Shown here piece after piece: positions 1-64,000 of a stretch of DNA of 64,000 bases. The notes beneath the pieces are model-generated. The model was not told the origin of the DNA. It ran no database searches and was given only the letters and a program-made list of their open reading frames with translations. The translations under genes and the position numbers were made by a program. Location: contig NZ_FCOJ02000005.1 of NCBI RefSeq assembly GCF_001545035.1, positions 124,001 to 188,000 on the forward strand, read 5' to 3'. Numbering within the stretch: position 1 is the first letter of the stretch; each line of letters begins with the position of its first letter. The stretch is from Caballeronia glebae (lineage in GTDB: Bacteria; Pseudomonadota; Gammaproteobacteria; Burkholderiales; Burkholderiaceae).

Positions 1-77
1 CCTTGAACAAGCTGATGCGCGAGGTCGATCTTTCGGAGACCGCGATCGTGAACCGGAAGCGGGGAACGGGGGCGTGA
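1..77 (+). CDS. 3' end of an unidentified protein (partial)
   Basis: An open frame enters from the left edge (in frame from base 3) and stops with TGA at 75-77. Only about 25 residues are visible, ending VNRKRGTGA. That is too little to name a family. It converges on the adhesin gene to its right, and a GC-rich hairpin lies between the two stops. The reading frame is supported only by typical GC-rich codon use and the clean stop, so it could still be fortuitous. Confidence 0.4.
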   Translation, partial: LNKLMREVDLSETAIVNRKRGTGA

Positions 78-100
78 GTGTGAGTGCGAGCCAAACGACG

Positions 101-130
101 TCGGGCGCGCGGGTTGCCTCGCGCGCCCGA
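101..130. terminator. GC-rich hairpin between convergent genes
   Basis: A perfect 11-bp inverted repeat (TCGGGCGCGCG at 101-111, CGCGCGCCCGA at 120-130) with an 8-nt loop lies between two facing stop codons. No clear U tract follows on either strand, so it may act as a bidirectional transcript end or 3' stabiliser rather than a canonical intrinsic terminator. Confidence 0.45.
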
Positions 131-137
131 AGCTCGA

Positions 138-2051
138 TCAGTTGAACGTGTAAGTGACGCCGACCGCGCCGCCAACATCCGGCGACGACAGCGTCGGCGA
201 CATCGTGAGGCCGCCATTGACCCGCCACACGCCATCGTTCGAGGTCCCGCCGATGCCGAGCGCGAGGCCCATCTGATTGTGATACCAGCCGGACGCAACG
301 CCCGCCGAGATCTTGCCCGGACGGTCGTCATAGCGCAGACCGGCGATCGCGATGGCCGCGGCCGTGCCGCCGTACGACTTCTTGAGGTTGTCGTTCACCT
401 GCGTCTGGAGGTTGTTCACCTGATTCTGAACGTGCCCGAGACCCGCGTTCATCTGGTTCACGTTGACGGCATCCGTCCCGTTCACGCCCGGCGCGACATT
501 GGTGACGCGGCGCTCGTTGCCCGCCGAGCCGACCGACGCGGTGTTCGCCTCGTTCGCGACGGAGTTCGCGCCCAGCGCGACGGAATTGTCGGCGCTTGCA
601 TTTGAACCGCTGCCGATGGCCGTGCTCGACTGTCCCGACGCGGTGCTGCCCGTGCCGACCGCCGTGCTCGACTGTCCGGTCGCGACGCTCGCGCTGCCGA
701 CCGCGAGGGCGTCCGTGCCGGTGGCAACCGGTACCGTGTAGTTCGCCGGATTGCTGTCCACCCATGCCGTCGGGGTAATGGGCAGCACGTTCACGACCGC
801 GGTGTTGATCGCTTGCGTGAGTTGCGCGACGTTGACCGCATCGGTCGCGTCCACGCCCTCAGCCACGTTGTGCAGCGAGACCGGCGCGTTTGCGTCCGCG
901 CCGACCAGCGTGACGTCGTTCGAGACCGGCGCGCCATCGCCGAGACCGGTGGTGGGCGCATTCGCGCTCGAGTACTGAACCGGGGCGAAGCGCTGCAACG
1001 CGGTGAGCGCACCGCCGACGTCGCTGTACGTCTGGCCGTAGACGCCGTACATCGGCGCGCTCATTGCGCCCGTCGATGGATCGAAGGCCGCGCCGCCGCC
1101 CAGCGCCGTCGCGACGCCGCTACCAAACGTGTTCACCTTGAAGTCTTCCGCCGCGAGCGCGAGATTGGTCGCGTTCAGTTGCGAGCCGTTGACGGCGTCG
1201 GTGCTCGAAGCGCTGATGCGGCCCGCCGCGACGTTCGTCAGCGTGCGCTCTTCGCCCGCGCTGCCAATGCTCACGGTGCTCGTCGGCGCAGTGCCGCTGA
1301 AGCCGTAGGTCGCGCCGTTGATCTTGACGGATTTCGTCGCGACTGCCGCGGCCGCGGTGCTGTTCGCGCCGATCGCGACGTCGCCCGCATTGCTGGCCTG
1401 CGCGCCGGTGCCGAACGCGAGCGCGTTTTCCGCCCCGGCCGCGGCGTTCACGCCGAACGCGACCGCGGACGTCCCGGTGGACGACGCGCCGCTTCCGAAC
1501 GCCAGGGCGTTTTCCGCCGAAGCGACCGATTGCGGGCCGAACGCCATCGAGTATTTGCCTGAGGCTTTCGCGCCCGAGGTGCCGTCGCCGCCAAATGCGA
1601 ACGAGCCATAGCCCGACGCGTTCGACGAAGAACCGATCGACACCGAATAGTCGCCCGTCGCGGCCGTGCCGTTCTTGTAGGGATTGCCGCCGATGGCGAT
1701 CGAGTTGGTGCCGCTCGCGGTTGCCATATCGCCAATGGCGACCTGCGAGCCCTGACCGCTCGCGTTGGCGTAAGGACCGATGGCTATCGGCGACGAACCC
1801 TTCTTCGAGGTCGAATCAGCGTGTGCGTTGGGGCCGAGGGCGACGCCGTGATTGGGATCGGCGCCCGGTTGCGTGTTGGCCGTAGCTCCGTTGCCTTCCA
1901 CGATTTTTTGCTGCGCGTGGGCCGAGTTTGCAACGACCACGCCTCCTAGCGACAACAGCGCCACCACGATACGCGCAGCACGGCTAATCGCATTTTGATT
2001 CCACCGATACGACCTGAGCGCATCGACCCTCGGACGCAAGTTCTTTTTCAT
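138..2051 (-). CDS. Trimeric autotransporter adhesin (YadA/Hep_Hag family)
   Basis: This 637-residue surface adhesin should form a homotrimer whose C-terminus makes an outer membrane barrel and exports the rest. Residues 1-46 are a long basic signal peptide ending SAHAQ. Residues about 70-240 are a head of 14-residue Hep/Hag repeats (AIG, AFG, VAIG cores). Neck/stalk motifs follow (TDAVNGSQL near 285, TDAVNVAQL near 410). A second short head of AVG/AIG/ALG repeats covers about 445-500, with another neck (TDAVNVNQM) near 530. The last ~80 residues are the YadA anchor. The chain ends YTFN, with Asn after the usual terminal aromatic residue. Family assignment is firm; the ligand is unknown. It stands alone, with an AT-richer upstream region. 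Confidence 0.93.
   Translation of the reverse strand: MKKNLRPRVDALRSYRWNQNAISRAARIVVALLSLGGVVVANSAHAQQKIVEGNGATANTQPGADPNHGVALGPNAHADSTSKKGSSPIAIGPYANASGQGSQVAIGDMATASGTNSIAIGGNPYKNGTAATGDYSVSIGSSSNASGYGSFAFGGDGTSGAKASGKYSMAFGPQSVASAENALAFGSGASSTGTSAVAFGVNAAAGAENALAFGTGAQASNAGDVAIGANSTAAAAVATKSVKINGATYGFSGTAPTSTVSIGSAGEERTLTNVAAGRISASSTDAVNGSQLNATNLALAAEDFKVNTFGSGVATALGGGAAFDPSTGAMSAPMYGVYGQTYSDVGGALTALQRFAPVQYSSANAPTTGLGDGAPVSNDVTLVGADANAPVSLHNVAEGVDATDAVNVAQLTQAINTAVVNVLPITPTAWVDSNPANYTVPVATGTDALAVGSASVATGQSSTAVGTGSTASGQSSTAIGSGSNASADNSVALGANSVANEANTASVGSAGNERRVTNVAPGVNGTDAVNVNQMNAGLGHVQNQVNNLQTQVNDNLKKSYGGTAAAIAIAGLRYDDRPGKISAGVASGWYHNQMGLALGIGGTSNDGVWRVNGGLTMSPTLSSPDVGGAVGVTYTFN
613..690 (-). 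repeat. 42-bp tandem unit inside the adhesin head
   Basis: The 17-bp string GCCGTGCTCGACTGTCC occurs at 619-635 and again at 661-677, a spacing of exactly 42 bp. This equals one 14-residue Hep/Hag repeat, so the second head region contains nearly identical DNA repeats that could expand or contract by recombination. Confidence 0.75.
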
Positions 2052-2594
2052 TTTCGAGCCTTTTGGCGGTTATTTAGGTTTCACCCGCGCGCCGTGTAAG
2101 TTTTCGGTGCGCGATTTATCTAAATTGGACTATATGGTTACTTCGTTATACGGACTAAATACAATGTCAATCTATATCGGCAACACAACTCATATGACGG
2201 AGCTATCTGTAAGAAGGCGAGACGTGTCCAGTTCAACTACGGGACTGTCTCGACGCGAGCACGAACGCGCGTCGGTGTTCGCCTCCCACCCGATCGCTAC
2301 GACATTGTTGACGCCGCCGGGTGACGCTCGAAAACCTGTCTCCACATACTCATATTAATTTGCATTCCAGATTAATTATTCGCTGCTATCACCTCGCTAC
2401 GACGTCATGAATCCGACGCCGAGCGCAGACTCTAGCGACAGCTTTTAAAACGCCATACCGGAAAAGTCCGAAAGACTTCGGCGAAATGCGGGCGAATAGT
2501 TGCCTGACGCGGCACACCGATGAGCCGCGTCAGTTGGTATCAGGAAGTGCTTGCTAAGAAGCGGGAGAAAGTCTGGAAAGGCTGGTGTAGGGCA
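2052..2594. other. Intergenic region upstream of the adhesin, AT-richer than its surroundings
   Basis: About 540 bp lie between the start of the adhesin and the stop of the uracil permease. The part from about 2100 to 2460 is visibly richer in A/T than the coding DNA around it. It should carry the adhesin promoter (reading left). An 83-codon frame on the plus strand (2107-2358) has no recognisable motif or Shine-Dalgarno site, and I do not call it a gene. Confidence 0.5.
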
Positions 2595-3896
2595 TCAAAC
2601 TACGCCCGCTCCGCGCCTGCGCAACAAGGCATAAAAAATGATGGCGCCGAACGTCGCCGTCCCGATGCCGCCCAGCGCAAAACCGCCGAGCTTCAGCGTG
2701 AAATCGCCGGTGCCGAGCACGAGCGTGACGGCCGCGACGATCAGATTGCGGTTGTCCGAGAAGTTCACCTTGTTGACGACCCAGATCCGCGCGCCCGTCA
2801 CCGCGATCAGCCCGAACACGACGATAGACACGCCGCCGAGAACCGGCCCTGGAATCGTCTGGATGACCGCGCCGAATTTCGGCGAGAAACCGAGGATGAT
2901 GGCGAACAGCGCCGCGATCACGAATACGAGCGTCGAGTAGATCTTCGTGACGGCCATCACGCCGATGTTTTCGGCATACGTCGTCACGCCCGTGCCGCCA
3001 GCGAAACCGGAGGCGATCGTCGCCAGCCCGTCGCCGATGAACGCGCGCCCGATGTATTTATCGAGGCTCTTGCCCGTCATCGCGCCGACGGCCTTGATGT
3101 GTCCGAGATTCTCCGCAACGAGAATGATCGCGACCGGCGCGATCAGCGTCATCGCCGGGGCTTCGAACACGGGCGCGGTAAAGTGCGGCATGCCGAACCA
3201 CGCGGCGTTCGCGACGATCGAAAAATCGATCGGCTTGCCCATGCCCATGCCGTTGGTCAGCGCCGCATAAATGAGGTACGCGATCGCGAGGCCGATCAGG
3301 ATCAGAAGGCGCTGCGCCATCCCGCGCGCGAACACCGCGACGCCGCCCACGCACAGCACGGTAGCGAGCGCCATCCACGATTCGAAGCTGCTGCCCATCA
3401 CGCCCTTCACGGCGATCGGCGCGAGATTCAGGCCGATCACGCAGACGATCGCGCCCGTGACGACCGGCGGCATCAGCGCTTCGATCCACTTCGTGCCGAC
3501 CGCCGCGACGATCAGTCCGATGATCGTGTAAGCCACGCCGCACGCGATGATCCCGCCGAGCGCCACAGCAATATTCAAGTTCGGGCCGTGGCCGCCGTAT
3601 CCCGTGACCGCGATCACGAGGCCGATGAACGCGAAGCTCGAACCGAGATAACTCGGCACGCGCCCGCCCACCAGCACGAAGAACAACAACGTGCCGATGC
3701 CCGACATGAAGATGCACAGATTGGGATCGAAGCCCATCAAAAGCGGCGCGAGCACGGTCGAGCCGAACATGGCGACGACGTGCTGAATGCCCATCGCGAT
3801 CATCTGCGGCCAGGCGAGGCGTTCGTCGGGCGCGACGACGCGACCCTCCTGGGCGTCCGGCTGGACTGGCCAGCGCGGGAAATAGGAATCGGACAT
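2595..3896 (-). CDS. uraA: Uracil/xanthine permease (NCS2 family, UraA-like)
   Basis: This 433-residue inner membrane protein probably imports uracil by proton symport. Its sequence follows UraA closely: the PSYLGSSFAF stretch near residue 81, AENLGH (Glu252) and TTYAENIGV (Glu299). The two glutamates correspond to those that bind uracil in E. coli UraA. About 14 membrane segments are expected. The start was chosen at the ATG reading MSDSYF because CTCCTT (AAGGAG on the coding strand) lies 8 nt upstream; the frame is open 33 codons further. It is monocistronic. Specificity for uracil rather than xanthine is inferred from similarity. Confidence 0.92.
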   Translation of the reverse strand: MSDSYFPRWPVQPDAQEGRVVAPDERLAWPQMIAMGIQHVVAMFGSTVLAPLLMGFDPNLCIFMSGIGTLLFFVLVGGRVPSYLGSSFAFIGLVIAVTGYGGHGPNLNIAVALGGIIACGVAYTIIGLIVAAVGTKWIEALMPPVVTGAIVCVIGLNLAPIAVKGVMGSSFESWMALATVLCVGGVAVFARGMAQRLLILIGLAIAYLIYAALTNGMGMGKPIDFSIVANAAWFGMPHFTAPVFEAPAMTLIAPVAIILVAENLGHIKAVGAMTGKSLDKYIGRAFIGDGLATIASGFAGGTGVTTYAENIGVMAVTKIYSTLVFVIAALFAIILGFSPKFGAVIQTIPGPVLGGVSIVVFGLIAVTGARIWVVNKVNFSDNRNLIVAAVTLVLGTGDFTLKLGGFALGGIGTATFGAIIFYALLRRRGAGVV

Positions 3897-4059
3897 CGGC
3901 GGGGCTCCTTGGCGGCGGTGAGGCGCCGTCCGCGCGGCGCGCTCGATCTGAAAAAAATCAGGCGCGAGTGTACGGAGCGGGCTCTCGGGTGGCAAGCGAG
4001 CCGATATTACGACCGTTTGAGCGTCGCATGCCCGCGACGTGTCACACTTTTCCCGCCCT

Positions 4060-5619
4060 TCAGACGCCCCGCTCCAGCTCGAAAACCGCGACCGCGCTCT
4101 TCAACTGCTCGGCCTGATCGGCCATCGCGCCCGCGGCGGCGGCGGCCTGCTCGACGAGCGCCGCGTTCTGTTGCGTCACCTCGTCCATCTGCGCGACCGC
4201 GCGGTTCACCTGCTCGATGCCCGTGCTCTGCTCATGCGAGGCGGACGAAATCTGCGCCATGATGGCCGTCACGCGCTGCACGGCATGCGTGACTTCGGCC
4301 ATCGTCGCGCCGGCGCGCTCGGCAAGCGCCGCGCCGCTGTCCACGCGTGCCGTGGACGCCTCGATCAGCTCCTTGATTTCCTTCGCCGACATCGCGCTGC
4401 GCTGCGCGAGCGAGCGCACTTCGCCCGCGACCACCGCGAAGCCGCGCCCTTCCTCGCCCGCGCGCGCCGCTTCCACGGCGGCGTTAAGCGCGAGAATGTT
4501 GGTCTGGAACGCGATGCCCTCGATCACGGCGATGATGTCCGTCATGCGCTTCGAGCCGGACGCCAGTTCGCGCATATTGTCCACGACCTCGCCGACGAGT
4601 TCGCTGCCGCGCGCCGACACCTCCGACGCGCCGCGCGCGAGCCCGTTCGCCTCGTCCGCGTTGCTCGCGTTCTGACGCACGGTCTGCGTGAGCTGCTCCA
4701 TGCTCGACGCGGTTTCCTCCAGCGACGCCGCCTGCTCTTCCGTGCGCTGCGACAAGTCGGTGTTGCCCTGGGCAATTTCGCGCGATGCATACAGGATCGA
4801 ATCGCTCGAATGCCGAATCCCGCCGACGATATCCGCGAGTTTCGCGCTCATGTTGCCGAGGCTCGCGAGCATGCTGCTGTCGTCGCCGGGACGCGTGGCG
4901 ACGCGCGCCGTCAGGTCGCCGCGCGCGATGCGGTCGGCAATATCCGCCGCGTATGCCGGCTCGCCGCCGAGTTGCGCGGACAGACGCCGGCCGATCAGCA
5001 CCGCGAGCAGCGCGCCCGCGACCATCGCGCCGAACACGAGCGCGAGCATGACGACGCGCATCGTTTCATATTCCGATGCCGCGTTGTTGCGCGCCTCGGT
5101 CGCGCGCGCGCGTTTGAAGTCGGCGAGACGTTCCAGCGAATCGCGGGCCGTCTCGCTCGCGGCGATCGCGCGCGCGATGAGGCCCATCTGGTCGACATCG
5201 ATCGGCATGGCTTTCTTGCCCATCTGCATCAGCACGATGTCTTCCCACGCGGTGACGGACTTGCTCGCCGCATCGTAGAGCGCGATGCCTTCGGCGGAGC
5301 GCAACGTCGGGCGCATGCGCTCGAACGCGCGGTGCATGTTGTCGAGCGAGCCGGCCATGCCTTCCTTCAGCTTCTCCTTGCCGGCATCGTCGGCGAAGGT
5401 GAGATTGGCGGCGGCGAGGTCCGTGTTGAGCTTGTGCTTGTTGATTTCCTCGACCCAGTAGAGGCCGTCCATGTGACGGTCGCCGATCTCCTCGATCAAG
5501 CTGTGCATTTTCGCGAGCGAAACCACGCCGGTGGCGCCCACGCAGGCGGTAAACAGGATCACCACCGCGAAAGACAGCAACAGCTTGCTGAGCACGGACA
5601 GGCGGTCAAACCATTTCAT
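4060..5619 (-). CDS. Methyl-accepting chemotaxis protein (Tar/Tsr type)
   Basis: This 519-residue chemoreceptor signals ligand binding to CheA/CheW. Residues 8-35 form the first membrane segment. A periplasmic four-helix-bundle sensor of about 150 residues follows, then a second segment near 190-210. A HAMP domain with the GDLTARV stretch comes next, then a long coiled-coil signalling domain. The hairpin tip is nearly invariant in the family: [16 protein letters not shown] and [12 protein letters not shown]. The ATG reading MKWFDRL follows a GAGGAG site and is preferred over the start 18 codons upstream. No CheR-tethering NWETF pentapeptide is seen; the chain ends ELERGV. No chemotaxis genes are adjacent, so the ligand cannot be inferred. 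Confidence 0.93.
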
Positions 5620-6079
5620 CGATGTCTCCTCTTGCACGCCCCGCAGACGACGCCTGCGAACGGCGCGGCGCAAACTCCGATTCGCGCACAGAGGCTTTAC
5701 GGCGCTCGTTTCGGGTTTCTTGAGCTCGTATGAAGGAGATAACGGCGTGGAAATGAACCGTGGAATGTGGACGAAAGACGTGTGAAAGCGAGTCTGAAAG
5801 AAATCCGTAGATTGCTGCTAAAAAGCAGACAAAGTAAGCGAATTCCTAATTGGGAATTTTCTTATTCGGGGGCGCAAGCGAGCGACGTATGCTTCTTACA
5901 TGCGTGTTTCATGTAAGCGCATGTTGCAACTCTCCGATTCCCGCCCTTGGCCACCCGGCTTGGGCGGTTCTTTTTTGGGCGCCCGTTTTTGCGTCGATGC
6001 GTATTCTTCGCGCGTCGGTCGTCGCCCTTTCCCGTCGATACCAAATCGACGCCCGAGCTTCGCCCGGGCGTGTTCCGTC
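5620..6079. other. Intergenic region between the chemoreceptor and the RegA-like gene
   Basis: About 460 bp. The part 5780-5880 is A/T-rich and probably holds the promoter for the leftward chemoreceptor gene. The rest is GC-rich. Open frames here on both strands lack recognisable motifs. I see no RNA gene or strong terminator. Confidence 0.4.
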
Positions 6080-6622
6080 TTACTGCCGCACTGGCTTCTT
6101 CGCCAGCTTGCGCTGCAACGTGCGCCGATGCATGTTCAGCGCGCGCGCCGTCGCCGAAATATTGCCGTTGTTCTCCGCGAGCGCGCGTTGAATGTGCTCC
6201 CATTCGAGCCGCGCGACCGAGAGCAGCGTCGGATTCTCGATCGCTTCCTCGGCCGTCTGCTCGCTCGCCTGTTCGTGGAGGGCGGAAAGAATCGACTCGA
6301 CGTTCGCCGGTTTCGCGAGGTAGTTATCCGCGCCGTCCTTCACTGCCTGCACGGCGGTCGCGATGCTCGCGTAGCCGGTCAGCACCAGAATGCGCGCGTC
6401 AGGTTGCAGGTCGCGCAGCGGCGCGACGAGGCGCAGACCGGAATCGTTGCCGAGATGCAAGTCGACCGTGACCATGCCGAATTTGTGCAGATTGGCGAGC
6501 TTCAGCGCTTCGTCGGCGTCGTGTGCCTGATGCGGCGTGAAACCGCGCCGCGTGAGGCCGCGGGCGAGAATGCCGGCAAAGACTTCGTCGTCGTCGATGA
6601 TCAGAAAGTTGGTATCGCTCAT
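6080..6622 (-). CDS. Response regulator of the RegA/PrrA/ActR family (RoxR-like)
   Basis: This 180-residue regulator has a receiver domain (residues 4-120) and a Fis-type helix-turn-helix (about 140-175). The acidic pocket is Asp10-12, the phosphorylation site is Asp54 in VDLHLG, and Thr82 and Lys104 complete the active site. The C-terminus reads ATARALNMHRRTLQRKLAKK, very close to the DNA-binding helices of RegA/PrrA/RoxR. These regulators control respiratory and redox genes. The ATG follows GGAG by 9 nt. The cognate kinase gene lies immediately upstream with a 46-bp gap, so the pair is probably co-transcribed. Confidence 0.93.
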   Translation of the reverse strand: MSDTNFLIIDDDEVFAGILARGLTRRGFTPHQAHDADEALKLANLHKFGMVTVDLHLGNDSGLRLVAPLRDLQPDARILVLTGYASIATAVQAVKDGADNYLAKPANVESILSALHEQASEQTAEEAIENPTLLSVARLEWEHIQRALAENNGNISATARALNMHRRTLQRKLAKKPVRQ

Positions 6623-6668
6623 AAGTTTTATTCTCCGTAATGCCGATCGCGTGCGCCTGAGTTCAAGT

Positions 6669-8009
6669 TCAGGCCGCGCCGCTTCGTTCAGTTTTCGCGC
6701 TTTGCCCCGGCCTCGCGACCGCGCCGCGGTTCGGCAGACGCAACACCGCGCAGGTGCCGCGCGGCTTGCCGTCGGTCAGTTCGATCGAACCGCCGAGCCG
6801 CGCCGCCGCCGCGAATGCCAGGTAAAGCCCAACGCCATGTCCGCCTTGCGTGCTGTCGACCGGCGCCGCGCCGAGCGCGCCGCGCAACGCGGGCGGAATG
6901 CCCGGGCCTCGATCGCACACGTAAAAGCGCACGTAATCCAGTTTGTCGATGGTCTCCGCCGACGCCTGCAGCGTCACCGATTCGCTGCTCGCGCGCGCGG
7001 CGTTGTCGAGCAGGATCGTGAGAATCTGCCCGACGGCGACCGCATCTTCGATCGACGCATCGGCGGGCGTCCGGTCGATCTGCGCGAATTTCACCTGCGG
7101 ATGCCGCAGACGCCATTGGTCGATGAAACTCGACAACCATTCATCTAGCGCCTGGCGGCTCGACGGTCCCGTCGCGCGGCTACGCAGGCGCGCGAGCGCG
7201 GAAGTGCAAAGCGCCATTTGCTGTTCGAGCAGTTCGAAATCGGCCGCGTATGGCGCGAGATTGCGGTCGTGCGCGGCGGAGTCGCGCAATTCCTCCGACA
7301 GCATCGCGATGGTCGAAAGCGGCGTGCCCATCTCGTGCGCGACGGTCGCCGCCTGCACGCCGAGCGCGACGGCCCGTTCATCGCGAAGGTGACGTTGCTG
7401 GGCGTCGGCGAGCGCGGCGTCGCGCACACGCAGCGCCCGCGACATGCGCGCGACGAACCAGCCGATCAGCCCGACGCTCACCATGAAGTTGACCCACAGG
7501 CCGGTGCGGAAATAGTCGAAAAGATTGGCCGGATTCTCGATATTGAGCGGCACGTAGTTGAAGCTGAGCAGCGCGTAACAGGCGACGGCGAAGAGCGCGA
7601 GACAGGTCATCATCGTCCACGGCAGGACGGCGGCGGCGATCGCGAGCGACGGCAGATAAAGCGTGACGAACGGATTGGTCGCGCCGCCGGACAGGAACAG
7701 GAGCGCCGAAAGCGCCCCGAGGTCGACCAGCATTTGCCCGAACAGTTCGAGATTGCTCTCCGGCCGCGCCCGCGCGACGCGCATCCACGTGAGGCCGTTG
7801 AAGGCCATTTCCAGCGCGATGACGAGCAGCATCGCCGGCAGCGGAAGCTTGGCGCCGAAAACGATCTGCACGACGGCGATGGTCGTCAGCTGGCCGATGA
7901 TCGCGAGCGAGCGAAGCCAGAAGAGATGACCGAGATTGACCCGTCCGGTATTGGTTATGCGATGCATCTGAATGAGTGCGTGACCGCGCATGCGCGCTTC
8001 GTGCGACAT
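6669..8009 (-). CDS. Redox-sensing histidine kinase of the RegB/PrrB/RoxS family
   Basis: This 446-residue membrane kinase should phosphorylate the adjacent RegA-like regulator. About six membrane segments fill residues 30-190. The loop GGATNPF (108-114) matches the GGxxNPF quinone-binding box of RegB. The H-box is VAHEMGTPL with His225. Cys268 (QMALCTSALAR) aligns with the redox-active cysteine of RegB near the dimerisation helix. The ATPase part shows a weak N-box (ILLDNAARAS), then DRGPGIPP and GGHGVGLYLA. The start is uncertain: M1 has an AGGA site very close to the ATG, and an internal M15 (MHRITNTG) is plausible. Confidence 0.92.
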   Translation of the reverse strand: MSHEARMRGHALIQMHRITNTGRVNLGHLFWLRSLAIIGQLTTIAVVQIVFGAKLPLPAMLLVIALEMAFNGLTWMRVARARPESNLELFGQMLVDLGALSALLFLSGGATNPFVTLYLPSLAIAAAVLPWTMMTCLALFAVACYALLSFNYVPLNIENPANLFDYFRTGLWVNFMVSVGLIGWFVARMSRALRVRDAALADAQQRHLRDERAVALGVQAATVAHEMGTPLSTIAMLSEELRDSAAHDRNLAPYAADFELLEQQMALCTSALARLRSRATGPSSRQALDEWLSSFIDQWRLRHPQVKFAQIDRTPADASIEDAVAVGQILTILLDNAARASSESVTLQASAETIDKLDYVRFYVCDRGPGIPPALRGALGAAPVDSTQGGHGVGLYLAFAAAARLGGSIELTDGKPRGTCAVLRLPNRGAVARPGQSAKTERSGAA

Positions 8010-8098
8010 TATCCTGTTTGCATCCCGCCTGCGGCATCTGGCGCGATTTGTCGCACCTCGCCGCGCGAAACGGCCGCGTCACGCGATCCGCCGATCCG

Positions 8099-8311
8099 CT
8101 AATCCGCGCGGCTGGCTTGTGCGACGAGACAGGCTGGACACAGACAGCGCATGCCGGGCCGCAAGCGCTCGGCGGGCAACGCTGGCAACGACGCGCACCA
8201 GCAGGACGAATCGCCCGCGAGCATGCCGCAGCGAAACGCAGCGCCGCAGCGTTCGCAAACTTGCGCGCCCGGCGCTTCGGTCTCGTTCGTTTTCGGGGAT
8301 GGGTTCATCAT
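8099..8311 (-). CDS. Small cysteine-rich CWC-type protein
   Basis: This roughly 70-residue protein is dominated by paired cysteines: CERCGAAFRC, SSCWC and a C-terminal CLCPACL. The CWC triplet and spacing fit the cysteine-rich CWC family, whose function is unknown; zinc binding is likely from the cysteine pattern. The start is ambiguous: the ATG at 8311 (MMNPSP) is chosen over 8344, where no ribosome binding site is visible. It lies between regB and the divergent argB. Confidence 0.72.
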   Translation of the reverse strand: MMNPSPKTNETEAPGAQVCERCGAAFRCGMLAGDSSCWCASLPALPAERLRPGMRCLCPACLVAQASRAD

Positions 8312-8431
8312 CTTGTCATCAATCTGTCGAAACGATGATCGCATGCCGGCACGCCTGCCGGAAAACGTGGCGCGAGCGCGGCAATTCGTCCTGCCGCGAT
8401 GCGTCGGTCCTGTACAATTCGGCGTGTTTAA

Positions 8432-9355
<924 letters not shown>

Positions 9356-9373
9356 GCTTTCTCCCGCTTCTCC

Positions 9374-9399
9374 AACGCCCGCCAATGCGCGGGCGTTTT
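9374..9399 (+). terminator. Intrinsic terminator after argB
   Basis: A 9-bp stem (AACGCCCGC at 9374-9382, GCGGGCGTT at 9389-9397) with a 6-nt loop is followed by TT and then C. The U run is short, so termination may be partial. The next gene starts only 5 nt downstream. Confidence 0.6.
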
Positions 9400-9404
9400 C
9401 CCAC

Positions 9405-10160
9405 ATGACCGCGCATCGCCCGTCCCGCCAACGCCGCGTCAAGACACGCGGCCCCGTCTGGCTCTTCGATCTCGACAACACGCTGCATCACGCGTCGCAC
9501 GCTGTTTTCCCGGCGATCAATCGCGGCATGACGCAGTACATCATGGATCGCCTTAACGTCGACGTCGACGAGGCGAACCGGCTGCGCGTCGGCTACACGG
9601 TGCGTTACGGCGCGACGCTGCTCGGGCTCGTGCGGCATCACGGCGTCGATCCGGCCGACTTTCTGCGCGAAGTGCACACCTTCGCCGATCTGCCGTCGAT
9701 GCTGCGCGCCGAACGCGGTCTTACGCGGATGCTGCGCGCGCTGCCCGGACGCAAGATCGTGCTCACCAACGCGCCGACACTCTACGCGCGCACCGTGCTC
9801 GCGGAACTGGGCATCGCGAAGCTGTTCGAGCGCGTGATCGCGATCGAAGACATGCGCGCGGGCAACCACTGGCGCGCCAAGCCCGATGCGCCGATGCTCC
9901 GCCATGCGATGCGCCGCGCGCACGTGCGCCTTGAAGACGCGATTCTCGTCGAGGATACGCGCGGGCATCTGAAGTCTTATCGGCGGCTCGGGATTCGCAC
10001 GGTGTGGATCGTCGGGCATCTGCCGGTCGCGAAAACGTCGAGCGGCGGTTTGTCAATTCGCAAGCCCGGCGCGGGGCGGCCGCATTACGTGGATCGCACG
10101 GTGCGTTCGCTGCGCGCGCTGACGCTCGGTTTGCGCGGCGGGGCCTTCAAGGGCGCGTAA
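9405..10160 (+). CDS. HAD-family pyrimidine 5'-nucleotidase-like hydrolase
   Basis: This 251-residue cytoplasmic hydrolase carries the HAD motifs: WLFDLDNTLH (motif I, nucleophile in DLD), VLTNAP (motif II), a lysine in AKPDAPM (motif III) and ILVEDTRGHLK (motif IV). An all-helical cap of roughly 100 residues follows motif I, as in yeast Sdt1 and bacterial pyrimidine 5'-nucleotidases. Dephosphorylation of pyrimidine monophosphates is inferred from family resemblance. The ATG follows the hairpin after argB, so the pair may be partly co-transcribed. The basic C-terminal tail (about 210-251) is probably disordered. Confidence 0.82.
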   Translation: MTAHRPSRQRRVKTRGPVWLFDLDNTLHHASHAVFPAINRGMTQYIMDRLNVDVDEANRLRVGYTVRYGATLLGLVRHHGVDPADFLREVHTFADLPSMLRAERGLTRMLRALPGRKIVLTNAPTLYARTVLAELGIAKLFERVIAIEDMRAGNHWRAKPDAPMLRHAMRRAHVRLEDAILVEDTRGHLKSYRRLGIRTVWIVGHLPVAKTSSGGLSIRKPGAGRPHYVDRTVRSLRALTLGLRGGAFKGA

Positions 10161-10425
10161 GAGTCGAAATAGGCATCGCGTGAGGGTGTTCGGGGGAAGA
10201 TTACTACGCGGCGCATCGACCAGCCGTTGACCGGCACGTTCCGACCACGGTCCGAGCCCGGCGCATATTCGTTACCGCGACAAAAATTGGCATGATCGAG
10301 GCACGGGTGCCGAAGCGGATCGCCTCTTTCGGATGCTAAGCTCAGCGAAGCAAAACTTACGTGTCCGGCATCGGCTTCCTGTGCCGATGCTCAGCGTGGC
10401 ACATCATCGAAAGGAGCTTCACCTC

Positions 10426-10992
10426 ATGAGTTCATCCATCCTCAAGCCGCTGCACGTCGACCTGAGTCACGCGCAATGGGGCTGGCTCGCCTATCGCGGC
10501 ATTCTGGCCATTCTATTCGGCATTCTGGCGTTCGCGTGGCCAGGCGCGACGCTCGCGTCGCTTGCCATTGTGTGGGGCGCGTATGCCGTCGTGGATGGTC
10601 TGTTCGCGCTCACCTACGGCATTCGCAGCCAGTCGCGACGCTGGACCTTCGTTCTTTCCGGCGTCGTGGGCGTGGTAGCCGGTCTCGTCGCGCTGTGCTT
10701 ACCGGCCCTCACCGCGATCGCCTTCGTCGCGATCATTTCCGTCTGGGCCGTCTTGACCGGCCTAACCGAAGTGACTTATGCCATTCAGCATCACGCAAGC
10801 AATAGCCATCGCGGGCTCATCGGCGTGTCCGGTCTGCTGTCCATCGCGATCGGTGTCATCGTTTTCTGTTATCCGGTCGCTGGCGCGATTTCGCTGGTCT
10901 GGCTCGTCGGCGTGTATGCCATCGCCTATGGCGTGGCCGTGCTCGCCGCCGCATACCGGCTGCGCGCGCTGCGTCACGCACACACGGTCTGA
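10426..10992 (+). CDS. HdeD-family (DUF308) membrane protein
   Basis: This 188-residue integral membrane protein shows about six short hydrophobic helices arranged as repeated pairs, beginning WLAYRGILAILFGILAFAWPG and repeated around ALTAIAFVAI and LLSIAIGVIV. This is the DUF308/HdeD pattern; E. coli HdeD is an acid-resistance membrane protein, but the role here is unknown. The ATG (MSSSILK) follows AAGGAG by 9 nt, which rules out the open extension 31 codons upstream. It is flanked by about 265 bp on each side and is probably monocistronic. Confidence 0.83.
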   Translation: MSSSILKPLHVDLSHAQWGWLAYRGILAILFGILAFAWPGATLASLAIVWGAYAVVDGLFALTYGIRSQSRRWTFVLSGVVGVVAGLVALCLPALTAIAFVAIISVWAVLTGLTEVTYAIQHHASNSHRGLIGVSGLLSIAIGVIVFCYPVAGAISLVWLVGVYAIAYGVAVLAAAYRLRALRHAHTV

Positions 10993-11055
10993 CGCGAGGC
11001 CTTTGCACAGGCCATCCAGCACGCGGCCAGGCGGCGGCGTTATGACGTTTTCCGC

Positions 11056-11084
11056 TATACTTCACCACTAACGAGAATTTCTCG
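11056..11084 (+). promoter_or_regulatory. Candidate metX promoter -10 box and overlapping palindrome
   Basis: TATACT at 11056-11061 resembles a -10 box; no good -35 is seen at 17 bp. Just downstream, CGAGAA and TTCTCG (11072-11077, 11079-11084) form a 6-bp palindrome around one base. It would sit at about +5 of the transcript and could be an operator or a small RNA hairpin. Confidence 0.35.
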
Positions 11085-11094
11085 AACATGAACA

Positions 11095-11250
11095 GCGCGC
11101 CGATTTGCTGACTCGATTGCGGGCGCGCGAACTTCAGTGATTATTCACGGGCGTTCACTATAAATGCGGCTAAAGAGGTCGTCAGCCGCGCTCGATTCTC
11201 CAGGCAGCGCATCGCCGACACCGTTTAGCCGCTTGGTCAAAGGCGGAATG
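11095..11250 (+). ncRNA. SAM-II-like riboswitch in the metX leader (long-insert variant)
   Basis: P1 is a 7-bp stem (GCGCGCC 11095-11101, GGCGCGC 11122-11128). Its loop starts GATTT and ends ATTGCG, like SAM-II loop 1 (GAUUU...UUGCA). Downstream, TATAAATGCGGCTAAAGAGG (11159-11178) resembles the SAM-II 3' segment (AUAAAUGUAGCUAAAAAGG); UUGCG and UGCGG can pair as P2 with wobbles. The segments are separated by an extra hairpin (GTGA 11137-11140, TCAC 11145-11148, within GAAC 11129-11132 and GTTC 11153-11156). GCGGCTAAA (11166-11174) is perfectly complementary to TTTAGCCGC (11224-11232) near the metX ribosome binding site. The position before a methionine gene fits SAM feedback. The assignment is from motif comparison by eye, not a covariance search. 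Confidence 0.7.
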
Positions 11251-11251
11251 A

Positions 11252-12397
11252 ATGGAATCGATCGGCATCGTCACTCCCCAAACACTTCGCTTCGCCGAGC
11301 CGCTCAAGATGCAGAACGGCTCGTCGCTCGGCGACTACGAACTCGTCGTCGAAACCTATGGCGAGCTGAACGCCGCGCGATCGAACGCCGTGCTCGTGTG
11401 CCACGCGTTGAACGCGTCGCATCACGTCGCGGGCATTTACGCCGATAACCCGAAAGACGTCGGCTGGTGGGACAACATGGTCGGTCCCGGCAAGCCGCTC
11501 GACACGAACCGCTTCTTCGTCATCGGCGTGAACAATCTCGGCTCGTGTTTCGGCTCGACCGGGCCGATGAGCATCGACGGCGCGACCGGAAAACCGTACG
11601 GCGCGAGCTTTCCCGTCGTCACGGTCGAGGACTGGGTGAACGCGCAGGCGCGACTCGCCGACCGCTTCGGCATCGAGCGCTTCGCGGCCGTTATGGGCGG
11701 CAGCCTCGGCGGCATGCAGGCGCTCGCGTGGAGCACGATGTATCCGGAGCGGCTCGCGCATTGCATCGTCGTGGCGTCGACGCCGAAACTGTCCGCGCAG
11801 AACATCGCGTTCAACGAAACGGCGCGCTCCGCGATCCTCTCCGATCCCGACTTCCACGGCGGCGATTACTACGCGCACGGCGTGAAGCCGCGTCGCGGCC
11901 TGCGCGTGGCGCGCATGATCGGCCACATCACGTATTTGTCGGACGACGACATGGCCGTGAAATTCGGCCGCGCGCTGCGTCGTGCCGAAGGCGCGCTCGA
12001 CGCATACAACTTCAACTTCGACGTCGAGTTCGAAGTGGAATCGTATCTGCGCTATCAGGCCGACAAGTTCGCCGAATACTTCGACGCGAACACGTATCTG
12101 CTCATCACGCGCGCGCTCGATTATTTCGATCCGGCGAAAGCCTTCGAAGGCGATCTCACTAAAGCCCTCGCCAACACGCAGGCGAAATATCTCATCACCA
12201 GCTTCGCGACCGACTGGCGTTTCGCGCCCGCGCGCTCGCGCGAAATCGTGAAGGCGCTGCTCGACAACAAGCGCACGGTGAGCTACGCCGAAATCGACGC
12301 GCCGCACGGCCACGACGCCTTCCTGCTCGACGACGCGCGCTATCACAATCTCATGCGCGCCTACTACGAACGCATTGCCACGGAGATCGGCGCATGA
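11252..12397 (+). CDS. metX: Homoserine O-acetyltransferase (MetX family)
   Basis: This 381-residue alpha/beta-hydrolase activates homoserine for methionine synthesis, using acetyl-CoA or possibly succinyl-CoA. The nucleophile is Ser151 in GGSLGG. The catalytic His is in DAPHGHDAF near residue 352, and an Asp lies in FATDWRF near 321. [12 protein letters not shown] near 95 is typical of MetX. An AAGG site precedes the ATG by about 8 nt and lies next to GGCGG, which could pair with the upstream CCGC. The stop overlaps the metW start (ATGA), a hallmark of the proteobacterial metXW operon. The riboswitch-like leader suggests control by SAM. Acyl donor preference cannot be read from the sequence with certainty. 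Confidence 0.95.
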
Positions 12398-13002
12398 ACC
12401 AGCACACACTCGATTCCCTCGCGCTGCGCTCGGACTTTCGGGCGATCGCCCGCTGGGTCGAACCGCGCTCGACGGTGCTCGATCTCGGCTGCGGCGACGG
12501 TTCGCTGCTTTCGCTGCTCGGCGAAGAGCTCGAAGTGAAGGGCTACGGCATCGAAATCAACGATGCCGGCGTGCTGGCGTGCGCGCAAAAAGGCGTGAAT
12601 GTGATCCAGCAGAATCTCGAAGACGGCCTGCGTCTGTTCGAAGACGACAGCTTCGATTTCGCGATTCTCTCGCAGACGCTGCAGACGATTCACCAGACCG
12701 CCGCGATCCTGCGCGAGACGGTGCGCGTCGGCCGACAGTGCATCGTGTCGTTTCCGAATTTCGGTTATTGGCAGCATCGGCTCGCGGTGATTCAGGGGCG
12801 CATGCCGGTGTCGAAATCGCTGCCCTTTCAGTGGCACAACACGCCGAACGTGCGCGTGCTCACGATCAAGGACTTCGAGGCGCTCGCACCGGAAGTGGGT
12901 ATCGAGATTCTGGATCGCGTGGTGCTGCACGACGGGCAGTCGGTCCGTTGGGGCGCGAACTTGCGTGGTAGTCTTGCGGTCTATCGCGTGAAGCGCCGGT
13001 AA
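12394..13002 (+). CDS. metW: Methionine biosynthesis protein MetW
   Basis: This 202-residue protein has a class I methyltransferase fold, with the SAM-binding loop [12 protein letters not shown] near residue 28 and the sequence SQTLQTIH near 92. MetW is encoded with metX in many proteobacteria and is reported as needed for MetX function or methionine synthesis. Its start overlaps the metX stop by 4 nt, so translation is probably coupled. The length and C-terminal VYRVKRR are normal for the family. Confidence 0.95.
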
Positions 13003-13045
13003 CATCGACCGGCGCGTCACGCATCGACCACTGCCCGTACACGAC

Positions 13046-14332
13046 ATGCCCGACACGCCACACGAGGCGCACGATTTAACCGCTCACGAAGAACATCCCG
13101 GATGGCGCGCGTTTCTCAACAAGCGCATCCTCATTTGCGTCTTTCTCGGGTTCACATCCGGATTGCCGCTTTTCACGCTGTACAGCCTGTTGCAGGCGTG
13201 GCTCACGACCGCGCACATCAACGTGAAGGAGATCGGCCTCTTCGCGCTGATCGGGCTTCCGTACACGTGGAAGTTCGTCTGGTCGCCGCTGATGGACCGC
13301 TTCATTCCGCGCTTTCCCGGCTGGACTCCGGGCAGACGGCGCGGCTGGATGTTCGTCACGCAAGTCTTCACGATGATCGCAATCGGCTCTTTCGGGTTCT
13401 TCTCGCCTGAGCGGAATCTGTGGGCCGTCGCCGCGATCGCCGCGCTCGTCGCGTTCTTCAGCGCGAGTCAGGATATCGTCATCGACGCCTACCGCCGCGA
13501 ACTGCTCGCCGACACCGAACAAGGGCTCGGCAACGCCGTGCACGTCAATGCGTACAAAGTGGCGGGACTCGTGCCGGGTTCGCTGTCGCTGATCCTCGCG
13601 ACCGTCCTGCCGTGGAAGACCGTGTTTCTGATCACCGCTGCGTTCATGCTGCCGGGCATCATCATGACGCTCGTCGTCAAGGAGCCGAAGATTCACGGCG
13701 CGCCGCCGAGGAGTCTGCGCGAGGCGATCGTCGAGCCGTTTCACGAATTCGTCACGCGCGACGGCTGGCGCGCGGCGTTGCTCGTGCTCGGCTTCATCTT
13801 TCTGTACAAGCTCGGCGACACGATGGCGACCGCGCTCGCCACGAAGTTCTTCATCGACGTCGGCTTCTCGCTCGCGCAGATCGGCGTGATCGCGAAAGCA
13901 GTCGCGTTCTGGGCGAGCATCGCGGGCGGATTGCTCGGCGGGATCGCGCTCGTGAAGATCGGCATTGCGCGCGGCCTGTGGATCTTCGGCGCGCTTCAGA
14001 TCATCGCGACGCTCGGCTTCGCGTGGCTCGCGAAAATCGGGCCGTCGCCGGCCGCGCTCGCCGTGCTGTACGGCTTCGAAACCTTCGCGACTGGCCTCAC
14101 GCTCGCCACGTTCACCGCGTATATCGCGAGCACCACGGACCCGCGCTACACCGCGACGCAATTCGCGCTCTTCACGAGCCTCGCGGCCGTGCCACGCACC
14201 TTTGCGGCGGCGGGCAGCGGCTTCATCGTGAATGAAACGGGATGGTTTCCGTACTTCATGATCTGCGTCGCGTTGTCCATTCCGGGCATGTTACTGTTGC
14301 CCAAGATCGCGCCCTGGAGAACTCAACGATGA
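13046..14332 (+). CDS. ampG: AmpG-type muropeptide permease (MFS)
   Basis: This 428-residue major facilitator protein with about 12 membrane segments probably imports anhydro-muropeptides for cell wall recycling. Family features are the N-terminal FTSGLPLFTL, the loop PLMDRFIPRFPGWTPGRRRG, SASQDIVIDAYRRELL and DTMATALATKFFID. In organisms with inducible AmpC, AmpG feeds the inducing ligand. It follows metW by 43 bp and overlaps the next gene by 4 nt (ATGA), so metX-metW-ampG-protease may form one transcript. The substrate is inferred from family membership. Confidence 0.88.
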   Translation: MPDTPHEAHDLTAHEEHPGWRAFLNKRILICVFLGFTSGLPLFTLYSLLQAWLTTAHINVKEIGLFALIGLPYTWKFVWSPLMDRFIPRFPGWTPGRRRGWMFVTQVFTMIAIGSFGFFSPERNLWAVAAIAALVAFFSASQDIVIDAYRRELLADTEQGLGNAVHVNAYKVAGLVPGSLSLILATVLPWKTVFLITAAFMLPGIIMTLVVKEPKIHGAPPRSLREAIVEPFHEFVTRDGWRAALLVLGFIFLYKLGDTMATALATKFFIDVGFSLAQIGVIAKAVAFWASIAGGLLGGIALVKIGIARGLWIFGALQIIATLGFAWLAKIGPSPAALAVLYGFETFATGLTLATFTAYIASTTDPRYTATQFALFTSLAAVPRTFAAAGSGFIVNETGWFPYFMICVALSIPGMLLLPKIAPWRTQR

Positions 14333-15252
14333 CGGTTTCTTTCAAGCTTCGCGCCTTGGTTTGCGCATGGACATGGGCGTCGCTCGCGCCTTTGTCCGCG
14401 CAAGCCCAGGACGAACAGAAGACGCCGCCGCCGTACTCCGCACAGAGCACACAGAACAATCAGATCCGCTTCGGCAATACGGCGCTGTTTCGCAACCTGA
14501 TCGCGCCCGCGACGCTCGAAGCGCAGGCCGCCGAGGAATACGCGCAGGTCATCCACGATGCCGAGCGCAACAAGACGCTGCTCCCCGATAACAACCCGCT
14601 CGTGAAACGCGTGCGCGATATCGCGAATCACGAGGTTCCTTTCGCGCTCAAATGGAACGATCGCGCGAAGAACTGGAAGTGGGAGATCAACGTCATCAAG
14701 TCGCCGGACGAGCGCATGGTGTGCCTGCCGGGTGGGAAGATCGTCGTGTACAGCGGGCTCATCGACAAGCTGCGTCTGAACGACAACGAGATCGGCATGA
14801 TGATCGGCCACGAGATTGCGCACGCGTTGCGCGAACATGCGCGCGAGCGGCTCGGCCGGCAGCAGGCGGCGCAGCTTTCCTCGAACGGCATGCCGCAGCT
14901 CTTCGGCTTTTCGAATTACGCGTCGCAGCAGCCCGATATCGGCGATGAACTGCTGACGATGCGCTATTCCCCCGCCGACGAAACCGAAGCCGACGTGATC
15001 GGCAGCGAGATCGCCTCGCGCGCGGGCTACGATCCGCGCGCGGCCGTCACGTTGTGGAACAAGATCGACTCCGGCACACGGCGTGCGGATGACGGCTTCA
15101 TCTGGCTGCATCCGTACGGGCCGGATCGCAGGCAGGATCTGTTGAAGCGCATGCCCGACATGATGCCGCTGTATGCGAAGGCGCTCGGCAAGACCACCGA
15201 TCAGTTGCCGAATTACGCGGGAATGGGACGCTTCAAGAAGAGCGGGCGCTAG
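14329..15252 (+). CDS. Periplasmic M48-family metalloprotease
   Basis: This 307-residue zinc protease has an N-terminal signal peptide (cleavage probable after SAQAQ, residue ~27). The zinc motif HEIAH is at residues 161-165, and the third ligand is the glutamate of DETEADVIG near 217. The architecture resembles Oma1/LoiP-type enzymes without extra membrane helices or TPR repeats, so a role in periplasmic or outer-membrane protein quality control is likely but not proven. The start was chosen at the ATG overlapping the AmpG stop because the signal peptide begins there. It converges on the exonuclease III gene with a 1-bp gap. Confidence 0.88.
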   Translation: MTVSFKLRALVCAWTWASLAPLSAQAQDEQKTPPPYSAQSTQNNQIRFGNTALFRNLIAPATLEAQAAEEYAQVIHDAERNKTLLPDNNPLVKRVRDIANHEVPFALKWNDRAKNWKWEINVIKSPDERMVCLPGGKIVVYSGLIDKLRLNDNEIGMMIGHEIAHALREHARERLGRQQAAQLSSNGMPQLFGFSNYASQQPDIGDELLTMRYSPADETEADVIGSEIASRAGYDPRAAVTLWNKIDSGTRRADDGFIWLHPYGPDRRQDLLKRMPDMMPLYAKALGKTTDQLPNYAGMGRFKKSGR

Positions 15253-15253
15253 C

Positions 15254-16042
15254 TCACTTTTTCGCTTTCGCGATCTTCCAGTCGTAATCGATCGTGAGCG
15301 GCGCGTGGTCGCTGAACTTGATGTCCCGGAAAACCGACGTCTTCTTCGCGGTCGCGGCGACTTCCTTCGTCGCGATCTGATAGTCGATACGCCACCCGAC
15401 GTTCTTCGCGTAAGCCTGGCCGCGATTGCTCCACCACGTGTACTGCTCCGGACGCTGATCGAGCGTGCGGAACACATCGACATAACCTACATCGTCGAAG
15501 AGCTTCGTGAGCCACGCGCGTTCTTCGGGCAGGCAACCCGAGTTCTTCTGATTGCTCTTCCAGTTCTTGATGTCGATTTCCTTGTGCACGATATTCACGT
15601 CGCCGCACACGATCACCTCGCGCTCTTTCGAAAGCGCGTCCAGATGCGGCATGAACTCGTCCATGAAGCGATATTTCGCCTGTTGACGCTCGTCGCCGCT
15701 GGACCCCGACGGCACATACACCGACACCACCGACAACTTCCCGAAGCGCGCTTCCACATAGCGCCCTTCCGGGTCGAACTCTTCCGAGCCGAAGCCGATG
15801 ATCACGTCATCCGGCTCGTGGCGCGTATAGAGCCCCGCGCCGCTATAGCCCTTCTTCACAGCGTGCTGAAAGTAGCCCTGAAAACCGTGCGGCGCGAGAA
15901 ATTCCGGCGTCAGGTCGTCCTGCGAGCATTTGATTTCCTGAACGCACACGACGTCGGATTTCTGCTCGCCGAACCAGTCGAAGAAACCTTTCTTGGCGGC
16001 CGAACGGATGCCGTTCAGATTGGCGGTGATCACGCGAAACAT
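15254..16042 (-). CDS. xth: Exodeoxyribonuclease III
   Basis: This 262-residue enzyme of the EEP superfamily cleaves DNA at abasic sites and degrades 3' ends in base excision repair. Motifs in order: ITANLNGIRSA (residues 5-15), CVQEIKC with the metal-binding Glu near 36, VSVYVPSG near 110, CGDVNIVHKEID near 150, the WWSNRGQAY stretch, GWRIDYQIA near 220 and SDHAPL at 248-253. The length matches bacterial ExoA/XthA. It starts 27 bp downstream of the PPK2 stop and could share its transcript. Confidence 0.94.
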   Translation of the reverse strand: MFRVITANLNGIRSAAKKGFFDWFGEQKSDVVCVQEIKCSQDDLTPEFLAPHGFQGYFQHAVKKGYSGAGLYTRHEPDDVIIGFGSEEFDPEGRYVEARFGKLSVVSVYVPSGSSGDERQQAKYRFMDEFMPHLDALSKEREVIVCGDVNIVHKEIDIKNWKSNQKNSGCLPEERAWLTKLFDDVGYVDVFRTLDQRPEQYTWWSNRGQAYAKNVGWRIDYQIATKEVAATAKKTSVFRDIKFSDHAPLTIDYDWKIAKAKK

Positions 16043-16069
16043 ACGCTTCCTTTTTATTGAATATTGGGC

Positions 16070-16909
16070 TTACTCGACCTTCACGCCCTTGAGCGATTCC
16101 TTGGCCGGCGGGAATTCGAGCTTCATGTCCTGCATCGTGCGCAACAGCAGTTCCGCGACCATCACGTTGCGATGTGTCTTCGAATTGCCCGGAATGATGT
16201 ACCACGGCGCGATTTCCGTCGACGTCGCGGCGAGCGCGTCCGCGTATGCCGCCTGATAGTCGTCCCACTCCTTACGCGCTTCGAGATCGGAGACGTCGAA
16301 CTTCCAGTGTTTGGTCGGATCGTCGATGCGCGCCTGCAAGCGCTCGCGCTGCTCGTCCTTCGAAATATGCAGGAAGCATTTGACGATGGTCGTGCCGCTA
16401 TCCGCGAGCAGCGATTCGAAGTCGCGAATATGCCGATAGCGCCGCTCGCACTCGTCGGCATCGATCGTTTTCAGCACGCGCGGCACGAGCACGTCTTCGT
16501 AGTGGCTTCGGTTAAAGATCGCGAATTCGCCGGCCATCGGCGCCTGCGCGTGCACGCGCCACAGGAAATCGTGCGCGGCCTCGCGCTCGGACGGCGCGCG
16601 AAACGGCACGATGCGCAGGCCGAGCGGATCGACATCGTGAAACACCGCGCGCACGGTGCCGTCCTTGCCGCTCGTGTCCATGCCTTGCAGCACCAGCAGC
16701 ACGCGCTGGCGACGCTGCGCGTGGAGCTTCTCCTGAAGGTCGTCGAGTTGCACGCCGATCGCCGTGAGACGCTCGCGATCGATGTCCTTCGTGCCGCTGG
16801 AAAACGGCTTCGCGGACGGATCGATCGCGCTCAGGTCGAACGGCTTCAGCTTTTTGCCGGCGTCGACGAAAGGAACGCGAAAGTCGTCCAGTTCAGGTTT
16901 CTTTGCCAT
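16070..16909 (-). CDS. Polyphosphate kinase 2 (PPK2) family nucleotide phosphotransferase
   Basis: This 279-residue cytoplasmic enzyme moves phosphate between polyphosphate and nucleotides. The Walker A loop is GMDTSGKDGT near residue 84, the Walker B region is FNRSHYEDVLVPRV near 140, and the lid segment is FLHISKDEQRERLQAR near 185. The single-domain length fits class I/III PPK2. Whether it phosphorylates mono- or diphosphates cannot be decided by eye. The ATG reading MAKKPELDD is preferred over a GTG four codons upstream, because AAGG abuts that GTG too closely. Confidence 0.9.
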   Translation of the reverse strand: MAKKPELDDFRVPFVDAGKKLKPFDLSAIDPSAKPFSSGTKDIDRERLTAIGVQLDDLQEKLHAQRRQRVLLVLQGMDTSGKDGTVRAVFHDVDPLGLRIVPFRAPSEREAAHDFLWRVHAQAPMAGEFAIFNRSHYEDVLVPRVLKTIDADECERRYRHIRDFESLLADSGTTIVKCFLHISKDEQRERLQARIDDPTKHWKFDVSDLEARKEWDDYQAAYADALAATSTEIAPWYIIPGNSKTHRNVMVAELLLRTMQDMKLEFPPAKESLKGVKVE

Positions 16910-16997
16910 GTCTTTTTTCACCTTCGCAAATGAAAACGGGCTGCCGCCAAGTTTAATCGGCAGCAGCCCGCGAGTCTCGCACGCGCGACTCAGGCGT

Positions 16998-18467
16998 TCA
17001 CGCCAGCTTCTTCTTCAGCAGTTCGTTGACCTGCTGCGGATTCGCCTTGCCCTTGGTCGCTTTCATCGCCTGGCCGATCAGCGCGTTAAACGCCTTCTCC
17101 TTGCCCGCGCGGAATTCCTCGACCGACTTCTGGTTCGCGGCGAGCACCTCGTCGATGATCGATTCGAGCGCGCCGGTGTCGGAGATTTGCTTCAGACCCT
17201 TCGCGTCGATGATGCGATCCGCGGCGGCGTCGTCGGTCGCCTTTTCTTCCCAGATCGTCTGGAAAATATCCTTCGCGATCTTGTTGGAAATGGTGCCGTC
17301 GGCGATGCGTTGAACGATCAGCGCGAGTTGCGCGGCCGACACCGGCGATTCGCCGATATCCAGCGATTCGCGGTTCAGTTGCGCGGAGACGTCGCCCATG
17401 ATCCAGTTCGCGCCGATCTTCGCTTGAGCCGCGCCCGCTTTCTGCACGAGCGCCTCGAAGTACGACGCCATCGCCTTCGAGGACGTCAACACGCCCGCGT
17501 CATACGGCGTGAGGCCGTAGGTATCGGCGAAACGCTTCTTCATGTCCGCGGGAAGCTCGGGCAGTTCGCCCTTCACGCGCTCGATCCACGACGCATCGAT
17601 GACGAGCGGCATCAGATCCGGATCGGGGAAATAGCGATAGTCATGCGCGTCTTCCTTGCTGCGCATCGAACGCGTTTCGCGCTTGTCCGGATCGTAAAGG
17701 CGCGTTTCCTGAACCACCGTGCCGCCGTCTTCGATCAGCTCGATCTGACGGCGCACTTCGTACTGAATCGCTTCTTCGAGAAAGCGGAACGAGTTCAGGT
17801 TCTTGACCTCGGCGCGCGTGCCGAATTCATTCTGGCCGACGGGACGCACCGACACATTCGCGTCGCAACGGAACGAGCCTTCCTGCATGTTGCCGTCGCA
17901 GATGCCGAGCCATACGACGAGCCCGTGCAGCGCCTTCGCATACGCGACCGCTTCCGCCGCGCTGCGCATTTCCGGCTCCGTGACGATTTCGAGCAGCGGC
18001 GTGCCCGCGCGGTTCAGGTCGATGCCCGTCATGCCCGCGAAGTCTTCGTGCAGCGACTTGCCCGCGTCCTCTTCGAGGTGCGCACGCGTCAGGTTGACGG
18101 TCTTCTCATAGGCTTCCTTGCCGGCCTTCTCGTTGGCGGGAACCTGAATGGTGATCGTCCCGCCCTGCACGACCGGAATCTCGTACTGGCTGATCTGATA
18201 GCCCTTCGGAAGATCCGGATAGAAGTAGTTCTTGCGCGCGAAGATGCTGCGCGGTGCGATGTGCGCGCCGATCGAGAGACCGAAGCGGATCGCGCGTTCG
18301 ACGGCGCCGCGGTTCATCACGGGCAACACGCCGGGCAACGCGAGATCGACGGGACTCGCCTGCGAATTCGGGCTCGCGCCGAATTGCGTGGGCGCGCCCG
18401 AGAAAATCTTGGAGACGGTGGAAAGCTGCGCGTGCGTTTCCAGACCGATGACGACTTCCCACTGCAT
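16998..18467 (-). CDS. gatB: Aspartyl/glutamyl-tRNA amidotransferase subunit B
   Basis: This 489-residue subunit of GatCAB converts misacylated Glu-tRNA(Gln) or Asp-tRNA(Asn) to the amide. Its cradle domain begins [13 protein letters not shown] and contains [25 protein letters not shown] and [16 protein letters not shown], all diagnostic. The C-terminal YqeY-like domain ends NELLKKKLA. The ATG reading MQWEV follows a GGGAG site, which corrects a much longer open frame. It begins 2 nt after the gatA stop, so the genes are translationally linked. Confidence 0.97.
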
Positions 18468-18469
18468 GT

Positions 18470-19966
18470 TCACACTCCCGATGCCGATGGTGCCTTGCGG
18501 TGCCAGTCGGTCGCGCGTTGATAGGCGTCGGCGACCTGGAGCATCCGGGCTTCGTTGAAATAGTTGCCGATGATCTGCAGACCGACCGGCCGATTCGCGT
18601 TCGCGCCCGCGCCGAAGCCGCACGGCACGCTCATGCCGGGCAGGCCCGCGAGGCTCACGGACAGCGTGTAGATATCGGCGAGATACATCTGCACGGGATC
18701 GTCGGCTTTCTCGCCGAGATTCCACGCCACCGACGGCGCGACCGGTCCCATGACGACGTCGCACTGCTTGAACGCTTCCTGAAAATCGCGCGCGATGATG
18801 CGGCGAATTTTCTGCGCCTGCAGATAGTAGGCGTCGTAATAGCCGTGCGACAGCACGTAGGTGCCGACGAGAATCCGCCGCTTCACTTCCGGCCCGAAGC
18901 CTTCCGCGCGCGACTTCTTGTACATGTCGAGCAAGTCCTTGTACTGCGCCGCGCGATGCCCGTAGCGCACGCCATCGAAGCGCGACAGGTTCGACGAAGC
19001 CTCCGCCGGCGCGATGACGTAGTACACGGGAATCGAAAGCTCGGTTTTCGGCAGCGACACTTCGACGAGCGTCGCGCCGAGCGCTTCGTATTGCTTCAGC
19101 GCGGCGTCGATGGAAGCGCGCACGTCGTCCGCCAGACCTGCGCCGAAATACTCCTTCGGCATGCCGATGCGCAGGCCTTTCAGCGGCTTGGCGGCGTCAT
19201 CGCTGCCGTTCCACGTCTTGCCGAGATAGCGCGTGTAGTCTTCGTTCTCGCGTTGCAGGCTCGTGGAATCGCGCTCGTCGAAGCCGCCCATCGCGTTGAG
19301 GAGCAGCGCGCAGTCGTGCGCGGTTTGCGCCATCGGGCCGCCCTGGTCCAGCGACGACGCGAACGCGATCATTCCATAACGCGAAACGCGGCCATACGTC
19401 GGCTTGATCCCGGTGATGCCGGTAAACGACGCGGGCTGGCGAATCGAGCCGCCGGTGTCGGTGCCGGTTGCGGCGGGCGCGAGACGCGCGGCCACGGCAG
19501 CGGCCGAACCGCCCGACGAGCCGCCCGGAACCGCCGTCAGGTCCCACGGATTTTTCACCGCGCCGAAGTACGAATTCTCGTTGGACGAGCCCATCGCGAA
19601 CTCGTCCATGTTGGTCTTGCCGAGCGTGACCATGCCGGCATGTTTCAGACGATCGACGACGGTCGCATCGAACGGGCTCGCGTAGTTTTCGAGCATGTGC
19701 GAACCGGCCGTCGACGTCCAGCCGCGCGTGACGAACACGTCCTTGTGCGCGATCGGCAGGCCGGTGAGCGCGCCCGCGTTGCCCTGCGCGATGAGCGCGT
19801 CGGCGGCTTTCGCTTGTTCGAGCGTGAGCCCGGCGTCGACGCCGATGAACGCGTTCAGCTCCTTGGCGGCTTCGATGCGTTGCAGATACGACTGCGCCAG
19901 TTCGACCGCGGACACTTTCTTCGAGTCGAGCGCGGCGCGCAGTTCGGTCAAGCTTTTTTGATGCAT
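18470..19966 (-). CDS. gatA: Glutamyl-tRNA(Gln)/aspartyl-tRNA(Asn) amidotransferase subunit A
   Basis: This 498-residue amidase signature enzyme produces ammonia from glutamine for GatB. The Ser-cisSer-Lys triad is visible: IAHKDVFV near residue 72-79, [14 protein letters not shown] near 148 and [13 protein letters not shown] near 168. The C-terminal [10 protein letters not shown] and [11 protein letters not shown] are typical. An AGGA site precedes the ATG. It is the middle gene of gatC-gatA-gatB. Confidence 0.97.
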
Positions 19967-20022
19967 TGCAGTTTCCTGATGAGCGCGATGTGAATCGCGC
20001 GCTGACGCTGAATGTTTGATGC

Positions 20023-20322
20023 TTATTCGATGACTTTCGGTACGAGATAGAGCCCGTCTTGCACGGCAGGCGCGGATCGCTGGAACTCTTCGCGCTCGAT
20101 ACGCTCTGAGACTGCGTCGTCACGCAGACGCAGCGCGACTTCCTCGATCTGCTCGATCGGGTGCGCGAGCGGTTCGATGCCGGTCGTGTCGACGGCCTGC
20201 ATCTGCTCGACGAGTCCGAAAAAGTCGTTGAGCCGCGTGAGCGTGGGCTCGGCTTCGTGGTCGGGCAATTCGAGGCGCGCGAGGTGCGCGATGCGTTTTA
20301 CGTCGGTCAGGGTCAATGACAT
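20023..20322 (-). CDS. gatC: Aspartyl/glutamyl-tRNA amidotransferase subunit C
   Basis: This 99-residue small subunit stabilises GatA and wraps around the GatA-GatB interface. It starts [19 protein letters not shown] and has [11 protein letters not shown] and a C-terminal LYLVPKVIE, both characteristic. It heads the operon; the gap to gatA is 56 bp. Confidence 0.95.
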
Positions 20323-20698
20323 GGATTCACCGGAGAAAGCGTGGACAGCCTCAATCTCGAAAACTTTCGCTGTGACAGCCAGTTACGATCTTGATAGGAG
20401 CACTCGGAAACAGGTCTGGCGATGGCAAAAACTGCCGTCCTTTTCCTATAGATACCCGCAAATTATAAGGTATCATTACACGTTCGACTCACCTCTGGAA
20501 CGGCTTGTGGGCGGCTTTCTCCCTGAATTAGCGGTTAGTGAGAAACGTTTGCGTACAGCGTTCCGTTCTGCGTTAGATTTGTTCCCGGATTTGCCCTCCC
20601 CGGCGAGCGTTCGTCGCTCCGGCAAACCGTTATTTTTTCCGCTGCCGTCCCCGGCGCTCTTTGCGACGAACGGCCACCAAGCGAGACAGGATTTTTGA
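20323..20698. promoter_or_regulatory. Divergent promoter region of gatCAB and mreB
   Basis: 376 bp between the two divergent operons, with an A/T-rich centre at 20440-20480. A perfect TATAAT on the minus strand (20462-20467) could be the -10 of gatCAB; no clear -35 is seen. On the plus strand TATAAG (20464-20469) or TATCAT (20471-20476) could serve mreB, again without a strong -35. Open frames crossing this region show no protein motifs. Confidence 0.45.
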
Positions 20699-21742
<1,044 letters not shown>

Positions 21743-21825
21743 TCTCCCAACTTTCGCCCTGCTTCTTCCGGGCGTAATGATCTTCGACGCGACAGCCATC
21801 AGCACCCGCGTAACGCGACGCGCGC

Positions 21826-21850
21826 ACGGCCCGGCATCTGTCCGGGCCGT
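21826..21850 (+). other. GC-rich hairpin between mreB and mreC
   Basis: A 9-bp perfect inverted repeat (ACGGCCCGG 21826-21834, CCGGGCCGT 21842-21850) with a 7-nt loop sits in the 193-bp gap. No U tract follows, so it is not a canonical terminator. It could stabilise the mreB transcript or partly uncouple it from mreC. Confidence 0.4.
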
Positions 21851-21935
21851 TGTCGGAACTGCGTAGGGCAGGCTTCGCCGCCGGCGAAATGACCTGCAGC
21901 ATCGAACCATCCGTTCACGGCCCTCGGCGCCGACC

Positions 21936-23057
21936 ATGGAATACAGTCCGCCGCCTCTTTTCAAGCAAGGCCCATCCGCGCTCGCGCGCCTGATCTTCTT
22001 CGTGGTGCTCGCCATCGCGCTGCTGGTCTCGGACGCTCGCTTCAGCACGCTGGAAATCGTTCGCGGAATGCTCGGCGCGGGGCTTTATCCGTTGCAGCGC
22101 GCGGCGCTGGTGCCGCGCGACATCTTCATGGGCGCCGCGGATCTCGCCGTGACGAGCGCAACGCTGCGCGGCGAAAACAAGACCCTCGCCGACAAGAACC
22201 TGGAACTTTCCGTGAAGGCAGGCGACGCGGCGCAACTCGCCACCGAGAATGCGCATTTGCGCGCGCTGCTCAATCTGCAATCGCGCGCGACCACGGACGA
22301 AACGCCTGCCGAAATCCAGTACGACACGCGCGATCCGTTCACGCAGAAAGTCGTGATCGGCAAGGGTTCGCAGCAGAATATTCAGGACGGCGCGCCGGTC
22401 GTCACCGAAGACGGTGTGATCGGTCAGGTCACGCGCGTGTTTCCGTTGCAGTCCGAAGTCACGCTGCTCACCGACAAGGACCAGGCCGTTCCCGTGCAAA
22501 TCGCGCGCACCGGCTTGCGCAGCGTGATCTACGGCACGCCGAAGGGTGACACGCTCGATCTTCGCTTCGTACCGATCAGCGCCGACGTGCAGGCCGGCGA
22601 CGAACTCGTGACGAGCGGCCTCGACGGCATTTATCCGCCGGGCCTGCCGGTCGCGAAGGTGCTGCGCGTCGACAAGCAGGCGGACACGGCGTTCGCGCGC
22701 GTCGTCTGCGTGCCGATCGCGGCGGTGCGCGGCGCGCGCCAGTTGCTCGTGCTGCACTACAACTTGAATCAGCCGCCGAATCCGATCGAAGTCGAAGCGG
22801 CCGCTGCCGCCAGGGACGCGAAGGAAAACAAGGGCAAGAAGAAGCCCGCGCCGAAGGCGGCGGTCGCAGCGGGCGCGAGCGGCGCATCGGCGGCGGCGGG
22901 CGCGTCGGCTCCCGCGCTGGCGGCAACCGTGCCGGCCAAGCCCTCGGAAGCGTCCGCGGCCAAGGCGACGCCGCCCAAGGCGGCATCGGGCGCGGCGGCG
23001 AAGTCGTCGAAGAAGGCGCACGCGCCGAAACCCGCATCTTCGGGAGCCGCGCGATGA
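21936..23057 (+). CDS. mreC: Rod shape-determining protein MreC
   Basis: This 373-residue periplasmic scaffold of the elongasome has a single membrane anchor (about 20-38) and a coiled-coil (about 60-110), followed by the beta-rich MreC core: DPFTQKVVIGKGS, VITEDG-like VVTEDGVIGQV and TSGLDGIYPPGLPVAKV. From about residue 285 to the end it is a low-complexity tail rich in Ala, Lys and Pro, absent from shorter MreC proteins. The start overlaps nothing; the stop overlaps mreD by 4 nt (ATGA). Confidence 0.95.
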   Translation: MEYSPPPLFKQGPSALARLIFFVVLAIALLVSDARFSTLEIVRGMLGAGLYPLQRAALVPRDIFMGAADLAVTSATLRGENKTLADKNLELSVKAGDAAQLATENAHLRALLNLQSRATTDETPAEIQYDTRDPFTQKVVIGKGSQQNIQDGAPVVTEDGVIGQVTRVFPLQSEVTLLTDKDQAVPVQIARTGLRSVIYGTPKGDTLDLRFVPISADVQAGDELVTSGLDGIYPPGLPVAKVLRVDKQADTAFARVVCVPIAAVRGARQLLVLHYNLNQPPNPIEVEAAAAARDAKENKGKKKPAPKAAVAAGASGASAAAGASAPALAATVPAKPSEASAAKATPPKAASGAAAKSSKKAHAPKPASSGAAR

Positions 23058-23566
23058 ACCGTCCGCAATACATCCTGCAGCCGGTCAACCCGTACTTCAT
23101 CACGTTTAGCCTGGCCGCCGGGTTCCTGCTGAACCTGATGCCCTGGGGACGGCTCATCGGCGTGCCGGATTTCGTCGCGCTCGTGCTGCTGTTCTGGAAC
23201 GTGCACCAGCCGCGCAAGGTCGGCATGGGCATCGCGTTCATGCTCGGCATCCTGATGGACGTGCACAACGCGAATCTGCTCGGCGAACACGCGCTGGCTT
23301 ACACGCTTCTTTCGTACGGCGCGATCACGATTCATCGCCGCGTGCTGTGGATGACGCTGCCTGTGCAGACGTTCGTCGTCGCGCCGCTGCTCGTGGGCGC
23401 GCATCTCGTGCCGTTCGTCATCCGCCTGATGACGGGCGCCGCGTTCCCCGGCTGGAGTTATCTGGTCAACGGTTTCGTCGAAGCGCTGCTCTGGCCGATC
23501 GCAAGTTTTCTGTTGCTGATGCCGCAACGCCGCGCCGCCGACCCGGACGATACGCGTCCAATCTGA
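23054..23566 (+). CDS. mreD: Rod shape-determining protein MreD
   Basis: This 170-residue inner membrane protein with about five helices belongs to the elongasome. It starts MNRPQYILQPVNPYFI and includes GIAFMLGILMDVHNANLLGEHAL-type sequence near residue 60, typical of MreD. It is translationally coupled to mreC by a 4-nt overlap and followed by mrdA after 80 bp. Confidence 0.95.
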   Translation: MNRPQYILQPVNPYFITFSLAAGFLLNLMPWGRLIGVPDFVALVLLFWNVHQPRKVGMGIAFMLGILMDVHNANLLGEHALAYTLLSYGAITIHRRVLWMTLPVQTFVVAPLLVGAHLVPFVIRLMTGAAFPGWSYLVNGFVEALLWPIASFLLLMPQRRAADPDDTRPI

Positions 23567-23646
23567 GTCTTGCCACGCGGCGCCGGATCACGGAATAAAC
23601 CGCCGCGCGAACTACACTTGAATCGCGAGCACACCGCGAAAGCTGC

Positions 23647-25941
23647 ATGACCGAAATAAAGAACACCGAGCAACAGTTGTCGAAGTTCCGCCTGCGCGTC
23701 GCGGCGGCGGGACTGTTCGTGTTCATCTGCTTCGGGCTGATCGGGCTGCGTTTCCTCTATTTGCAGGTCTGGCATTTCAGCAAATACTCGTTGCAGGCGA
23801 ACGAGAACCGCATTTCAGTCGCGCCGATCGTGCCGAATCGCGGCATCATCACCGACCGCAACGGCGTCGTGCTGGCGAAAAACTATTCGGCGTACACGCT
23901 CGAAATCACGCGCTCGAAGATCAACGGCACGCTCGACGAAACTATCGACGAACTCTCGCAGGTCATTCCGATCGACGCGCGCGACCGTCGCCGTTTCAAG
24001 AAACTGCTCGAAGACTCGAAGAATTTCGAAAGCCTGCCGATCCGCACGCGTCTCACCGATGAGGAAGTCGCGAAGTTCACGGCGCAGCGTTACCGCTTTC
24101 CCGGCGTGGAAGTGCGGGCGCGCCTGTTCCGCCAATATCCGCTCGGCGCGACTGCCGCGCACGTGATCGGCTACATCGGGCGCATTTCGCAGCGCGATCA
24201 GGAGCGCATCGACGACGCGAGCGACGCCAACGACGAAAGCTCGGATCACTACGATCCGCGCCTCGACGCCAACAACTACAAGGGCACGGATTACGTCGGC
24301 AAGATCGGCGTCGAACAGAGCTATGAAACCGAGTTGCACGGACTGACCGGTTTCGAGGAAGTGGAAGTGACCGCGGGCGGCCGTCCGGTTCGCACGATGT
24401 CGCGCACGCAGGCGACGCCGGGCAACAATCTCGTGCTTTCGCTCGATATCGGGCTGCAGCAGGTCGCCGAGCAGGCGTTCGCGGGCAAGCGCGGCGCGCT
24501 CGTCGCGATCGAGCCGTCCACCGGCGACGTGCTCGCGTTCGTGTCGGCGCCGAGCTTCGATCCCAACTCGTTCGTCGACGGCATCGACCAGCAGACCTGG
24601 GATGCGCTCAACAACTCGCCCGATCACCCGCTTCTGAACCGGCCGCTGCACGGCACGTATCCGCCGGGCTCCACGTACAAGCCGTTCATGGCGCTCGCCG
24701 CGCTCGCGCTGCACAAGCGCACGCCGGGCTGGGGCTTTCAGGATCCGGGCTACTTCACGTTCGGCAACCACACGTTCCGCAACGACGTGCGTTCGGGCCA
24801 GGGCTGGGTGGACATGAACCGCGCGATCGTCGTCTCGAACGACACGTATTTCTACATGCTCGCGCGCGATCTCGGCGTGAACGCGATGGCCGGCTTCATG
24901 AAGCCGTGGGGCTTTGGCCAGATCACGGGTATCGACATCGCGGGCGAGGCGCGCGGCATTCTTCCGTCGACGGAATGGAAGCGCAAGGCGTACCGCAAGC
25001 CCGAACAGCAGCGCTGGTACGAAGGCGAAACGATCAGTCTCGGCATCGGTCAGGGCTACAACTCGTTCACGATCCTGCAGCTCGCGCACGCCACCGCGAC
25101 GCTCGCGAACGACGGCGTCGTGATGAAGCCGCACCTCGTGCGCGACGTCGAGAACCCGATCACGAAAGACATACGCGTAACCGTGCGCGACGCGAGCAGC
25201 AGGATTCCGGTCAGGCAACAGGACATCGATTTCATCAAGCACGCGATGCAAGGCGTCGTGACGAACGGCACGGCGAACAAGGTCTTCGCCGGCGCGCCGT
25301 ATTCCGCGGCCGGCAAGACAGGCACGGCGCAGGTCTATTCGCTGCAGGGCTCGAACTACCGGGGCCACGGAGGCACCGCCGAGCATCTGCGCGACCACGC
25401 GCTCTTCATCGCGTTCGCGCCGGCCGAGCAGCCGAAGATCGCAATCGCGCTGATCGTCGAAAACGGCGGGTGGGGCGCGGAATCGGCCGGCCCGATCGCG
25501 CGCAAGGTGCTCGACTATTATCTGATCGACCGTCTCAAGCCGGGCGCGCAAGCGGCTGCCGTCGCGGCGGCGGCGTCGGCCACGGCCGATGTCGGTCTGC
25601 CGATGATCGGCGGCACGCAATCGCCCGCCGCCGCCGCGTTGCCGGCGTCGGTGGCGAATTCGTCGCCGGCATTTTCGCCGGCGGCCGCGTCGAATCCGGA
25701 TGTCGCGAAGGCAGTCTCCCCGCCCGCGCTGGCTGCTTCGGCCCCGAAAGCCTCGAAGCCGCGCGCCGCATCGGCTGCGCCCGCTGCGCCCGCGGCGGCG
25801 CTGCCCGCGCTGCCGGCTTCCACGCCCGGCCGCGCGCCCGCGCCGAAAAAGCGCGCGACCGAGCCGACGCCCGCCATGGTGCGCGGCAATGAAAACGACG
25901 GTGTGCGCGTTCTCGCGCCGTCCGGCGGCATCGACGAGTAA
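23647..25941 (+). CDS. mrdA: Penicillin-binding protein 2 (transpeptidase)
   Basis: This 764-residue class B PBP cross-links peptidoglycan during elongation. It has an N-terminal anchor (about 18-38), a dimerisation domain starting VPNRGIITDRNG, and a transpeptidase domain. The active Ser342 is in GSTYK, the SxN motif is VSND near 395, and KTGTAQ lies near 560. After about residue 635 an Ala/Pro/Ser-rich tail of ~130 residues runs to the end; E. coli PBP2 is 633 residues, so this is an extension. The rodA gene follows by 11 bp. Confidence 0.97.
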   Translation: MTEIKNTEQQLSKFRLRVAAAGLFVFICFGLIGLRFLYLQVWHFSKYSLQANENRISVAPIVPNRGIITDRNGVVLAKNYSAYTLEITRSKINGTLDETIDELSQVIPIDARDRRRFKKLLEDSKNFESLPIRTRLTDEEVAKFTAQRYRFPGVEVRARLFRQYPLGATAAHVIGYIGRISQRDQERIDDASDANDESSDHYDPRLDANNYKGTDYVGKIGVEQSYETELHGLTGFEEVEVTAGGRPVRTMSRTQATPGNNLVLSLDIGLQQVAEQAFAGKRGALVAIEPSTGDVLAFVSAPSFDPNSFVDGIDQQTWDALNNSPDHPLLNRPLHGTYPPGSTYKPFMALAALALHKRTPGWGFQDPGYFTFGNHTFRNDVRSGQGWVDMNRAIVVSNDTYFYMLARDLGVNAMAGFMKPWGFGQITGIDIAGEARGILPSTEWKRKAYRKPEQQRWYEGETISLGIGQGYNSFTILQLAHATATLANDGVVMKPHLVRDVENPITKDIRVTVRDASSRIPVRQQDIDFIKHAMQGVVTNGTANKVFAGAPYSAAGKTGTAQVYSLQGSNYRGHGGTAEHLRDHALFIAFAPAEQPKIAIALIVENGGWGAESAGPIARKVLDYYLIDRLKPGAQAAAVAAAASATADVGLPMIGGTQSPAAAALPASVANSSPAFSPAAASNPDVAKAVSPPALAASAPKASKPRAASAAPAAPAAALPALPASTPGRAPAPKKRATEPTPAMVRGNENDGVRVLAPSGGIDE

Positions 25942-25952
25942 AGGAAACCGCC

Positions 25953-27113
25953 ATGCAACTGCACATGCAATTAGACAAGCGCGAGCTGCTGGACCGCGCC
26001 AAGCGCATGTTCGCGGGCTTCGACAAGCCGCTCGCGCTGATCGTGTTCCTGCTGCTCTGCGTCGGAATCGTGACGCTCTACAGCGCCAGTCTCGATATGC
26101 CGGGACGTGTCGAAGACCAGTTGCGCAACATCATGCTGACCTTTGGCCTGATGTGGGTGCTCGCCAACATCCCGCCGCAAATGCTGATGCGCTTCGCCGT
26201 GCCGCTCTATACGGTCGGCGTCGCGTTGCTGATCGCGGTCGCCGCGTTCGGATTGACGCGCAAGGGCGCGAAACGCTGGCTCAATGTCGGCGTGGTGATC
26301 CAGCCATCTGAAATCATGAAGATCGCGATGCCGCTGATGCTCGCGTGGTACTACCAGAAGCGCGAGAGCAACATCCGCTGGTGGGATTATCTGGTCGGCT
26401 TCATCATTCTTCTGCTGCCCGTCGCCCTGATCGCGAAACAGCCGGATCTGGGCACGGCGGTGCTCGTGTTCGCGGCCGGCATGTTCGTCATCTATTTCGC
26501 CGGATTGAGTTTCAAGCTGATCGTGCCGGTGCTGGTCGCGGCGGTCATCGCGGTGGCGAGTATCGCGACGTTCCAGGACAAGATTTGTCAGCCCGAAGTC
26601 GTCTGGCCGATGATGCACGACTATCAGAAGCATCGCATCTGCACGCTGCTCGACCCGACTTCCGATCCGCTCGGCAAAGGCTTCCACACGATCCAGGCGG
26701 TGATCGCGATCGGCTCGGGCGGCACGTTCGGCAAAGGCTGGCTGAAGGGCACGCAGGCGCATCTCGAATTCATTCCCGAGAAGCACACCGACTTCATTTT
26801 CGCCGTGTTCTCCGAAGAGTTCGGGCTCGCGGGCGGGCTCGTGCTGCTCTTTCTCTACATGGCGCTCATCGCGCGCGGGCTGTTCATCGCGGCGAACGGC
26901 GCAACCTTCTTCGGGCGATTATTGGCCGGATCGCTCACGCTCGCGTTCTTTACTTACGCGTTCGTCAATATCGGCATGGTGAGCGGGATTCTGCCGGTCG
27001 TCGGCGTGCCGCTGCCGTTCATGAGTTACGGCGGAACCGCTCTGACGACGCTCGGCGTCGCGGTCGGGCTGATCATGAGCGTCGCGCGGCAAAAGCGCTT
27101 GATGCAGAGTTAG
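25953..27113 (+). CDS. rodA: Peptidoglycan glycosyltransferase RodA
   Basis: This 386-residue SEDS-family polytopic protein polymerises lipid II and partners with PBP2. It shows about ten helices and family motifs GAKRWLNVG, QPSEIMKIAMPL, AKQPDLGTAVLV, FIPEKHTDFIFAV and GVPLPFMSYGG. The essential Asp of SEDS proteins is in KQPDLGT. It is the last gene of the mre operon and is followed by a strong terminator. Confidence 0.97.
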   Translation: MQLHMQLDKRELLDRAKRMFAGFDKPLALIVFLLLCVGIVTLYSASLDMPGRVEDQLRNIMLTFGLMWVLANIPPQMLMRFAVPLYTVGVALLIAVAAFGLTRKGAKRWLNVGVVIQPSEIMKIAMPLMLAWYYQKRESNIRWWDYLVGFIILLLPVALIAKQPDLGTAVLVFAAGMFVIYFAGLSFKLIVPVLVAAVIAVASIATFQDKICQPEVVWPMMHDYQKHRICTLLDPTSDPLGKGFHTIQAVIAIGSGGTFGKGWLKGTQAHLEFIPEKHTDFIFAVFSEEFGLAGGLVLLFLYMALIARGLFIAANGATFFGRLLAGSLTLAFFTYAFVNIGMVSGILPVVGVPLPFMSYGGTALTTLGVAVGLIMSVARQKRLMQS

Positions 27114-27134
27114 CCGGCTGTTGTTTCAAGCATG

Positions 27135-27162
27135 AGCCGCGGCTTCGTCCGCGGCTTTTTTT
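27135..27162 (+). terminator. Intrinsic terminator of the mre-mrdA-rodA operon
   Basis: An 8-bp GC-rich stem (AGCCGCGG 27135-27142, CCGCGGCT 27149-27156) with loop CTTCGT is followed by a run of seven T. It begins 22 bp after the rodA stop. Confidence 0.93.
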
Positions 27163-27176
27163 ATCGGCGCGCGCCG

Positions 27177-27869
27177 TTACTGCGGCTTCTTCTGTTCGAG
27201 TTCGGCGCTCAACTGCAGATACTTGAGCTTGGCCGCCGGATCGCCCTGCGCGGCGGCGGCGGCGTAATAAGCGCGCGCGACGTTCAGATTGCGCTCGACG
27301 CCATCGCCGCCGCGTTCATAGAACGATCCCGCGACGTACTGCGCGGTCATGTCGCCGCCTTCCGCAGCCTTCTTGTACCAGGTGAACGCCTGCGTGTTGT
27401 CGCGCGCGGTGCCGCGTCCGTCGAGGAACTGGTTGGCGAGCGCGAGTTCGGCCTGCACGTGGCCCTGATTCGCCGCGCGCAAGAACCAGCGATGCGCCTC
27501 CGCCGGGTCCTTCTCGACGAACTGGCCATCGTCGTACATCTTGCCGTAGACGTATTGCGCGTGCGTCATGTTGGCGTCGGCGGCGCGGCGCAGCCATTTC
27601 TTGCCTTCCTGCACGTCCGCCGGGCCGCCTTCGCCGTTGAGCAGCATCATCGCGTAGTTGAATTCGGCGAGACGGCTGCCCTTTTGCGCCGCGCGCCGGA
27701 ACTCCGATCGCGCCGCGACGAGATTGCCCGCGTTGTAATCAGCGACGGCGTTTTGCGTCGTGATATCGGTCAGCCGGGGCGCGTTGTCGGCGTAGGCCGC
27801 GCCAATCGGTATCGACAGCGATATCGACAGGCTCATCGCGGCGATCACCGACGCCATGGCGGTTTTCAT
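27177..27869 (-). CDS. Secreted Sel1-repeat (SLR) protein
   Basis: This 230-residue protein has a signal peptide ending near AAYAD (residue ~27), so it should be periplasmic. The remainder is about five Sel1-like repeats of ~36 residues, with cores such as AEFNYAMMLLNGEGG, AQYVYGKMYDDGQ, AELALANQFLDGRG and AQYVAGSFYERGG. Such repeats make a helical solenoid for protein-protein contact; no catalytic residues are seen. The ATG follows GGAGG by 8 nt, which rules out the longer open frame. Its start overlaps the aldolase stop (ATGA). Function unknown. Confidence 0.85.
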   Translation of the reverse strand: MKTAMASVIAAMSLSISLSIPIGAAYADNAPRLTDITTQNAVADYNAGNLVAARSEFRRAAQKGSRLAEFNYAMMLLNGEGGPADVQEGKKWLRRAADANMTHAQYVYGKMYDDGQFVEKDPAEAHRWFLRAANQGHVQAELALANQFLDGRGTARDNTQAFTWYKKAAEGGDMTAQYVAGSFYERGGDGVERNLNVARAYYAAAAAQGDPAAKLKYLQLSAELEQKKPQ

Positions 27870-28648
27870 GATCTCGCCTCCTGTAACGCCTGACGCGTCG
27901 CCTTCAACAGCCACATCACATCCGCGCCGATCGCGACGAGCTTGATGCCCGCCTGCGCGTACTGCTTCGCGCTCGCGGCATCGAGCGCGAAAATGCCGCT
28001 CGCGATGCCCGCGCGATTCGCCGCATCGACGATCTTCGTGATCGCCGCCTGCACGTCCGGATGTTTGCCGTCGCCGAGATGACCGAGGCTCGCCGCGAGG
28101 TCCGCCGGGCCGATGAAGAGGCAATCGATGCCGGGCGTCGCGGCGATTTCGTCGACGGCTTCGAGCGCCGCCACCGATTCGATCTGCACGATCGTCGCGA
28201 TCTGCGCATTCGCGCTCGCCATGTAGTCGCGACGCATACCGTATGCCGCCGCGCGCACCGCGCCCGCGACACCGCGCAGGCCGTGCAGCGCCGCTTCGGT
28301 CGGATATTGCGTGAGCCGCACGATGCGCGCCGCCTCCTCCGCCGATTGCACGTTCGGGAACATCAGCGTGCGCGCGCCCGCGTCGAGCGCGCGCTTGACG
28401 AGCCAGCCCTCGTTGGCCGGCACGCGCACGATTGGCTCGCTCGGCAGATGCGCGGCGGCGATCGCGCGCAACTGGGCGACGACGTCGGCGCTATCGTTCG
28501 GCGAGTGCTCCATGTCGATGCATAACCAGTCGAAGCCCGCGTGCGCGAGCGCTTCGGCGGCATCGGCGCTGCCGAGCGACAGCCACAGGCCGAACAAGGT
28601 GCCCGGTTCGGAAAAACGCTGCTTGAGGGGATTGGTGAAACTGCTCAT
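27866..28648 (-). CDS. HpcH/HpaI family aldolase
   Basis: This 260-residue class II pyruvate aldolase resembles HpaI (4-hydroxy-2-oxoheptanedioate aldolase) and RhmA (2-keto-3-deoxy-L-rhamnonate aldolase). Motifs: FGLWLSLGS (19-27), WLCIDMEHSPND (41-52), VRVPANEG near 75, IVQIESVAALE with the metal-binding Glu near 151, and CLFIGPADLAASLG with the Asp ligand near 175. It should cleave a 4-hydroxy-2-oxo acid to pyruvate and an aldehyde; the true substrate is unknown, as no pathway genes are adjacent. It is coupled to the downstream Sel1 gene. Confidence 0.88.
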   Translation of the reverse strand: MSSFTNPLKQRFSEPGTLFGLWLSLGSADAAEALAHAGFDWLCIDMEHSPNDSADVVAQLRAIAAAHLPSEPIVRVPANEGWLVKRALDAGARTLMFPNVQSAEEAARIVRLTQYPTEAALHGLRGVAGAVRAAAYGMRRDYMASANAQIATIVQIESVAALEAVDEIAATPGIDCLFIGPADLAASLGHLGDGKHPDVQAAITKIVDAANRAGIASGIFALDAASAKQYAQAGIKLVAIGADVMWLLKATRQALQEARS

Positions 28649-28829
28649 CGCGCGTCTCCTTCGAGGGTTTGAAGGATGACCGCGCGCGGCCGCTTGCGGA
28701 ACGGAAGAAGTGACGGCATGCGTGCGCTCCGTGTCTCGCCGCCTCGGAGGATGGGCGACTCATCGGACGATCATACCGTGACAAAAGCGCGCGCGCCGGA
28801 GCGGTTCCCAGCGGCACGCATGCGCGAAA

Positions 28830-29276
28830 TCAGTCGCGCTCGACGTCGGCCCAGCAGTTCGGCGTTTCGAAAAGACGCAAGCGCTTGAGCTTGAGATTGA
28901 CGCCGTAGTGGGCGTCGTACACGTCCGCGAGAATGTTGAACGCGACGGCCGCCAGGTTCTCGACGGTCGGAATGCGATCCAGCACGACGGTCTTGTGATC
29001 CGGCAGCGTTTGCAGGAACTCGCGCACCTTGACATCGCCCTCGTAGACGATGAACGCGTGATCCCACTTGTTGACGAGATGCTCCATCGCGAGCGCTTTC
29101 ACGTCGGCGAAGTCCATCACCATGCCGCGGTCGGGCGCGCCTTCCACGTCGACGAGATCGCCTTGCAGCGTGATTTCGAGCACGTACCGATGCCCGTGCA
29201 AATTGCGGCACTGGCTGCGGTGATCGGGGATGCGGTGGCCCGCATCGAATTCGAGTTTTCGGGTAATCGTCTGCAC
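28830..29276 (-). CDS. queD: 6-carboxy-5,6,7,8-tetrahydropterin synthase QueD
   Basis: This 148-residue enzyme of the PTPS family makes 6-carboxytetrahydropterin from dihydroneopterin triphosphate, an early step of queuosine synthesis. Zinc ligands are His in EFDAGHR and the two His of LHGHRY; the catalytic Cys is in SQCRNLHGH. Other family features are MVMDFADVK, WDHAF and PTVENLA. No ATG fits the N-terminus (QTITRKLEFDAGH), so a GTG start is assumed; the site in front is weak. Last gene of queC-queE-queD. Confidence 0.93.
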   Translation of the reverse strand: MQTITRKLEFDAGHRIPDHRSQCRNLHGHRYVLEITLQGDLVDVEGAPDRGMVMDFADVKALAMEHLVNKWDHAFIVYEGDVKVREFLQTLPDHKTVVLDRIPTVENLAAVAFNILADVYDAHYGVNLKLKRLRLFETPNCWADVERD

Positions 29277-29296
29277 GTCGGCTGACCGTTTTCTAT

Positions 29297-29929
29297 TCAG
29301 GGGATGTTCAGGTATTTGTGCGTCTGCATCGACAGGCGCCACTTCGGATGTCGCTTGCACCAGTCGATCGCCAGCTTCGTGTTGATGTCGCGCGACGGGC
29401 CGTCCATCGGTTGCACGAGGAAATAGTCGAAGTCGAGCTTCTCGTAGTCCGCGAGACGCTGGTTGTCCTGCGGCACTACGACCTTCAACTCGTTGCCTTT
29501 TGTCACGACGAGCGGCGCGTCGGCCTTCGGGCTCACGCAAATCCAGTCGATGCTATCGAGCACCGGCAGCGAGCCGTTCGTCTCGATCGCCATTTCGAAG
29601 CCGGCTTCGTGCAGGGCATCGACGAAAGGCTGGTCGATCTGCAGCATCGGTTCGCCGCCCGTGCACACGACGAACTTGTGCGCCGCGCCTTCCGGCCACA
29701 GCGATGCGATCTTCGCGACGAGATCCGCAGGCGTCTTGTACTTGCCGCCGTTCTCGCCGTCCGTGCCAACGAAATCTGTGTCGCAAAACTGGCAGACGGC
29801 GTCCGCCCGATCTTCCTCGCGTCCCGACCACAAGTTGCAGCCCGCGAAACGGCAAAACACGGCCGGACGCCCGGCATTGGCGCCTTCGCCCTGCAACGTG
29901 TAGAAAATTTCCTTTACCGCATACGTCAT
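29297..29929 (-). CDS. queE: 7-carboxy-7-deazaguanine synthase QueE
   Basis: This 210-residue radical SAM enzyme makes 7-carboxy-7-deazaguanine from the QueD product. Instead of the usual CxxxCxxC, its cluster-binding cysteines are spaced C-x14-C-x2-C (from CNLWSGREE to CQFC, residues about 31-49), as in the proteobacterial QueE group. FYTLQGEGANAGRPAVF precedes them and TGGEPMLQ follows. The ATG reading MTYAVKEIFY was chosen because it matches the family N-terminus. Confidence 0.94.
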   Translation of the reverse strand: MTYAVKEIFYTLQGEGANAGRPAVFCRFAGCNLWSGREEDRADAVCQFCDTDFVGTDGENGGKYKTPADLVAKIASLWPEGAAHKFVVCTGGEPMLQIDQPFVDALHEAGFEMAIETNGSLPVLDSIDWICVSPKADAPLVVTKGNELKVVVPQDNQRLADYEKLDFDYFLVQPMDGPSRDINTKLAIDWCKRHPKWRLSMQTHKYLNIP

Positions 29930-29966
29930 GACTGCCCTGTCTGCCTCGTAAAACCCGTCGTAAATG

Positions 29967-30701
29967 TCAAACCGGTGCGGTATCGACCTGCTCGCCCGCG
30001 CGATACGCCTCATAGCCACGCTTACGCAGTTTGCATGCCGGGCACTGGCCGCAACCGAAGCCCCAGTCGTGCAGTTCCGCGCGCTCGCCGACATAGCACG
30101 TATGCGTCTCGACGCGGACCAGTTCGACGAGCGCTTCGCCGCCGAGCGTTTCAGCGAGCCGCCAGGTATCGGCTTTGTCGAGCCACATCAGCGGCGTTTC
30201 GAGCGCGTAGCGCGTTTCCATGCCGAGATTGAGCGCGACCTGCAGCGCTTTCATCGTGTCGTCGCGGCAATCCGGATAGCCGGAGAAGTCCGTCTCGCAC
30301 ATGCCGCCGACCAGCACCTTCAACCCGCGCCGATACGCCACTGCCGCCGCGATCGTCATGAACAGCAGATTGCGGCCCGGCACGAACGTGTTGGGCAGGC
30401 CGTTCGCGGTCGCCTCGATTTCGATCTCGCGAGTCATCGCGGTATCGCTGATCGCGCCGAGCACGGACAAGTCGACCGTGTGATCTTCGCCCAGGCGCTC
30501 GGCCCACTGCGGAAACTCGCGCACGATCGCGGCGCGAAAACCCTCGCGGCACTCCAGTTCCACGCGATGGCGTTGTCCGTAGTCGAAACCGAGCGTCTCC
30601 ACCGTCTTGTAACGTTCGAGCGCCCAGGCGAGGCACGTGGCCGAGTCCTGGCCGCCGGAGAACAGCACGAGTGCGCTGTCTTTAGCGTCTATCCGAGTCA
30701 C
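29967..30701 (-). CDS. queC: 7-cyano-7-deazaguanine synthase QueC
   Basis: This 244-residue ATP-dependent enzyme converts 7-carboxy-7-deazaguanine to preQ0. The PP-loop is [11 protein letters not shown] (near 14-24), followed by FDYGQRH. A C-terminal zinc site is formed by cysteines in [17 protein letters not shown]. The start is a GTG preceded by GGAG with 8-nt spacing; the frame is open for 100 more codons but that part is low-quality sequence. First gene of the operon. Confidence 0.94.
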
Positions 30702-30934
30702 CGTGAAAGCTCCGTACTCCGTGAATGTGATGGGCGTTGCACGCCGCACAGGCAGTCGGAGTGACCGGACTTCGCGACGCGCGGCGCGGGCGAGACGCCC
30801 GCGAGTCCAGTATAGGCCGGCGGCCTTCGCCCGGACGCGCACGCCTTTTATGCCGCCGATAGCGGAATGCGAGACGGATGCTGAAGTACCGGGCGATTGT
30901 TCCGGCGCATTGCACGAGCGATTCAGAGCGCCGA

Positions 30935-30997
30935 AAAGAAAAGGACTTGCGGGTCCGAGGACGAGGCAAGTCCTTAATTCGGCGCGAATTTTAACAC
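30935..30997 (-). terminator. Orphan intrinsic terminator with its own extended -10 upstream of queC
   Basis: On the minus strand a perfect 10-bp stem (AAGGACTTGC/GCAAGTCCTT; plus positions 30942-30951 and 30967-30976, 15-nt loop) is followed by TTTTCTTTTC-like sequence. Just upstream is TGTTAAAAT (30989-30997), an extended -10 box. A start about 7 nt after it would give a transcript of only ~50 nt. No minus-strand gene ends here, so it is either a leader attenuator for queC or a very short RNA. Confidence 0.6.
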
Positions 30998-31156
30998 GGA
31001 GCACGGTTGCTCGCCGAGCTCGGCGCTTTCCGGCGTGTCCTCGGGGCTGGTGCTACGGCCGAGCCGGGTGATTCGGCAATTAATGCCATCATCAGAAGAA
31101 ATAAATCGGCAATTCCGGGGAACTGGCTAAACCCGGCACTCGCCACGCCGATATAC

Positions 31157-31186
31157 ATGTAACAGGATGGCGCATTCTCGTTACAT
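31157..31186. promoter_or_regulatory. Inverted repeat, possible operator
   Basis: ATGTAAC (31157-31163) and GTTACAT (31180-31186) form a perfect 7-bp inverted repeat with 16 nt between arms. It lies about 230 bp upstream of the lipoprotein gene. Both the size and the position would suit a dimeric regulator, but none is identified. Confidence 0.4.
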
Positions 31187-31413
31187 CCACCGGCACCTTT
31201 TACCTTAGCCCGCTGGACAAAGCTTCGCGCCACTTCGAACCCGGTCGAGCCACGGCCGGCCTTAATTCGTAGTTCGAACTTATTTCGACTTTGAGCCCTC
31301 CCGCAGGGTTACGCCGGGCCGTAGGTCCGTTTTCCGATCCGCCCTCGTTCGCGACGCTCCGGAAGCCGTGCCTACTTCACCGACACACAACACTTCGATT
31401 AGTAGTACACACG

Positions 31414-32526
31414 ATGAAAAAATACATTAAGACCAATTCACGCGTCATCGACCCGTTGTATGCACCCAAGGCAGGCCTCATCGCCATTGCAGTCGCGACG
31501 AGCCTGCTGATCGCAGCCTGCGGCGGCGGCGGCAACGACGCCCTCGACACAGCATCGACCGCAGCGGCGGCAAGCCGCAAGACGGCGGCGGCGACCGTGC
31601 CGGCCGTCAGCACGATCTTCTACGGTGCGAACGGCCACAACAACGAAGGCGGCGCCTACGACATCTCCAGTCCGGCGCTGCAACTCTCCCAGTTGCAGGA
31701 TCTCGGCGTGAAGCTGTATCGAAACGAGGTGTACAGCCAGGGCTCGGCCAACAAGCTCGCGGGCATCGCGAAAACGATGGCGGCGGGCGGCGTAACCGTG
31801 TACCCCGTAATGCTGATGAGCATCGACTTCAACAACGAGACCGACGCCTATAACGCCGGTTATCAACTCGGCGTCTGGACGGCCACCGCTTACCACTACC
31901 CGTACTACGAAGTGTCGAACGAACTCGACGCGATGACGCTCACCGGCAACGTGGACGGCGTCTACCCGCAGCAATTCGACAACACGAAGTTCGAGATCGC
32001 GCGCGGCGTGATTCGCGGCATGATCGCCGGCGTGAAGTCGGTCGATACGAGCGGCAAGATCGTCATGGGCGGCGGCACGTGGATGCATTACGGTCTGGAC
32101 CAGATGCTCGCCAACGGCACACAGCCGGACGGCACGACGGGACATCCGGTCGTGAACTGGGACATCACCGCGTGGCACTGGTATTCGGATATGGGCGACA
32201 TCACGAACGCGTGCGGCGGCACGGGTTGCCATGACGTGCTCGCGACGCTGCAGCAACTCGGCAAGCCGATCTGGATCAACGAATTCGGCGTGCGTCCGTG
32301 GCTGGGCTCGGATCAGCAGATCGCGTCCTATCTCGTCGGCAACAAGATGATGGCGGAGTTCGCCGCGGTGGCATCGAAGTACAACATCCAGGCGATCCAG
32401 ACGTACCAACTCTACGACGATCCCGCAAGCGGCGAAGGCGCGTACGGTCTTCTGAAGAACGACGGCAAGACGCAGAAGGCAGCTTACACCGCGTTCAAGA
32501 ACTTCGTCGCGGTCAATCCGAAGTGA
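31414..32526 (+). CDS. Putative glycoside hydrolase-like lipoprotein
   Basis: This 370-residue exported protein has a type II signal peptide: basic start MKKYIKTNSR, a hydrophobic stretch and lipobox IAACG with Cys near residue 34, followed by GGGGND. The mature part looks like a (beta/alpha)8 glycosidase of clan A: YYEVSNELDAM (Asn-Glu, candidate acid/base, near 170) and IWINEFGVRPW (second Glu, candidate nucleophile, near 290), with WHWYSDMGD between. I cannot assign a GH family (39-like or 5-like are possible), and activity is unproven. No polysaccharide genes are adjacent. No good Shine-Dalgarno site precedes the ATG, but the lipoprotein signal fixes the start. Confidence 0.75.
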   Translation: MKKYIKTNSRVIDPLYAPKAGLIAIAVATSLLIAACGGGGNDALDTASTAAAASRKTAAATVPAVSTIFYGANGHNNEGGAYDISSPALQLSQLQDLGVKLYRNEVYSQGSANKLAGIAKTMAAGGVTVYPVMLMSIDFNNETDAYNAGYQLGVWTATAYHYPYYEVSNELDAMTLTGNVDGVYPQQFDNTKFEIARGVIRGMIAGVKSVDTSGKIVMGGGTWMHYGLDQMLANGTQPDGTTGHPVVNWDITAWHWYSDMGDITNACGGTGCHDVLATLQQLGKPIWINEFGVRPWLGSDQQIASYLVGNKMMAEFAAVASKYNIQAIQTYQLYDDPASGEGAYGLLKNDGKTQKAAYTAFKNFVAVNPK

Positions 32527-32545
32527 GCGTCGGGTAGCTGAAAAG

Positions 32546-32580
32546 AACGCGCGGTCGGCTTGCACGAACTGCGCGTTTTC
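32546..32580 (+). terminator. Intrinsic terminator of the lipoprotein gene
   Basis: A stem of about 10 bp with one G-T wobble (AACGCGCGGT 32546-32555, ACTGCGCGTT 32568-32577) is followed by TTC, 20 bp after the stop codon. Confidence 0.6.
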
Positions 32581-32594
32581 TTATGCGGAAATTG

Positions 32595-32625
32595 AAAAAG
32601 CCCGAGAGCGATAACACTCTCGGGC
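32595..32625 (-). terminator. Intrinsic terminator of tRNA-Phe
   Basis: A perfect 9-bp stem (GCCCGAGAG 32600-32608, CTCTCGGGC 32617-32625) is followed on the minus strand by TTTTTC. It starts 12 bp past the tRNA 3' end. Confidence 0.92.
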
Positions 32626-32636
32626 TTCTTGCATTC

Positions 32637-32712
32637 TGGTGGCCTGGGACGGAATCGAACCATCGACACGCGGATTTTCAATCCGCTGCTCTACCAACTG
32701 AGCTACCGGGCC
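32637..32712 (-). tRNA. tRNA-Phe (anticodon GAA)
   Basis: A 76-nt cloverleaf read on the minus strand, including encoded CCA. The D stem is GCTC/GAGC, the anticodon stem GCGGA/TCCGC encloses TTGAAAA (anticodon GAA), and the T arm has GTTCGATTC. The acceptor stem is GGCCCGG against CCAGGCC, which leaves a C-A mismatch at position 5-68; the T stem has a T-G wobble. Confidence 0.97.
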
Positions 32713-32726
32713 AACGAAGAGGTGAA

Positions 32727-32755
32727 ACTATAGCAGAGACTATCGCGCCCCTCAA
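32727..32755 (-). promoter_or_regulatory. Promoter of tRNA-Phe
   Basis: On the minus strand TTGAGG (plus 32750-32755) and TATAGT (plus 32727-32732) are separated by exactly 17 bp. The -10 lies 14 bp upstream of the tRNA 5' end. Confidence 0.8.
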
Positions 32756-32795
32756 GTCCCTTTGCGCATTTTTCTAAAAATGCTCACGACCATGC

Positions 32796-33506
32796 TCAAA
32801 CGTCATTCTTGTTCTTTCCGAGATCGACGCCTAGCTGCTTCAACTTGCGATACAGGTGCGTGCGCTCCAGTCCCGTCTTCTCGGCGACGCGCGTCATGCT
32901 GCCGTTCTCGCGCGCCAGGTGATATTCGAAGTACGCGCGCTCGAACGCGTCGCGTGCGTCGCGCAACGGAATATCGAACGAGATGGATGCCGTCTGCCCC
33001 GTCTGGTTCTGCATTGCGCCGCTCGCCGCCGCATCGTTCGATGCGTTCAGCGCCGACGCCGTCGGCAACGCTGCCGCGACAGGCACGCCCGATGCGCTCG
33101 CGCTCGACGGAGGCTTCGCCGCCGCCGCTGGCGCCGCGGCCGAGCCGTGCGCGAGGCCCTGCTCGACTGCCTTCAGCAGCTTCTGCAGCGCGATCGGCTT
33201 TTCGAGGAAGTTGAGCGCGCCGATCTTCGTTGCCTCGACAGCCGTGTCGATGGTCGCGTGCCCCGACATCATGATGACCGGCATCGTGAGCTTGCCCTGC
33301 GCGGCCCATTCCTTGAGCAGGGTGACGCCGTCGGTGTCGGGCATCCAGATGTCGAGCAAAACGAGATCGGGCGTTTGCCGTAGACGGTAGTCGCGCGCGA
33401 ACTGCGCGTTTTCCGCCACATCCACAACATGGCCTTCGTCGCTCAGGATCTCGGAGAGCAGTTCCCGGATCCCCATTTCATCGTCTACCACCAGGATGGT
33501 TGCCAT
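32796..33506 (-). CDS. NtrX-like response regulator lacking the AAA+ domain
   Basis: This 236-residue regulator has a receiver domain (residues 3-118: DDE near 8, phospho-Asp53 in VLLDIWMPD, Lys in LEKPI near 103). An Ala/Pro/Ser-rich linker (about 122-170) and a C-terminal Fis-type helix-turn-helix (MTRVAEKTGLERTHLYRKLK) follow. Typical NtrX has a central sigma-54 AAA+ ATPase, and none is present. It should bind DNA but cannot remodel sigma-54 polymerase. The gene begins directly after the stop of the NtrY-like kinase, so the two form a pair. Confidence 0.92.
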   Translation of the reverse strand: MATILVVDDEMGIRELLSEILSDEGHVVDVAENAQFARDYRLRQTPDLVLLDIWMPDTDGVTLLKEWAAQGKLTMPVIMMSGHATIDTAVEATKIGALNFLEKPIALQKLLKAVEQGLAHGSAAAPAAAAKPPSSASASGVPVAAALPTASALNASNDAAASGAMQNQTGQTASISFDIPLRDARDAFERAYFEYHLARENGSMTRVAEKTGLERTHLYRKLKQLGVDLGKNKNDV

Positions 33507-35921
33507 TTACGCTGCCCTTGTCTGCACTGTTGCTTTTGTCGTTCCCTGATTCGCTGCCGTACCCGCGCCGGGCGCTGCGGTATCGTCCGCGAGTTGTAGA
33601 AACAGAATCGATATCTGCGCGCCTTCGATCACATCCGCTGTTTTCGAGCGGTTGCGTATGTCGATGCGCGCGCCGTGCTCGTCGACGATCTTCTTCACGG
33701 TTGCAAGTCCCAGACCCGTGCCTTTCGCTTTCGTCGTCACGTAAGGCTCGAAAGCACGCGAAAGAATACGCGCCGGAAAGCCCGAGCCGTTGTCCGACAC
33801 AGTCAGGCGAACCGCGACACGCGCATGACCCGAAGCATCGGGCTCGCCATATTCTACTGTCCTCGTTTCGAGCAGCACACGCGGCTCCGCGACTTCGGCC
33901 ACCGCATCCTGCGCGTTCTGCAGCAGGTTATGGATAACCTGGCGGATCTGCGTCGCATCGCCGCGGATCACCGGCAGCTTCGCGAGATCGATCTTGATCG
34001 GAGTCTTGCCGTCTTCTACGCCGTACAACGTCAGCACTTCCGCGACGAGATCGTTCAGTTGCAGATGGCCGAGCACCGCGGGCGGCGTGCGCGCGTATTC
34101 GCGGAAGTCGTCGACCATCTGCTTCATTGCCTGCACCTGATTGACGATGGTTGTCGATGCGCGCTTGAGCACGTCCGCATCCGCCGGCGCGAGTTTATCG
34201 GCGAGCTTCATCTGCAGGCGCTCCGCGGAAAGCTGAATGGGCGTGAGCGGATTCTTGATCTCGTGCGCGAGACGTCGCGCGACTTCGCCCCACGCGACCG
34301 AACGCTGCGCGGAGATCACATCGGAGATATCGTCGAACACGACGACATAGCCGGTCGTTTCGGCGTCCTCGGTGTCGCTCTCGGTGAAGCTCAGCAATTG
34401 CGTGCCGCGCACGAGCAGCGTGAGCGGCTCGCTCTCGCCCGGCACCGTCACCGCGACCTGCTGCTGCCAGTGGCCGCGATCGCCGATCGGATGATCGCTG
34501 CCGACCGCCGCCGCATCGCGCTCGGCGAAGGCTTTTCTGACCATCGTGCCGAACTCGGCGAGGACATCGATCTGGTCGAGCGAATGATTGAGCAACGCGG
34601 CGAACGGCTGACGGAAGATGCGCTCCGCGCCGCGATTCGCGGTGGAAAGACGGAACTGCCGGTCGAACACGAACACGCCCGCCGTCAGATTCGCGAGAAT
34701 GCTTTCGAGATACGCCTTCGAATGCTCCAGCGCTATGCGATTGTTCTCCACCGCCGCGCGCGCCTCGGAAAGCTGGCGCGTCATGGCGTTGAAGGACTGC
34801 GTGAGAAAGCCGAGTTCATCGCGCGAATTGATTTCGCGCTTGGGCGTGTAGTCGCCTTCGGCCACCTCCTTCGTGCCTTGCGCGAGCAGGAACAACGGCC
34901 GCGCGAGCTGATTGCCGAGCGCGAGCGCGAGCATCATCGCGATGAAGGTCGCGAGAAAGAGCGCGAGCGTCAGCGTACCGATATACATCTTGCGCAAACC
35001 CGTGCGCCCGAGCCGCTTCTCCTGATATTCGCGATACGCGCGCTGCACGGCATCGGCGTTGCGCGCGAGTTCCTGACTCACGGGCTGCTCAAGCTGCAGG
35101 AAACGGTCGACGTGCTGGAATTCCGTGGTCGTCGTCGGATCGGGAATCTTCGTGAGCACCCGTAATCGCAACGCGCCCTTCGGCCCGTTCGATTTCGGAT
35201 CGCCGTCGATCTCGCCTTCGATCGCGCCATACGGATGATCCTGCGCCTCCCGCAGCATCGTGCCGGTCGGCTCGTTGGCCGGCAGAAGCGCATAGTAGTT
35301 GGCCGACGCCTGCGCGACCGTGCGAAGTCCCGGCACACGCTGCGAACTGTTGTTCGACGCGAGATCCTCACGGTTGTATTGATCGCGCGGCCGCTCGAAC
35401 ACGACCGCGTCCTGCACGCCGTATTGATCGCGCAGGCGCAGGAGCGACAGCGTGAGACTTGACTGATCGGCGCTTGCGAGCTGATCGCTCATCTGCCGGC
35501 CGCGATTCTTGAAATCGGCGAGCGAGCTTTCGAGCATGCCGCGCCCGAGCGTCAGACCCGAGGTGAGCGCGGTTTCGACATTCACGTCGAACCAGGACTC
35601 GATGCTGCGCGACACGAACTGATACGAAACCACATAGATGATCCCGCCCGGCACCACGCCCACGAGCGCGAAGATGAATGCGAGCTTGGCGAGCAGTCGC
35701 GTGCCGAAGCGCCCCTGCCTCACCCTCGTCACGATGATGATGAACAGGCCGATGACGATCAGCATGAAGACCAGCGCCACCGCGACGTTCGCCGCGTAAA
35801 GCCAGCCGTAATAGCGGTCGAAGAACTCGGTGTTCGCACTGGCGAGCGCGAGCATCACGAGCAGCACGACTGCCGTGAGCGCCACCGTGGAGACCAGCAA
35901 GCGGACGACGAAACTCTTCAT
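33507..35921 (-). CDS. NtrY-like sensor histidine kinase
   Basis: This 804-residue membrane kinase probably phosphorylates the next gene's NtrX-like product. There are about three N-terminal membrane segments (residues 5-28, 40-65, 75-105) and a large extracytoplasmic segment. A further helix near 335 comes next, then HAMP (LARPLFLLAQGTKEVAEGDY), PAS (FVFDRQFRLSTANRGAERIF) and HisKA with ARRLAHEIKNPLTP. The ATPase has HNLLQNAQDAV, VSDNGSGFP and GTGLGLATVKK. The ATG reading MKSFVV was chosen over a GTG 11 codons upstream. NtrY-NtrX pairs are linked to nitrogen or redox/envelope control; the signal here is unknown. Confidence 0.93.
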   Translation of the reverse strand: MKSFVVRLLVSTVALTAVVLLVMLALASANTEFFDRYYGWLYAANVAVALVFMLIVIGLFIIIVTRVRQGRFGTRLLAKLAFIFALVGVVPGGIIYVVSYQFVSRSIESWFDVNVETALTSGLTLGRGMLESSLADFKNRGRQMSDQLASADQSSLTLSLLRLRDQYGVQDAVVFERPRDQYNREDLASNNSSQRVPGLRTVAQASANYYALLPANEPTGTMLREAQDHPYGAIEGEIDGDPKSNGPKGALRLRVLTKIPDPTTTTEFQHVDRFLQLEQPVSQELARNADAVQRAYREYQEKRLGRTGLRKMYIGTLTLALFLATFIAMMLALALGNQLARPLFLLAQGTKEVAEGDYTPKREINSRDELGFLTQSFNAMTRQLSEARAAVENNRIALEHSKAYLESILANLTAGVFVFDRQFRLSTANRGAERIFRQPFAALLNHSLDQIDVLAEFGTMVRKAFAERDAAAVGSDHPIGDRGHWQQQVAVTVPGESEPLTLLVRGTQLLSFTESDTEDAETTGYVVVFDDISDVISAQRSVAWGEVARRLAHEIKNPLTPIQLSAERLQMKLADKLAPADADVLKRASTTIVNQVQAMKQMVDDFREYARTPPAVLGHLQLNDLVAEVLTLYGVEDGKTPIKIDLAKLPVIRGDATQIRQVIHNLLQNAQDAVAEVAEPRVLLETRTVEYGEPDASGHARVAVRLTVSDNGSGFPARILSRAFEPYVTTKAKGTGLGLATVKKIVDEHGARIDIRNRSKTADVIEGAQISILFLQLADDTAAPGAGTAANQGTTKATVQTRAA

Positions 35922-35943
35922 GTCCGTGCGGCCGCGTCGAAAT

Positions 35944-36540
35944 CTATTTCGCACGTTCCGCCGCCGTAAAATTAAAGCGCTTCCAATCCGAGGAAAGGTT
36001 CCAGTCGCGATTGTTCACCGCGTCGATCTGGAACGGCTTGGGCATCAATGCGATGTCGAGTTGCATGCGCACCGATGCGGTATAGGTTTCGCCGCCATGC
36101 ACCTGATTCCGGTCGATGACATGCCACGAGGTCACGTGCCTGATGACCGCGAGCGCCTCGTTCAGCGATGAAAAACGCAACTGCAGGCCGCCCGTCGATA
36201 CGCGATATTCGTTCGTGAGCGGCTGATAGGAAAGACGGATGCTCTGCGACACGTTGACCGGCTCTTCATCGAACCAGTACCAGCGCGGCCTCGACAGATT
36301 GAAATCGACCGTGAAATAGAGCGGCACGCTGCGGTTCACGGCATCTTCGAGGCTGTTGTTCAGGTCGAAGTCGAAATGCGCGTCGAGACTCCAGCCGGCA
36401 TTGTCCGCTTGCAGCGACGCGCGCTGCACGGAGATCGTCTCGGCAAACGCGGGGTTGGCCGCGGCGAACGTCAGCCAGAGCGTTAGCGCAGTCCAGATGA
36501 CGGCCGCGAGCCGAAGCGGAAAAAAGCGTTTGATCGTCAC
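35944..36540 (-). CDS. DUF4390-family secreted protein
   Basis: This 198-residue protein has a signal peptide (cleavage probable after AFA, residue ~32) and a beta-rich body with SVPLYFTVDFNLSRPRWYWFDE, matching DUF4390, a family found in betaproteobacteria next to ntrY-like genes. Function unknown; periplasmic location is predicted. The start is a GTG that overlaps the rsmB stop (GTGA), and the NtrY-like gene begins 22 bp after its stop, so rsmB, this gene, the kinase and the regulator form one operon. Confidence 0.88.
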   Translation of the reverse strand: MTIKRFFPLRLAAVIWTALTLWLTFAAANPAFAETISVQRASLQADNAGWSLDAHFDFDLNNSLEDAVNRSVPLYFTVDFNLSRPRWYWFDEEPVNVSQSIRLSYQPLTNEYRVSTGGLQLRFSSLNEALAVIRHVTSWHVIDRNQVHGGETYTASVRMQLDIALMPKPFQIDAVNNRDWNLSSDWKRFNFTAAERAK

Positions 36541-37955
36541 CGTTTCTGAAAGCGCGCGTAGAAGAATCCGTCGTGGTCCGCGAAGGTTTCCGCGTCCCGA
36601 TGAGGGCTCGCGAGATTTGTACCGTCCGGTGAGTCTTGCGCCGCGCCCGCGTTCGCGCGCGCCGCTGTCGGCAACAATTGCCCCGGCGCGTCCAATCGTA
36701 CCGCATCTTCATGTGCGGTTCCAAACCAGCGGGCCTGCTCTTCGCCCTCCTCGGGAAAGATGGAACACGTCACGTAAAGCAACTCGCCGCCCTTCGCGAC
36801 GAGCGGCCACAGCGCGCTCGCGATGCGCCGCTGCTCGGCGACGAGCGCCTCGATGTCCGATGCGCGCCGCAGCCAGCGGATATCCGGATGACGCCGCACG
36901 ATGCCCGACGCCGAGCACGGCACGTCCGCGAGAATGCGATCGAAGCTCGTGCCGTCGAACCATTGCGCGGGATCGCCCGCGTCGCCCACTTTGATTTGCG
37001 CGTCGAGTTTCAGGCGCCGCAGATTCTGTCCAATGAGCCCCGAGCGCTCGGCGTCGCTTTCGAGCGCGATCAGATCGACGTTCGCGAGTTCGAGAATGTG
37101 GCCCGTTTTGCCGCCCGGCGCGGCGCACGCGTCGAGCACGCGCATGCCGTCTTTCACGTCGAGCAATTGCACGGCGAGTTGCGCGCCGGCGTCCTGCACC
37201 GAGACGACGCCTTCGTCGAAACCCGGAATGCGATCGACGGGCATCGGCGTTTTCAGGCGCACCGCATGCAGACCCGCGGCTTCGGCTTCGATATGCGCTT
37301 CCGCGAGGCGCGCGAGATATTCGTCGACGGTTGCGTGCCGTGCATTCACACGCAGCGTAAGCGGACCCTGCGCGTTGCCCGCTTCGAGGACGCGCTCCCA
37401 TGCATCGGGCTGGCCGCGCTTCACCGCGTCGATCCACCATCGCGGATAGTTCCAGCGCGCGACGGGATCGTTACGCGCTTCGCCGACGAGCGTGTCGCGC
37501 TCGCGCAGGAAATTGCGCAGCACCGCGTTCACGAGGCCCTTCGCGAACGCGAATTCACGGCGCGCGGCGATCGCGCTCACCGCCTGATCGACCACGGTGA
37601 AGGGCGCGTAAGCGGCGTGCGCTTCGTCGTCGGTCAACAGCGTGAACGCGCAGACGAGCACGTTCGCCACGTGCGGCGGCGGCGCCTTCTTCACGAGCTT
37701 GTGCAGGAGCGCGTCGGCGAGCGCGAGACGGCGCATCGCGCGAGACGCGATGTCCTGCACCGCGCCGCGCGCCGTCGGTTGCTTCGCCGACGCGATGACC
37801 GTCTGCAACGCCGCTGGAAGCGCGGAACCCGCGCGCACCGCGCCGACGGCATGGGCCGCGCAGTCGAGCGCGAACGCCAGCGAGTCGGGCGCGAGATGCA
37901 GTGCGTCCAGACGGGAATGCGCGGCGGCGGGCCGGCGGGATGGCTTGTCGGTCAT
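36537..37955 (-). CDS. rsmB: 16S rRNA (cytosine(967)-C(5))-methyltransferase RsmB
   Basis: This 472-residue enzyme methylates C967 of 16S rRNA. It has an N-terminal NusB-like RNA-binding domain (about 25-165) and a SAM-dependent methyltransferase domain: VLDACAAPGGKTGHILE near 278, LADVPCSASGIVRRHPD near 350 and the catalytic Cys in YVTCSIFPEEGE near 405. The ATG reading MTDKPSRR was taken; the frame is open 47 codons upstream but that stretch crosses the terminator of htpX. Confidence 0.95.
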   Translation of the reverse strand: MTDKPSRRPAAAHSRLDALHLAPDSLAFALDCAAHAVGAVRAGSALPAALQTVIASAKQPTARGAVQDIASRAMRRLALADALLHKLVKKAPPPHVANVLVCAFTLLTDDEAHAAYAPFTVVDQAVSAIAARREFAFAKGLVNAVLRNFLRERDTLVGEARNDPVARWNYPRWWIDAVKRGQPDAWERVLEAGNAQGPLTLRVNARHATVDEYLARLAEAHIEAEAAGLHAVRLKTPMPVDRIPGFDEGVVSVQDAGAQLAVQLLDVKDGMRVLDACAAPGGKTGHILELANVDLIALESDAERSGLIGQNLRRLKLDAQIKVGDAGDPAQWFDGTSFDRILADVPCSASGIVRRHPDIRWLRRASDIEALVAEQRRIASALWPLVAKGGELLYVTCSIFPEEGEEQARWFGTAHEDAVRLDAPGQLLPTAARANAGAAQDSPDGTNLASPHRDAETFADHDGFFYARFQKR

Positions 37956-38054
37956 GGCGAAACGGGAACGGTCGAACGGCAGGCGGAGCGCTTGCGCGAA
38001 CGGGGATTGTAACTTGCGCAGATCGCGCACCCTGACGGGCGGCCGAGAGCGAAG

Positions 38055-38085
38055 AAAAAGGCCGTTCCGGCGAACCGGAACGGCC
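38055..38085 (-). terminator. Intrinsic terminator of htpX
   Basis: An 11-bp perfect stem (GGCCGTTCCGG 38060-38070, CCGGAACGGCC 38075-38085) with a tetraloop is followed on the minus strand by TTTTTC. It separates htpX from rsmB. Confidence 0.93.
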
Positions 38086-38106
38086 TTCGTTACCACATCA
38101 AAAGTT

Positions 38107-38961
38107 TCAGAAGCGGCCGTTGCGCGCCATCTCCATTAGCCGCGCGACGCGCTCTTCCGTTGCCGGGTGCGTCGAGAACAGGTTCGCGATGCCGCCGCCC
38201 GACAGCGGATTCATGATCATCATCTGCGCGGTCGCCGGGTGCGCTTCGGCCGTCGGGAACGGCACGCCGGAAGCGTACGCGTGGATCTTTTCGAGCGCGC
38301 TCGCGAGCGCTTGCGGATCGCCCGAAATTTCCGCGCCGCCGCGATCGGCCTCGAATTCGCGCGCGCGGGAAATCGCCATCTGGATCAGCGCGCCCGCGAT
38401 GGGCGCGAGAATCGCCACCAGAATGCTCGCGATCGGATTCGACGGGCGGCCTTCGTCGTCGCGCCCGCCGAAGAACATCGCGAAGTTGGCGAGCGCGGAG
38501 ATCGCGCCGGCCATGGTCGCGGAGATCGTCGAGATCAGGATGTCGCGGTGCTTCACGTGCGCCAGTTCGTGCGCCATCACGCCGCGCATTTCGCGCTCGG
38601 AGAGCACGCGCAGGATGCCCGTGGTCGCCGCGACCGCCGCGTGCTCGGGATTGCGCCCCGTGGCGAAGGCGTTCGGCGCGTCTTCGTTGATCAGATAAAC
38701 GCGGGGCATCGGCAACTGGGCGCGCGTGGAAAGCTCGCGCACCATGCGATAAAACTGCGGCGCGGTGGTCTCGTCGACTTCCTGCGCGTTGTACATGCGC
38801 AGGACCATCTTGTCCGAGAACCAGTACGAAAAGAAATTCATGCCGAGCGCGACAATCAGCGCGAGCATCATGCCCTTCGATCCGCCGATCATTCCGCCGA
38901 TCACGACAAAGAGGGCCGTGATCGCAGCCATCAGCATCGCGGTTTTGACCCAGTTGAACAT
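38107..38961 (-). CDS. htpX: Protease HtpX
   Basis: This 284-residue inner membrane M48 protease degrades misfolded membrane proteins and is part of the envelope heat-shock response in E. coli. Two N-terminal helices (about 5-55) precede the zinc motif HELAH (in [14 protein letters not shown], near 130); two more hydrophobic segments follow, and the third ligand Glu is in [12 protein letters not shown] near 205. The ATG follows AGGAG by 8 nt, correcting a longer open frame. Confidence 0.95.
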
Positions 38962-39072
38962 GTCCGGAGCTCCTCTCCCTGATTGCAATGCGCGAAGTGC
39001 GCGGTGACAACGATTGTAAGCAAAATGTTAGATAGAGGCGACCGGCAATAATTCAATCCGCGACAGCGCGAT

Positions 39073-39720
39073 TTATCGATGTGTCGTCGCGAGCTTGATG
39101 CCGAGCCCGACGAACGCGCCGCCGACGCCGCGATCCAGCCACTTCTTCACGCCCGACTTGCCCGCGAAGCGCTCCGTGACGCTGCCCGCGATCCACGCGA
39201 CGAAGCTGTTCCAGACCGTGCTCATCGCAATGAACACGATGCCGAGCGCGAGAAAGGCGAGCGTCTTGTGCTGGCTGTCGGCCGCGACGAATTGCGGGAA
39301 GAACGACACGAAGAACAGCACGACTTTCGGATTCAGCACGTTCGTGACGAAGCCTTGCGCGAAAAGCTGACCCAGCGATTTCGGTGCGGCTTTTTCTTGC
39401 GCCGGCTTTTGTTGCGCGGTGTCCGTGTCGTCGTGTTTCGCGAAAATGAGGCGCATGCCGAGATAAATCAGATAAATCGCGCCGGCGATCTTGATGACGG
39501 TGAACGCCGTTGCGGATGCCGCGAGGATCGCCGTCAATCCGAACGCGCACGCGAGCGTATGGACGATGCAGCCCGCAGAAATGCCGAGCGCCGAGACGAT
39601 GCCCGCGCCGCGCCCCTGAGCGACGCTGCGCCCGACGATATAAGCCGTATCGGGGCCGGGCGTGACGTTGAGCAGAAAGACGGCGATGAGAAAGAAGGTG
39701 AAACCGGTAATGCCGAGCAT
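39073..39720 (-). CDS. LysE/RhtB family amino acid exporter
   Basis: This 215-residue inner membrane protein shows about six helices and the LysE family signature NVTPGPDTAYIVGRS (residues 18-32), followed by GIVSALGISAGCIVHT and KIAGAIYLIYLGMRL. Such proteins export amino acids or related small molecules; substrate unknown. GGAG precedes the ATG by about 7 nt. It has the same orientation as htpX and def-fmt, with gaps of about 70-110 bp. Confidence 0.92.
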   Translation of the reverse strand: MLGITGFTFFLIAVFLLNVTPGPDTAYIVGRSVAQGRGAGIVSALGISAGCIVHTLACAFGLTAILAASATAFTVIKIAGAIYLIYLGMRLIFAKHDDTDTAQQKPAQEKAAPKSLGQLFAQGFVTNVLNPKVVLFFVSFFPQFVAADSQHKTLAFLALGIVFIAMSTVWNSFVAWIAGSVTERFAGKSGVKKWLDRGVGGAFVGLGIKLATTHR

Positions 39721-39789
39721 CGGGAACTCCAGACAGACAGGGCGCGTTGACAGCCGTTTATTTTAGCGCCGCGCCTGCTCTGGCGTCCT

Positions 39790-40764
39790 TCATTGCACGG
39801 TGAAACGCTGGCCCTTCGCGAGCGGCGCGCCCGCGAGGAATTCGCGCACGGGAAGGCGTTTGCCGCCCGGTTTCTGCAGCTGCGTGAGTTTCAGCGCGCC
39901 GCTGCCGCACGTCACGACGATACCGTCCGAGGAAACTTCGGCGATGGTGCCTGGCTGCGCGTCCGACGAAACATCGACCGGCTGCGCGGCCCATATCTTG
40001 ATTGCGGCGTTGTCGATCGTGCCGTACGCGCCGGGGAACGGATCGAACGCGCGAATCTGGCGCGCGAGTTCTTGCGCCGGGCGACGCCAGTCGAGCGCGG
40101 CTTCGTTCTTCGCGATTTTTTCGGCGTACGTGGTGCCTTCGCTGGGCTGCGGCGTGGACAGCAGCGCGCCATCGCGTTCGAGATCGCGCAATCCCGCGAC
40201 AATCAGCTCCGCGCCCATGTGCGCGAGCCGGTCGTGCAGCGTGGCCGTGGTGTCGTCGATGAGAATTGGCGTGCGAGCCTCGCGGATCATCGCGCCGGTG
40301 TCGAGGCCGGCGTCCATCTGCATGAGCGTGATGCCGGTTTCGGCGTCACCCGCTTCGATCGCGCGATGGATCGGCGCGGCGCCACGCCAGCGCGGCAGCA
40401 GCGACGCGTGGATGTTGATCGCGCCGCGCGGCGGGATATCGAGCACTTCCTGCGGCAGGATCAGACCGTACGCGGCGACGACCATCACGTCGTGCGGCGT
40501 CGCCTTCAGGAGGTCGATGGCTTCCGCCGCTTCCTGCGGATATTTGCCGGCGCGTCGCAGCGAAGTGGGTTGCGCGACCTTCATGCCATGCTCGACGGCG
40601 AAGCGCTTGACCGGACTCGCCGTCAACTTCATGCCGCGTCCGGCTGGCCGGTCGGGCTGCGTCAGAACGAGCGGCACGGAAAATCCGGCCGCGTGAATGG
40701 CCGCGAGCGCGGCGGCAGCGAATTCAGGCGTTCCGGCGAAAACCACGCGCAACGATTGGGTCAT
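39790..40764 (-). CDS. fmt: Methionyl-tRNA formyltransferase
   Basis: This 324-residue enzyme formylates initiator Met-tRNA with 10-formyl-THF. The formyltransferase domain shows FAGTPEFAA (8-16), the catalytic Asn/His in [16 protein letters not shown] near 107-122 and the Asp in [10 protein letters not shown] near 144. The C-terminal OB-like domain begins around 207. Its ATG is 3 bp after the def stop, so the two initiation/processing genes form an operon. Confidence 0.96.
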
Positions 40765-40767
40765 CGG

Positions 40768-41271
40768 TTAGAGCGCCTTTTCCAGCTTTTTCATCCGGCC
40801 GCGAATGCGCGTCTGCTTGAGCTGCGAAAGATATTCGACGAAAACGTGGCCCGCCAGATGATCCATCTCGTGCTGGATGCACACCGCGAGCAGGCCGTCG
40901 CAATCGAGCTCGTAGGTTTCGCCCTTCTCGTTCAGCGCCTTCACGCGCACCTTGTCCGGACGCTCGACGAAATCGTAGATGCCCGGCACGGAGAGGCAAC
41001 CCTCTTCCCATTCCTTCTTCTGCTCGCTCGTCCAGACGAGTTCCGGGTTGATGAAGACCATCAACTGGTCGTGCGCGTCCGAGACGTCGATCACGATCAC
41101 GCGTTCATGCGCGTCCACCTGTGTCGCGGCGAGCCCTACGCCGGGCGCGGCGTACATTGTCTCGGCCATGTCGGCGACGAGCTTGCGGATGCGGTCGTCG
41201 ACCACGGCGACGGGTTTCGCCACCTTGTTCAGACGCTTGTCCGGGTAGTTGAGTATCTTGAGCAGGGCCAT
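40768..41271 (-). CDS. def: Peptide deformylase
   Basis: This 167-residue metal enzyme removes the formyl group from nascent proteins. All three motifs are present: [10 protein letters not shown] (near 45-54), EGCLSVPG with the metal-binding Cys near 92, and [11 protein letters not shown] with the two His and catalytic Glu near 133. The length is standard. First gene of def-fmt. Confidence 0.97.
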
Positions 41272-41472
41272 GATTCGGATTGTCTACGCGCACCGCGACG
41301 CGTGTAAATCGGCCATTCGGCCAGGTTGCGGGTAATGCGGCCGCATGCCGAAGATATGCGGGTGAATCCAGTGGATTCAACGCCGCCGGCAAGCGGCCGA
41401 TGGGTGTCGCTTCGGGCTTTCAAAATAGCCTGAACGACCTTTCTTTATTTGTTCCGGATCAAAAATCTTAAC

Positions 41473-42684
41473 ATGACGACCGCCGACCTGCCGACCGAGG
41501 AAGCCGCCTCCACACTCGATTTCGACGAACTGCGCGCCTGGCTGCGGCTCGCGCACGCAAAAGGGCTGCGCCCGCTCGCGCTGCGCACGTTACTCGGTGC
41601 TTTCGGCGGTCCGCTCGAAGTTTTATCGGAGAGCTTTGCGACGCTTGCCGAAACCGCCGACGCCCGCGCCGCCGAAGCCGTGCTCGCGCCACCAGGAGAC
41701 ATCGAAGGCGTTCCCTTCGACCACTATATTGAAGCGGCTCTGGCGTGGGCGTCTGAACCGGGCAACCACGTCCTGACACTCGCCGACGCAGCCTATCCGC
41801 AAGCGCTGCTCACGATGCCCGATCCGCCGCCGTTGCTCTATGCGAAGGGCAGGCTCGATCTGCTGCAGGCGCGCGCGGTGGCCATCGTCGGCAGCCGGCA
41901 CGCGACGCCGCAAGGTCTGGAGGACGCGCGCCGCTTCGCCCGCGTGCTGTCGGATGCCGGGCTCGCGGTCGTGTCGGGGCTCGCGCTCGGCATCGATGCA
42001 TCGGCGCATCGCGGGGCGCTGGAGGGCGCAACGGGCACAGTGTCGGTCATCGGCACGGGCGCCGATCTCGTGTATCCCGCCGCGCATCACACGCTCGCCC
42101 ACGAAATCGCCCGCGACGGCGCGATACTCTCCGAATGGCCGCTCGGCACGCCCGCGCGCTCGGCCAATTTTCCGCAGCGAAACCGGCTGATCGCGGGATT
42201 GTCGGGCGGTGTGCTGATCGTCGAGGCCGCGATGCGCTCCGGCTCGCTCATCACCGCGCGACTCGCCAACGAAATGGGGCGCGATGTTTTCGCGATGCCC
42301 GGTTCGGTTCACGCGCCGCTCTCGCAGGGTTGTCATCGGCTGATCAAGCAGGGCGCGAAGCTGGTCGAAACACCGGAGGAGGTGCTCGAAGAGTTCGGTT
42401 TTTCGCCAGCGAAGGCAAGTGCGGCGGCCTCTGCGGCGAAGCGCCGGAAACTGCGTCCGATCAGCGCATCGTGGGCATCGGCGAACTTGCATGCCGTGCC
42501 CGCGAGCGATGACGCCGAACGCGTGCTCGGCGCGCTCGGCCACGCGCCCGCGACGCTTGAAATCCTCGCCGCGCGTACCGATCTGAACGGCGCGGCGCTT
42601 CAAGGCGCGCTGTTGCAGCTCGAATTGTCGGGCCGGGTGGCCGCGCTTGGCGGAGGTCGCTACGCGGCGGTGGAGCGCTCGTGA
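41473..42684 (+). CDS. dprA: DNA-processing protein DprA
   Basis: This 403-residue protein loads RecA onto incoming single-stranded DNA during transformation. An N-terminal SAM-like helical region (about 15-60) precedes the extended Rossmann fold: VGSRHATPQGLEDAR, SGLALGIDASAHRGAL, FPQRNRLIAGLSGGVLIVEA and GSLITARLANE. A C-terminal winged helix (about 340-403) is present. The ATG reading MTTADL was used; a TTG 8 codons upstream is possible. It diverges from def. Confidence 0.94.
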   Translation: MTTADLPTEEAASTLDFDELRAWLRLAHAKGLRPLALRTLLGAFGGPLEVLSESFATLAETADARAAEAVLAPPGDIEGVPFDHYIEAALAWASEPGNHVLTLADAAYPQALLTMPDPPPLLYAKGRLDLLQARAVAIVGSRHATPQGLEDARRFARVLSDAGLAVVSGLALGIDASAHRGALEGATGTVSVIGTGADLVYPAAHHTLAHEIARDGAILSEWPLGTPARSANFPQRNRLIAGLSGGVLIVEAAMRSGSLITARLANEMGRDVFAMPGSVHAPLSQGCHRLIKQGAKLVETPEEVLEEFGFSPAKASAAASAAKRRKLRPISASWASANLHAVPASDDAERVLGALGHAPATLEILAARTDLNGAALQGALLQLELSGRVAALGGGRYAAVERS

Positions 42685-42758
42685 TGCCGCGTCGTGCTAC
42701 ATTCGCGGAAAAATGAGCCGTCCCCGCAACGCATACCCACAAGGATTTCGCACTCGTC

Positions 42759-43136
42759 ATGCCCGCGTTGAATCTCGATACCGATGCCGATCGCATCGCG
42801 GAGCGCATCGCCGTGCCCGGCACGCTGTTCGTCGCCTGCCTGTGCGCGCAATGGTGCGGGACCTGCCGCGAATATCGCGAAGGGTTCGACAGGCTGGCGG
42901 ACGCGCATCCGGACATCTGCTTCGCGTGGATCGACATCGAGAATCACGCCGACCGTTTAGACGACCTCGACGTCGAAAATTTTCCTACCATCCTGATCGA
43001 GGACTCGATCACGACGCGATTCTTCGGCACGGTGCTGCCACAGGTGTCCATTGTCGGCCGGATGCTCACCGACCTGACCGCGCTGCCGGGCATGGTCGGT
43101 GCGCCGAAACTGCGCCCGGTACTCGTTGCCGCCTGA
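42759..43136 (+). CDS. Thioredoxin-fold protein with CGTC active site
   Basis: This 125-residue cytoplasmic protein has a thioredoxin fold with CAQWCGTCREY (residues 30-40), giving the CxxC site CGTC, and the cis-proline segment VENFPTILI near 72. It is somewhat diverged from TrxA (CGPC), so it may act on a specific partner. It lies between dprA and topB on the same strand, with gaps of 74 and 171 bp. Confidence 0.87.
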   Translation: MPALNLDTDADRIAERIAVPGTLFVACLCAQWCGTCREYREGFDRLADAHPDICFAWIDIENHADRLDDLDVENFPTILIEDSITTRFFGTVLPQVSIVGRMLTDLTALPGMVGAPKLRPVLVAA

Positions 43137-43307
43137 TTGCGACGCGCGCGAAACGTACTTTTCGCGCCTCTCGCAACGCGCTCCGCGAGCCGGAAATCGA
43201 AACGCCCGGTTTCCCGCTTCGACGCCCCCCGCGCAAAGCGTGTGCTATAAAGCGGTCGTTAAAGCTGTCCAAACCGGGCCGCTGCCAGTTACCAACTCTT
43301 TTTAGTC

Positions 43308-45950
43308 ATGTCCAAAGCCCTGATCATCGCTGAGAAGCCTTCCGTCGCGAACGACATCGCGCGTGCGCTGGGCGGCTTTACCAAGCATGACGAGTACTAC
43401 GAGAGCGACGACTACGTGCTCTCGTCCGCGGTCGGCCACCTGCTCGAAATCGCGGCGCCCGAGGAGTACGAGGTCAAGCGCGGCAAATGGAGCTTCGCCA
43501 ATCTGCCGGTCATTCCGCCGCATTTCGATCTCAATCCGATCGCGAAAAGCGAGTCGCGCCTCAAGGTGCTGACCAAGCTGCTGAAGCGCAAGGATATCGA
43601 CCGACTCATCAACGCATGCGACGCGGGGCGCGAGGGCGAGTTGATTTTCCGCCTGATCGCGCAGCACGCGAAGGCAAAGCAGCCGGTTCAGCGCCTGTGG
43701 CTGCAATCGATGACGCCCGCCGCGATCCGCGATGGCTTCGCGCATCTGCGCAGCGACGCCGACATGCAGCCGCTCGCCGATGCCGCGCGCTGCCGCTCGG
43801 AAGCGGACTGGCTCGTCGGCATCAACGGCACTCGCGCGATGACCGCGTTCAACAGCAAGGGCGGCGGCTTCTTCCTGACGACCGTCGGCCGGGTTCAGAC
43901 GCCAACGTTGTCGATCGTCGTCGAACGCGAAGAGAAAATCCGCCGATTCGTTCCGCGAGATTACTGGGAAGTGCGCGCTGACTTCATCGCCGCGAAGGGC
44001 CTGTACGAAGGCCGCTGGTTCGATCCGAAGTTCAAGCGCGTCGAAAACGATCCCGAGCAGCGCGATTCGCGCCTGTGGAGTCTCGCGGCGGCGGAAACGG
44101 TAGTCGCGGCGTGTCGCGGCAAGACCGGCACCGTGACCGAAGAATCGAAGCCGTCGACGCAAATGTCGCCGCTGCTGTTCGATCTCACGAGTTTGCAGCG
44201 CGAAGCCAACGGCCGCTTCGGTTTTTCGGCTAAGAACACGCTCGGCCTGGCTCAGGCGCTGTACGAAAAGCACAAGGTCCTCACGTACCCGCGTACCGAT
44301 GCTCGCGCGCTGCCCGAGGACTACTTGAGCACGGTCAAGGACACGATGACCATGCTCAAGGAGAGCAACAACTATCTGCCGTTCGCGAAGCAGGTGCTCG
44401 ACAAGGGCTGGGTGAAGCCGAACAAGCGCATCTTCGACAATTCGAAGATCAGCGACCACTTCGCCATCATCCCGACTCTGCAGGCGCCCAAGTCGCTGTC
44501 CGAGCCCGAGCAGAAGCTCTACGACCTCGTCGTTAAGCGCTTCCTGTCGGTATTTTTCCCGGCAGCCGAATATCTCGTGACGACGCGCATCACCGAAGTC
44601 TCCGGGCATCACTTCAAGACGGAAGGCAAGGTGCTGGTCGAGCCGGGCTGGCTGCAGATCTACGGCCGCGAAGCCGCGGGCGATGAAGCCAATCTCGTGC
44701 CGGTGCAGAAGGACGAAAAGGTCGATGTCGAGAAGGTCGAAGCGCACGGTCTCGTGACCAAGCCGCCCGCGCGCTACAACGAAGCGTCGCTGCTCTCGGC
44801 GATGGAAGGCGCGGGCAAGCTCGTCGAAGACGAAGAGTTTCGCGACGCGATGGCCGCGAAGGGCCTCGGCACGCCGGCGACGCGCGCGGCGATCATCGAA
44901 GGACTTCTCGGTGAAAAGTACATGGTGCGCGAAGGCCGCGAGCTGATTCCGACGGCGAAGGCGTTCCAATTGATGACCTTGCTGCGCGGTCTGGGCGTCG
45001 AAGAACTCACCGCGCCCGAACTGACGGGTCAGTGGGAGCACAAGCTTACGCAGATGGAACGCGGCAGCCTGCATCGCGATGCGTTCATGCAGGAAATCGC
45101 GCGCATGACGCAGACCATCGTCAAACGCGCGAAGGAATACGATTCCGACACGATCCCCGGCGATTACGCGACGCTCGAAACGCCGTGCCCGAATTGCGGC
45201 GCGCAGGTGAAGGAGAACTATCGCCGGTTTGCGTGTACGAAGTGCGAGTTCTCGATATCGAAAATCCCGGGCGGACGTCAGTTCGAGATTCCCGAAGTCG
45301 AGGAATTGCTGCGCGAGAAAACCATCGGACCGCTGTCGGGCTTTCGGAGCAAGATGGGCCGTCCGTTCTCGGCGATTCTCAAGCTCTCGCTCGACGACGA
45401 GATCAAGAACTACAAGCTCGAATTCGACTTCGGTCAGGACTCCGGCGGCGAGGACGGCGAACCGCCCGATTTCTCCGAGCAGACGCCGGTCGGCGCATGT
45501 CCGAAGTGCCAGTCGCGCGTGTTCGAGCACGGAATGAGCTACGTTTGCGAAAACTCGGTGTCGAATCCGAAGACCTGCGACTTCCGCTCGGGCAAGGTGA
45601 TTCTTCAGCAGGAAATTGCGCGCGAGCAGATGGAAAAGCTGTTGGGCGCAGGCCGCACCGATCTGCTGACGAACTTCAAGTCGTCGCGCACCGGTCGCAA
45701 CTTCAAGGCATTTCTCGTGAAGCAGCCGGACGGCAAGATCGGCTTCGAGTTCGAGAAGAAGGAAGCCAAACCGGGGGCGAAGACGGCGGCGAAACGCGGC
45801 GCGGCGGCGGAAGCTCAGTCCGACAGCGACGACAGCGGCGATAGCGATGTCGCCGTGGCTGCCAAGACCACGTCCGCGAAAACCGCGGCCAAGAAGGCTC
45901 CCGCGAAAAAGGCCGCAGCGAAGAAAGCCGCGGCGAAGAAGGCGAGCTAA
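43308..45950 (+). CDS. topB: DNA topoisomerase III
   Basis: This 880-residue type IA topoisomerase decatenates DNA. The Toprim domain begins ALIIAEKPSVANDIA and contains DAGREGELIF near 102. The catalytic Tyr is in VLTYPRTDAR near 328. The body matches TopB through about residue 640. Two C4 zinc motifs follow (CPNCGAQ with CTKCEF; CPKCQSR with a later Cys pair) and a TopB C-terminal module. The last ~45 residues are a Lys/Ala tail with KKAPAKKAAAKK-type repeats like histone H1, which should bind DNA nonspecifically. A strong terminator follows. Confidence 0.94.
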   Translation: MSKALIIAEKPSVANDIARALGGFTKHDEYYESDDYVLSSAVGHLLEIAAPEEYEVKRGKWSFANLPVIPPHFDLNPIAKSESRLKVLTKLLKRKDIDRLINACDAGREGELIFRLIAQHAKAKQPVQRLWLQSMTPAAIRDGFAHLRSDADMQPLADAARCRSEADWLVGINGTRAMTAFNSKGGGFFLTTVGRVQTPTLSIVVEREEKIRRFVPRDYWEVRADFIAAKGLYEGRWFDPKFKRVENDPEQRDSRLWSLAAAETVVAACRGKTGTVTEESKPSTQMSPLLFDLTSLQREANGRFGFSAKNTLGLAQALYEKHKVLTYPRTDARALPEDYLSTVKDTMTMLKESNNYLPFAKQVLDKGWVKPNKRIFDNSKISDHFAIIPTLQAPKSLSEPEQKLYDLVVKRFLSVFFPAAEYLVTTRITEVSGHHFKTEGKVLVEPGWLQIYGREAAGDEANLVPVQKDEKVDVEKVEAHGLVTKPPARYNEASLLSAMEGAGKLVEDEEFRDAMAAKGLGTPATRAAIIEGLLGEKYMVREGRELIPTAKAFQLMTLLRGLGVEELTAPELTGQWEHKLTQMERGSLHRDAFMQEIARMTQTIVKRAKEYDSDTIPGDYATLETPCPNCGAQVKENYRRFACTKCEFSISKIPGGRQFEIPEVEELLREKTIGPLSGFRSKMGRPFSAILKLSLDDEIKNYKLEFDFGQDSGGEDGEPPDFSEQTPVGACPKCQSRVFEHGMSYVCENSVSNPKTCDFRSGKVILQQEIAREQMEKLLGAGRTDLLTNFKSSRTGRNFKAFLVKQPDGKIGFEFEKKEAKPGAKTAAKRGAAAEAQSDSDDSGDSDVAVAAKTTSAKTAAKKAPAKKAAAKKAAAKKAS

Positions 45951-45979
45951 TCGTTTTCCAGGTCGGCTAGAAAGAAAAA

Positions 45980-46009
45980 CCCCCGCGAATCGCTTCGCGG
46001 GGGTTTTTT
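45980..46009. terminator. Bidirectional intrinsic terminator between topB and the LysR gene
   Basis: A 10-bp stem (CCCCCGCGAA 45980-45989, TTCGCGGGGG 45994-46003) with a tetraloop is followed by six T on the plus strand and by GTTTTTC on the minus strand. It can end both converging genes. Confidence 0.94.
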
Positions 46010-46031
46010 ATTTGCGCCTGGCGCGAGCCTT

Positions 46032-47111
46032 TCAGAACGGCGATGCGGCCGGCAAACGCCCTCGCGTACGCGACGGTTTCGACAGCTTCGGCGCGAGTTC
46101 GCCATCGATCGGGCGCGAGCGCGGCGCGGGCGTCGCCGGTTCATCGGCGTGCTCGTAGTGCGGATGCGCCGGCGGTCTGCCGCGGCCATCGCGAATCCAC
46201 TGCTCGCCAAGCTGATGATTCGGCGTCTGGCTGAAATGCTCGACGAGGTGATCGATGAACGTGCGCACCTTCGCCGGCAAATGACGGCGGCTCGGATAAG
46301 CGACGTTGATCTCGACCTGCGGCAATTGATAGTCGCCGAGCAGACGCACGAGCTGGCCGCGCGTCGTATCGTTGCCGATCAGATAGCTCGGCAGAATCGC
46401 GATGCCCATGCCGAGCAATGCAAACTGCCGCAGCATTTCCGTATTGTTCGCGATGATCACGTTCTGCGGCCGCACGCGCACTTCGCCTTCCGGGCCGGTG
46501 AATACGCGCTCGTCGCCCCAGTACTCGGCCGGCAGGCTCAGACACGGATGTTCCAGCAGATGCTCGGGACGCGTCGGCGTGCCGTGCGTTTCGAGATACG
46601 CGGGCGTCGCGCAGACGGTCATGCAGCCGGTCGTCAGGCGCCGCGTGACGACGCTCGCGCTCTTCACCTGCCGCGCGATGACGATGCCGACATCGAAACC
46701 TTCCTCGACCAGATCGACCTGACGATCCACCAAGGTCACGTCCGGCACGACTTTCGGATAACGCTGCGCATACGTCTGCAACACGGGTGCGAGGTTATGC
46801 AGACCGAACACGACGGGCGCGACGATCCTGAGCGAACCAAGCGGTTCGTGATTGCGCGCCACCACCATTTGTTCGACGTCTTCCAGCTCGTCGAGAATCT
46901 GCCGCGCCCGTTCCAGATAAACCTGGCCGGACTCGGTGAGCGAGAGGCTGCGCGTCGTGCGGTTGAGCAGGCGCGTGCCGAGGCGTCCTTCCAGGTCCGC
47001 GACGTGCCGTGTAGCCACCGCATTGGAGATGTCCATCGCGCTCGCGGCCCGGGCGAAACTCCCGAGATCCGCGACGCGGACGAACACTCTCATCGACTGC
47101 AAATGATCCAT
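46032..47111 (-). CDS. LysR-family transcriptional regulator with C-terminal extension
   Basis: This 359-residue regulator has an N-terminal winged helix (residues 5-62: FVRVADLGSFARAA, LEGRLGTRLLNRTTRSL) and a periplasmic-binding-like effector domain to about 300. It resembles the DhcR/CrgA-type group by sequence style. The last ~55 residues are a Pro/Arg-rich tail (RPPAHP, PATPAPRSR) not usual for the family. The ATG follows AGGAG by 8 nt; the open extension of 14 codons was rejected. The target is unknown; no divergent gene is close, and the terminator of pckG lies 250 bp upstream. Confidence 0.9.
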   Translation of the reverse strand: MDHLQSMRVFVRVADLGSFARAASAMDISNAVATRHVADLEGRLGTRLLNRTTRSLSLTESGQVYLERARQILDELEDVEQMVVARNHEPLGSLRIVAPVVFGLHNLAPVLQTYAQRYPKVVPDVTLVDRQVDLVEEGFDVGIVIARQVKSASVVTRRLTTGCMTVCATPAYLETHGTPTRPEHLLEHPCLSLPAEYWGDERVFTGPEGEVRVRPQNVIIANNTEMLRQFALLGMGIAILPSYLIGNDTTRGQLVRLLGDYQLPQVEINVAYPSRRHLPAKVRTFIDHLVEHFSQTPNHQLGEQWIRDGRGRPPAHPHYEHADEPATPAPRSRPIDGELAPKLSKPSRTRGRLPAASPF

Positions 47112-47452
47112 AAAGACAACTCCTGCCGCTAGACGGCTCGAATTCTGCTGCAAAGCAATTCAGGATTATCCTAGGACCGGCGCTTTCGTGCAGAAGTTGC
47201 CCGGAAGCACAAAAATATCGAAAAAAATCTGACTGTTAGCCACGTTACGCGGATGAAAGATCACCGATTGTTGCGATATGCACAACGCCCGCGCCGACAC
47301 GTTCTGATTGTTGGTATTTTTAAAATACTTGCCGCGTCAATTTCAGCGGTATAGGCGAAAAGAAATCGGGCCCGCTTGTGGCGGGCCCGATATATGGGGA
47401 TTGATTCAGTTCGTGATACCAATCCGGCGCGTCGTCACGCCGGCTGTTTCAC
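47112..47452. other. Intergenic region between the LysR gene and pckG
   Basis: 341 bp. The A/T-rich part 47160-47340 should carry the promoter of the leftward LysR gene. The pckG terminator lies at 47357-47391. No coding frame is supported. Confidence 0.5.
47357..47391 (-). terminator. Intrinsic terminator of pckG
   Basis: An 11-bp perfect stem (ATCGGGCCCGC 47365-47375, GCGGGCCCGAT 47381-47391) with a 5-nt loop is followed on the minus strand by TTCTTTTC, 60 bp past the pckG stop. Confidence 0.9.
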
Positions 47453-49324
<1,872 letters not shown>

Positions 49325-49810
49325 CGAGCTGTCTCCGTTCTTCTGCAATGAAAACCTGTCCGCCCATACGACGCTGCATGCGAGAGGCGTTTGCGACTCG
49401 AACCGCCGGGCGTTTTCGTGCGCTTCTGATACACGTTTTCATCGCACGAAATGCGGTTCGCGAGCCAATGCTGCGTCACGGGCTTGAATTCTTTACACAG
49501 CAAACCGTACCTGCTCGCGGCTTGCGTCGCAAAGGAACAAACTGTTAAAAAGAGATACTAGTGGCCTGTCTCCTCGCGGATCATCGTGTTTTCCGCTACT
49601 TGCGCTGGATTTCTTTATTTTGGCGCGCCGGGCGAGGCTCCTGAAAAATGGGAGTCAAGCATAACACTACGTTGCATGAACTCCTTGATGCAGCGCAATA
49701 ACGATGAATAGAGCGCAAGTTATCCGTATTTACCCGAATTTAAGCACTCCATTCTCGCCTTCGATAAAAAAGCAGCACGTTTGATGCCCAACAAAAGCCA
49801 ACCAATGCCC
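49325..49810. other. Divergent intergenic region between pckG and the hydroxyacid dehydrogenase gene
   Basis: About 485 bp. The part from about 49540 to 49770 is A/T-rich compared with the genes. It should contain both promoters. No clear -35/-10 pair, RNA gene or credible reading frame was recognised. Confidence 0.4.
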
Positions 49811-50827
49811 ATGAAAATCGCCATTCTCGACGACTACCAGGATGCCGTCCGGAAGCTCGATTGCTTCCATTTGCTCGATGACCATGAGGTTAAGGTCTTC
49901 AATAACACGGTGCGTGGTCTGGGACAGTTGGCCAGCAGACTTTCGGAAGTGGACGCGCTCGTGCTGATTCGCGAACGTACCCGCATCAGCTCTCAACTGC
50001 TTGATAAATGTCCGAAACTGCGCATGATCAGTCAAACGGGACGCGCAGGCGGCGGCCATATCGACATCGATGCGTGTACGGAACGCGGCATCGCGGTGCT
50101 CGAAGGCACGGGCTCGCCGATCGCGCCCGCCGAACTGACGTGGGCGCTCATCATGTCGGCGCAGCGGCGCATTCCGCAGTACGTCGCGAATCTGAAGCAA
50201 GGCGCGTGGCAGCAGTCGGGGCTAAAGACATCGGCGTTGCCGCCGAATTTCGGACTGGGCCAGGTGCTTCGTGGGCAGACGCTCGGCATCTGGGGCTACG
50301 GCAAGATCGGCAAACTGGTGGCGGGCTACGGCAAGGCGTTCGGCATGAACGTGCTCGTCTACGGGCGCGAGCATTCGCAGAGCGCGGCGCGCGAAGACGG
50401 TTATGACGTGGCCGAAAGCCGCGAGGCGCTGTTCGAGCAGAGCGATGTGCTCACGCTGCATCTGCGTCTTACGGACGAGACGACGGGCATCGTCAAGCAG
50501 GACGACCTGATGCGCATGAAGCCGACCGCGCTTTTCGTCAATACGAGCCGCGCCGAACTGCTCGAAGAGAACGCGCTGCTCAATTCGCTGCATCACAATC
50601 GGCCGGGCATGGTCGCGGTCGATGTCTTCGAAAGCGAGCCGATTCTGCAAGGCTATGGCCTGTTGCGGCTCGAAAACGTGATCTGCACGCCGCACATCGG
50701 ATATGTGGAGCGCGAGAGCTACGAGCTGTACTTCGGCGCGGCGTTCAGGAACATTCTCGCGTTCGATACGGGCGATACGTCGAGCGTCTTCAACAAGGAA
50801 GCGCTTCACCACGTGCGCCGCCGTTGA
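49811..50827 (+). CDS. D-2-hydroxyacid dehydrogenase family protein
   Basis: This 338-residue NAD-dependent dehydrogenase resembles phosphoglycerate dehydrogenase-like enzymes. The nucleotide-binding loop is GIWGYGKIGKLVAGYGKAFG (near 142). The catalytic Arg lies in NTSRAELLE near 247, the Glu in DVFESEPI near 276 and the His in CTPHIGYVE near 294. The substrate is unknown. Three in-frame ATGs (49784, 49805, 49811) precede the conserved MKIAILDDYQ; none has a strong ribosome site, so the family N-terminus decided the start. Confidence 0.88.
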   Translation: MKIAILDDYQDAVRKLDCFHLLDDHEVKVFNNTVRGLGQLASRLSEVDALVLIRERTRISSQLLDKCPKLRMISQTGRAGGGHIDIDACTERGIAVLEGTGSPIAPAELTWALIMSAQRRIPQYVANLKQGAWQQSGLKTSALPPNFGLGQVLRGQTLGIWGYGKIGKLVAGYGKAFGMNVLVYGREHSQSAAREDGYDVAESREALFEQSDVLTLHLRLTDETTGIVKQDDLMRMKPTALFVNTSRAELLEENALLNSLHHNRPGMVAVDVFESEPILQGYGLLRLENVICTPHIGYVERESYELYFGAAFRNILAFDTGDTSSVFNKEALHHVRRR

Positions 50828-50838
50828 GTTTCATCGCG

Positions 50839-51315
50839 TCAGAGCGTTGAGATTTCGATCGACGGTTCGCAGCGCACCGGAAAATTCACCGAGTTCGCGA
50901 TGAAGCAAAAGCGGTGCGCCTCTTCGTGCAGGCGCGCCGCGAGACCGGCGTCGCTGCCCGCGCCGATCGTCACCTTCGGGCGCAGCAGCACATCCACGAA
51001 ACGCCCGTCGCCCTTCGATTCCTCCTGCATCGTGCCGATGGCTTCATCGACATAACCCGTCACGACGATCTTGTTCGTCGCGCACAAGTGCAGATACCAG
51101 AGCATGTGGCACGACGACAGCGACGCCACGAACAACTCTTCCGGATTGTGACGCGCGGGGTCGCCGCGGAACGCCGGATCGCTCGACGCCTCGATCGCCG
51201 TCTTCGTGCCGACGCGCACGAGGTGATCGCGCGAATACGCGTCGTAAGCCGATGTGCCGGAACCGAGATTGCCCGTCCAGTCGACGGTCAGTGCGTAGGT
51301 GTGCTTCTTCGCCAC
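50839..51315 (-). CDS. OsmC-family peroxiredoxin-like protein
   Basis: This 158-residue protein has the OsmC/Ohr fold: NPEELFVASLSSCHMLWYL near residue 58 with one reactive Cys, and the second Cys in EAHRFCFIANSVNF near 136. Such proteins reduce hydroperoxides with the cysteine pair. The start is a GTG (MAKKHTY) preceded by GAGGAG with 6-nt spacing. It converges on the dehydrogenase gene and lies 10 bp downstream of the patatin gene. Confidence 0.9.
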   Translation of the reverse strand: MAKKHTYALTVDWTGNLGSGTSAYDAYSRDHLVRVGTKTAIEASSDPAFRGDPARHNPEELFVASLSSCHMLWYLHLCATNKIVVTGYVDEAIGTMQEESKGDGRFVDVLLRPKVTIGAGSDAGLAARLHEEAHRFCFIANSVNFPVRCEPSIEISTL

Positions 51316-51325
51316 GGTCTGCTCC

Positions 51326-52195
51326 TCAAGCTGGATGCGAAGCGGTTTGCATCAGAAGCGGGAGGCGTTCCAGAAAATCCTCGCCATCCGCGCGGCCCAG
51401 ATCGTAAGCATGTTGCATTTGCGATGGGCTCGTATAGTCCCAGCTCGAAATCGGCACCTTGCGCGATGGCTGAATGTACAGGCGCTTCTGCTCGCCGTGC
51501 GGCACGACGAACATGCGCTCACGCGGATAAAGGCGCGTGACCATCACGAGGACGAGTCCCGGCGAAGGATCGAGCGCGGAGACGGGCACGTTGTCGACCA
51601 TGCCGCCGTCGAGAACCGGGCGGCCGTTGCGCCGGAGGATCGGCGTGAACGGCGGCGTGCTCGACGATTGCAGGATGAGATCGGCAAGATCTTCGATCGT
51701 CGCGCATTCCTGCGCCTTGACGAATTCCGGATGGAAGCCGAGCGCCTGACCGAACGTCGGATGCAGCGTCTTGCGCACGTATTTCTCGATGTTGTACGCG
51801 ATGAGACCCGCCGCGACCGCGCTGCGCGCGCCGAGCCAGCGCGGCAGATGCGACACGCCGATGCGGATTTCGGGCGCGGTCGCGAGCTCGTGGAAACGGT
51901 CCGCGAAGATGTCGAGCAGCGCCTGTCGATAGATGCGGTAATGCGGAAACACCGATCGTCCGCGCAGCAGGTTGCCCCAGTAGGCGTTTCGCGTGTTGTC
52001 GCGCAGGGCGTGCGCGTAGTAGTCCATCACCCAGCGCGACTGGTTCGTGTAGAGCATGCACGCGGTGGCCGCGCCCGCCGATATGCCCGCGATGACGCGC
52101 GGCTTGAGATTCAGTTCCGGCTGGATGACGTCCCAGAAACCGGCTTGCCACCAGCAGCGGTTTCCGCCGCCGGCGAATACGACTTGGTCGAACAT
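51326..52195 (-). CDS. Patatin-like phospholipase
   Basis: This 289-residue hydrolase has the patatin fold: an oxyanion loop FAGGGNRCWW (7-16), the nucleophile Ser in GISAGAA (GxSxG, near 38-44) and the Asp of the dyad in VLDGGMVDN near 198. It probably cleaves acyl ester bonds of lipids; no signal peptide is visible, so it should be cytoplasmic. Its ATG directly abuts the stop of the thioesterase gene, so thioesterase, lipase and perhaps OsmC form an operon, suggesting acyl-group handling. Confidence 0.88.
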   Translation of the reverse strand: MFDQVVFAGGGNRCWWQAGFWDVIQPELNLKPRVIAGISAGAATACMLYTNQSRWVMDYYAHALRDNTRNAYWGNLLRGRSVFPHYRIYRQALLDIFADRFHELATAPEIRIGVSHLPRWLGARSAVAAGLIAYNIEKYVRKTLHPTFGQALGFHPEFVKAQECATIEDLADLILQSSSTPPFTPILRRNGRPVLDGGMVDNVPVSALDPSPGLVLVMVTRLYPRERMFVVPHGEQKRLYIQPSRKVPISSWDYTSPSQMQHAYDLGRADGEDFLERLPLLMQTASHPA

Positions 52196-52603
52196 TTATT
52201 TGTTGATGAGCGCGTAGGTGGTGGTGGCGTGGGCGGCGAGTTCGCCCTGGTCGTCGTGCATGTCGATTTCGCCGAACACGAGGTTGCGGCCGCGACGCTG
52301 GATGTGAGCGGTGATCAGCACGTCGCCGGTTTTTACCGGACGCATGAACGTCGTGTTCAGGGAGACGGTGGTCATCGGCTGGAAACCGCCGAGGACGTGC
52401 GAGGCGGCGACGACCATCGCGGTATCGGCTGCGGCCATGAAGACCTGACCGCAGATCACGCCGCCTGCATGACGCAGGTGCTCGGAATACGGCAAGCGCA
52501 GCGTGACGGCGTTCTCGGCGATGGTTTCGGGCGCGAGGCGCAGTTCCTTGACCCACGGCGCGAGGATGCTGTCGAGCAAGGCGCGGATGGCGGTTTCGTC
52601 CAT
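52196..52603 (-). CDS. PaaI-type acyl-CoA thioesterase (hotdog fold)
   Basis: This 135-residue protein shows the hotdog thioesterase pattern: HAGGVICGQVFMAAADTAMV (near 46-65) with the acidic residue on the central helix, then TVSLNTTFMRPVKTGDVLI near 78-96. It should hydrolyse acyl-CoA esters; the acyl preference is unknown. The ATG reading MDETAIRALL was taken in place of an open start 28 codons upstream. First gene of the operon with the patatin-like lipase. Confidence 0.88.
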   Translation of the reverse strand: MDETAIRALLDSILAPWVKELRLAPETIAENAVTLRLPYSEHLRHAGGVICGQVFMAAADTAMVVAASHVLGGFQPMTTVSLNTTFMRPVKTGDVLITAHIQRRGRNLVFGEIDMHDDQGELAAHATTTYALINK

Positions 52604-52732
52604 GGTTTTCTGGTCTCTCGTTGCTGAGTCGCGGTCGCGGAGGATTCGCCATGATACCGGGCCGTCGCGTGCCCGCAGACGCGCCATACGGACGGCTTTA
52701 CGCGAAATTTAGGAATTTTCTTCGCAGGGGGC

Positions 52733-52762
52733 TTGCGCTTCTGCGAAAACAATCGCTATAAT
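52733..52762 (+). promoter_or_regulatory. Promoter of tRNA-Lys
   Basis: TTGCGC (52733-52738) and a perfect TATAAT (52757-52762) are 18 bp apart, with the -10 lying 12 bp before the tRNA 5' end. Confidence 0.82.
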
Positions 52763-52774
52763 TTCGTTTCTGTT

Positions 52775-52850
52775 GGGGCGTTAGCTCAGTTGGTAGAGCA
52801 GCGGACTCTTAATCCGTAGGTCGAGTGTTCGAGTCACTCACGCCCCACCA
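52775..52850 (+). tRNA. tRNA-Lys (anticodon CTT)
   Basis: A 76-nt cloverleaf with encoded CCA. The acceptor stem GGGGCGT/ACGCCCC is perfect. The anticodon stem GCGGA/TCCGT (one G-T wobble) encloses CTCTTAA, giving anticodon CTT. The T arm is GAGTGTTCGAGTCACTC. Confidence 0.97.
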
Positions 52851-52865
52851 AGCATTCAAACAAAA

Positions 52866-52892
52866 AGCCCAGTCTTCACGACTGGGCTTTTT
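52866..52892. terminator. Intrinsic terminator after tRNA-Lys, usable from both sides
   Basis: A 9-bp stem (AGCCCAGTC 52866-52874, GACTGGGCT 52880-52888) is flanked by A's and T's that extend the pairing, followed by TTTTGCTTTT on the plus strand. It can also serve the leftward efflux operon. Confidence 0.93.
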
Positions 52893-52969
52893 GCTTTTCT
52901 CGTCCCGTCTTTGAAGCGATGAAGGCGTGAAGCCGGACGGCGATGCCGCCGGCTTCACGCCTTCATCCG

Positions 52970-54463
52970 CTACTGCACCGCGTCCGCCGCCGCTCCCGTT
53001 TGCCGCGAGTGCATCGCCGCCATCGCCTGAGCGGCCGCAGCTTGCGCGGTTTCATCCCATCCGCCGCCCAGCGCATAGAACACCGCGACCTGATCCGACG
53101 CCACCGCTCCCGCCGACTTGACCAACTGTTCTTCGGCCTGTGCGAGCGACTTCTGCGCGCTCAACACATCGAGATACGGCACCACGCCATGCCGATACAG
53201 TTTCTGAGCCTGCTCCAGCGCGACCCGGTTCGAATCCCGCGACTGCCGCAATCCATCCCAATGAGCAAGCTCGCGCGCATAACTATCGAGCGCGCTCGAA
53301 GTCTCTTTGAGCGCATTCAGAACCGTGCTGTCGTAGCTTGCCTTCGCCAGATCCGCGCTCGCGCCCGCCTGGTGAATCTGCGCCTCGGTCGCTTCCACGT
53401 TCGGGAACGTCCATTGCACGAGCGGCCCCAGGCTCCACGTCCGCCCGATGGTGTTGAACGTGTTATTCATGTTCGAGCCGCTGAATCCGAACGACGCACC
53501 CAAGCTGATTTGCGGATACAGATTCGCGATCGCGACGCCGATGCCCGCAGTCGCCGATGCAAGCGCACGCTCCGACTCCGCGACATCCGGACGCCGCCGC
53601 AACAGCGCCAGCCCATCCCCGACGGGCAGCGGCCGCGCGATAGTCGGCGGTGCCTGACATTGCGCGGCCTCGGCCGGATAGCGATCGGGCTGACGTCCGA
53701 GCAGCACCGCGAGCGCGTACAACGACGACATGCGCTGCGCTTCGATCGTCGGCAACTGCGCGCTGTCCGATTCGAGCTGCGCGCGCGCCCGCGTGACATC
53801 GAACTGGCTGGTTGTGCCGCCTTTGGCGAGCTGTTGCAGCGTAGCGAGCTCGTCTTTATCGATCTGCACGGTGCGCCTGACCGATGCCAGCGACGCGTTC
53901 GCCTGGCAAGCGCCGACATACGCGCCGACCGTGCTCGCGACGACACGGATCTGCGTGGCTGCGAACGCGAACTGCTGCTCCTCGGCGCTCGCAGAAGCCG
54001 CCTCGATCGACCGCCGGATGCGACCGAACAAGTCCAGTTCGTACGAGGCGCTGATTTTCGCGTTGATGCTGTTGTAGATCATCAGAACGGGCGAACCGTC
54101 GATCCAGTCGCGCTGGCGTCCGCCGTTCGCGCTCACGCTGGTCGACGGCCATTGCGCGGCTTTCGCCTGATCGAGCTGCGCCTGCGCCATCTCGATGCGC
54201 GACGCCGCCGCGCGCAAGTCGCGGTTCTCGCGCAGCGCTTCGTCCACGTAGCCATCGAGGATCGAGTCGCTATAGAGACGCCACCACGGACCCGGCGGCG
54301 ACTCCGGCGAGAACGCCTTGCCTTTCGCGGCGTTCAGCGTCGCGGCCGTTTCCGCGGGACTCCGATAGTCCGGACCGACGGGATGGAAGAACGAGCATCC
54401 GCTCGCGAGCGCACACGCGGCCACGAGCGACGCACGTCTGCGCCAACGACGGCCCGCGCTCAT
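52970..54463 (-). CDS. Outer membrane efflux factor (NodT/OprM family)
   Basis: This roughly 497-residue outer membrane lipoprotein forms a trimeric channel-tunnel for a tripartite pump. The signal ends ALASGC, making the Cys the likely lipid anchor. Two outer-membrane-efflux repeats follow (about 60-260 and 270-480), with PWWRLYSD, LRAAASRIEMAQAQLDQAKA, LRRRPDVAESERALA and LYPQISLGASFG as family features. It is the last gene of the FUSC-DUF1656-adaptor operon. The ATG (MSAGRR) was chosen; a GTG nine codons upstream is possible. Its first 194 bp are overlapped, out of frame, by the adaptor gene's 3' end. Confidence 0.92.
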   Translation of the reverse strand: MSAGRRWRRRASLVAACALASGCSFFHPVGPDYRSPAETAATLNAAKGKAFSPESPPGPWWRLYSDSILDGYVDEALRENRDLRAAASRIEMAQAQLDQAKAAQWPSTSVSANGGRQRDWIDGSPVLMIYNSINAKISASYELDLFGRIRRSIEAASASAEEQQFAFAATQIRVVASTVGAYVGACQANASLASVRRTVQIDKDELATLQQLAKGGTTSQFDVTRARAQLESDSAQLPTIEAQRMSSLYALAVLLGRQPDRYPAEAAQCQAPPTIARPLPVGDGLALLRRRPDVAESERALASATAGIGVAIANLYPQISLGASFGFSGSNMNNTFNTIGRTWSLGPLVQWTFPNVEATEAQIHQAGASADLAKASYDSTVLNALKETSSALDSYARELAHWDGLRQSRDSNRVALEQAQKLYRHGVVPYLDVLSAQKSLAQAEEQLVKSAGAVASDQVAVFYALGGGWDETAQAAAAQAMAAMHSRQTGAAADAVQ

Positions 54464-55370
54464 TTCGCGGCTCGGAGGCGGGCGATGCACCGTGCTGCTT
54501 CGCTGCGTCCGGGCCGAGAATCAACACGGTCGCGGAGCGTCCGGGCACGAGCGCATCGCTGATGTACTGCGGATCGAGTTTGATGCGCACCGGAATACGC
54601 TGCGCGAGCCGCACCCACGCGAAGTTCGGCGCGATGCTCGGCAGATGGTTGCTGCCGATGCTCGTATCCGAATCGTTCACCGCGCTCGTGACGCTCGACA
54701 CGCGCCCGTAAAACGGCTTGTCCTCGCCCATCAGCAGCACTTCGGCGCGATCGCCCACGTGCACGTGCTTCAGACGCGTCTCCTGGAAATAACCCTCCAC
54801 GCGCAGCGAATCCGTGTCGACCAGCGCGAGCATGCCCTGGCCGGCCGTCGCGTAGGCGCCGGGACGCAGTTCCGCATACGAGACAACGCCGTTCACCGAC
54901 GCGCGCACGCTCGACCGCTCGAGATCCAGCTCCGCCGACGCCAGCGCCGCGCGCGCCTGATCGACGGACGCGGTTCCAGTGCGCAGCGTGCTATCGGACT
55001 GGTCGATGGTCTGCTCGGGCACGAGTCCGCGCAACGCACGATTGCGGCTCGCCTGCTGGCGCGCATAGACGAGACTCGCCTCCGCGCTTTCGAGGTTGGC
55101 GCGAGCACGTTCCGCGGCAATGGTAAAGCGGGCGCGGTCGACCTGGAACAGCAGATCGCCTTTCTTCACGCGCTGGTCGGCACTCACCTCCACCGACGTG
55201 ATGATGCCGCTGACGTCCGTCGTCACGCCGACGACATCGGCGCGGACGTGGCCGTTGCGCGTGCGCGGATCGCGCTCGTAATAGGTCCAGACATACCAGA
55301 TCGCGATGAGCGCGATCAGCACGGCGACAGCGGTCAAGCCGATACGAAGGAAACGATGAAGCAGATTCAT
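54270..55370 (-). CDS. Periplasmic adaptor (HlyD/AaeA-like membrane fusion protein), 3' end possibly frameshifted
   Basis: This 366-codon frame encodes a membrane fusion protein: a single N-terminal helix (about 10-28), a biotinyl-lipoyl half-domain (VVGVTTDVSGIITSVEVSADQRV), a helical hairpin (about 85-165), the second half-domain (SVRASVNGVVSYAELRPGAY) and a beta-barrel ending near VPGRSATVLILGPDAAK (about 290). The last ~70 residues are Arg-rich, resemble no family and read through the start of the next gene in another frame. In the third frame a TGA overlaps the ATG of the next gene (54463), so a small indel may have removed an original ATGA junction. The conserved part appears intact. 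Confidence 0.88.
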   Translation of the reverse strand: MNLLHRFLRIGLTAVAVLIALIAIWYVWTYYERDPRTRNGHVRADVVGVTTDVSGIITSVEVSADQRVKKGDLLFQVDRARFTIAAERARANLESAEASLVYARQQASRNRALRGLVPEQTIDQSDSTLRTGTASVDQARAALASAELDLERSSVRASVNGVVSYAELRPGAYATAGQGMLALVDTDSLRVEGYFQETRLKHVHVGDRAEVLLMGEDKPFYGRVSSVTSAVNDSDTSIGSNHLPSIAPNFAWVRLAQRIPVRIKLDPQYISDALVPGRSATVLILGPDAAKQHGASPASEPRNERGPSLAQTCVARGRVCARERMLVLPSRRSGLSESRGNGRDAERRERQGVLAGVAAGSVVASL

Positions 55371-55403
55371 GGGAAAGTCTCGTCGGTCAGGCGCGGCGCG
55401 CCA

Positions 55404-55634
55404 TCAACCGAACAAAGGAGTAAGCGTCGCTCCGCCGAACGCGAAGAGCAGCAGGGCGAACAGGATGAAGTAAAGCGCCAGATCGAACAGATTCTGGTAC
55501 GCGAAGGCTCGATAGACGCCCAAGTGCGCGAGCACGCGCCGCAGCGCGTACAGCAGCACGAGCGCGAGAATCGCCACGAACACGGACGGCGGAATGAAGA
55601 CGCCGAAAAGATCGACGTCCGATGTCATGTGCAT
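55404..55634 (-). CDS. DUF1656 small membrane protein (AaeX-like)
   Basis: This 76-residue inner membrane protein has two hydrophobic helices (about 14-32 and 50-68) and the start MTSDVDLFGVFIPPSVF typical of DUF1656/AaeX. AGGAGG precedes the first ATG by 7 nt. It lies between FUSC and the adaptor gene, the standard aaeXAB-like context, and begins 2 nt past the FUSC stop. Its exact function in the pump is unknown. Confidence 0.9.
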   Translation of the reverse strand: MHMTSDVDLFGVFIPPSVFVAILALVLLYALRRVLAHLGVYRAFAYQNLFDLALYFILFALLLFAFGGATLTPLFG

Positions 55635-55636
55635 GA

Positions 55637-57643
55637 CTAAGCCTCCTCTACGGCTGTGCGGTTCATGGATGCAAACGCCACGCGAATCTCGACGAGCACG
55701 CGCGCGGCCTGGATATCGTCGGCATGCCGCGCGCTTTCCTGTCCGATGCCGTCGAACGCGGTGTCGAGCGCGGCGTCGAGCGATGAAGCGGGCAGCAACG
55801 CGCCCGGACCGCCCCAGCGCGAAAGGCTCTCGCGCAGCGCGCGGGAAACCGGCGAGAGCAGCGCGCGCCGTTGCGCGACGCTTCCCGCCCAGCGACGCAA
55901 CGTGCTCATGCCCCCGCTCATGCGCGACGCGCGCAGCGTCTGCCAGCCGGGCTGCCCGGGCAGGTCGTGCTCGATCTGCGGCAGCGATGCCTGAATCAGC
56001 AGAAAGCTGTCGAGATCGTCGTAGCCGAGACGGCGCGCGTCGGCGCCACCGTCATCGATGACACTCACCACGCCCTTCACCGAACGACGCACGAGCCGAC
56101 GCACCGATGTGACGAGCGGCGGCTGCGGAACGAGAATGTTCGCGATCATCGCCGACGCGATGCCGAGATACATCGCGATCACGCTGCACAACAGCGTATC
56201 CACCGTGACGCCGGGACCATCGGCGCCGATGCGCAGCATCGCCATCGGCAGAATGGCGAACAGCACGCCACCGGCCTTGAGAATTTCGAGGCCAAGCAGG
56301 AAGAGCGCGGGCAGCAGCGCGAGGGCGAGCACCTGGAATGAACTGACCGCCGGCAGCACGAATATCACATAGGCGCTGACGATCATCATGCCGATGCCCG
56401 TGACCTTCGCGATGCCTTTCAGGATCGGCAGGGGCGCGCTCACGAGAGCTGAAAGCGACACGAAAATCGCGCTCAGCAACATGCCGAACGCCATGTTGTC
56501 GTCCCAGCCAGTCGCGCTCCACAGGCTGCCGAACAGCAGCATATGCACACTCACGCACAAGCAGGCGCGCAGCGCGCAGCGCAAATCGACCTGCTTGATC
56601 GTCGCGGGTGTCGTGCGTGCGCCCGCGGGCACATGCACGCGCTTCGGCAAATCCTCGTCGATCTGCGTGTGGTCGCGCTCGATATAGCGCCAGCCTGCAT
56701 AAATGCCACGCAGATAGCGCCGATAGCACAGCCGCACGGCCGCCGCGCGATCGAGCAGTCCGATCGCGGCGCGCGGACGCAGCCGGGCGCGCAAATCGGC
56801 CGAGCGCGCGTCGTCGGGGCAGCCTGCTTCGATCCATTGCGCGAGCAGATCGCGCGTCTCGATGTCCGCCGGATGCGCCTCGTCCTTGCCCGATTCCCGA
56901 TCGAAGTCGCCGACTGACGACAGCACCGGCATGAGCCGAAGTCCGCGCGTTACGACCGCCATCAACGCATGCGCGCGCTCCCAGCCGTAGCTCGCGCCTT
57001 CATAGCTCATGCCATCGCTGAGCGGCGTGAGCTGGATGGTCTGTCGAACGATGCCGGATTGCAGCGCATGATCGACCGCCTCGCCGCGCAGCACGCCCGC
57101 GGTCACTTTGCGCAGACTGTCGAGCCAGTCGCGTGTCACCGCCGATGCTTTCGCGAGGCCGCTTTGCGGGAACAGCAGCGTATCGATAAAAATCAGCGAG
57201 CACACACCGACGACCACATCCTCGATACGATCGATGGCACGCAGGAAAGCCGCGTCCGGCGTGGCGACGCCCGGCATCGCCACGAGCAGGCAGGTGATGC
57301 CGCTCAACAGGTAGAGATAAAAATCGGAGCGCCGTTGACGCACCGCGCCGAAGACGCCCGCCATCAGGATGAGCGTAAGCACGATCATCACCGCGGTCAT
57401 CGACGTGGCGAACAGCGCGGCCGTCAGGACACCGAGCGCGCCCCCGATCAGGCTGCCCAAAACCATGTGTATGCCCTTCAGTCGCAACCTGCCCGACTGA
57501 GACTGCGCGAGGATGTAGACGCACATCATTGCCCAGTAGGGATATTGCAGGTCCTGCCAGAACGCGATGCCGAGCGCCAGAATCGCGGCGAGATACGTCT
57601 TGAAGGCGAAGAAAACGGGACTGGTGGTGAATGATTTGATCAT
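55637..57643 (-). CDS. FUSC-family inner membrane exporter (AaeB-like)
   Basis: This 668-residue protein has two blocks of about five or six helices (residues 10-165 and about 360-520), each followed by a cytoplasmic domain, as in AaeB/FUSC aromatic-acid exporters. It starts IKSFTTSPVFFAFKTYLAA and includes GIAFWQDLQYPYWAMM and LLFGSLWSATGWDDN. It heads a four-gene operon with DUF1656, adaptor and outer membrane factor, suggesting export of aromatic carboxylic acids or similar compounds. The usual divergent LysR regulator is not adjacent. Confidence 0.92.
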   Translation of the reverse strand: MIKSFTTSPVFFAFKTYLAAILALGIAFWQDLQYPYWAMMCVYILAQSQSGRLRLKGIHMVLGSLIGGALGVLTAALFATSMTAVMIVLTLILMAGVFGAVRQRRSDFYLYLLSGITCLLVAMPGVATPDAAFLRAIDRIEDVVVGVCSLIFIDTLLFPQSGLAKASAVTRDWLDSLRKVTAGVLRGEAVDHALQSGIVRQTIQLTPLSDGMSYEGASYGWERAHALMAVVTRGLRLMPVLSSVGDFDRESGKDEAHPADIETRDLLAQWIEAGCPDDARSADLRARLRPRAAIGLLDRAAAVRLCYRRYLRGIYAGWRYIERDHTQIDEDLPKRVHVPAGARTTPATIKQVDLRCALRACLCVSVHMLLFGSLWSATGWDDNMAFGMLLSAIFVSLSALVSAPLPILKGIAKVTGIGMMIVSAYVIFVLPAVSSFQVLALALLPALFLLGLEILKAGGVLFAILPMAMLRIGADGPGVTVDTLLCSVIAMYLGIASAMIANILVPQPPLVTSVRRLVRRSVKGVVSVIDDGGADARRLGYDDLDSFLLIQASLPQIEHDLPGQPGWQTLRASRMSGGMSTLRRWAGSVAQRRALLSPVSRALRESLSRWGGPGALLPASSLDAALDTAFDGIGQESARHADDIQAARVLVEIRVAFASMNRTAVEEA

Positions 57644-57943
57644 CGGATCGCGAATGCTGTTGTTGCTCGGACATTCCGGCCGATGCTTCGGGCGATCACA
57701 ATGTGACCTGCCGTTGCGGCCATGCGCGCCGCAACCTTGCTCATATATCCCATCAAATCCGATTCAGAAAATTGGCGATCTCCGTTCTTCGAGATGCTGT
57801 TCCGCACCCTTCAGCCGGAAATTCAGCCGCAGCGATCTTGGTCCGCGGTCATTTTCGCCGCTGCTGTGCATTGCGCACTGCGCATCGCGCAACAATTCCC
57901 CATGCTTGACTATTTGTTACAGGAAAGGCGAAGTCTCACGCGC
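57644..57943. other. Intergenic region upstream of the efflux operon
   Basis: 300 bp between the FUSC start (reading left) and the DUF488 stop. It should hold the efflux operon promoter. I recognised no clear promoter boxes, RNA gene or credible reading frame, and no terminator for the DUF488 gene. Confidence 0.35.
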
Positions 57944-58330
57944 TCAGGCGACATCCGCCCCACGCGCCTTCAACAATTCGCGCAACACCGAGCGATGACA
58001 CCGCGCCTCATCCTCGCAATAGCACCCGACCGACATATTGGTCCGATGCGACAACGCCGCCAGCAAATCCAGCGTCTTGCTCGCAGCCGGCTCGGCCATC
58101 TCCGTCTTGAACTTCTTCACGAACGCGCGCCATTCCTTGTCGTTCTCGGCGTGCAGCGCCTGCGTCACCAGTTCTTGCGTCGGCGATAACACCGGATACC
58201 AGACGTCGTAAAAATCGCGCGTCGCGAACTCGGCCTTCGGCACGCCGCGCGGCGGCCGCCGCACCGTGCCGATGCGCAATCCCTCGTTCTCCGCGCGCGG
58301 TGTTCCCAGTCTCACTATCCGAATTGCCAT
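57944..58330 (-). CDS. DUF488 family protein
   Basis: This 128-residue protein has DUF488 features: an N-terminal IRIVRLGTPR, YDVWYPVLSPT and, near the C-terminus, GCYCEDEARCHRSVLRELL, with Cys and His residues that could bind metal or nucleic acid. Function unknown. The ATG follows AAGGGG; longer open frames upstream run into the promoter of the divergent MFS gene. Confidence 0.85.
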   Translation of the reverse strand: MAIRIVRLGTPRAENEGLRIGTVRRPPRGVPKAEFATRDFYDVWYPVLSPTQELVTQALHAENDKEWRAFVKKFKTEMAEPAASKTLDLLAALSHRTNMSVGCYCEDEARCHRSVLRELLKARGADVA

Positions 58331-58469
58331 CGTCATCCCCTTGGTCGTTGTCCGCACAGAATAACCGCTGATATCGCTTTGAAAGCTCCCGCGCATCCCT
58401 TCAGCGAAACCGCGCATCTTCCCGTATCGTTTCGGATTATTCTCTGTTCGCTTAATCCGGAATTCCGTC

Positions 58470-59894
58470 GTGCCCACCGAAGAACGCCCGCAAAACCTGC
58501 CTCACGACCCCGACGCCCCGATGACCCCGCTGGAGCGCCGCGGCATGGCCGCGATCCTGCTCTCGGTCGCGCTCGCGACGCTCGACACCGCCATCGCCAA
58601 CACCGCGCTGCCCGCGATCGCCGCCGATCTGCACACGACGCCCGCCGCCTCCGTCTGGATCATCAACGCCTATCAACTCGCGATGGTCGCGACGCTCCTG
58701 CCCTTCGCCGCGCTTGGCGGCATTCTCGGCCATCGGCGCGTGTATCTCGGCGGACTCGTCGTGTTTCTCATCGCGTCGGCCGTGTGCGCATTCTCGTGGT
58801 CGCTGCCGTCGCTCGTCGCCGCGCGCCTGCTGCAAGGCCTCGGCGCGAGCGCGATCATGAGCGTCAACGCGGCGCTCATCAGCGCGATTTTTCCGCCGCA
58901 CAGGTTGGGGCGCGGCGTCGGGCTGAATGCGCTCGTCGTCGGGATTGCGTTCGCGATCGGGCCGACGATCGCGTCGATCGTGCTCTCGCTCGGCACGTGG
59001 CCGTGGCTTTTCGCGGTCAACTTGCCGGTCGGCGTGTTCGCGCTGATGATCGCGTGGCGTTCGCTGCCGCAGACGAAGCGCGCGGCACATGGCTTCGATC
59101 GCATCGCGGCCCTGCTCAACGTCGTCACGTTCGCGTCGCTGATCTTCGCGCTCGGCGAAGCGGCGCAGCGCGCGCCCACGCACACCGTGCTCGCGTCATT
59201 CGGCATCGCGCTCGTCGCGGGCGTCTTGCTGCTGCGGCGCGAACGCGGCCATCCCGCGCCGATGCTGCCCGTCGATCTCTTCCGACGCCCGATGTTCGCA
59301 CTCTCGACGATGACCGCCATCTGCTCGTTCGCCGCGCAAGGGCTCGCGTTCGTGTCGCTGCCGTTTTTCTTCGAAAGCGTGCTGGGACGCAGTCAGGTTG
59401 AAACCGGATTTCTGATGACGCCGTGGTCCGCGCTCGTCGCGCTGATGGCGCCGATCGCGGGACGCATGTCCGATCGCCGCTCGCCCGGCCTGCTCGGAGG
59501 CGTCGGGCTGGCGATTCTTTGCGTGGGGATGGTTTCGCTCGCGATGCTGCCCGCGCAACCGCATGCGCTGGACATCTGCATCCGCATGGCGATCTGCGGC
59601 GCGGGCTTCGGGTTCTTTCAGTCGCCCAATCTGAAGGCGTTCATGTCGAGCGCGCCGCGCGAACGCAGCGGCGGCGCAAGCGGCATGATCGCGACGTCGC
59701 GTTTGATCGGGCAGGCGACGGGCGCGGCGCTCGTCGCGTTGTGCTTCAGCATCGCGGGGAAGCATGGCCCGTCGCTCGCGTTGTCGCTCGGCGCGGCGTT
59801 CGCGGGCGCGGGAAGCATCGCGAGCGGATTGCGGCTGGCGACACGCAATCCGTCGTCCGAGCGAATCGTGGGAGAAGCGTCGCGCGAGGCGTGA
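58470..59894 (+). CDS. MFS drug/multidrug exporter (DHA2 family)
   Basis: This 474-residue inner membrane protein has the 14-helix DHA2 layout. Motifs: LATLDTAIANTALPAIA (motif in helix 1), VWIINAYQLAM, GGILGHRRVYLGGL (motif A) and LQGLGASAIMSVNAALI (motif B). The substrate is unknown. The start is a GTG; an ATG 17 codons downstream (MTPLERRG) is an alternative. It converges with dbpA, with a 6-bp gap and no terminator hairpin. Confidence 0.9.
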   Translation: MPTEERPQNLPHDPDAPMTPLERRGMAAILLSVALATLDTAIANTALPAIAADLHTTPAASVWIINAYQLAMVATLLPFAALGGILGHRRVYLGGLVVFLIASAVCAFSWSLPSLVAARLLQGLGASAIMSVNAALISAIFPPHRLGRGVGLNALVVGIAFAIGPTIASIVLSLGTWPWLFAVNLPVGVFALMIAWRSLPQTKRAAHGFDRIAALLNVVTFASLIFALGEAAQRAPTHTVLASFGIALVAGVLLLRRERGHPAPMLPVDLFRRPMFALSTMTAICSFAAQGLAFVSLPFFFESVLGRSQVETGFLMTPWSALVALMAPIAGRMSDRRSPGLLGGVGLAILCVGMVSLAMLPAQPHALDICIRMAICGAGFGFFQSPNLKAFMSSAPRERSGGASGMIATSRLIGQATGAALVALCFSIAGKHGPSLALSLGAAFAGAGSIASGLRLATRNPSSERIVGEASREA

Positions 59895-59900
59895 GCGCGC

Positions 59901-61283
59901 TCACATTCTGCGCACTCTCACCTTGCGGCCTTTCAGCTTGCCGCCGCTCAGCTTGCGCACCGCGTCGTCCGCGGCCTTTCGTTCGACGGCCACATACGTG
60001 ACCATGTCCAGCACGTTGATCTTGCCGATCTGCTTGCCGTCGAAGCCCGCTTCGCCGGTGAGCGCGCCGAGCACGTCGCCGGGGCGGATCTTGTCCTTGC
60101 GGCCGCCGAGGATTTGCAGCGTCGCCATTGGCGGTTTCAGATGGCCCGGTTCCGCCGACGTCAGTTCGCCGAGCGGATGCCATTCCACTTCCGCGCGCTG
60201 CGCCTGTTCGATCGCGGCGACGCGCCCCATCTCGTCCATGCTCGCGAGCGACAGCGCCCAGCCTTGCTCGTCGCCGCGACCCGTGCGCCCGATGCGATGC
60301 ACATGCACCTCCGGGTCCGGCGTCACATCGACGTTGATCACCGCTTCCAGTTGCGCGATGTCGAGCCCGCGCGCGGCGACATCGGTCGCGACGAGCACCG
60401 AACAACTGCGATTCGCGAACTGCACGAGCACCTGATCGCGTTCGCGCTGCTCCAGTTCGCCGTGCAGGGTCATCGCTTCGAAACCCTGCGCGCAGAGAAC
60501 GTCGAGCAGATCGCGACATTGCTGCTTCGTGTTGCAGAACGCGATCGTGCTGACCGGGCGATAGTGATCGAGCAGCAAGCCAACCGCGTGCAGGCGCTCG
60601 TCGTCCTCGACCTGATAGAAGCGCTGCTTGATCTTCGCGTTGCTGTGCTGCTCCGTGAGCTTGATCTCGCGCGGATTGCGCAGGAACTGCTGGCTTAGCT
60701 TCGCGATGCCTTCCGGATACGTCGCCGAGAACAGCAAGGTCTGACGATCCTTCGGGCATTGGCGCGCGACCGACGCGATATCGTCGAAGAAGCCCATGTC
60801 GAGCATGCGGTCGGCTTCATCGAGGACGAGCGTGCGCACGGCGTCGAGCGACAGCGTGCCGCGCTCCAGATGATCCATGATGCGTCCGGGCGTGCCCACG
60901 GCGATATGCGCGCCGTGCTCCAGACTGGCGATCTGCGGGCGCATCGGTGAGCCGCCGCATAGCGTCAGCACTTTCACGTTCTCTTCCGCGCGCGCGAGGC
61001 GGCGAATTTCCTGCGTGACCTGATCGGCGAGTTCACGGGTCGGGCAGAGAACGAGCGCCTGCACCGCGAATCGGCTCGCGTCGAGTTTGGAAAGCAAGGG
61101 CAGCGTGAAGGCAGCCGTCTTGCCGCTGCCGGTTTTCGCCTGCGCGATGAGATCGAGCCCCGCGAGCGCCGGCGGCAGGCTCGCGGCCTGGATCGGCGTC
61201 ATCGACAGATAGCCGAGTTGCTGCAGGTTCGACTGCATCGCCGGCGAGAGCGGCAGGCTGCTGAAAGAAGTATCGGTGGTCAT
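59901..61283 (-). CDS. dbpA: ATP-dependent RNA helicase DbpA
   Basis: This 460-residue DEAD-box helicase assists 50S ribosome assembly by binding hairpin 92 of 23S rRNA. Motifs: TPIQAASLP (Q), AQAKTGSGKTAAF (I), PTRELADQV (Ia), TPGRIMDHL (Ib), LDEADRMLDMGF (II), SATYP (III), ATDVAARGLDI (V) and HRIGRTGRG (VI). The C-terminal ~75 residues (GGRKDKIRPGDVLGAL...) match the DbpA RNA-binding domain, which separates it from other DEAD-box proteins. The ATG reading MTTDTSF lies 5 bp after the stop of a zinc-ribbon gene. Confidence 0.95.
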   Translation of the reverse strand: MTTDTSFSSLPLSPAMQSNLQQLGYLSMTPIQAASLPPALAGLDLIAQAKTGSGKTAAFTLPLLSKLDASRFAVQALVLCPTRELADQVTQEIRRLARAEENVKVLTLCGGSPMRPQIASLEHGAHIAVGTPGRIMDHLERGTLSLDAVRTLVLDEADRMLDMGFFDDIASVARQCPKDRQTLLFSATYPEGIAKLSQQFLRNPREIKLTEQHSNAKIKQRFYQVEDDERLHAVGLLLDHYRPVSTIAFCNTKQQCRDLLDVLCAQGFEAMTLHGELEQRERDQVLVQFANRSCSVLVATDVAARGLDIAQLEAVINVDVTPDPEVHVHRIGRTGRGDEQGWALSLASMDEMGRVAAIEQAQRAEVEWHPLGELTSAEPGHLKPPMATLQILGGRKDKIRPGDVLGALTGEAGFDGKQIGKINVLDMVTYVAVERKAADDAVRKLSGGKLKGRKVRVRRM

Positions 61284-61288
61284 TTCGG

Positions 61289-61492
61289 TTATCGCTTGCC
61301 GGAGGGCGGGATTTCCTGGACTTGCTGGATTTGCTTGTAGGAAACCTCGCCTTCTTTTGTCTTCTGGGGCTTCACGTAGTTGCGTGCGCCGCACATCGGG
61401 CAGCGGAACAAAAGGCCCTGGCCCTCGTTGTGGATGTCGACATCCGACAGCGCCCATTCGGCGCCGCAGGACTTGTTTCGGCAGGTAAACAT
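61289..61492 (-). CDS. Small zinc-ribbon protein upstream of dbpA
   Basis: This 67-residue protein starts FTCRNKSCGAEW and contains LLFRCPMCGARNYV, giving a C-x4-C and C-x2-C pair, a likely single zinc ribbon. The C-terminus is basic and Gln-rich. Function unknown. The ATG was taken from the start of the zinc motif region; the frame is open for 13 more codons. It ends 5 bp before dbpA and shares its strand, so the two are probably co-transcribed. Confidence 0.82.
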   Translation of the reverse strand: MFTCRNKSCGAEWALSDVDIHNEGQGLLFRCPMCGARNYVKPQKTKEGEVSYKQIQQVQEIPPSGKR

Positions 61493-61659
61493 GTTCGTAT
61501 TTCTCGGTTCGTGGCGCGTTCGTGCGCTCAAAGGCGAAAGTGTACGCGTGTCTCGTGCCGGCGCGGTCGGCGCGGTCGGTGCAAGTCCGCAAGAAATGCT
61601 AAAGCGGGTCGTGCTACTTTTCCTGGCAATCGGGTTTTCTTCTTCTTTCGGAGCGGGCG

Positions 61660-62520
61660 ATGAGCGAGAAGCCTTATGAAACGCGGCTCGCGCGGGTGGT
61701 TGCGTATATCCACGATCATCTCGACGACGCGCTGGATCTCAACCGGCTCGCCGAGGTGGCGTGTTTGTCGCCGTATCACTGGCATCGGATTTATCACGCG
61801 TTTTACGGGGAGACGGCGGCGGCGACCGTTCGGCGATTGCGGCTGCATCGGGCGGCAAATGAGCTTTTGCAGGCCGTCGCGCCGATCGATTCCATCTCCG
61901 AACGGGCGGGCTATAGCAGCGTGCAGGCGTTTTCGCGCGCGTTTCAGGCGAGTTATCGGATTCCGCCGGCGCAGTTTCGCAGTGAAGGCGGCGCTTCAAT
62001 GTTTGTTCCTTTCGATGCAGTTCGATCAGGAGATATGGCGATGCATCAAGTCGATATTCGTAGTCAGCGTGGGCTCACGGTCGCGGCGATGGACCATCGC
62101 GGGTCGTACATGAACATCGGCCGGGCGTTCGAGATGTTGTTTCACTGGCTCGCGGTACGCGGGTTGATTGATCCGAAGGCGCGCTCGCTCGGGATTTATT
62201 TCGACGATCCGGCGGCCGTGGCCGAAGACGAGCTTCGGTCGATGGCGTGTTGCGAATTGTTCTCTCCCGACGACGTTCGATTCGAAGCGCCTGTGTCGCG
62301 TGTGGAAGTCGCGGGCGGCGAGTTCGCCGTCCTCACGCATGTCGGGCCGTATGCGCAACTGTGCTTCGCGTACCAGTGGTTGTATGGCGAATGGTTGCCG
62401 CACTCCGGCCGGGAAACCGGAGAGGCGCCTGTTTTCGAGGTTTATTTGAACGACCCGAGGGAGACGGCGCCGGCCGATCTGGTGACGGAGATCTGGTTGC
62501 CGTTGCGGCAGAGCGCGTGA
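61660..62520 (+). CDS. AraC-family regulator with GyrI-like effector domain
   Basis: This 286-residue regulator has two N-terminal helix-turn-helix units of the AraC type (residues 8-108: LNRLAEVACLSPYHWHRIY, SISERAGYSSVQAFSRAFQ) and a C-terminal GyrI-like domain (about 130-283), the Rob/SoxS-neighbour arrangement that binds small hydrophobic ligands. GGAG precedes the ATG by 6 nt. The target is not obvious; it lies between dbpA and gyrB. Confidence 0.92.
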   Translation: MSEKPYETRLARVVAYIHDHLDDALDLNRLAEVACLSPYHWHRIYHAFYGETAAATVRRLRLHRAANELLQAVAPIDSISERAGYSSVQAFSRAFQASYRIPPAQFRSEGGASMFVPFDAVRSGDMAMHQVDIRSQRGLTVAAMDHRGSYMNIGRAFEMLFHWLAVRGLIDPKARSLGIYFDDPAAVAEDELRSMACCELFSPDDVRFEAPVSRVEVAGGEFAVLTHVGPYAQLCFAYQWLYGEWLPHSGRETGEAPVFEVYLNDPRETAPADLVTEIWLPLRQSA

Positions 62521-62563
62521 CGCGTGGAGCTTTTGATTCCGGTTCGCGATGCCGGTCGACTAT

Positions 62564-62599
62564 AAAAAAACCCGTGACGCTCAATGCGCACACGGGTTT
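62564..62599 (-). terminator. Intrinsic terminator of gyrB
   Basis: A 9-bp stem (AAACCCGTG 62568-62576, CACGGGTTT 62591-62599) is followed on the minus strand by a run of T's that overlaps the stem base. It lies 25 bp past the gyrB stop. Confidence 0.88.
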
Positions 62600-62623
62600 G
62601 ACTGCTGCGGAGAGGTTCACCCC

Positions 62624-64000
<1,377 letters not shown>

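Follow-up and report, generated by a model that had tools for sequence, protein, structure and literature searches.

We consider it quite probable that the metX-metW leader of a Caballeronia-like genome is a SAM-II riboswitch that combines a SAM-V-like P3 hairpin with an indirect translational expression platform. Its SAM-II-type pseudoknot aptamer occupies positions 11095-11180 of the window (the whole 64-kb stretch of DNA analysed here), upstream of metX-metW (Table 1). In the proposed mechanism, the pseudoknot 3' strand (11166-11186) would, without SAM, pair with an anti-strand (11213-11232) once the latter has been transcribed, ahead of the ribosome site; ribosome site and start codon would then stay open, so that metX-metW would be translated. 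With SAM, 11166-11180 would be held in the pseudoknot, and the freed anti-strand would fold onto AGGCGG and the start codon, turning translation off. We infer the masking function, the direction of the switch (SAM = off), and the co-transcriptional timing.

The aptamer and its conservation upstream of metX

The genome measures 7.84 Mb, and the nearest named relatives of its MetX come mostly from Caballeronia (96-98% protein identity). A first-pass annotation had described a P1 stem with a SAM-II-type loop and 3' strand split by an additional hairpin, and all of the strings and coordinates that it gave were recovered: GATTT (11102-11106), ATTGCG (11116-11121), CCGC (11229-11232), GCGG (11243-11246), and AGCCGC (11184-11189). 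The SAM-II-type 3' strand region reads TATAAATGCGGCTAAAGAGG at 11159-11178. We take T11104-T11106 to be U10-U12 in SAM-II numbering. The TATACT hexamer upstream recurs in many of the named leaders inspected; a promoter scan of the metX leader did not have it among its reports.

Table 1. Features of the metX leader and the genes that follow it, in window coordinates
Feature	Position	Strand	Remarks
TATACT, -10-like hexamer 5' of the leader	11056..11061	+	Direct reading; putative promoter element
P1 5' strand GCGCGCC	11095..11101	+	Seven pairs formed with 11122-11128
GATTT, third strand of the SAM-II binding core	11102..11106	+	Sequence; role by homology with SAM-II/SAM-V
P2a 5' strand GAC	11110..11112	+	Partner GTC 11178-11180
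TTGCG, P2 5' strand	11117..11121	+	G11119-C11170, C11120-G11169, G11121-C11167
P1 3' strand GGCGCGC	11122..11128	+	Partner of 11095-11101
P3, the additional hairpin within loop 3	11129..11156	+	Basal pairs 11129-11132 / 11153-11156
ACTATAAAT, remainder of loop 3, A-rich strand	11157..11165	+	Largely conserved in alignment A1; placed like the SAM-V A-minor strand
GCGGCTAAAGAGGTC, pseudoknot 3' strand with GGCTAAA binding core; putative switching strand	11166..11180	+	
Anti-strand	11213..11232	+	Predicted alternative partners: 11166-11186 (ON) or ribosome site/start (OFF)
AGGCGG Shine-Dalgarno site	11241..11246	+	Predicted OFF form: pairs with 11229-11234
Start-codon region	11249..11255	+	Predicted OFF form: pairs with 11221-11227
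metX	11252..12397	+	NCBIfam NF047916, homoserine O-succinyltransferase MetX
metW	12394..13002	+	TIGR02081

For comparison, metX leaders were chosen by protein similarity alone, namely 80 named contigs retained from the search plus 60 family genomes out of 106 with metX, the latter spanning 20 genera besides the genus of our genome. The exact core pattern (GAUUU, UUGC, GCUAAA), which itself served as the definition of presence, was found in 132 of these 140 leaders: 79/80 named and 53/60 family leaders, the 53rd via a wider upstream stretch. The seven remaining family leaders, whose genomes are no larger than 2.8 Mb, had no match to our covariance model R1 within about 420 bases upstream of metX. 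One Burkholderiaceae genome (G369, 2.0 Mb) carries a compact element without the hairpin ~300 bases before metX (L277 227-285, 36.5 bits). Among metX leaders of other Burkholderiales families, the element was present in 8/23 within the stretch examined. The single named leader without the core pattern (L015, 'Candidatus Burkholderia brachyanthoides') appears to be interrupted, because Rfam finds a group II intron there (RF00029, 45.7 bits, L015 10-85), just ahead of where the pseudoknot strand would resume with its second half; the contig ends inside this match.

Model R1 was built from 45 leaders including our own, and alignment A1 holds 44 distinct rows. Rows left out were the interrupted L015, L127 and L138 (no parse), L173 (mis-parsed), L174 and L176 (unparsed), and eight family leaders that gave no parse, one of which, L202, proved to have a compact element farther upstream; against R1, L127 scored 24.1 bits and L173 holds the element, and L138, L174, and L176 gave no match. 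In our genome, R1 scored the metX leader at 98 bits and the next best place at 17.6 bits. A second match within the window (38675-38770, 15.4 bits, E 0.013) was taken as chance.

Over P1, P2, P2a, and P3 together, 93.6% of the cells of A1 were paired against 88.3% upon shuffling, and covariation was 0.172 against 0.092 (0/500 shuffles in both cases); sliding the partners by 1-3 columns as a control gave 23.8-43.7% paired cells and a covariation of 0.017-0.048. P1 and P2 are mostly invariant in A1, and the covariation stems from P3, the outer P1 pairs, and P2a. P1 was paired in 92.5% of cells, with double-sided changes in two of its seven pairs and the other five invariant; all three P2 pairs were invariant in the family alignment. 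P2a was paired in 93.9% of cells and showed double changes in 2/3 pairs. Swapping the arms of P2a gave 0/2000 over all rows and 26/2000 in the phylum-level set, and was not significant in Burkholderiaceae alone (111/2000) or in the order/class set (663/2000).

The basal pairs of P3 were paired in 90.3% of cells, with double changes in all four. Across 15 groups, P3 arms paired with their own partner at -8.8 kcal/mol versus -5.3 kcal/mol when swapped, and 0/2000 swaps were as good. The additional hairpin is thus well supported, and compensatory changes, which the first-pass annotation had proposed to seek in relatives, do occur. Its claim that classical SAM-II lacks this hairpin also held, loop 3 being 8 nt long in all 29 parsed phylum-level loci. 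Loop 3 of our leader, hairpin included, has 37 nt, and the range of 16-111 nt across 131 Burkholderiaceae leaders gauges what size of insert the fold may tolerate. The loop-closing pair 11121-11167 (pair 24-40) showed no exception among 178 parsed elements, being G-C 155 times and A-U 23 times; on our own reading, it is the Watson-Crick pair that was predicted for the last loop base of SAM-II (Barrick and Breaker, 2007; PMC2258182).

Kinship with SAM-II

At the gathering level, Rfam returned nothing in the window except two tRNAs. With E up to 10 over 10501-11700, the sole match was SAM_alpha (RF00521, gathering cut-off 36 bits) at 14 bits, aligned to P3 instead of P1; neither SAM_V (RF01826) nor SAM-II long loops (RF01726), a family listed in a table of Weinberg 2010, matched in that search. 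Among 299 phylum genomes, 57 matched RF00521 at E <=0.001 (49 above the cut-off). Five of the matches lie in Burkholderiales; these are compact versions of 28-36 bits, one of them above the cut-off. A bridge between the forms is provided by the compact order-level elements. In the reverse direction, R1, although built without such sequences, matched 5/30 phylum-level SAM-II loci outside the class (E 5e-7 to 1.3e-3); of the others, six followed at E 0.03-0.16 and one at 0.38, and 18 went unmatched at E up to 1. Rfam's model misses the leader itself, yet the SAM-II kinship seen by the first-pass annotation is well supported by the core residues, the Burkholderiales relatives, and the reciprocal R1 matches; of the refuting outcomes that the annotation had listed, absence of a covariance-model hit came out half true. 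Because of the loop-3 insert, the leader has neither a qualifying Rfam score nor the short loop 3, and we count it as SAM-II by descent.

By our own mapping, the nucleotides around the ligand of SAM-V and SAM-II have counterparts in the leader, and by homology we take the ligand to be SAM. There is a slim chance that this member of the class binds another ligand (e.g. SAH) or no longer binds at all, since inserting P3 might change the folding and the SAM assignment is made by homology. Such a change sits poorly with the core pattern in 132/140 leaders chosen by protein and, for another ligand, with the U, U, and A of the SAM-versus-SAH triple of SAM-V, which are matched among 11104-11106, 11117-11118, and 11172 in our mapping.

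Predicted pairings of the anti-strand with the aptamer and the ribosome site

The 9-bp complementarity between GCGGCTAAA (11166-11174) and TTTAGCCGC (11224-11232), on which the first-pass annotation had built a switch, was confirmed in the sequence and extends further through GGT/ACC, GTC/GAC, and GC/GC. As part of this longer helix (the ON helix, 11166-11186 with 11213-11232, -24.5 kcal/mol, z -3.35), it exceeds chance, with 0/200 dinucleotide shuffles equal. The proposed covering of the ribosome site through CCGC-GCGG is likewise present as a pairing and extends over the start codon (the mask, 11221-11234 with 11241-11255, -16.8 kcal/mol), but its pair count alone stayed at shuffle level in 19 of 20 representative leaders (<=5% of shuffles in one, L235). 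Also present is a 6-bp alternative (11166-11171 with 11184-11189); this was the weaker claim, because it is intact in just 85 of 118 terminator-less leaders (see below), and we rejected a role for it as the key switch.

With P1 forced, the ON and OFF forms of our leader were predicted at -67.8 and -67.6 kcal/mol, a difference of 0.2. For nascent RNA ending at 11232-11250, the ON helix was predicted at 0.97-1.0, and it already forms with the RNA end at 11232, when the ribosome site is not yet transcribed. Blocking the pseudoknot strands gave the OFF hairpin at 0.96-1.0 for ends 11246-11275. The ribosome site was masked at 0.945 even in the free, unconstrained fold to 11275, and adding coding sequence to 11300 brought the mask down to 0.23 despite the blocked pseudoknot; because of these two values, equilibrium folding alone is no proof of a switch. 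Across 99 leaders of the nearest groups, the median predicted accessibility of the ribosome site was 0.302 when free, 0.300 with a similarly long control stretch blocked, and 0.157 with the pseudoknot strands blocked. A fall of more than 0.3 upon blocking occurred in 27/99 of them (17/99 with 10 more bases, 6/99 in the first version), and we rejected thermodynamic accessibility as proof on account of its weakness.

A scan for a hairpin with a U-run between core and start found none in our leader, and the plus strand of 10950-11300 is without a terminator-like site. On the opposite strand (11189-11166), there is a terminator-like hairpin with a T-run and a nearby promoter-like match, which may arise incidentally from the conservation of this strand. 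The hairpin with U-run is absent from 116 of 118 leaders of our group (11 genera), and present in 14/14 leaders of five other Burkholderiaceae genera, in 16/17 parsed elements of other families or classes, and, by a strict rule, in 8/29 phylum-level loci. These counts bear on transcription attenuation, proposed by Leyn et al., in which the leader would end transcription, intrinsically or through Rho, when SAM is bound. The terminators of the relatives and the report of terminators consistently present downstream of the metXZ element (Leyn et al., 2014; PMC4239095) speak for it. In our leader and its group, we nevertheless regard attenuation as unlikely, given the absence of such hairpins, an absence that bears on the hairpin type and not on Rho-dependent ending.

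Where genera of the terminator-less group differ in letters, the anti-strand differs too, and both of its partners are still matched. The exact 9-mer TTTAGCCGC occurs in 72/99 leaders of the nearest groups and the 7-mer TAGCCGC in 94/99; in the remaining 19 terminator-less leaders, the 9-mer is found in 0/19, and other letters pair instead. Group g186 has the pairing GGCTAAAGC/GCTTTAGCC (with CCACC/GGTGG in L197), g179 has AAAG-GGTCG/CGACC-CTTT plus CTTTGG/CCAAAG, g180 (L226) pairs GACCCTTTGCC with GGCAAGGGT, and g28 (L229) pairs CGACCCCTTTTCC with GGAAAGGG. Ribosome sites as different as GGCGG, GTGG, GGTGG, GGGG, AAGGG, and AAAGGG each adjoin their own complement. In local folds, the anti-strand pairs with the ribosome site or start (at least 4 pairs) in 116/118 terminator-less leaders, the exceptions being L192 and L228.

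When genera exchanged their ribosome-site arms and the entire region could pair, the outcome was not significant (957/5000; 768/5000 with one leader per genus), and the local folds and the following shuffle test were chosen after that result. Twenty representatives were hand-picked from the 118, leaving out L192, which shows no masking, and the region between was shuffled 300 times. Both pairings jointly reached their real values in <=4% of shuffles for 19/20 representatives, with L228 failing. It is the ON helix that accounts for this outcome; on its own, it stood at <=5% of shuffles in 13/20 and was no better than shuffles in L227, L228, and L235. Once a longer region could take part, this helix stood out strongly in g186 and among the nearest groups (median z -2.6 to -3.3), and g179, g180, g185, and g187 gave no significance (median z -0.1 to -0.7). 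Complementarity between the anti-strand and the pseudoknot strand is significant in most groups, and the comparison across leaders supports the strand-exchange mechanism as predicted from sequence. A MetX tree accounts for the platforms with one change, but its support is weak (56/88) and falls short of showing a single origin; L275, which has no element in its metX leader, was mislabelled as belonging to the terminator group in this tree.

Two further readings concern the pseudoknot strand itself. GAGG at 11175-11178 could be the working ribosome site, with the start at a distance and direct occlusion by the pseudoknot, as reported for S. meliloti, where metA depends on the GAGG of its SAM-II to be translated from an AUG that lies 74 nt further on (PMC9373788); the corresponding spacing to the metX ATG is 73 nt. 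We hold this to be quite improbable here, since GCGG replaces GAGG in 11/118 terminator-less leaders, an ordinary site (AGGCGG) stands at -11 to -6, and the conserved anti-strand would be left unexplained. Alternatively, the ATG at 11164, which is conserved in 108/118 leaders, could open a leader peptide or act as a coding signal. This is barely credible, and we rejected a peptide from 11164: the ATG is missing in 10/118, frame lengths vary (20, 21, 25, 28, 29, and 61 codons being the commonest, and 57 frames having no stop in the stretch examined), and the ATG sits in the pseudoknot strand, its letters accounted for by structure.

Comparison with known elements

SAM-II-like elements also precede other methionine genes. 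RF02424 (Bp2_287) stems from an RT-PCR-supported sRNA screen, whose authors raised the idea of an element acting in cis on methionine genes (PMC3521395). All 14 RF02424 loci examined (L240-L253) carry the SAM-II core and, in loop 3, a small insert, and an N-terminus of MetZ lies close by in each (the family model was run on one); four loci inspected have a terminator-like hairpin with a U-run. Judged by these 14 sequences, the RF02424 'sRNA' is a metZ-leader SAM-II. It scored above cut-off in 23/100 family genomes. That RF02424 might act antisense to metX, where weak matches occur, was rejected because the strong matches sit before metZ. The family thus differs from our leader in sitting before metZ instead of metX and in its terminator-like hairpin. 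Our own genome has nothing above the RF02424 cut-off (best 25.7 of 70 bits); before its metZ (L254 1410-1500), no aptamer was seen, and a terminator-like hairpin with a U-run lies between the upstream stop and metZ, a pattern as if the metZ aptamer had been lost. In two class-level genomes (L167 and L168), metK is preceded by a SAM-II-like element of compact form together with a U-run hairpin; the L168 ORF, a 107-residue fragment, matches TIGR01034 (metK, E 4.7e-47, below the whole-protein cut-off), and the L167 ORF starts alike.

Our leader is very likely, from its position and pairings, the metXZ element of Leyn et al., 2014 (PMC4239095), described in 35 beta-proteobacterial genomes with a proposed attenuation through terminator and antiterminator. 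The two share the place before metXW, the bacterial group (8/8 Burkholderia genomes), and conserved regions with a proposed pseudoknot; they differ in that the downstream terminator and U-tract of metXZ are absent from our leader. In the parts of that report considered here, metXZ was not linked to SAM-II, and a SAM_alpha search gave only Rhizobiales and Rhodobacterales; an occurrence of SAM-II in beta-proteobacteria had been mentioned already in 2007. Several Burkholderiales genomes (e.g. G038, G046, and G605) have two or three R1 matches versus the one per genome reported in 2014. The leader is accordingly read as a SAM-II of a beta-proteobacterial form that was very likely noticed in 2014 under another name, and it has a loop-3 hairpin and a probable three-way translational platform.

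If our reading is right, the metXZ element gains a likely ligand and an explanation, SAM-II annotation in beta-proteobacteria is extended (164/300 Burkholderiales genomes match R1 at E <=0.001), an Rfam 'sRNA' family would be re-labelled as riboswitches, and a natural series emerges in which one aptamer class is joined, depending on the genus, to a terminator or to a ribosome-site mask. The titles and abstract openings of the open-licence literature searched held no description of an anti-strand platform. We lean, with some reserve, towards the view that the Burkholderiaceae SAM-II platform is new: an anti-strand shared by the pseudoknot 3' strand and the ribosome site with start would have replaced the terminator of relatives, its letters turning over repeatedly under a constant three-way topology, on an aptamer that joins a SAM-II core to a SAM-V-type P3; SAM-II, SAM-V-like forms, metXZ, and RF02424 would then be one continuum.

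With SAM-II, the leader shares the H-type pseudoknot of P1 and P2 with P2a, the GAUUU third strand, the UUGC / GCUAAA core, the loop-closing pair 24-40, and a methionine gene downstream. It differs in loop 3 (37 nt with a hairpin versus 8 nt) and in its platform, which is a predicted anti-strand here and a terminator or direct masking of the ribosome site in P2 there. The translational SAM-II at S. meliloti metA (Scheuer et al., 2022; PMC9373788) likewise controls translation, as predicted for our leader; its ribosome site, however, lies inside the pseudoknot strand, and the parts of that report cited here mention no anti-strand. SAM-V, as described in the sections of the literature considered, has in common with our leader a P3 stem-loop directly after the P1 3' strand, followed by an A-rich strand along P1, as well as translational control (predicted here). 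In SAM-V, however, masking is done by P2a, whereas in the metX leader it would fall to a separate anti-strand.
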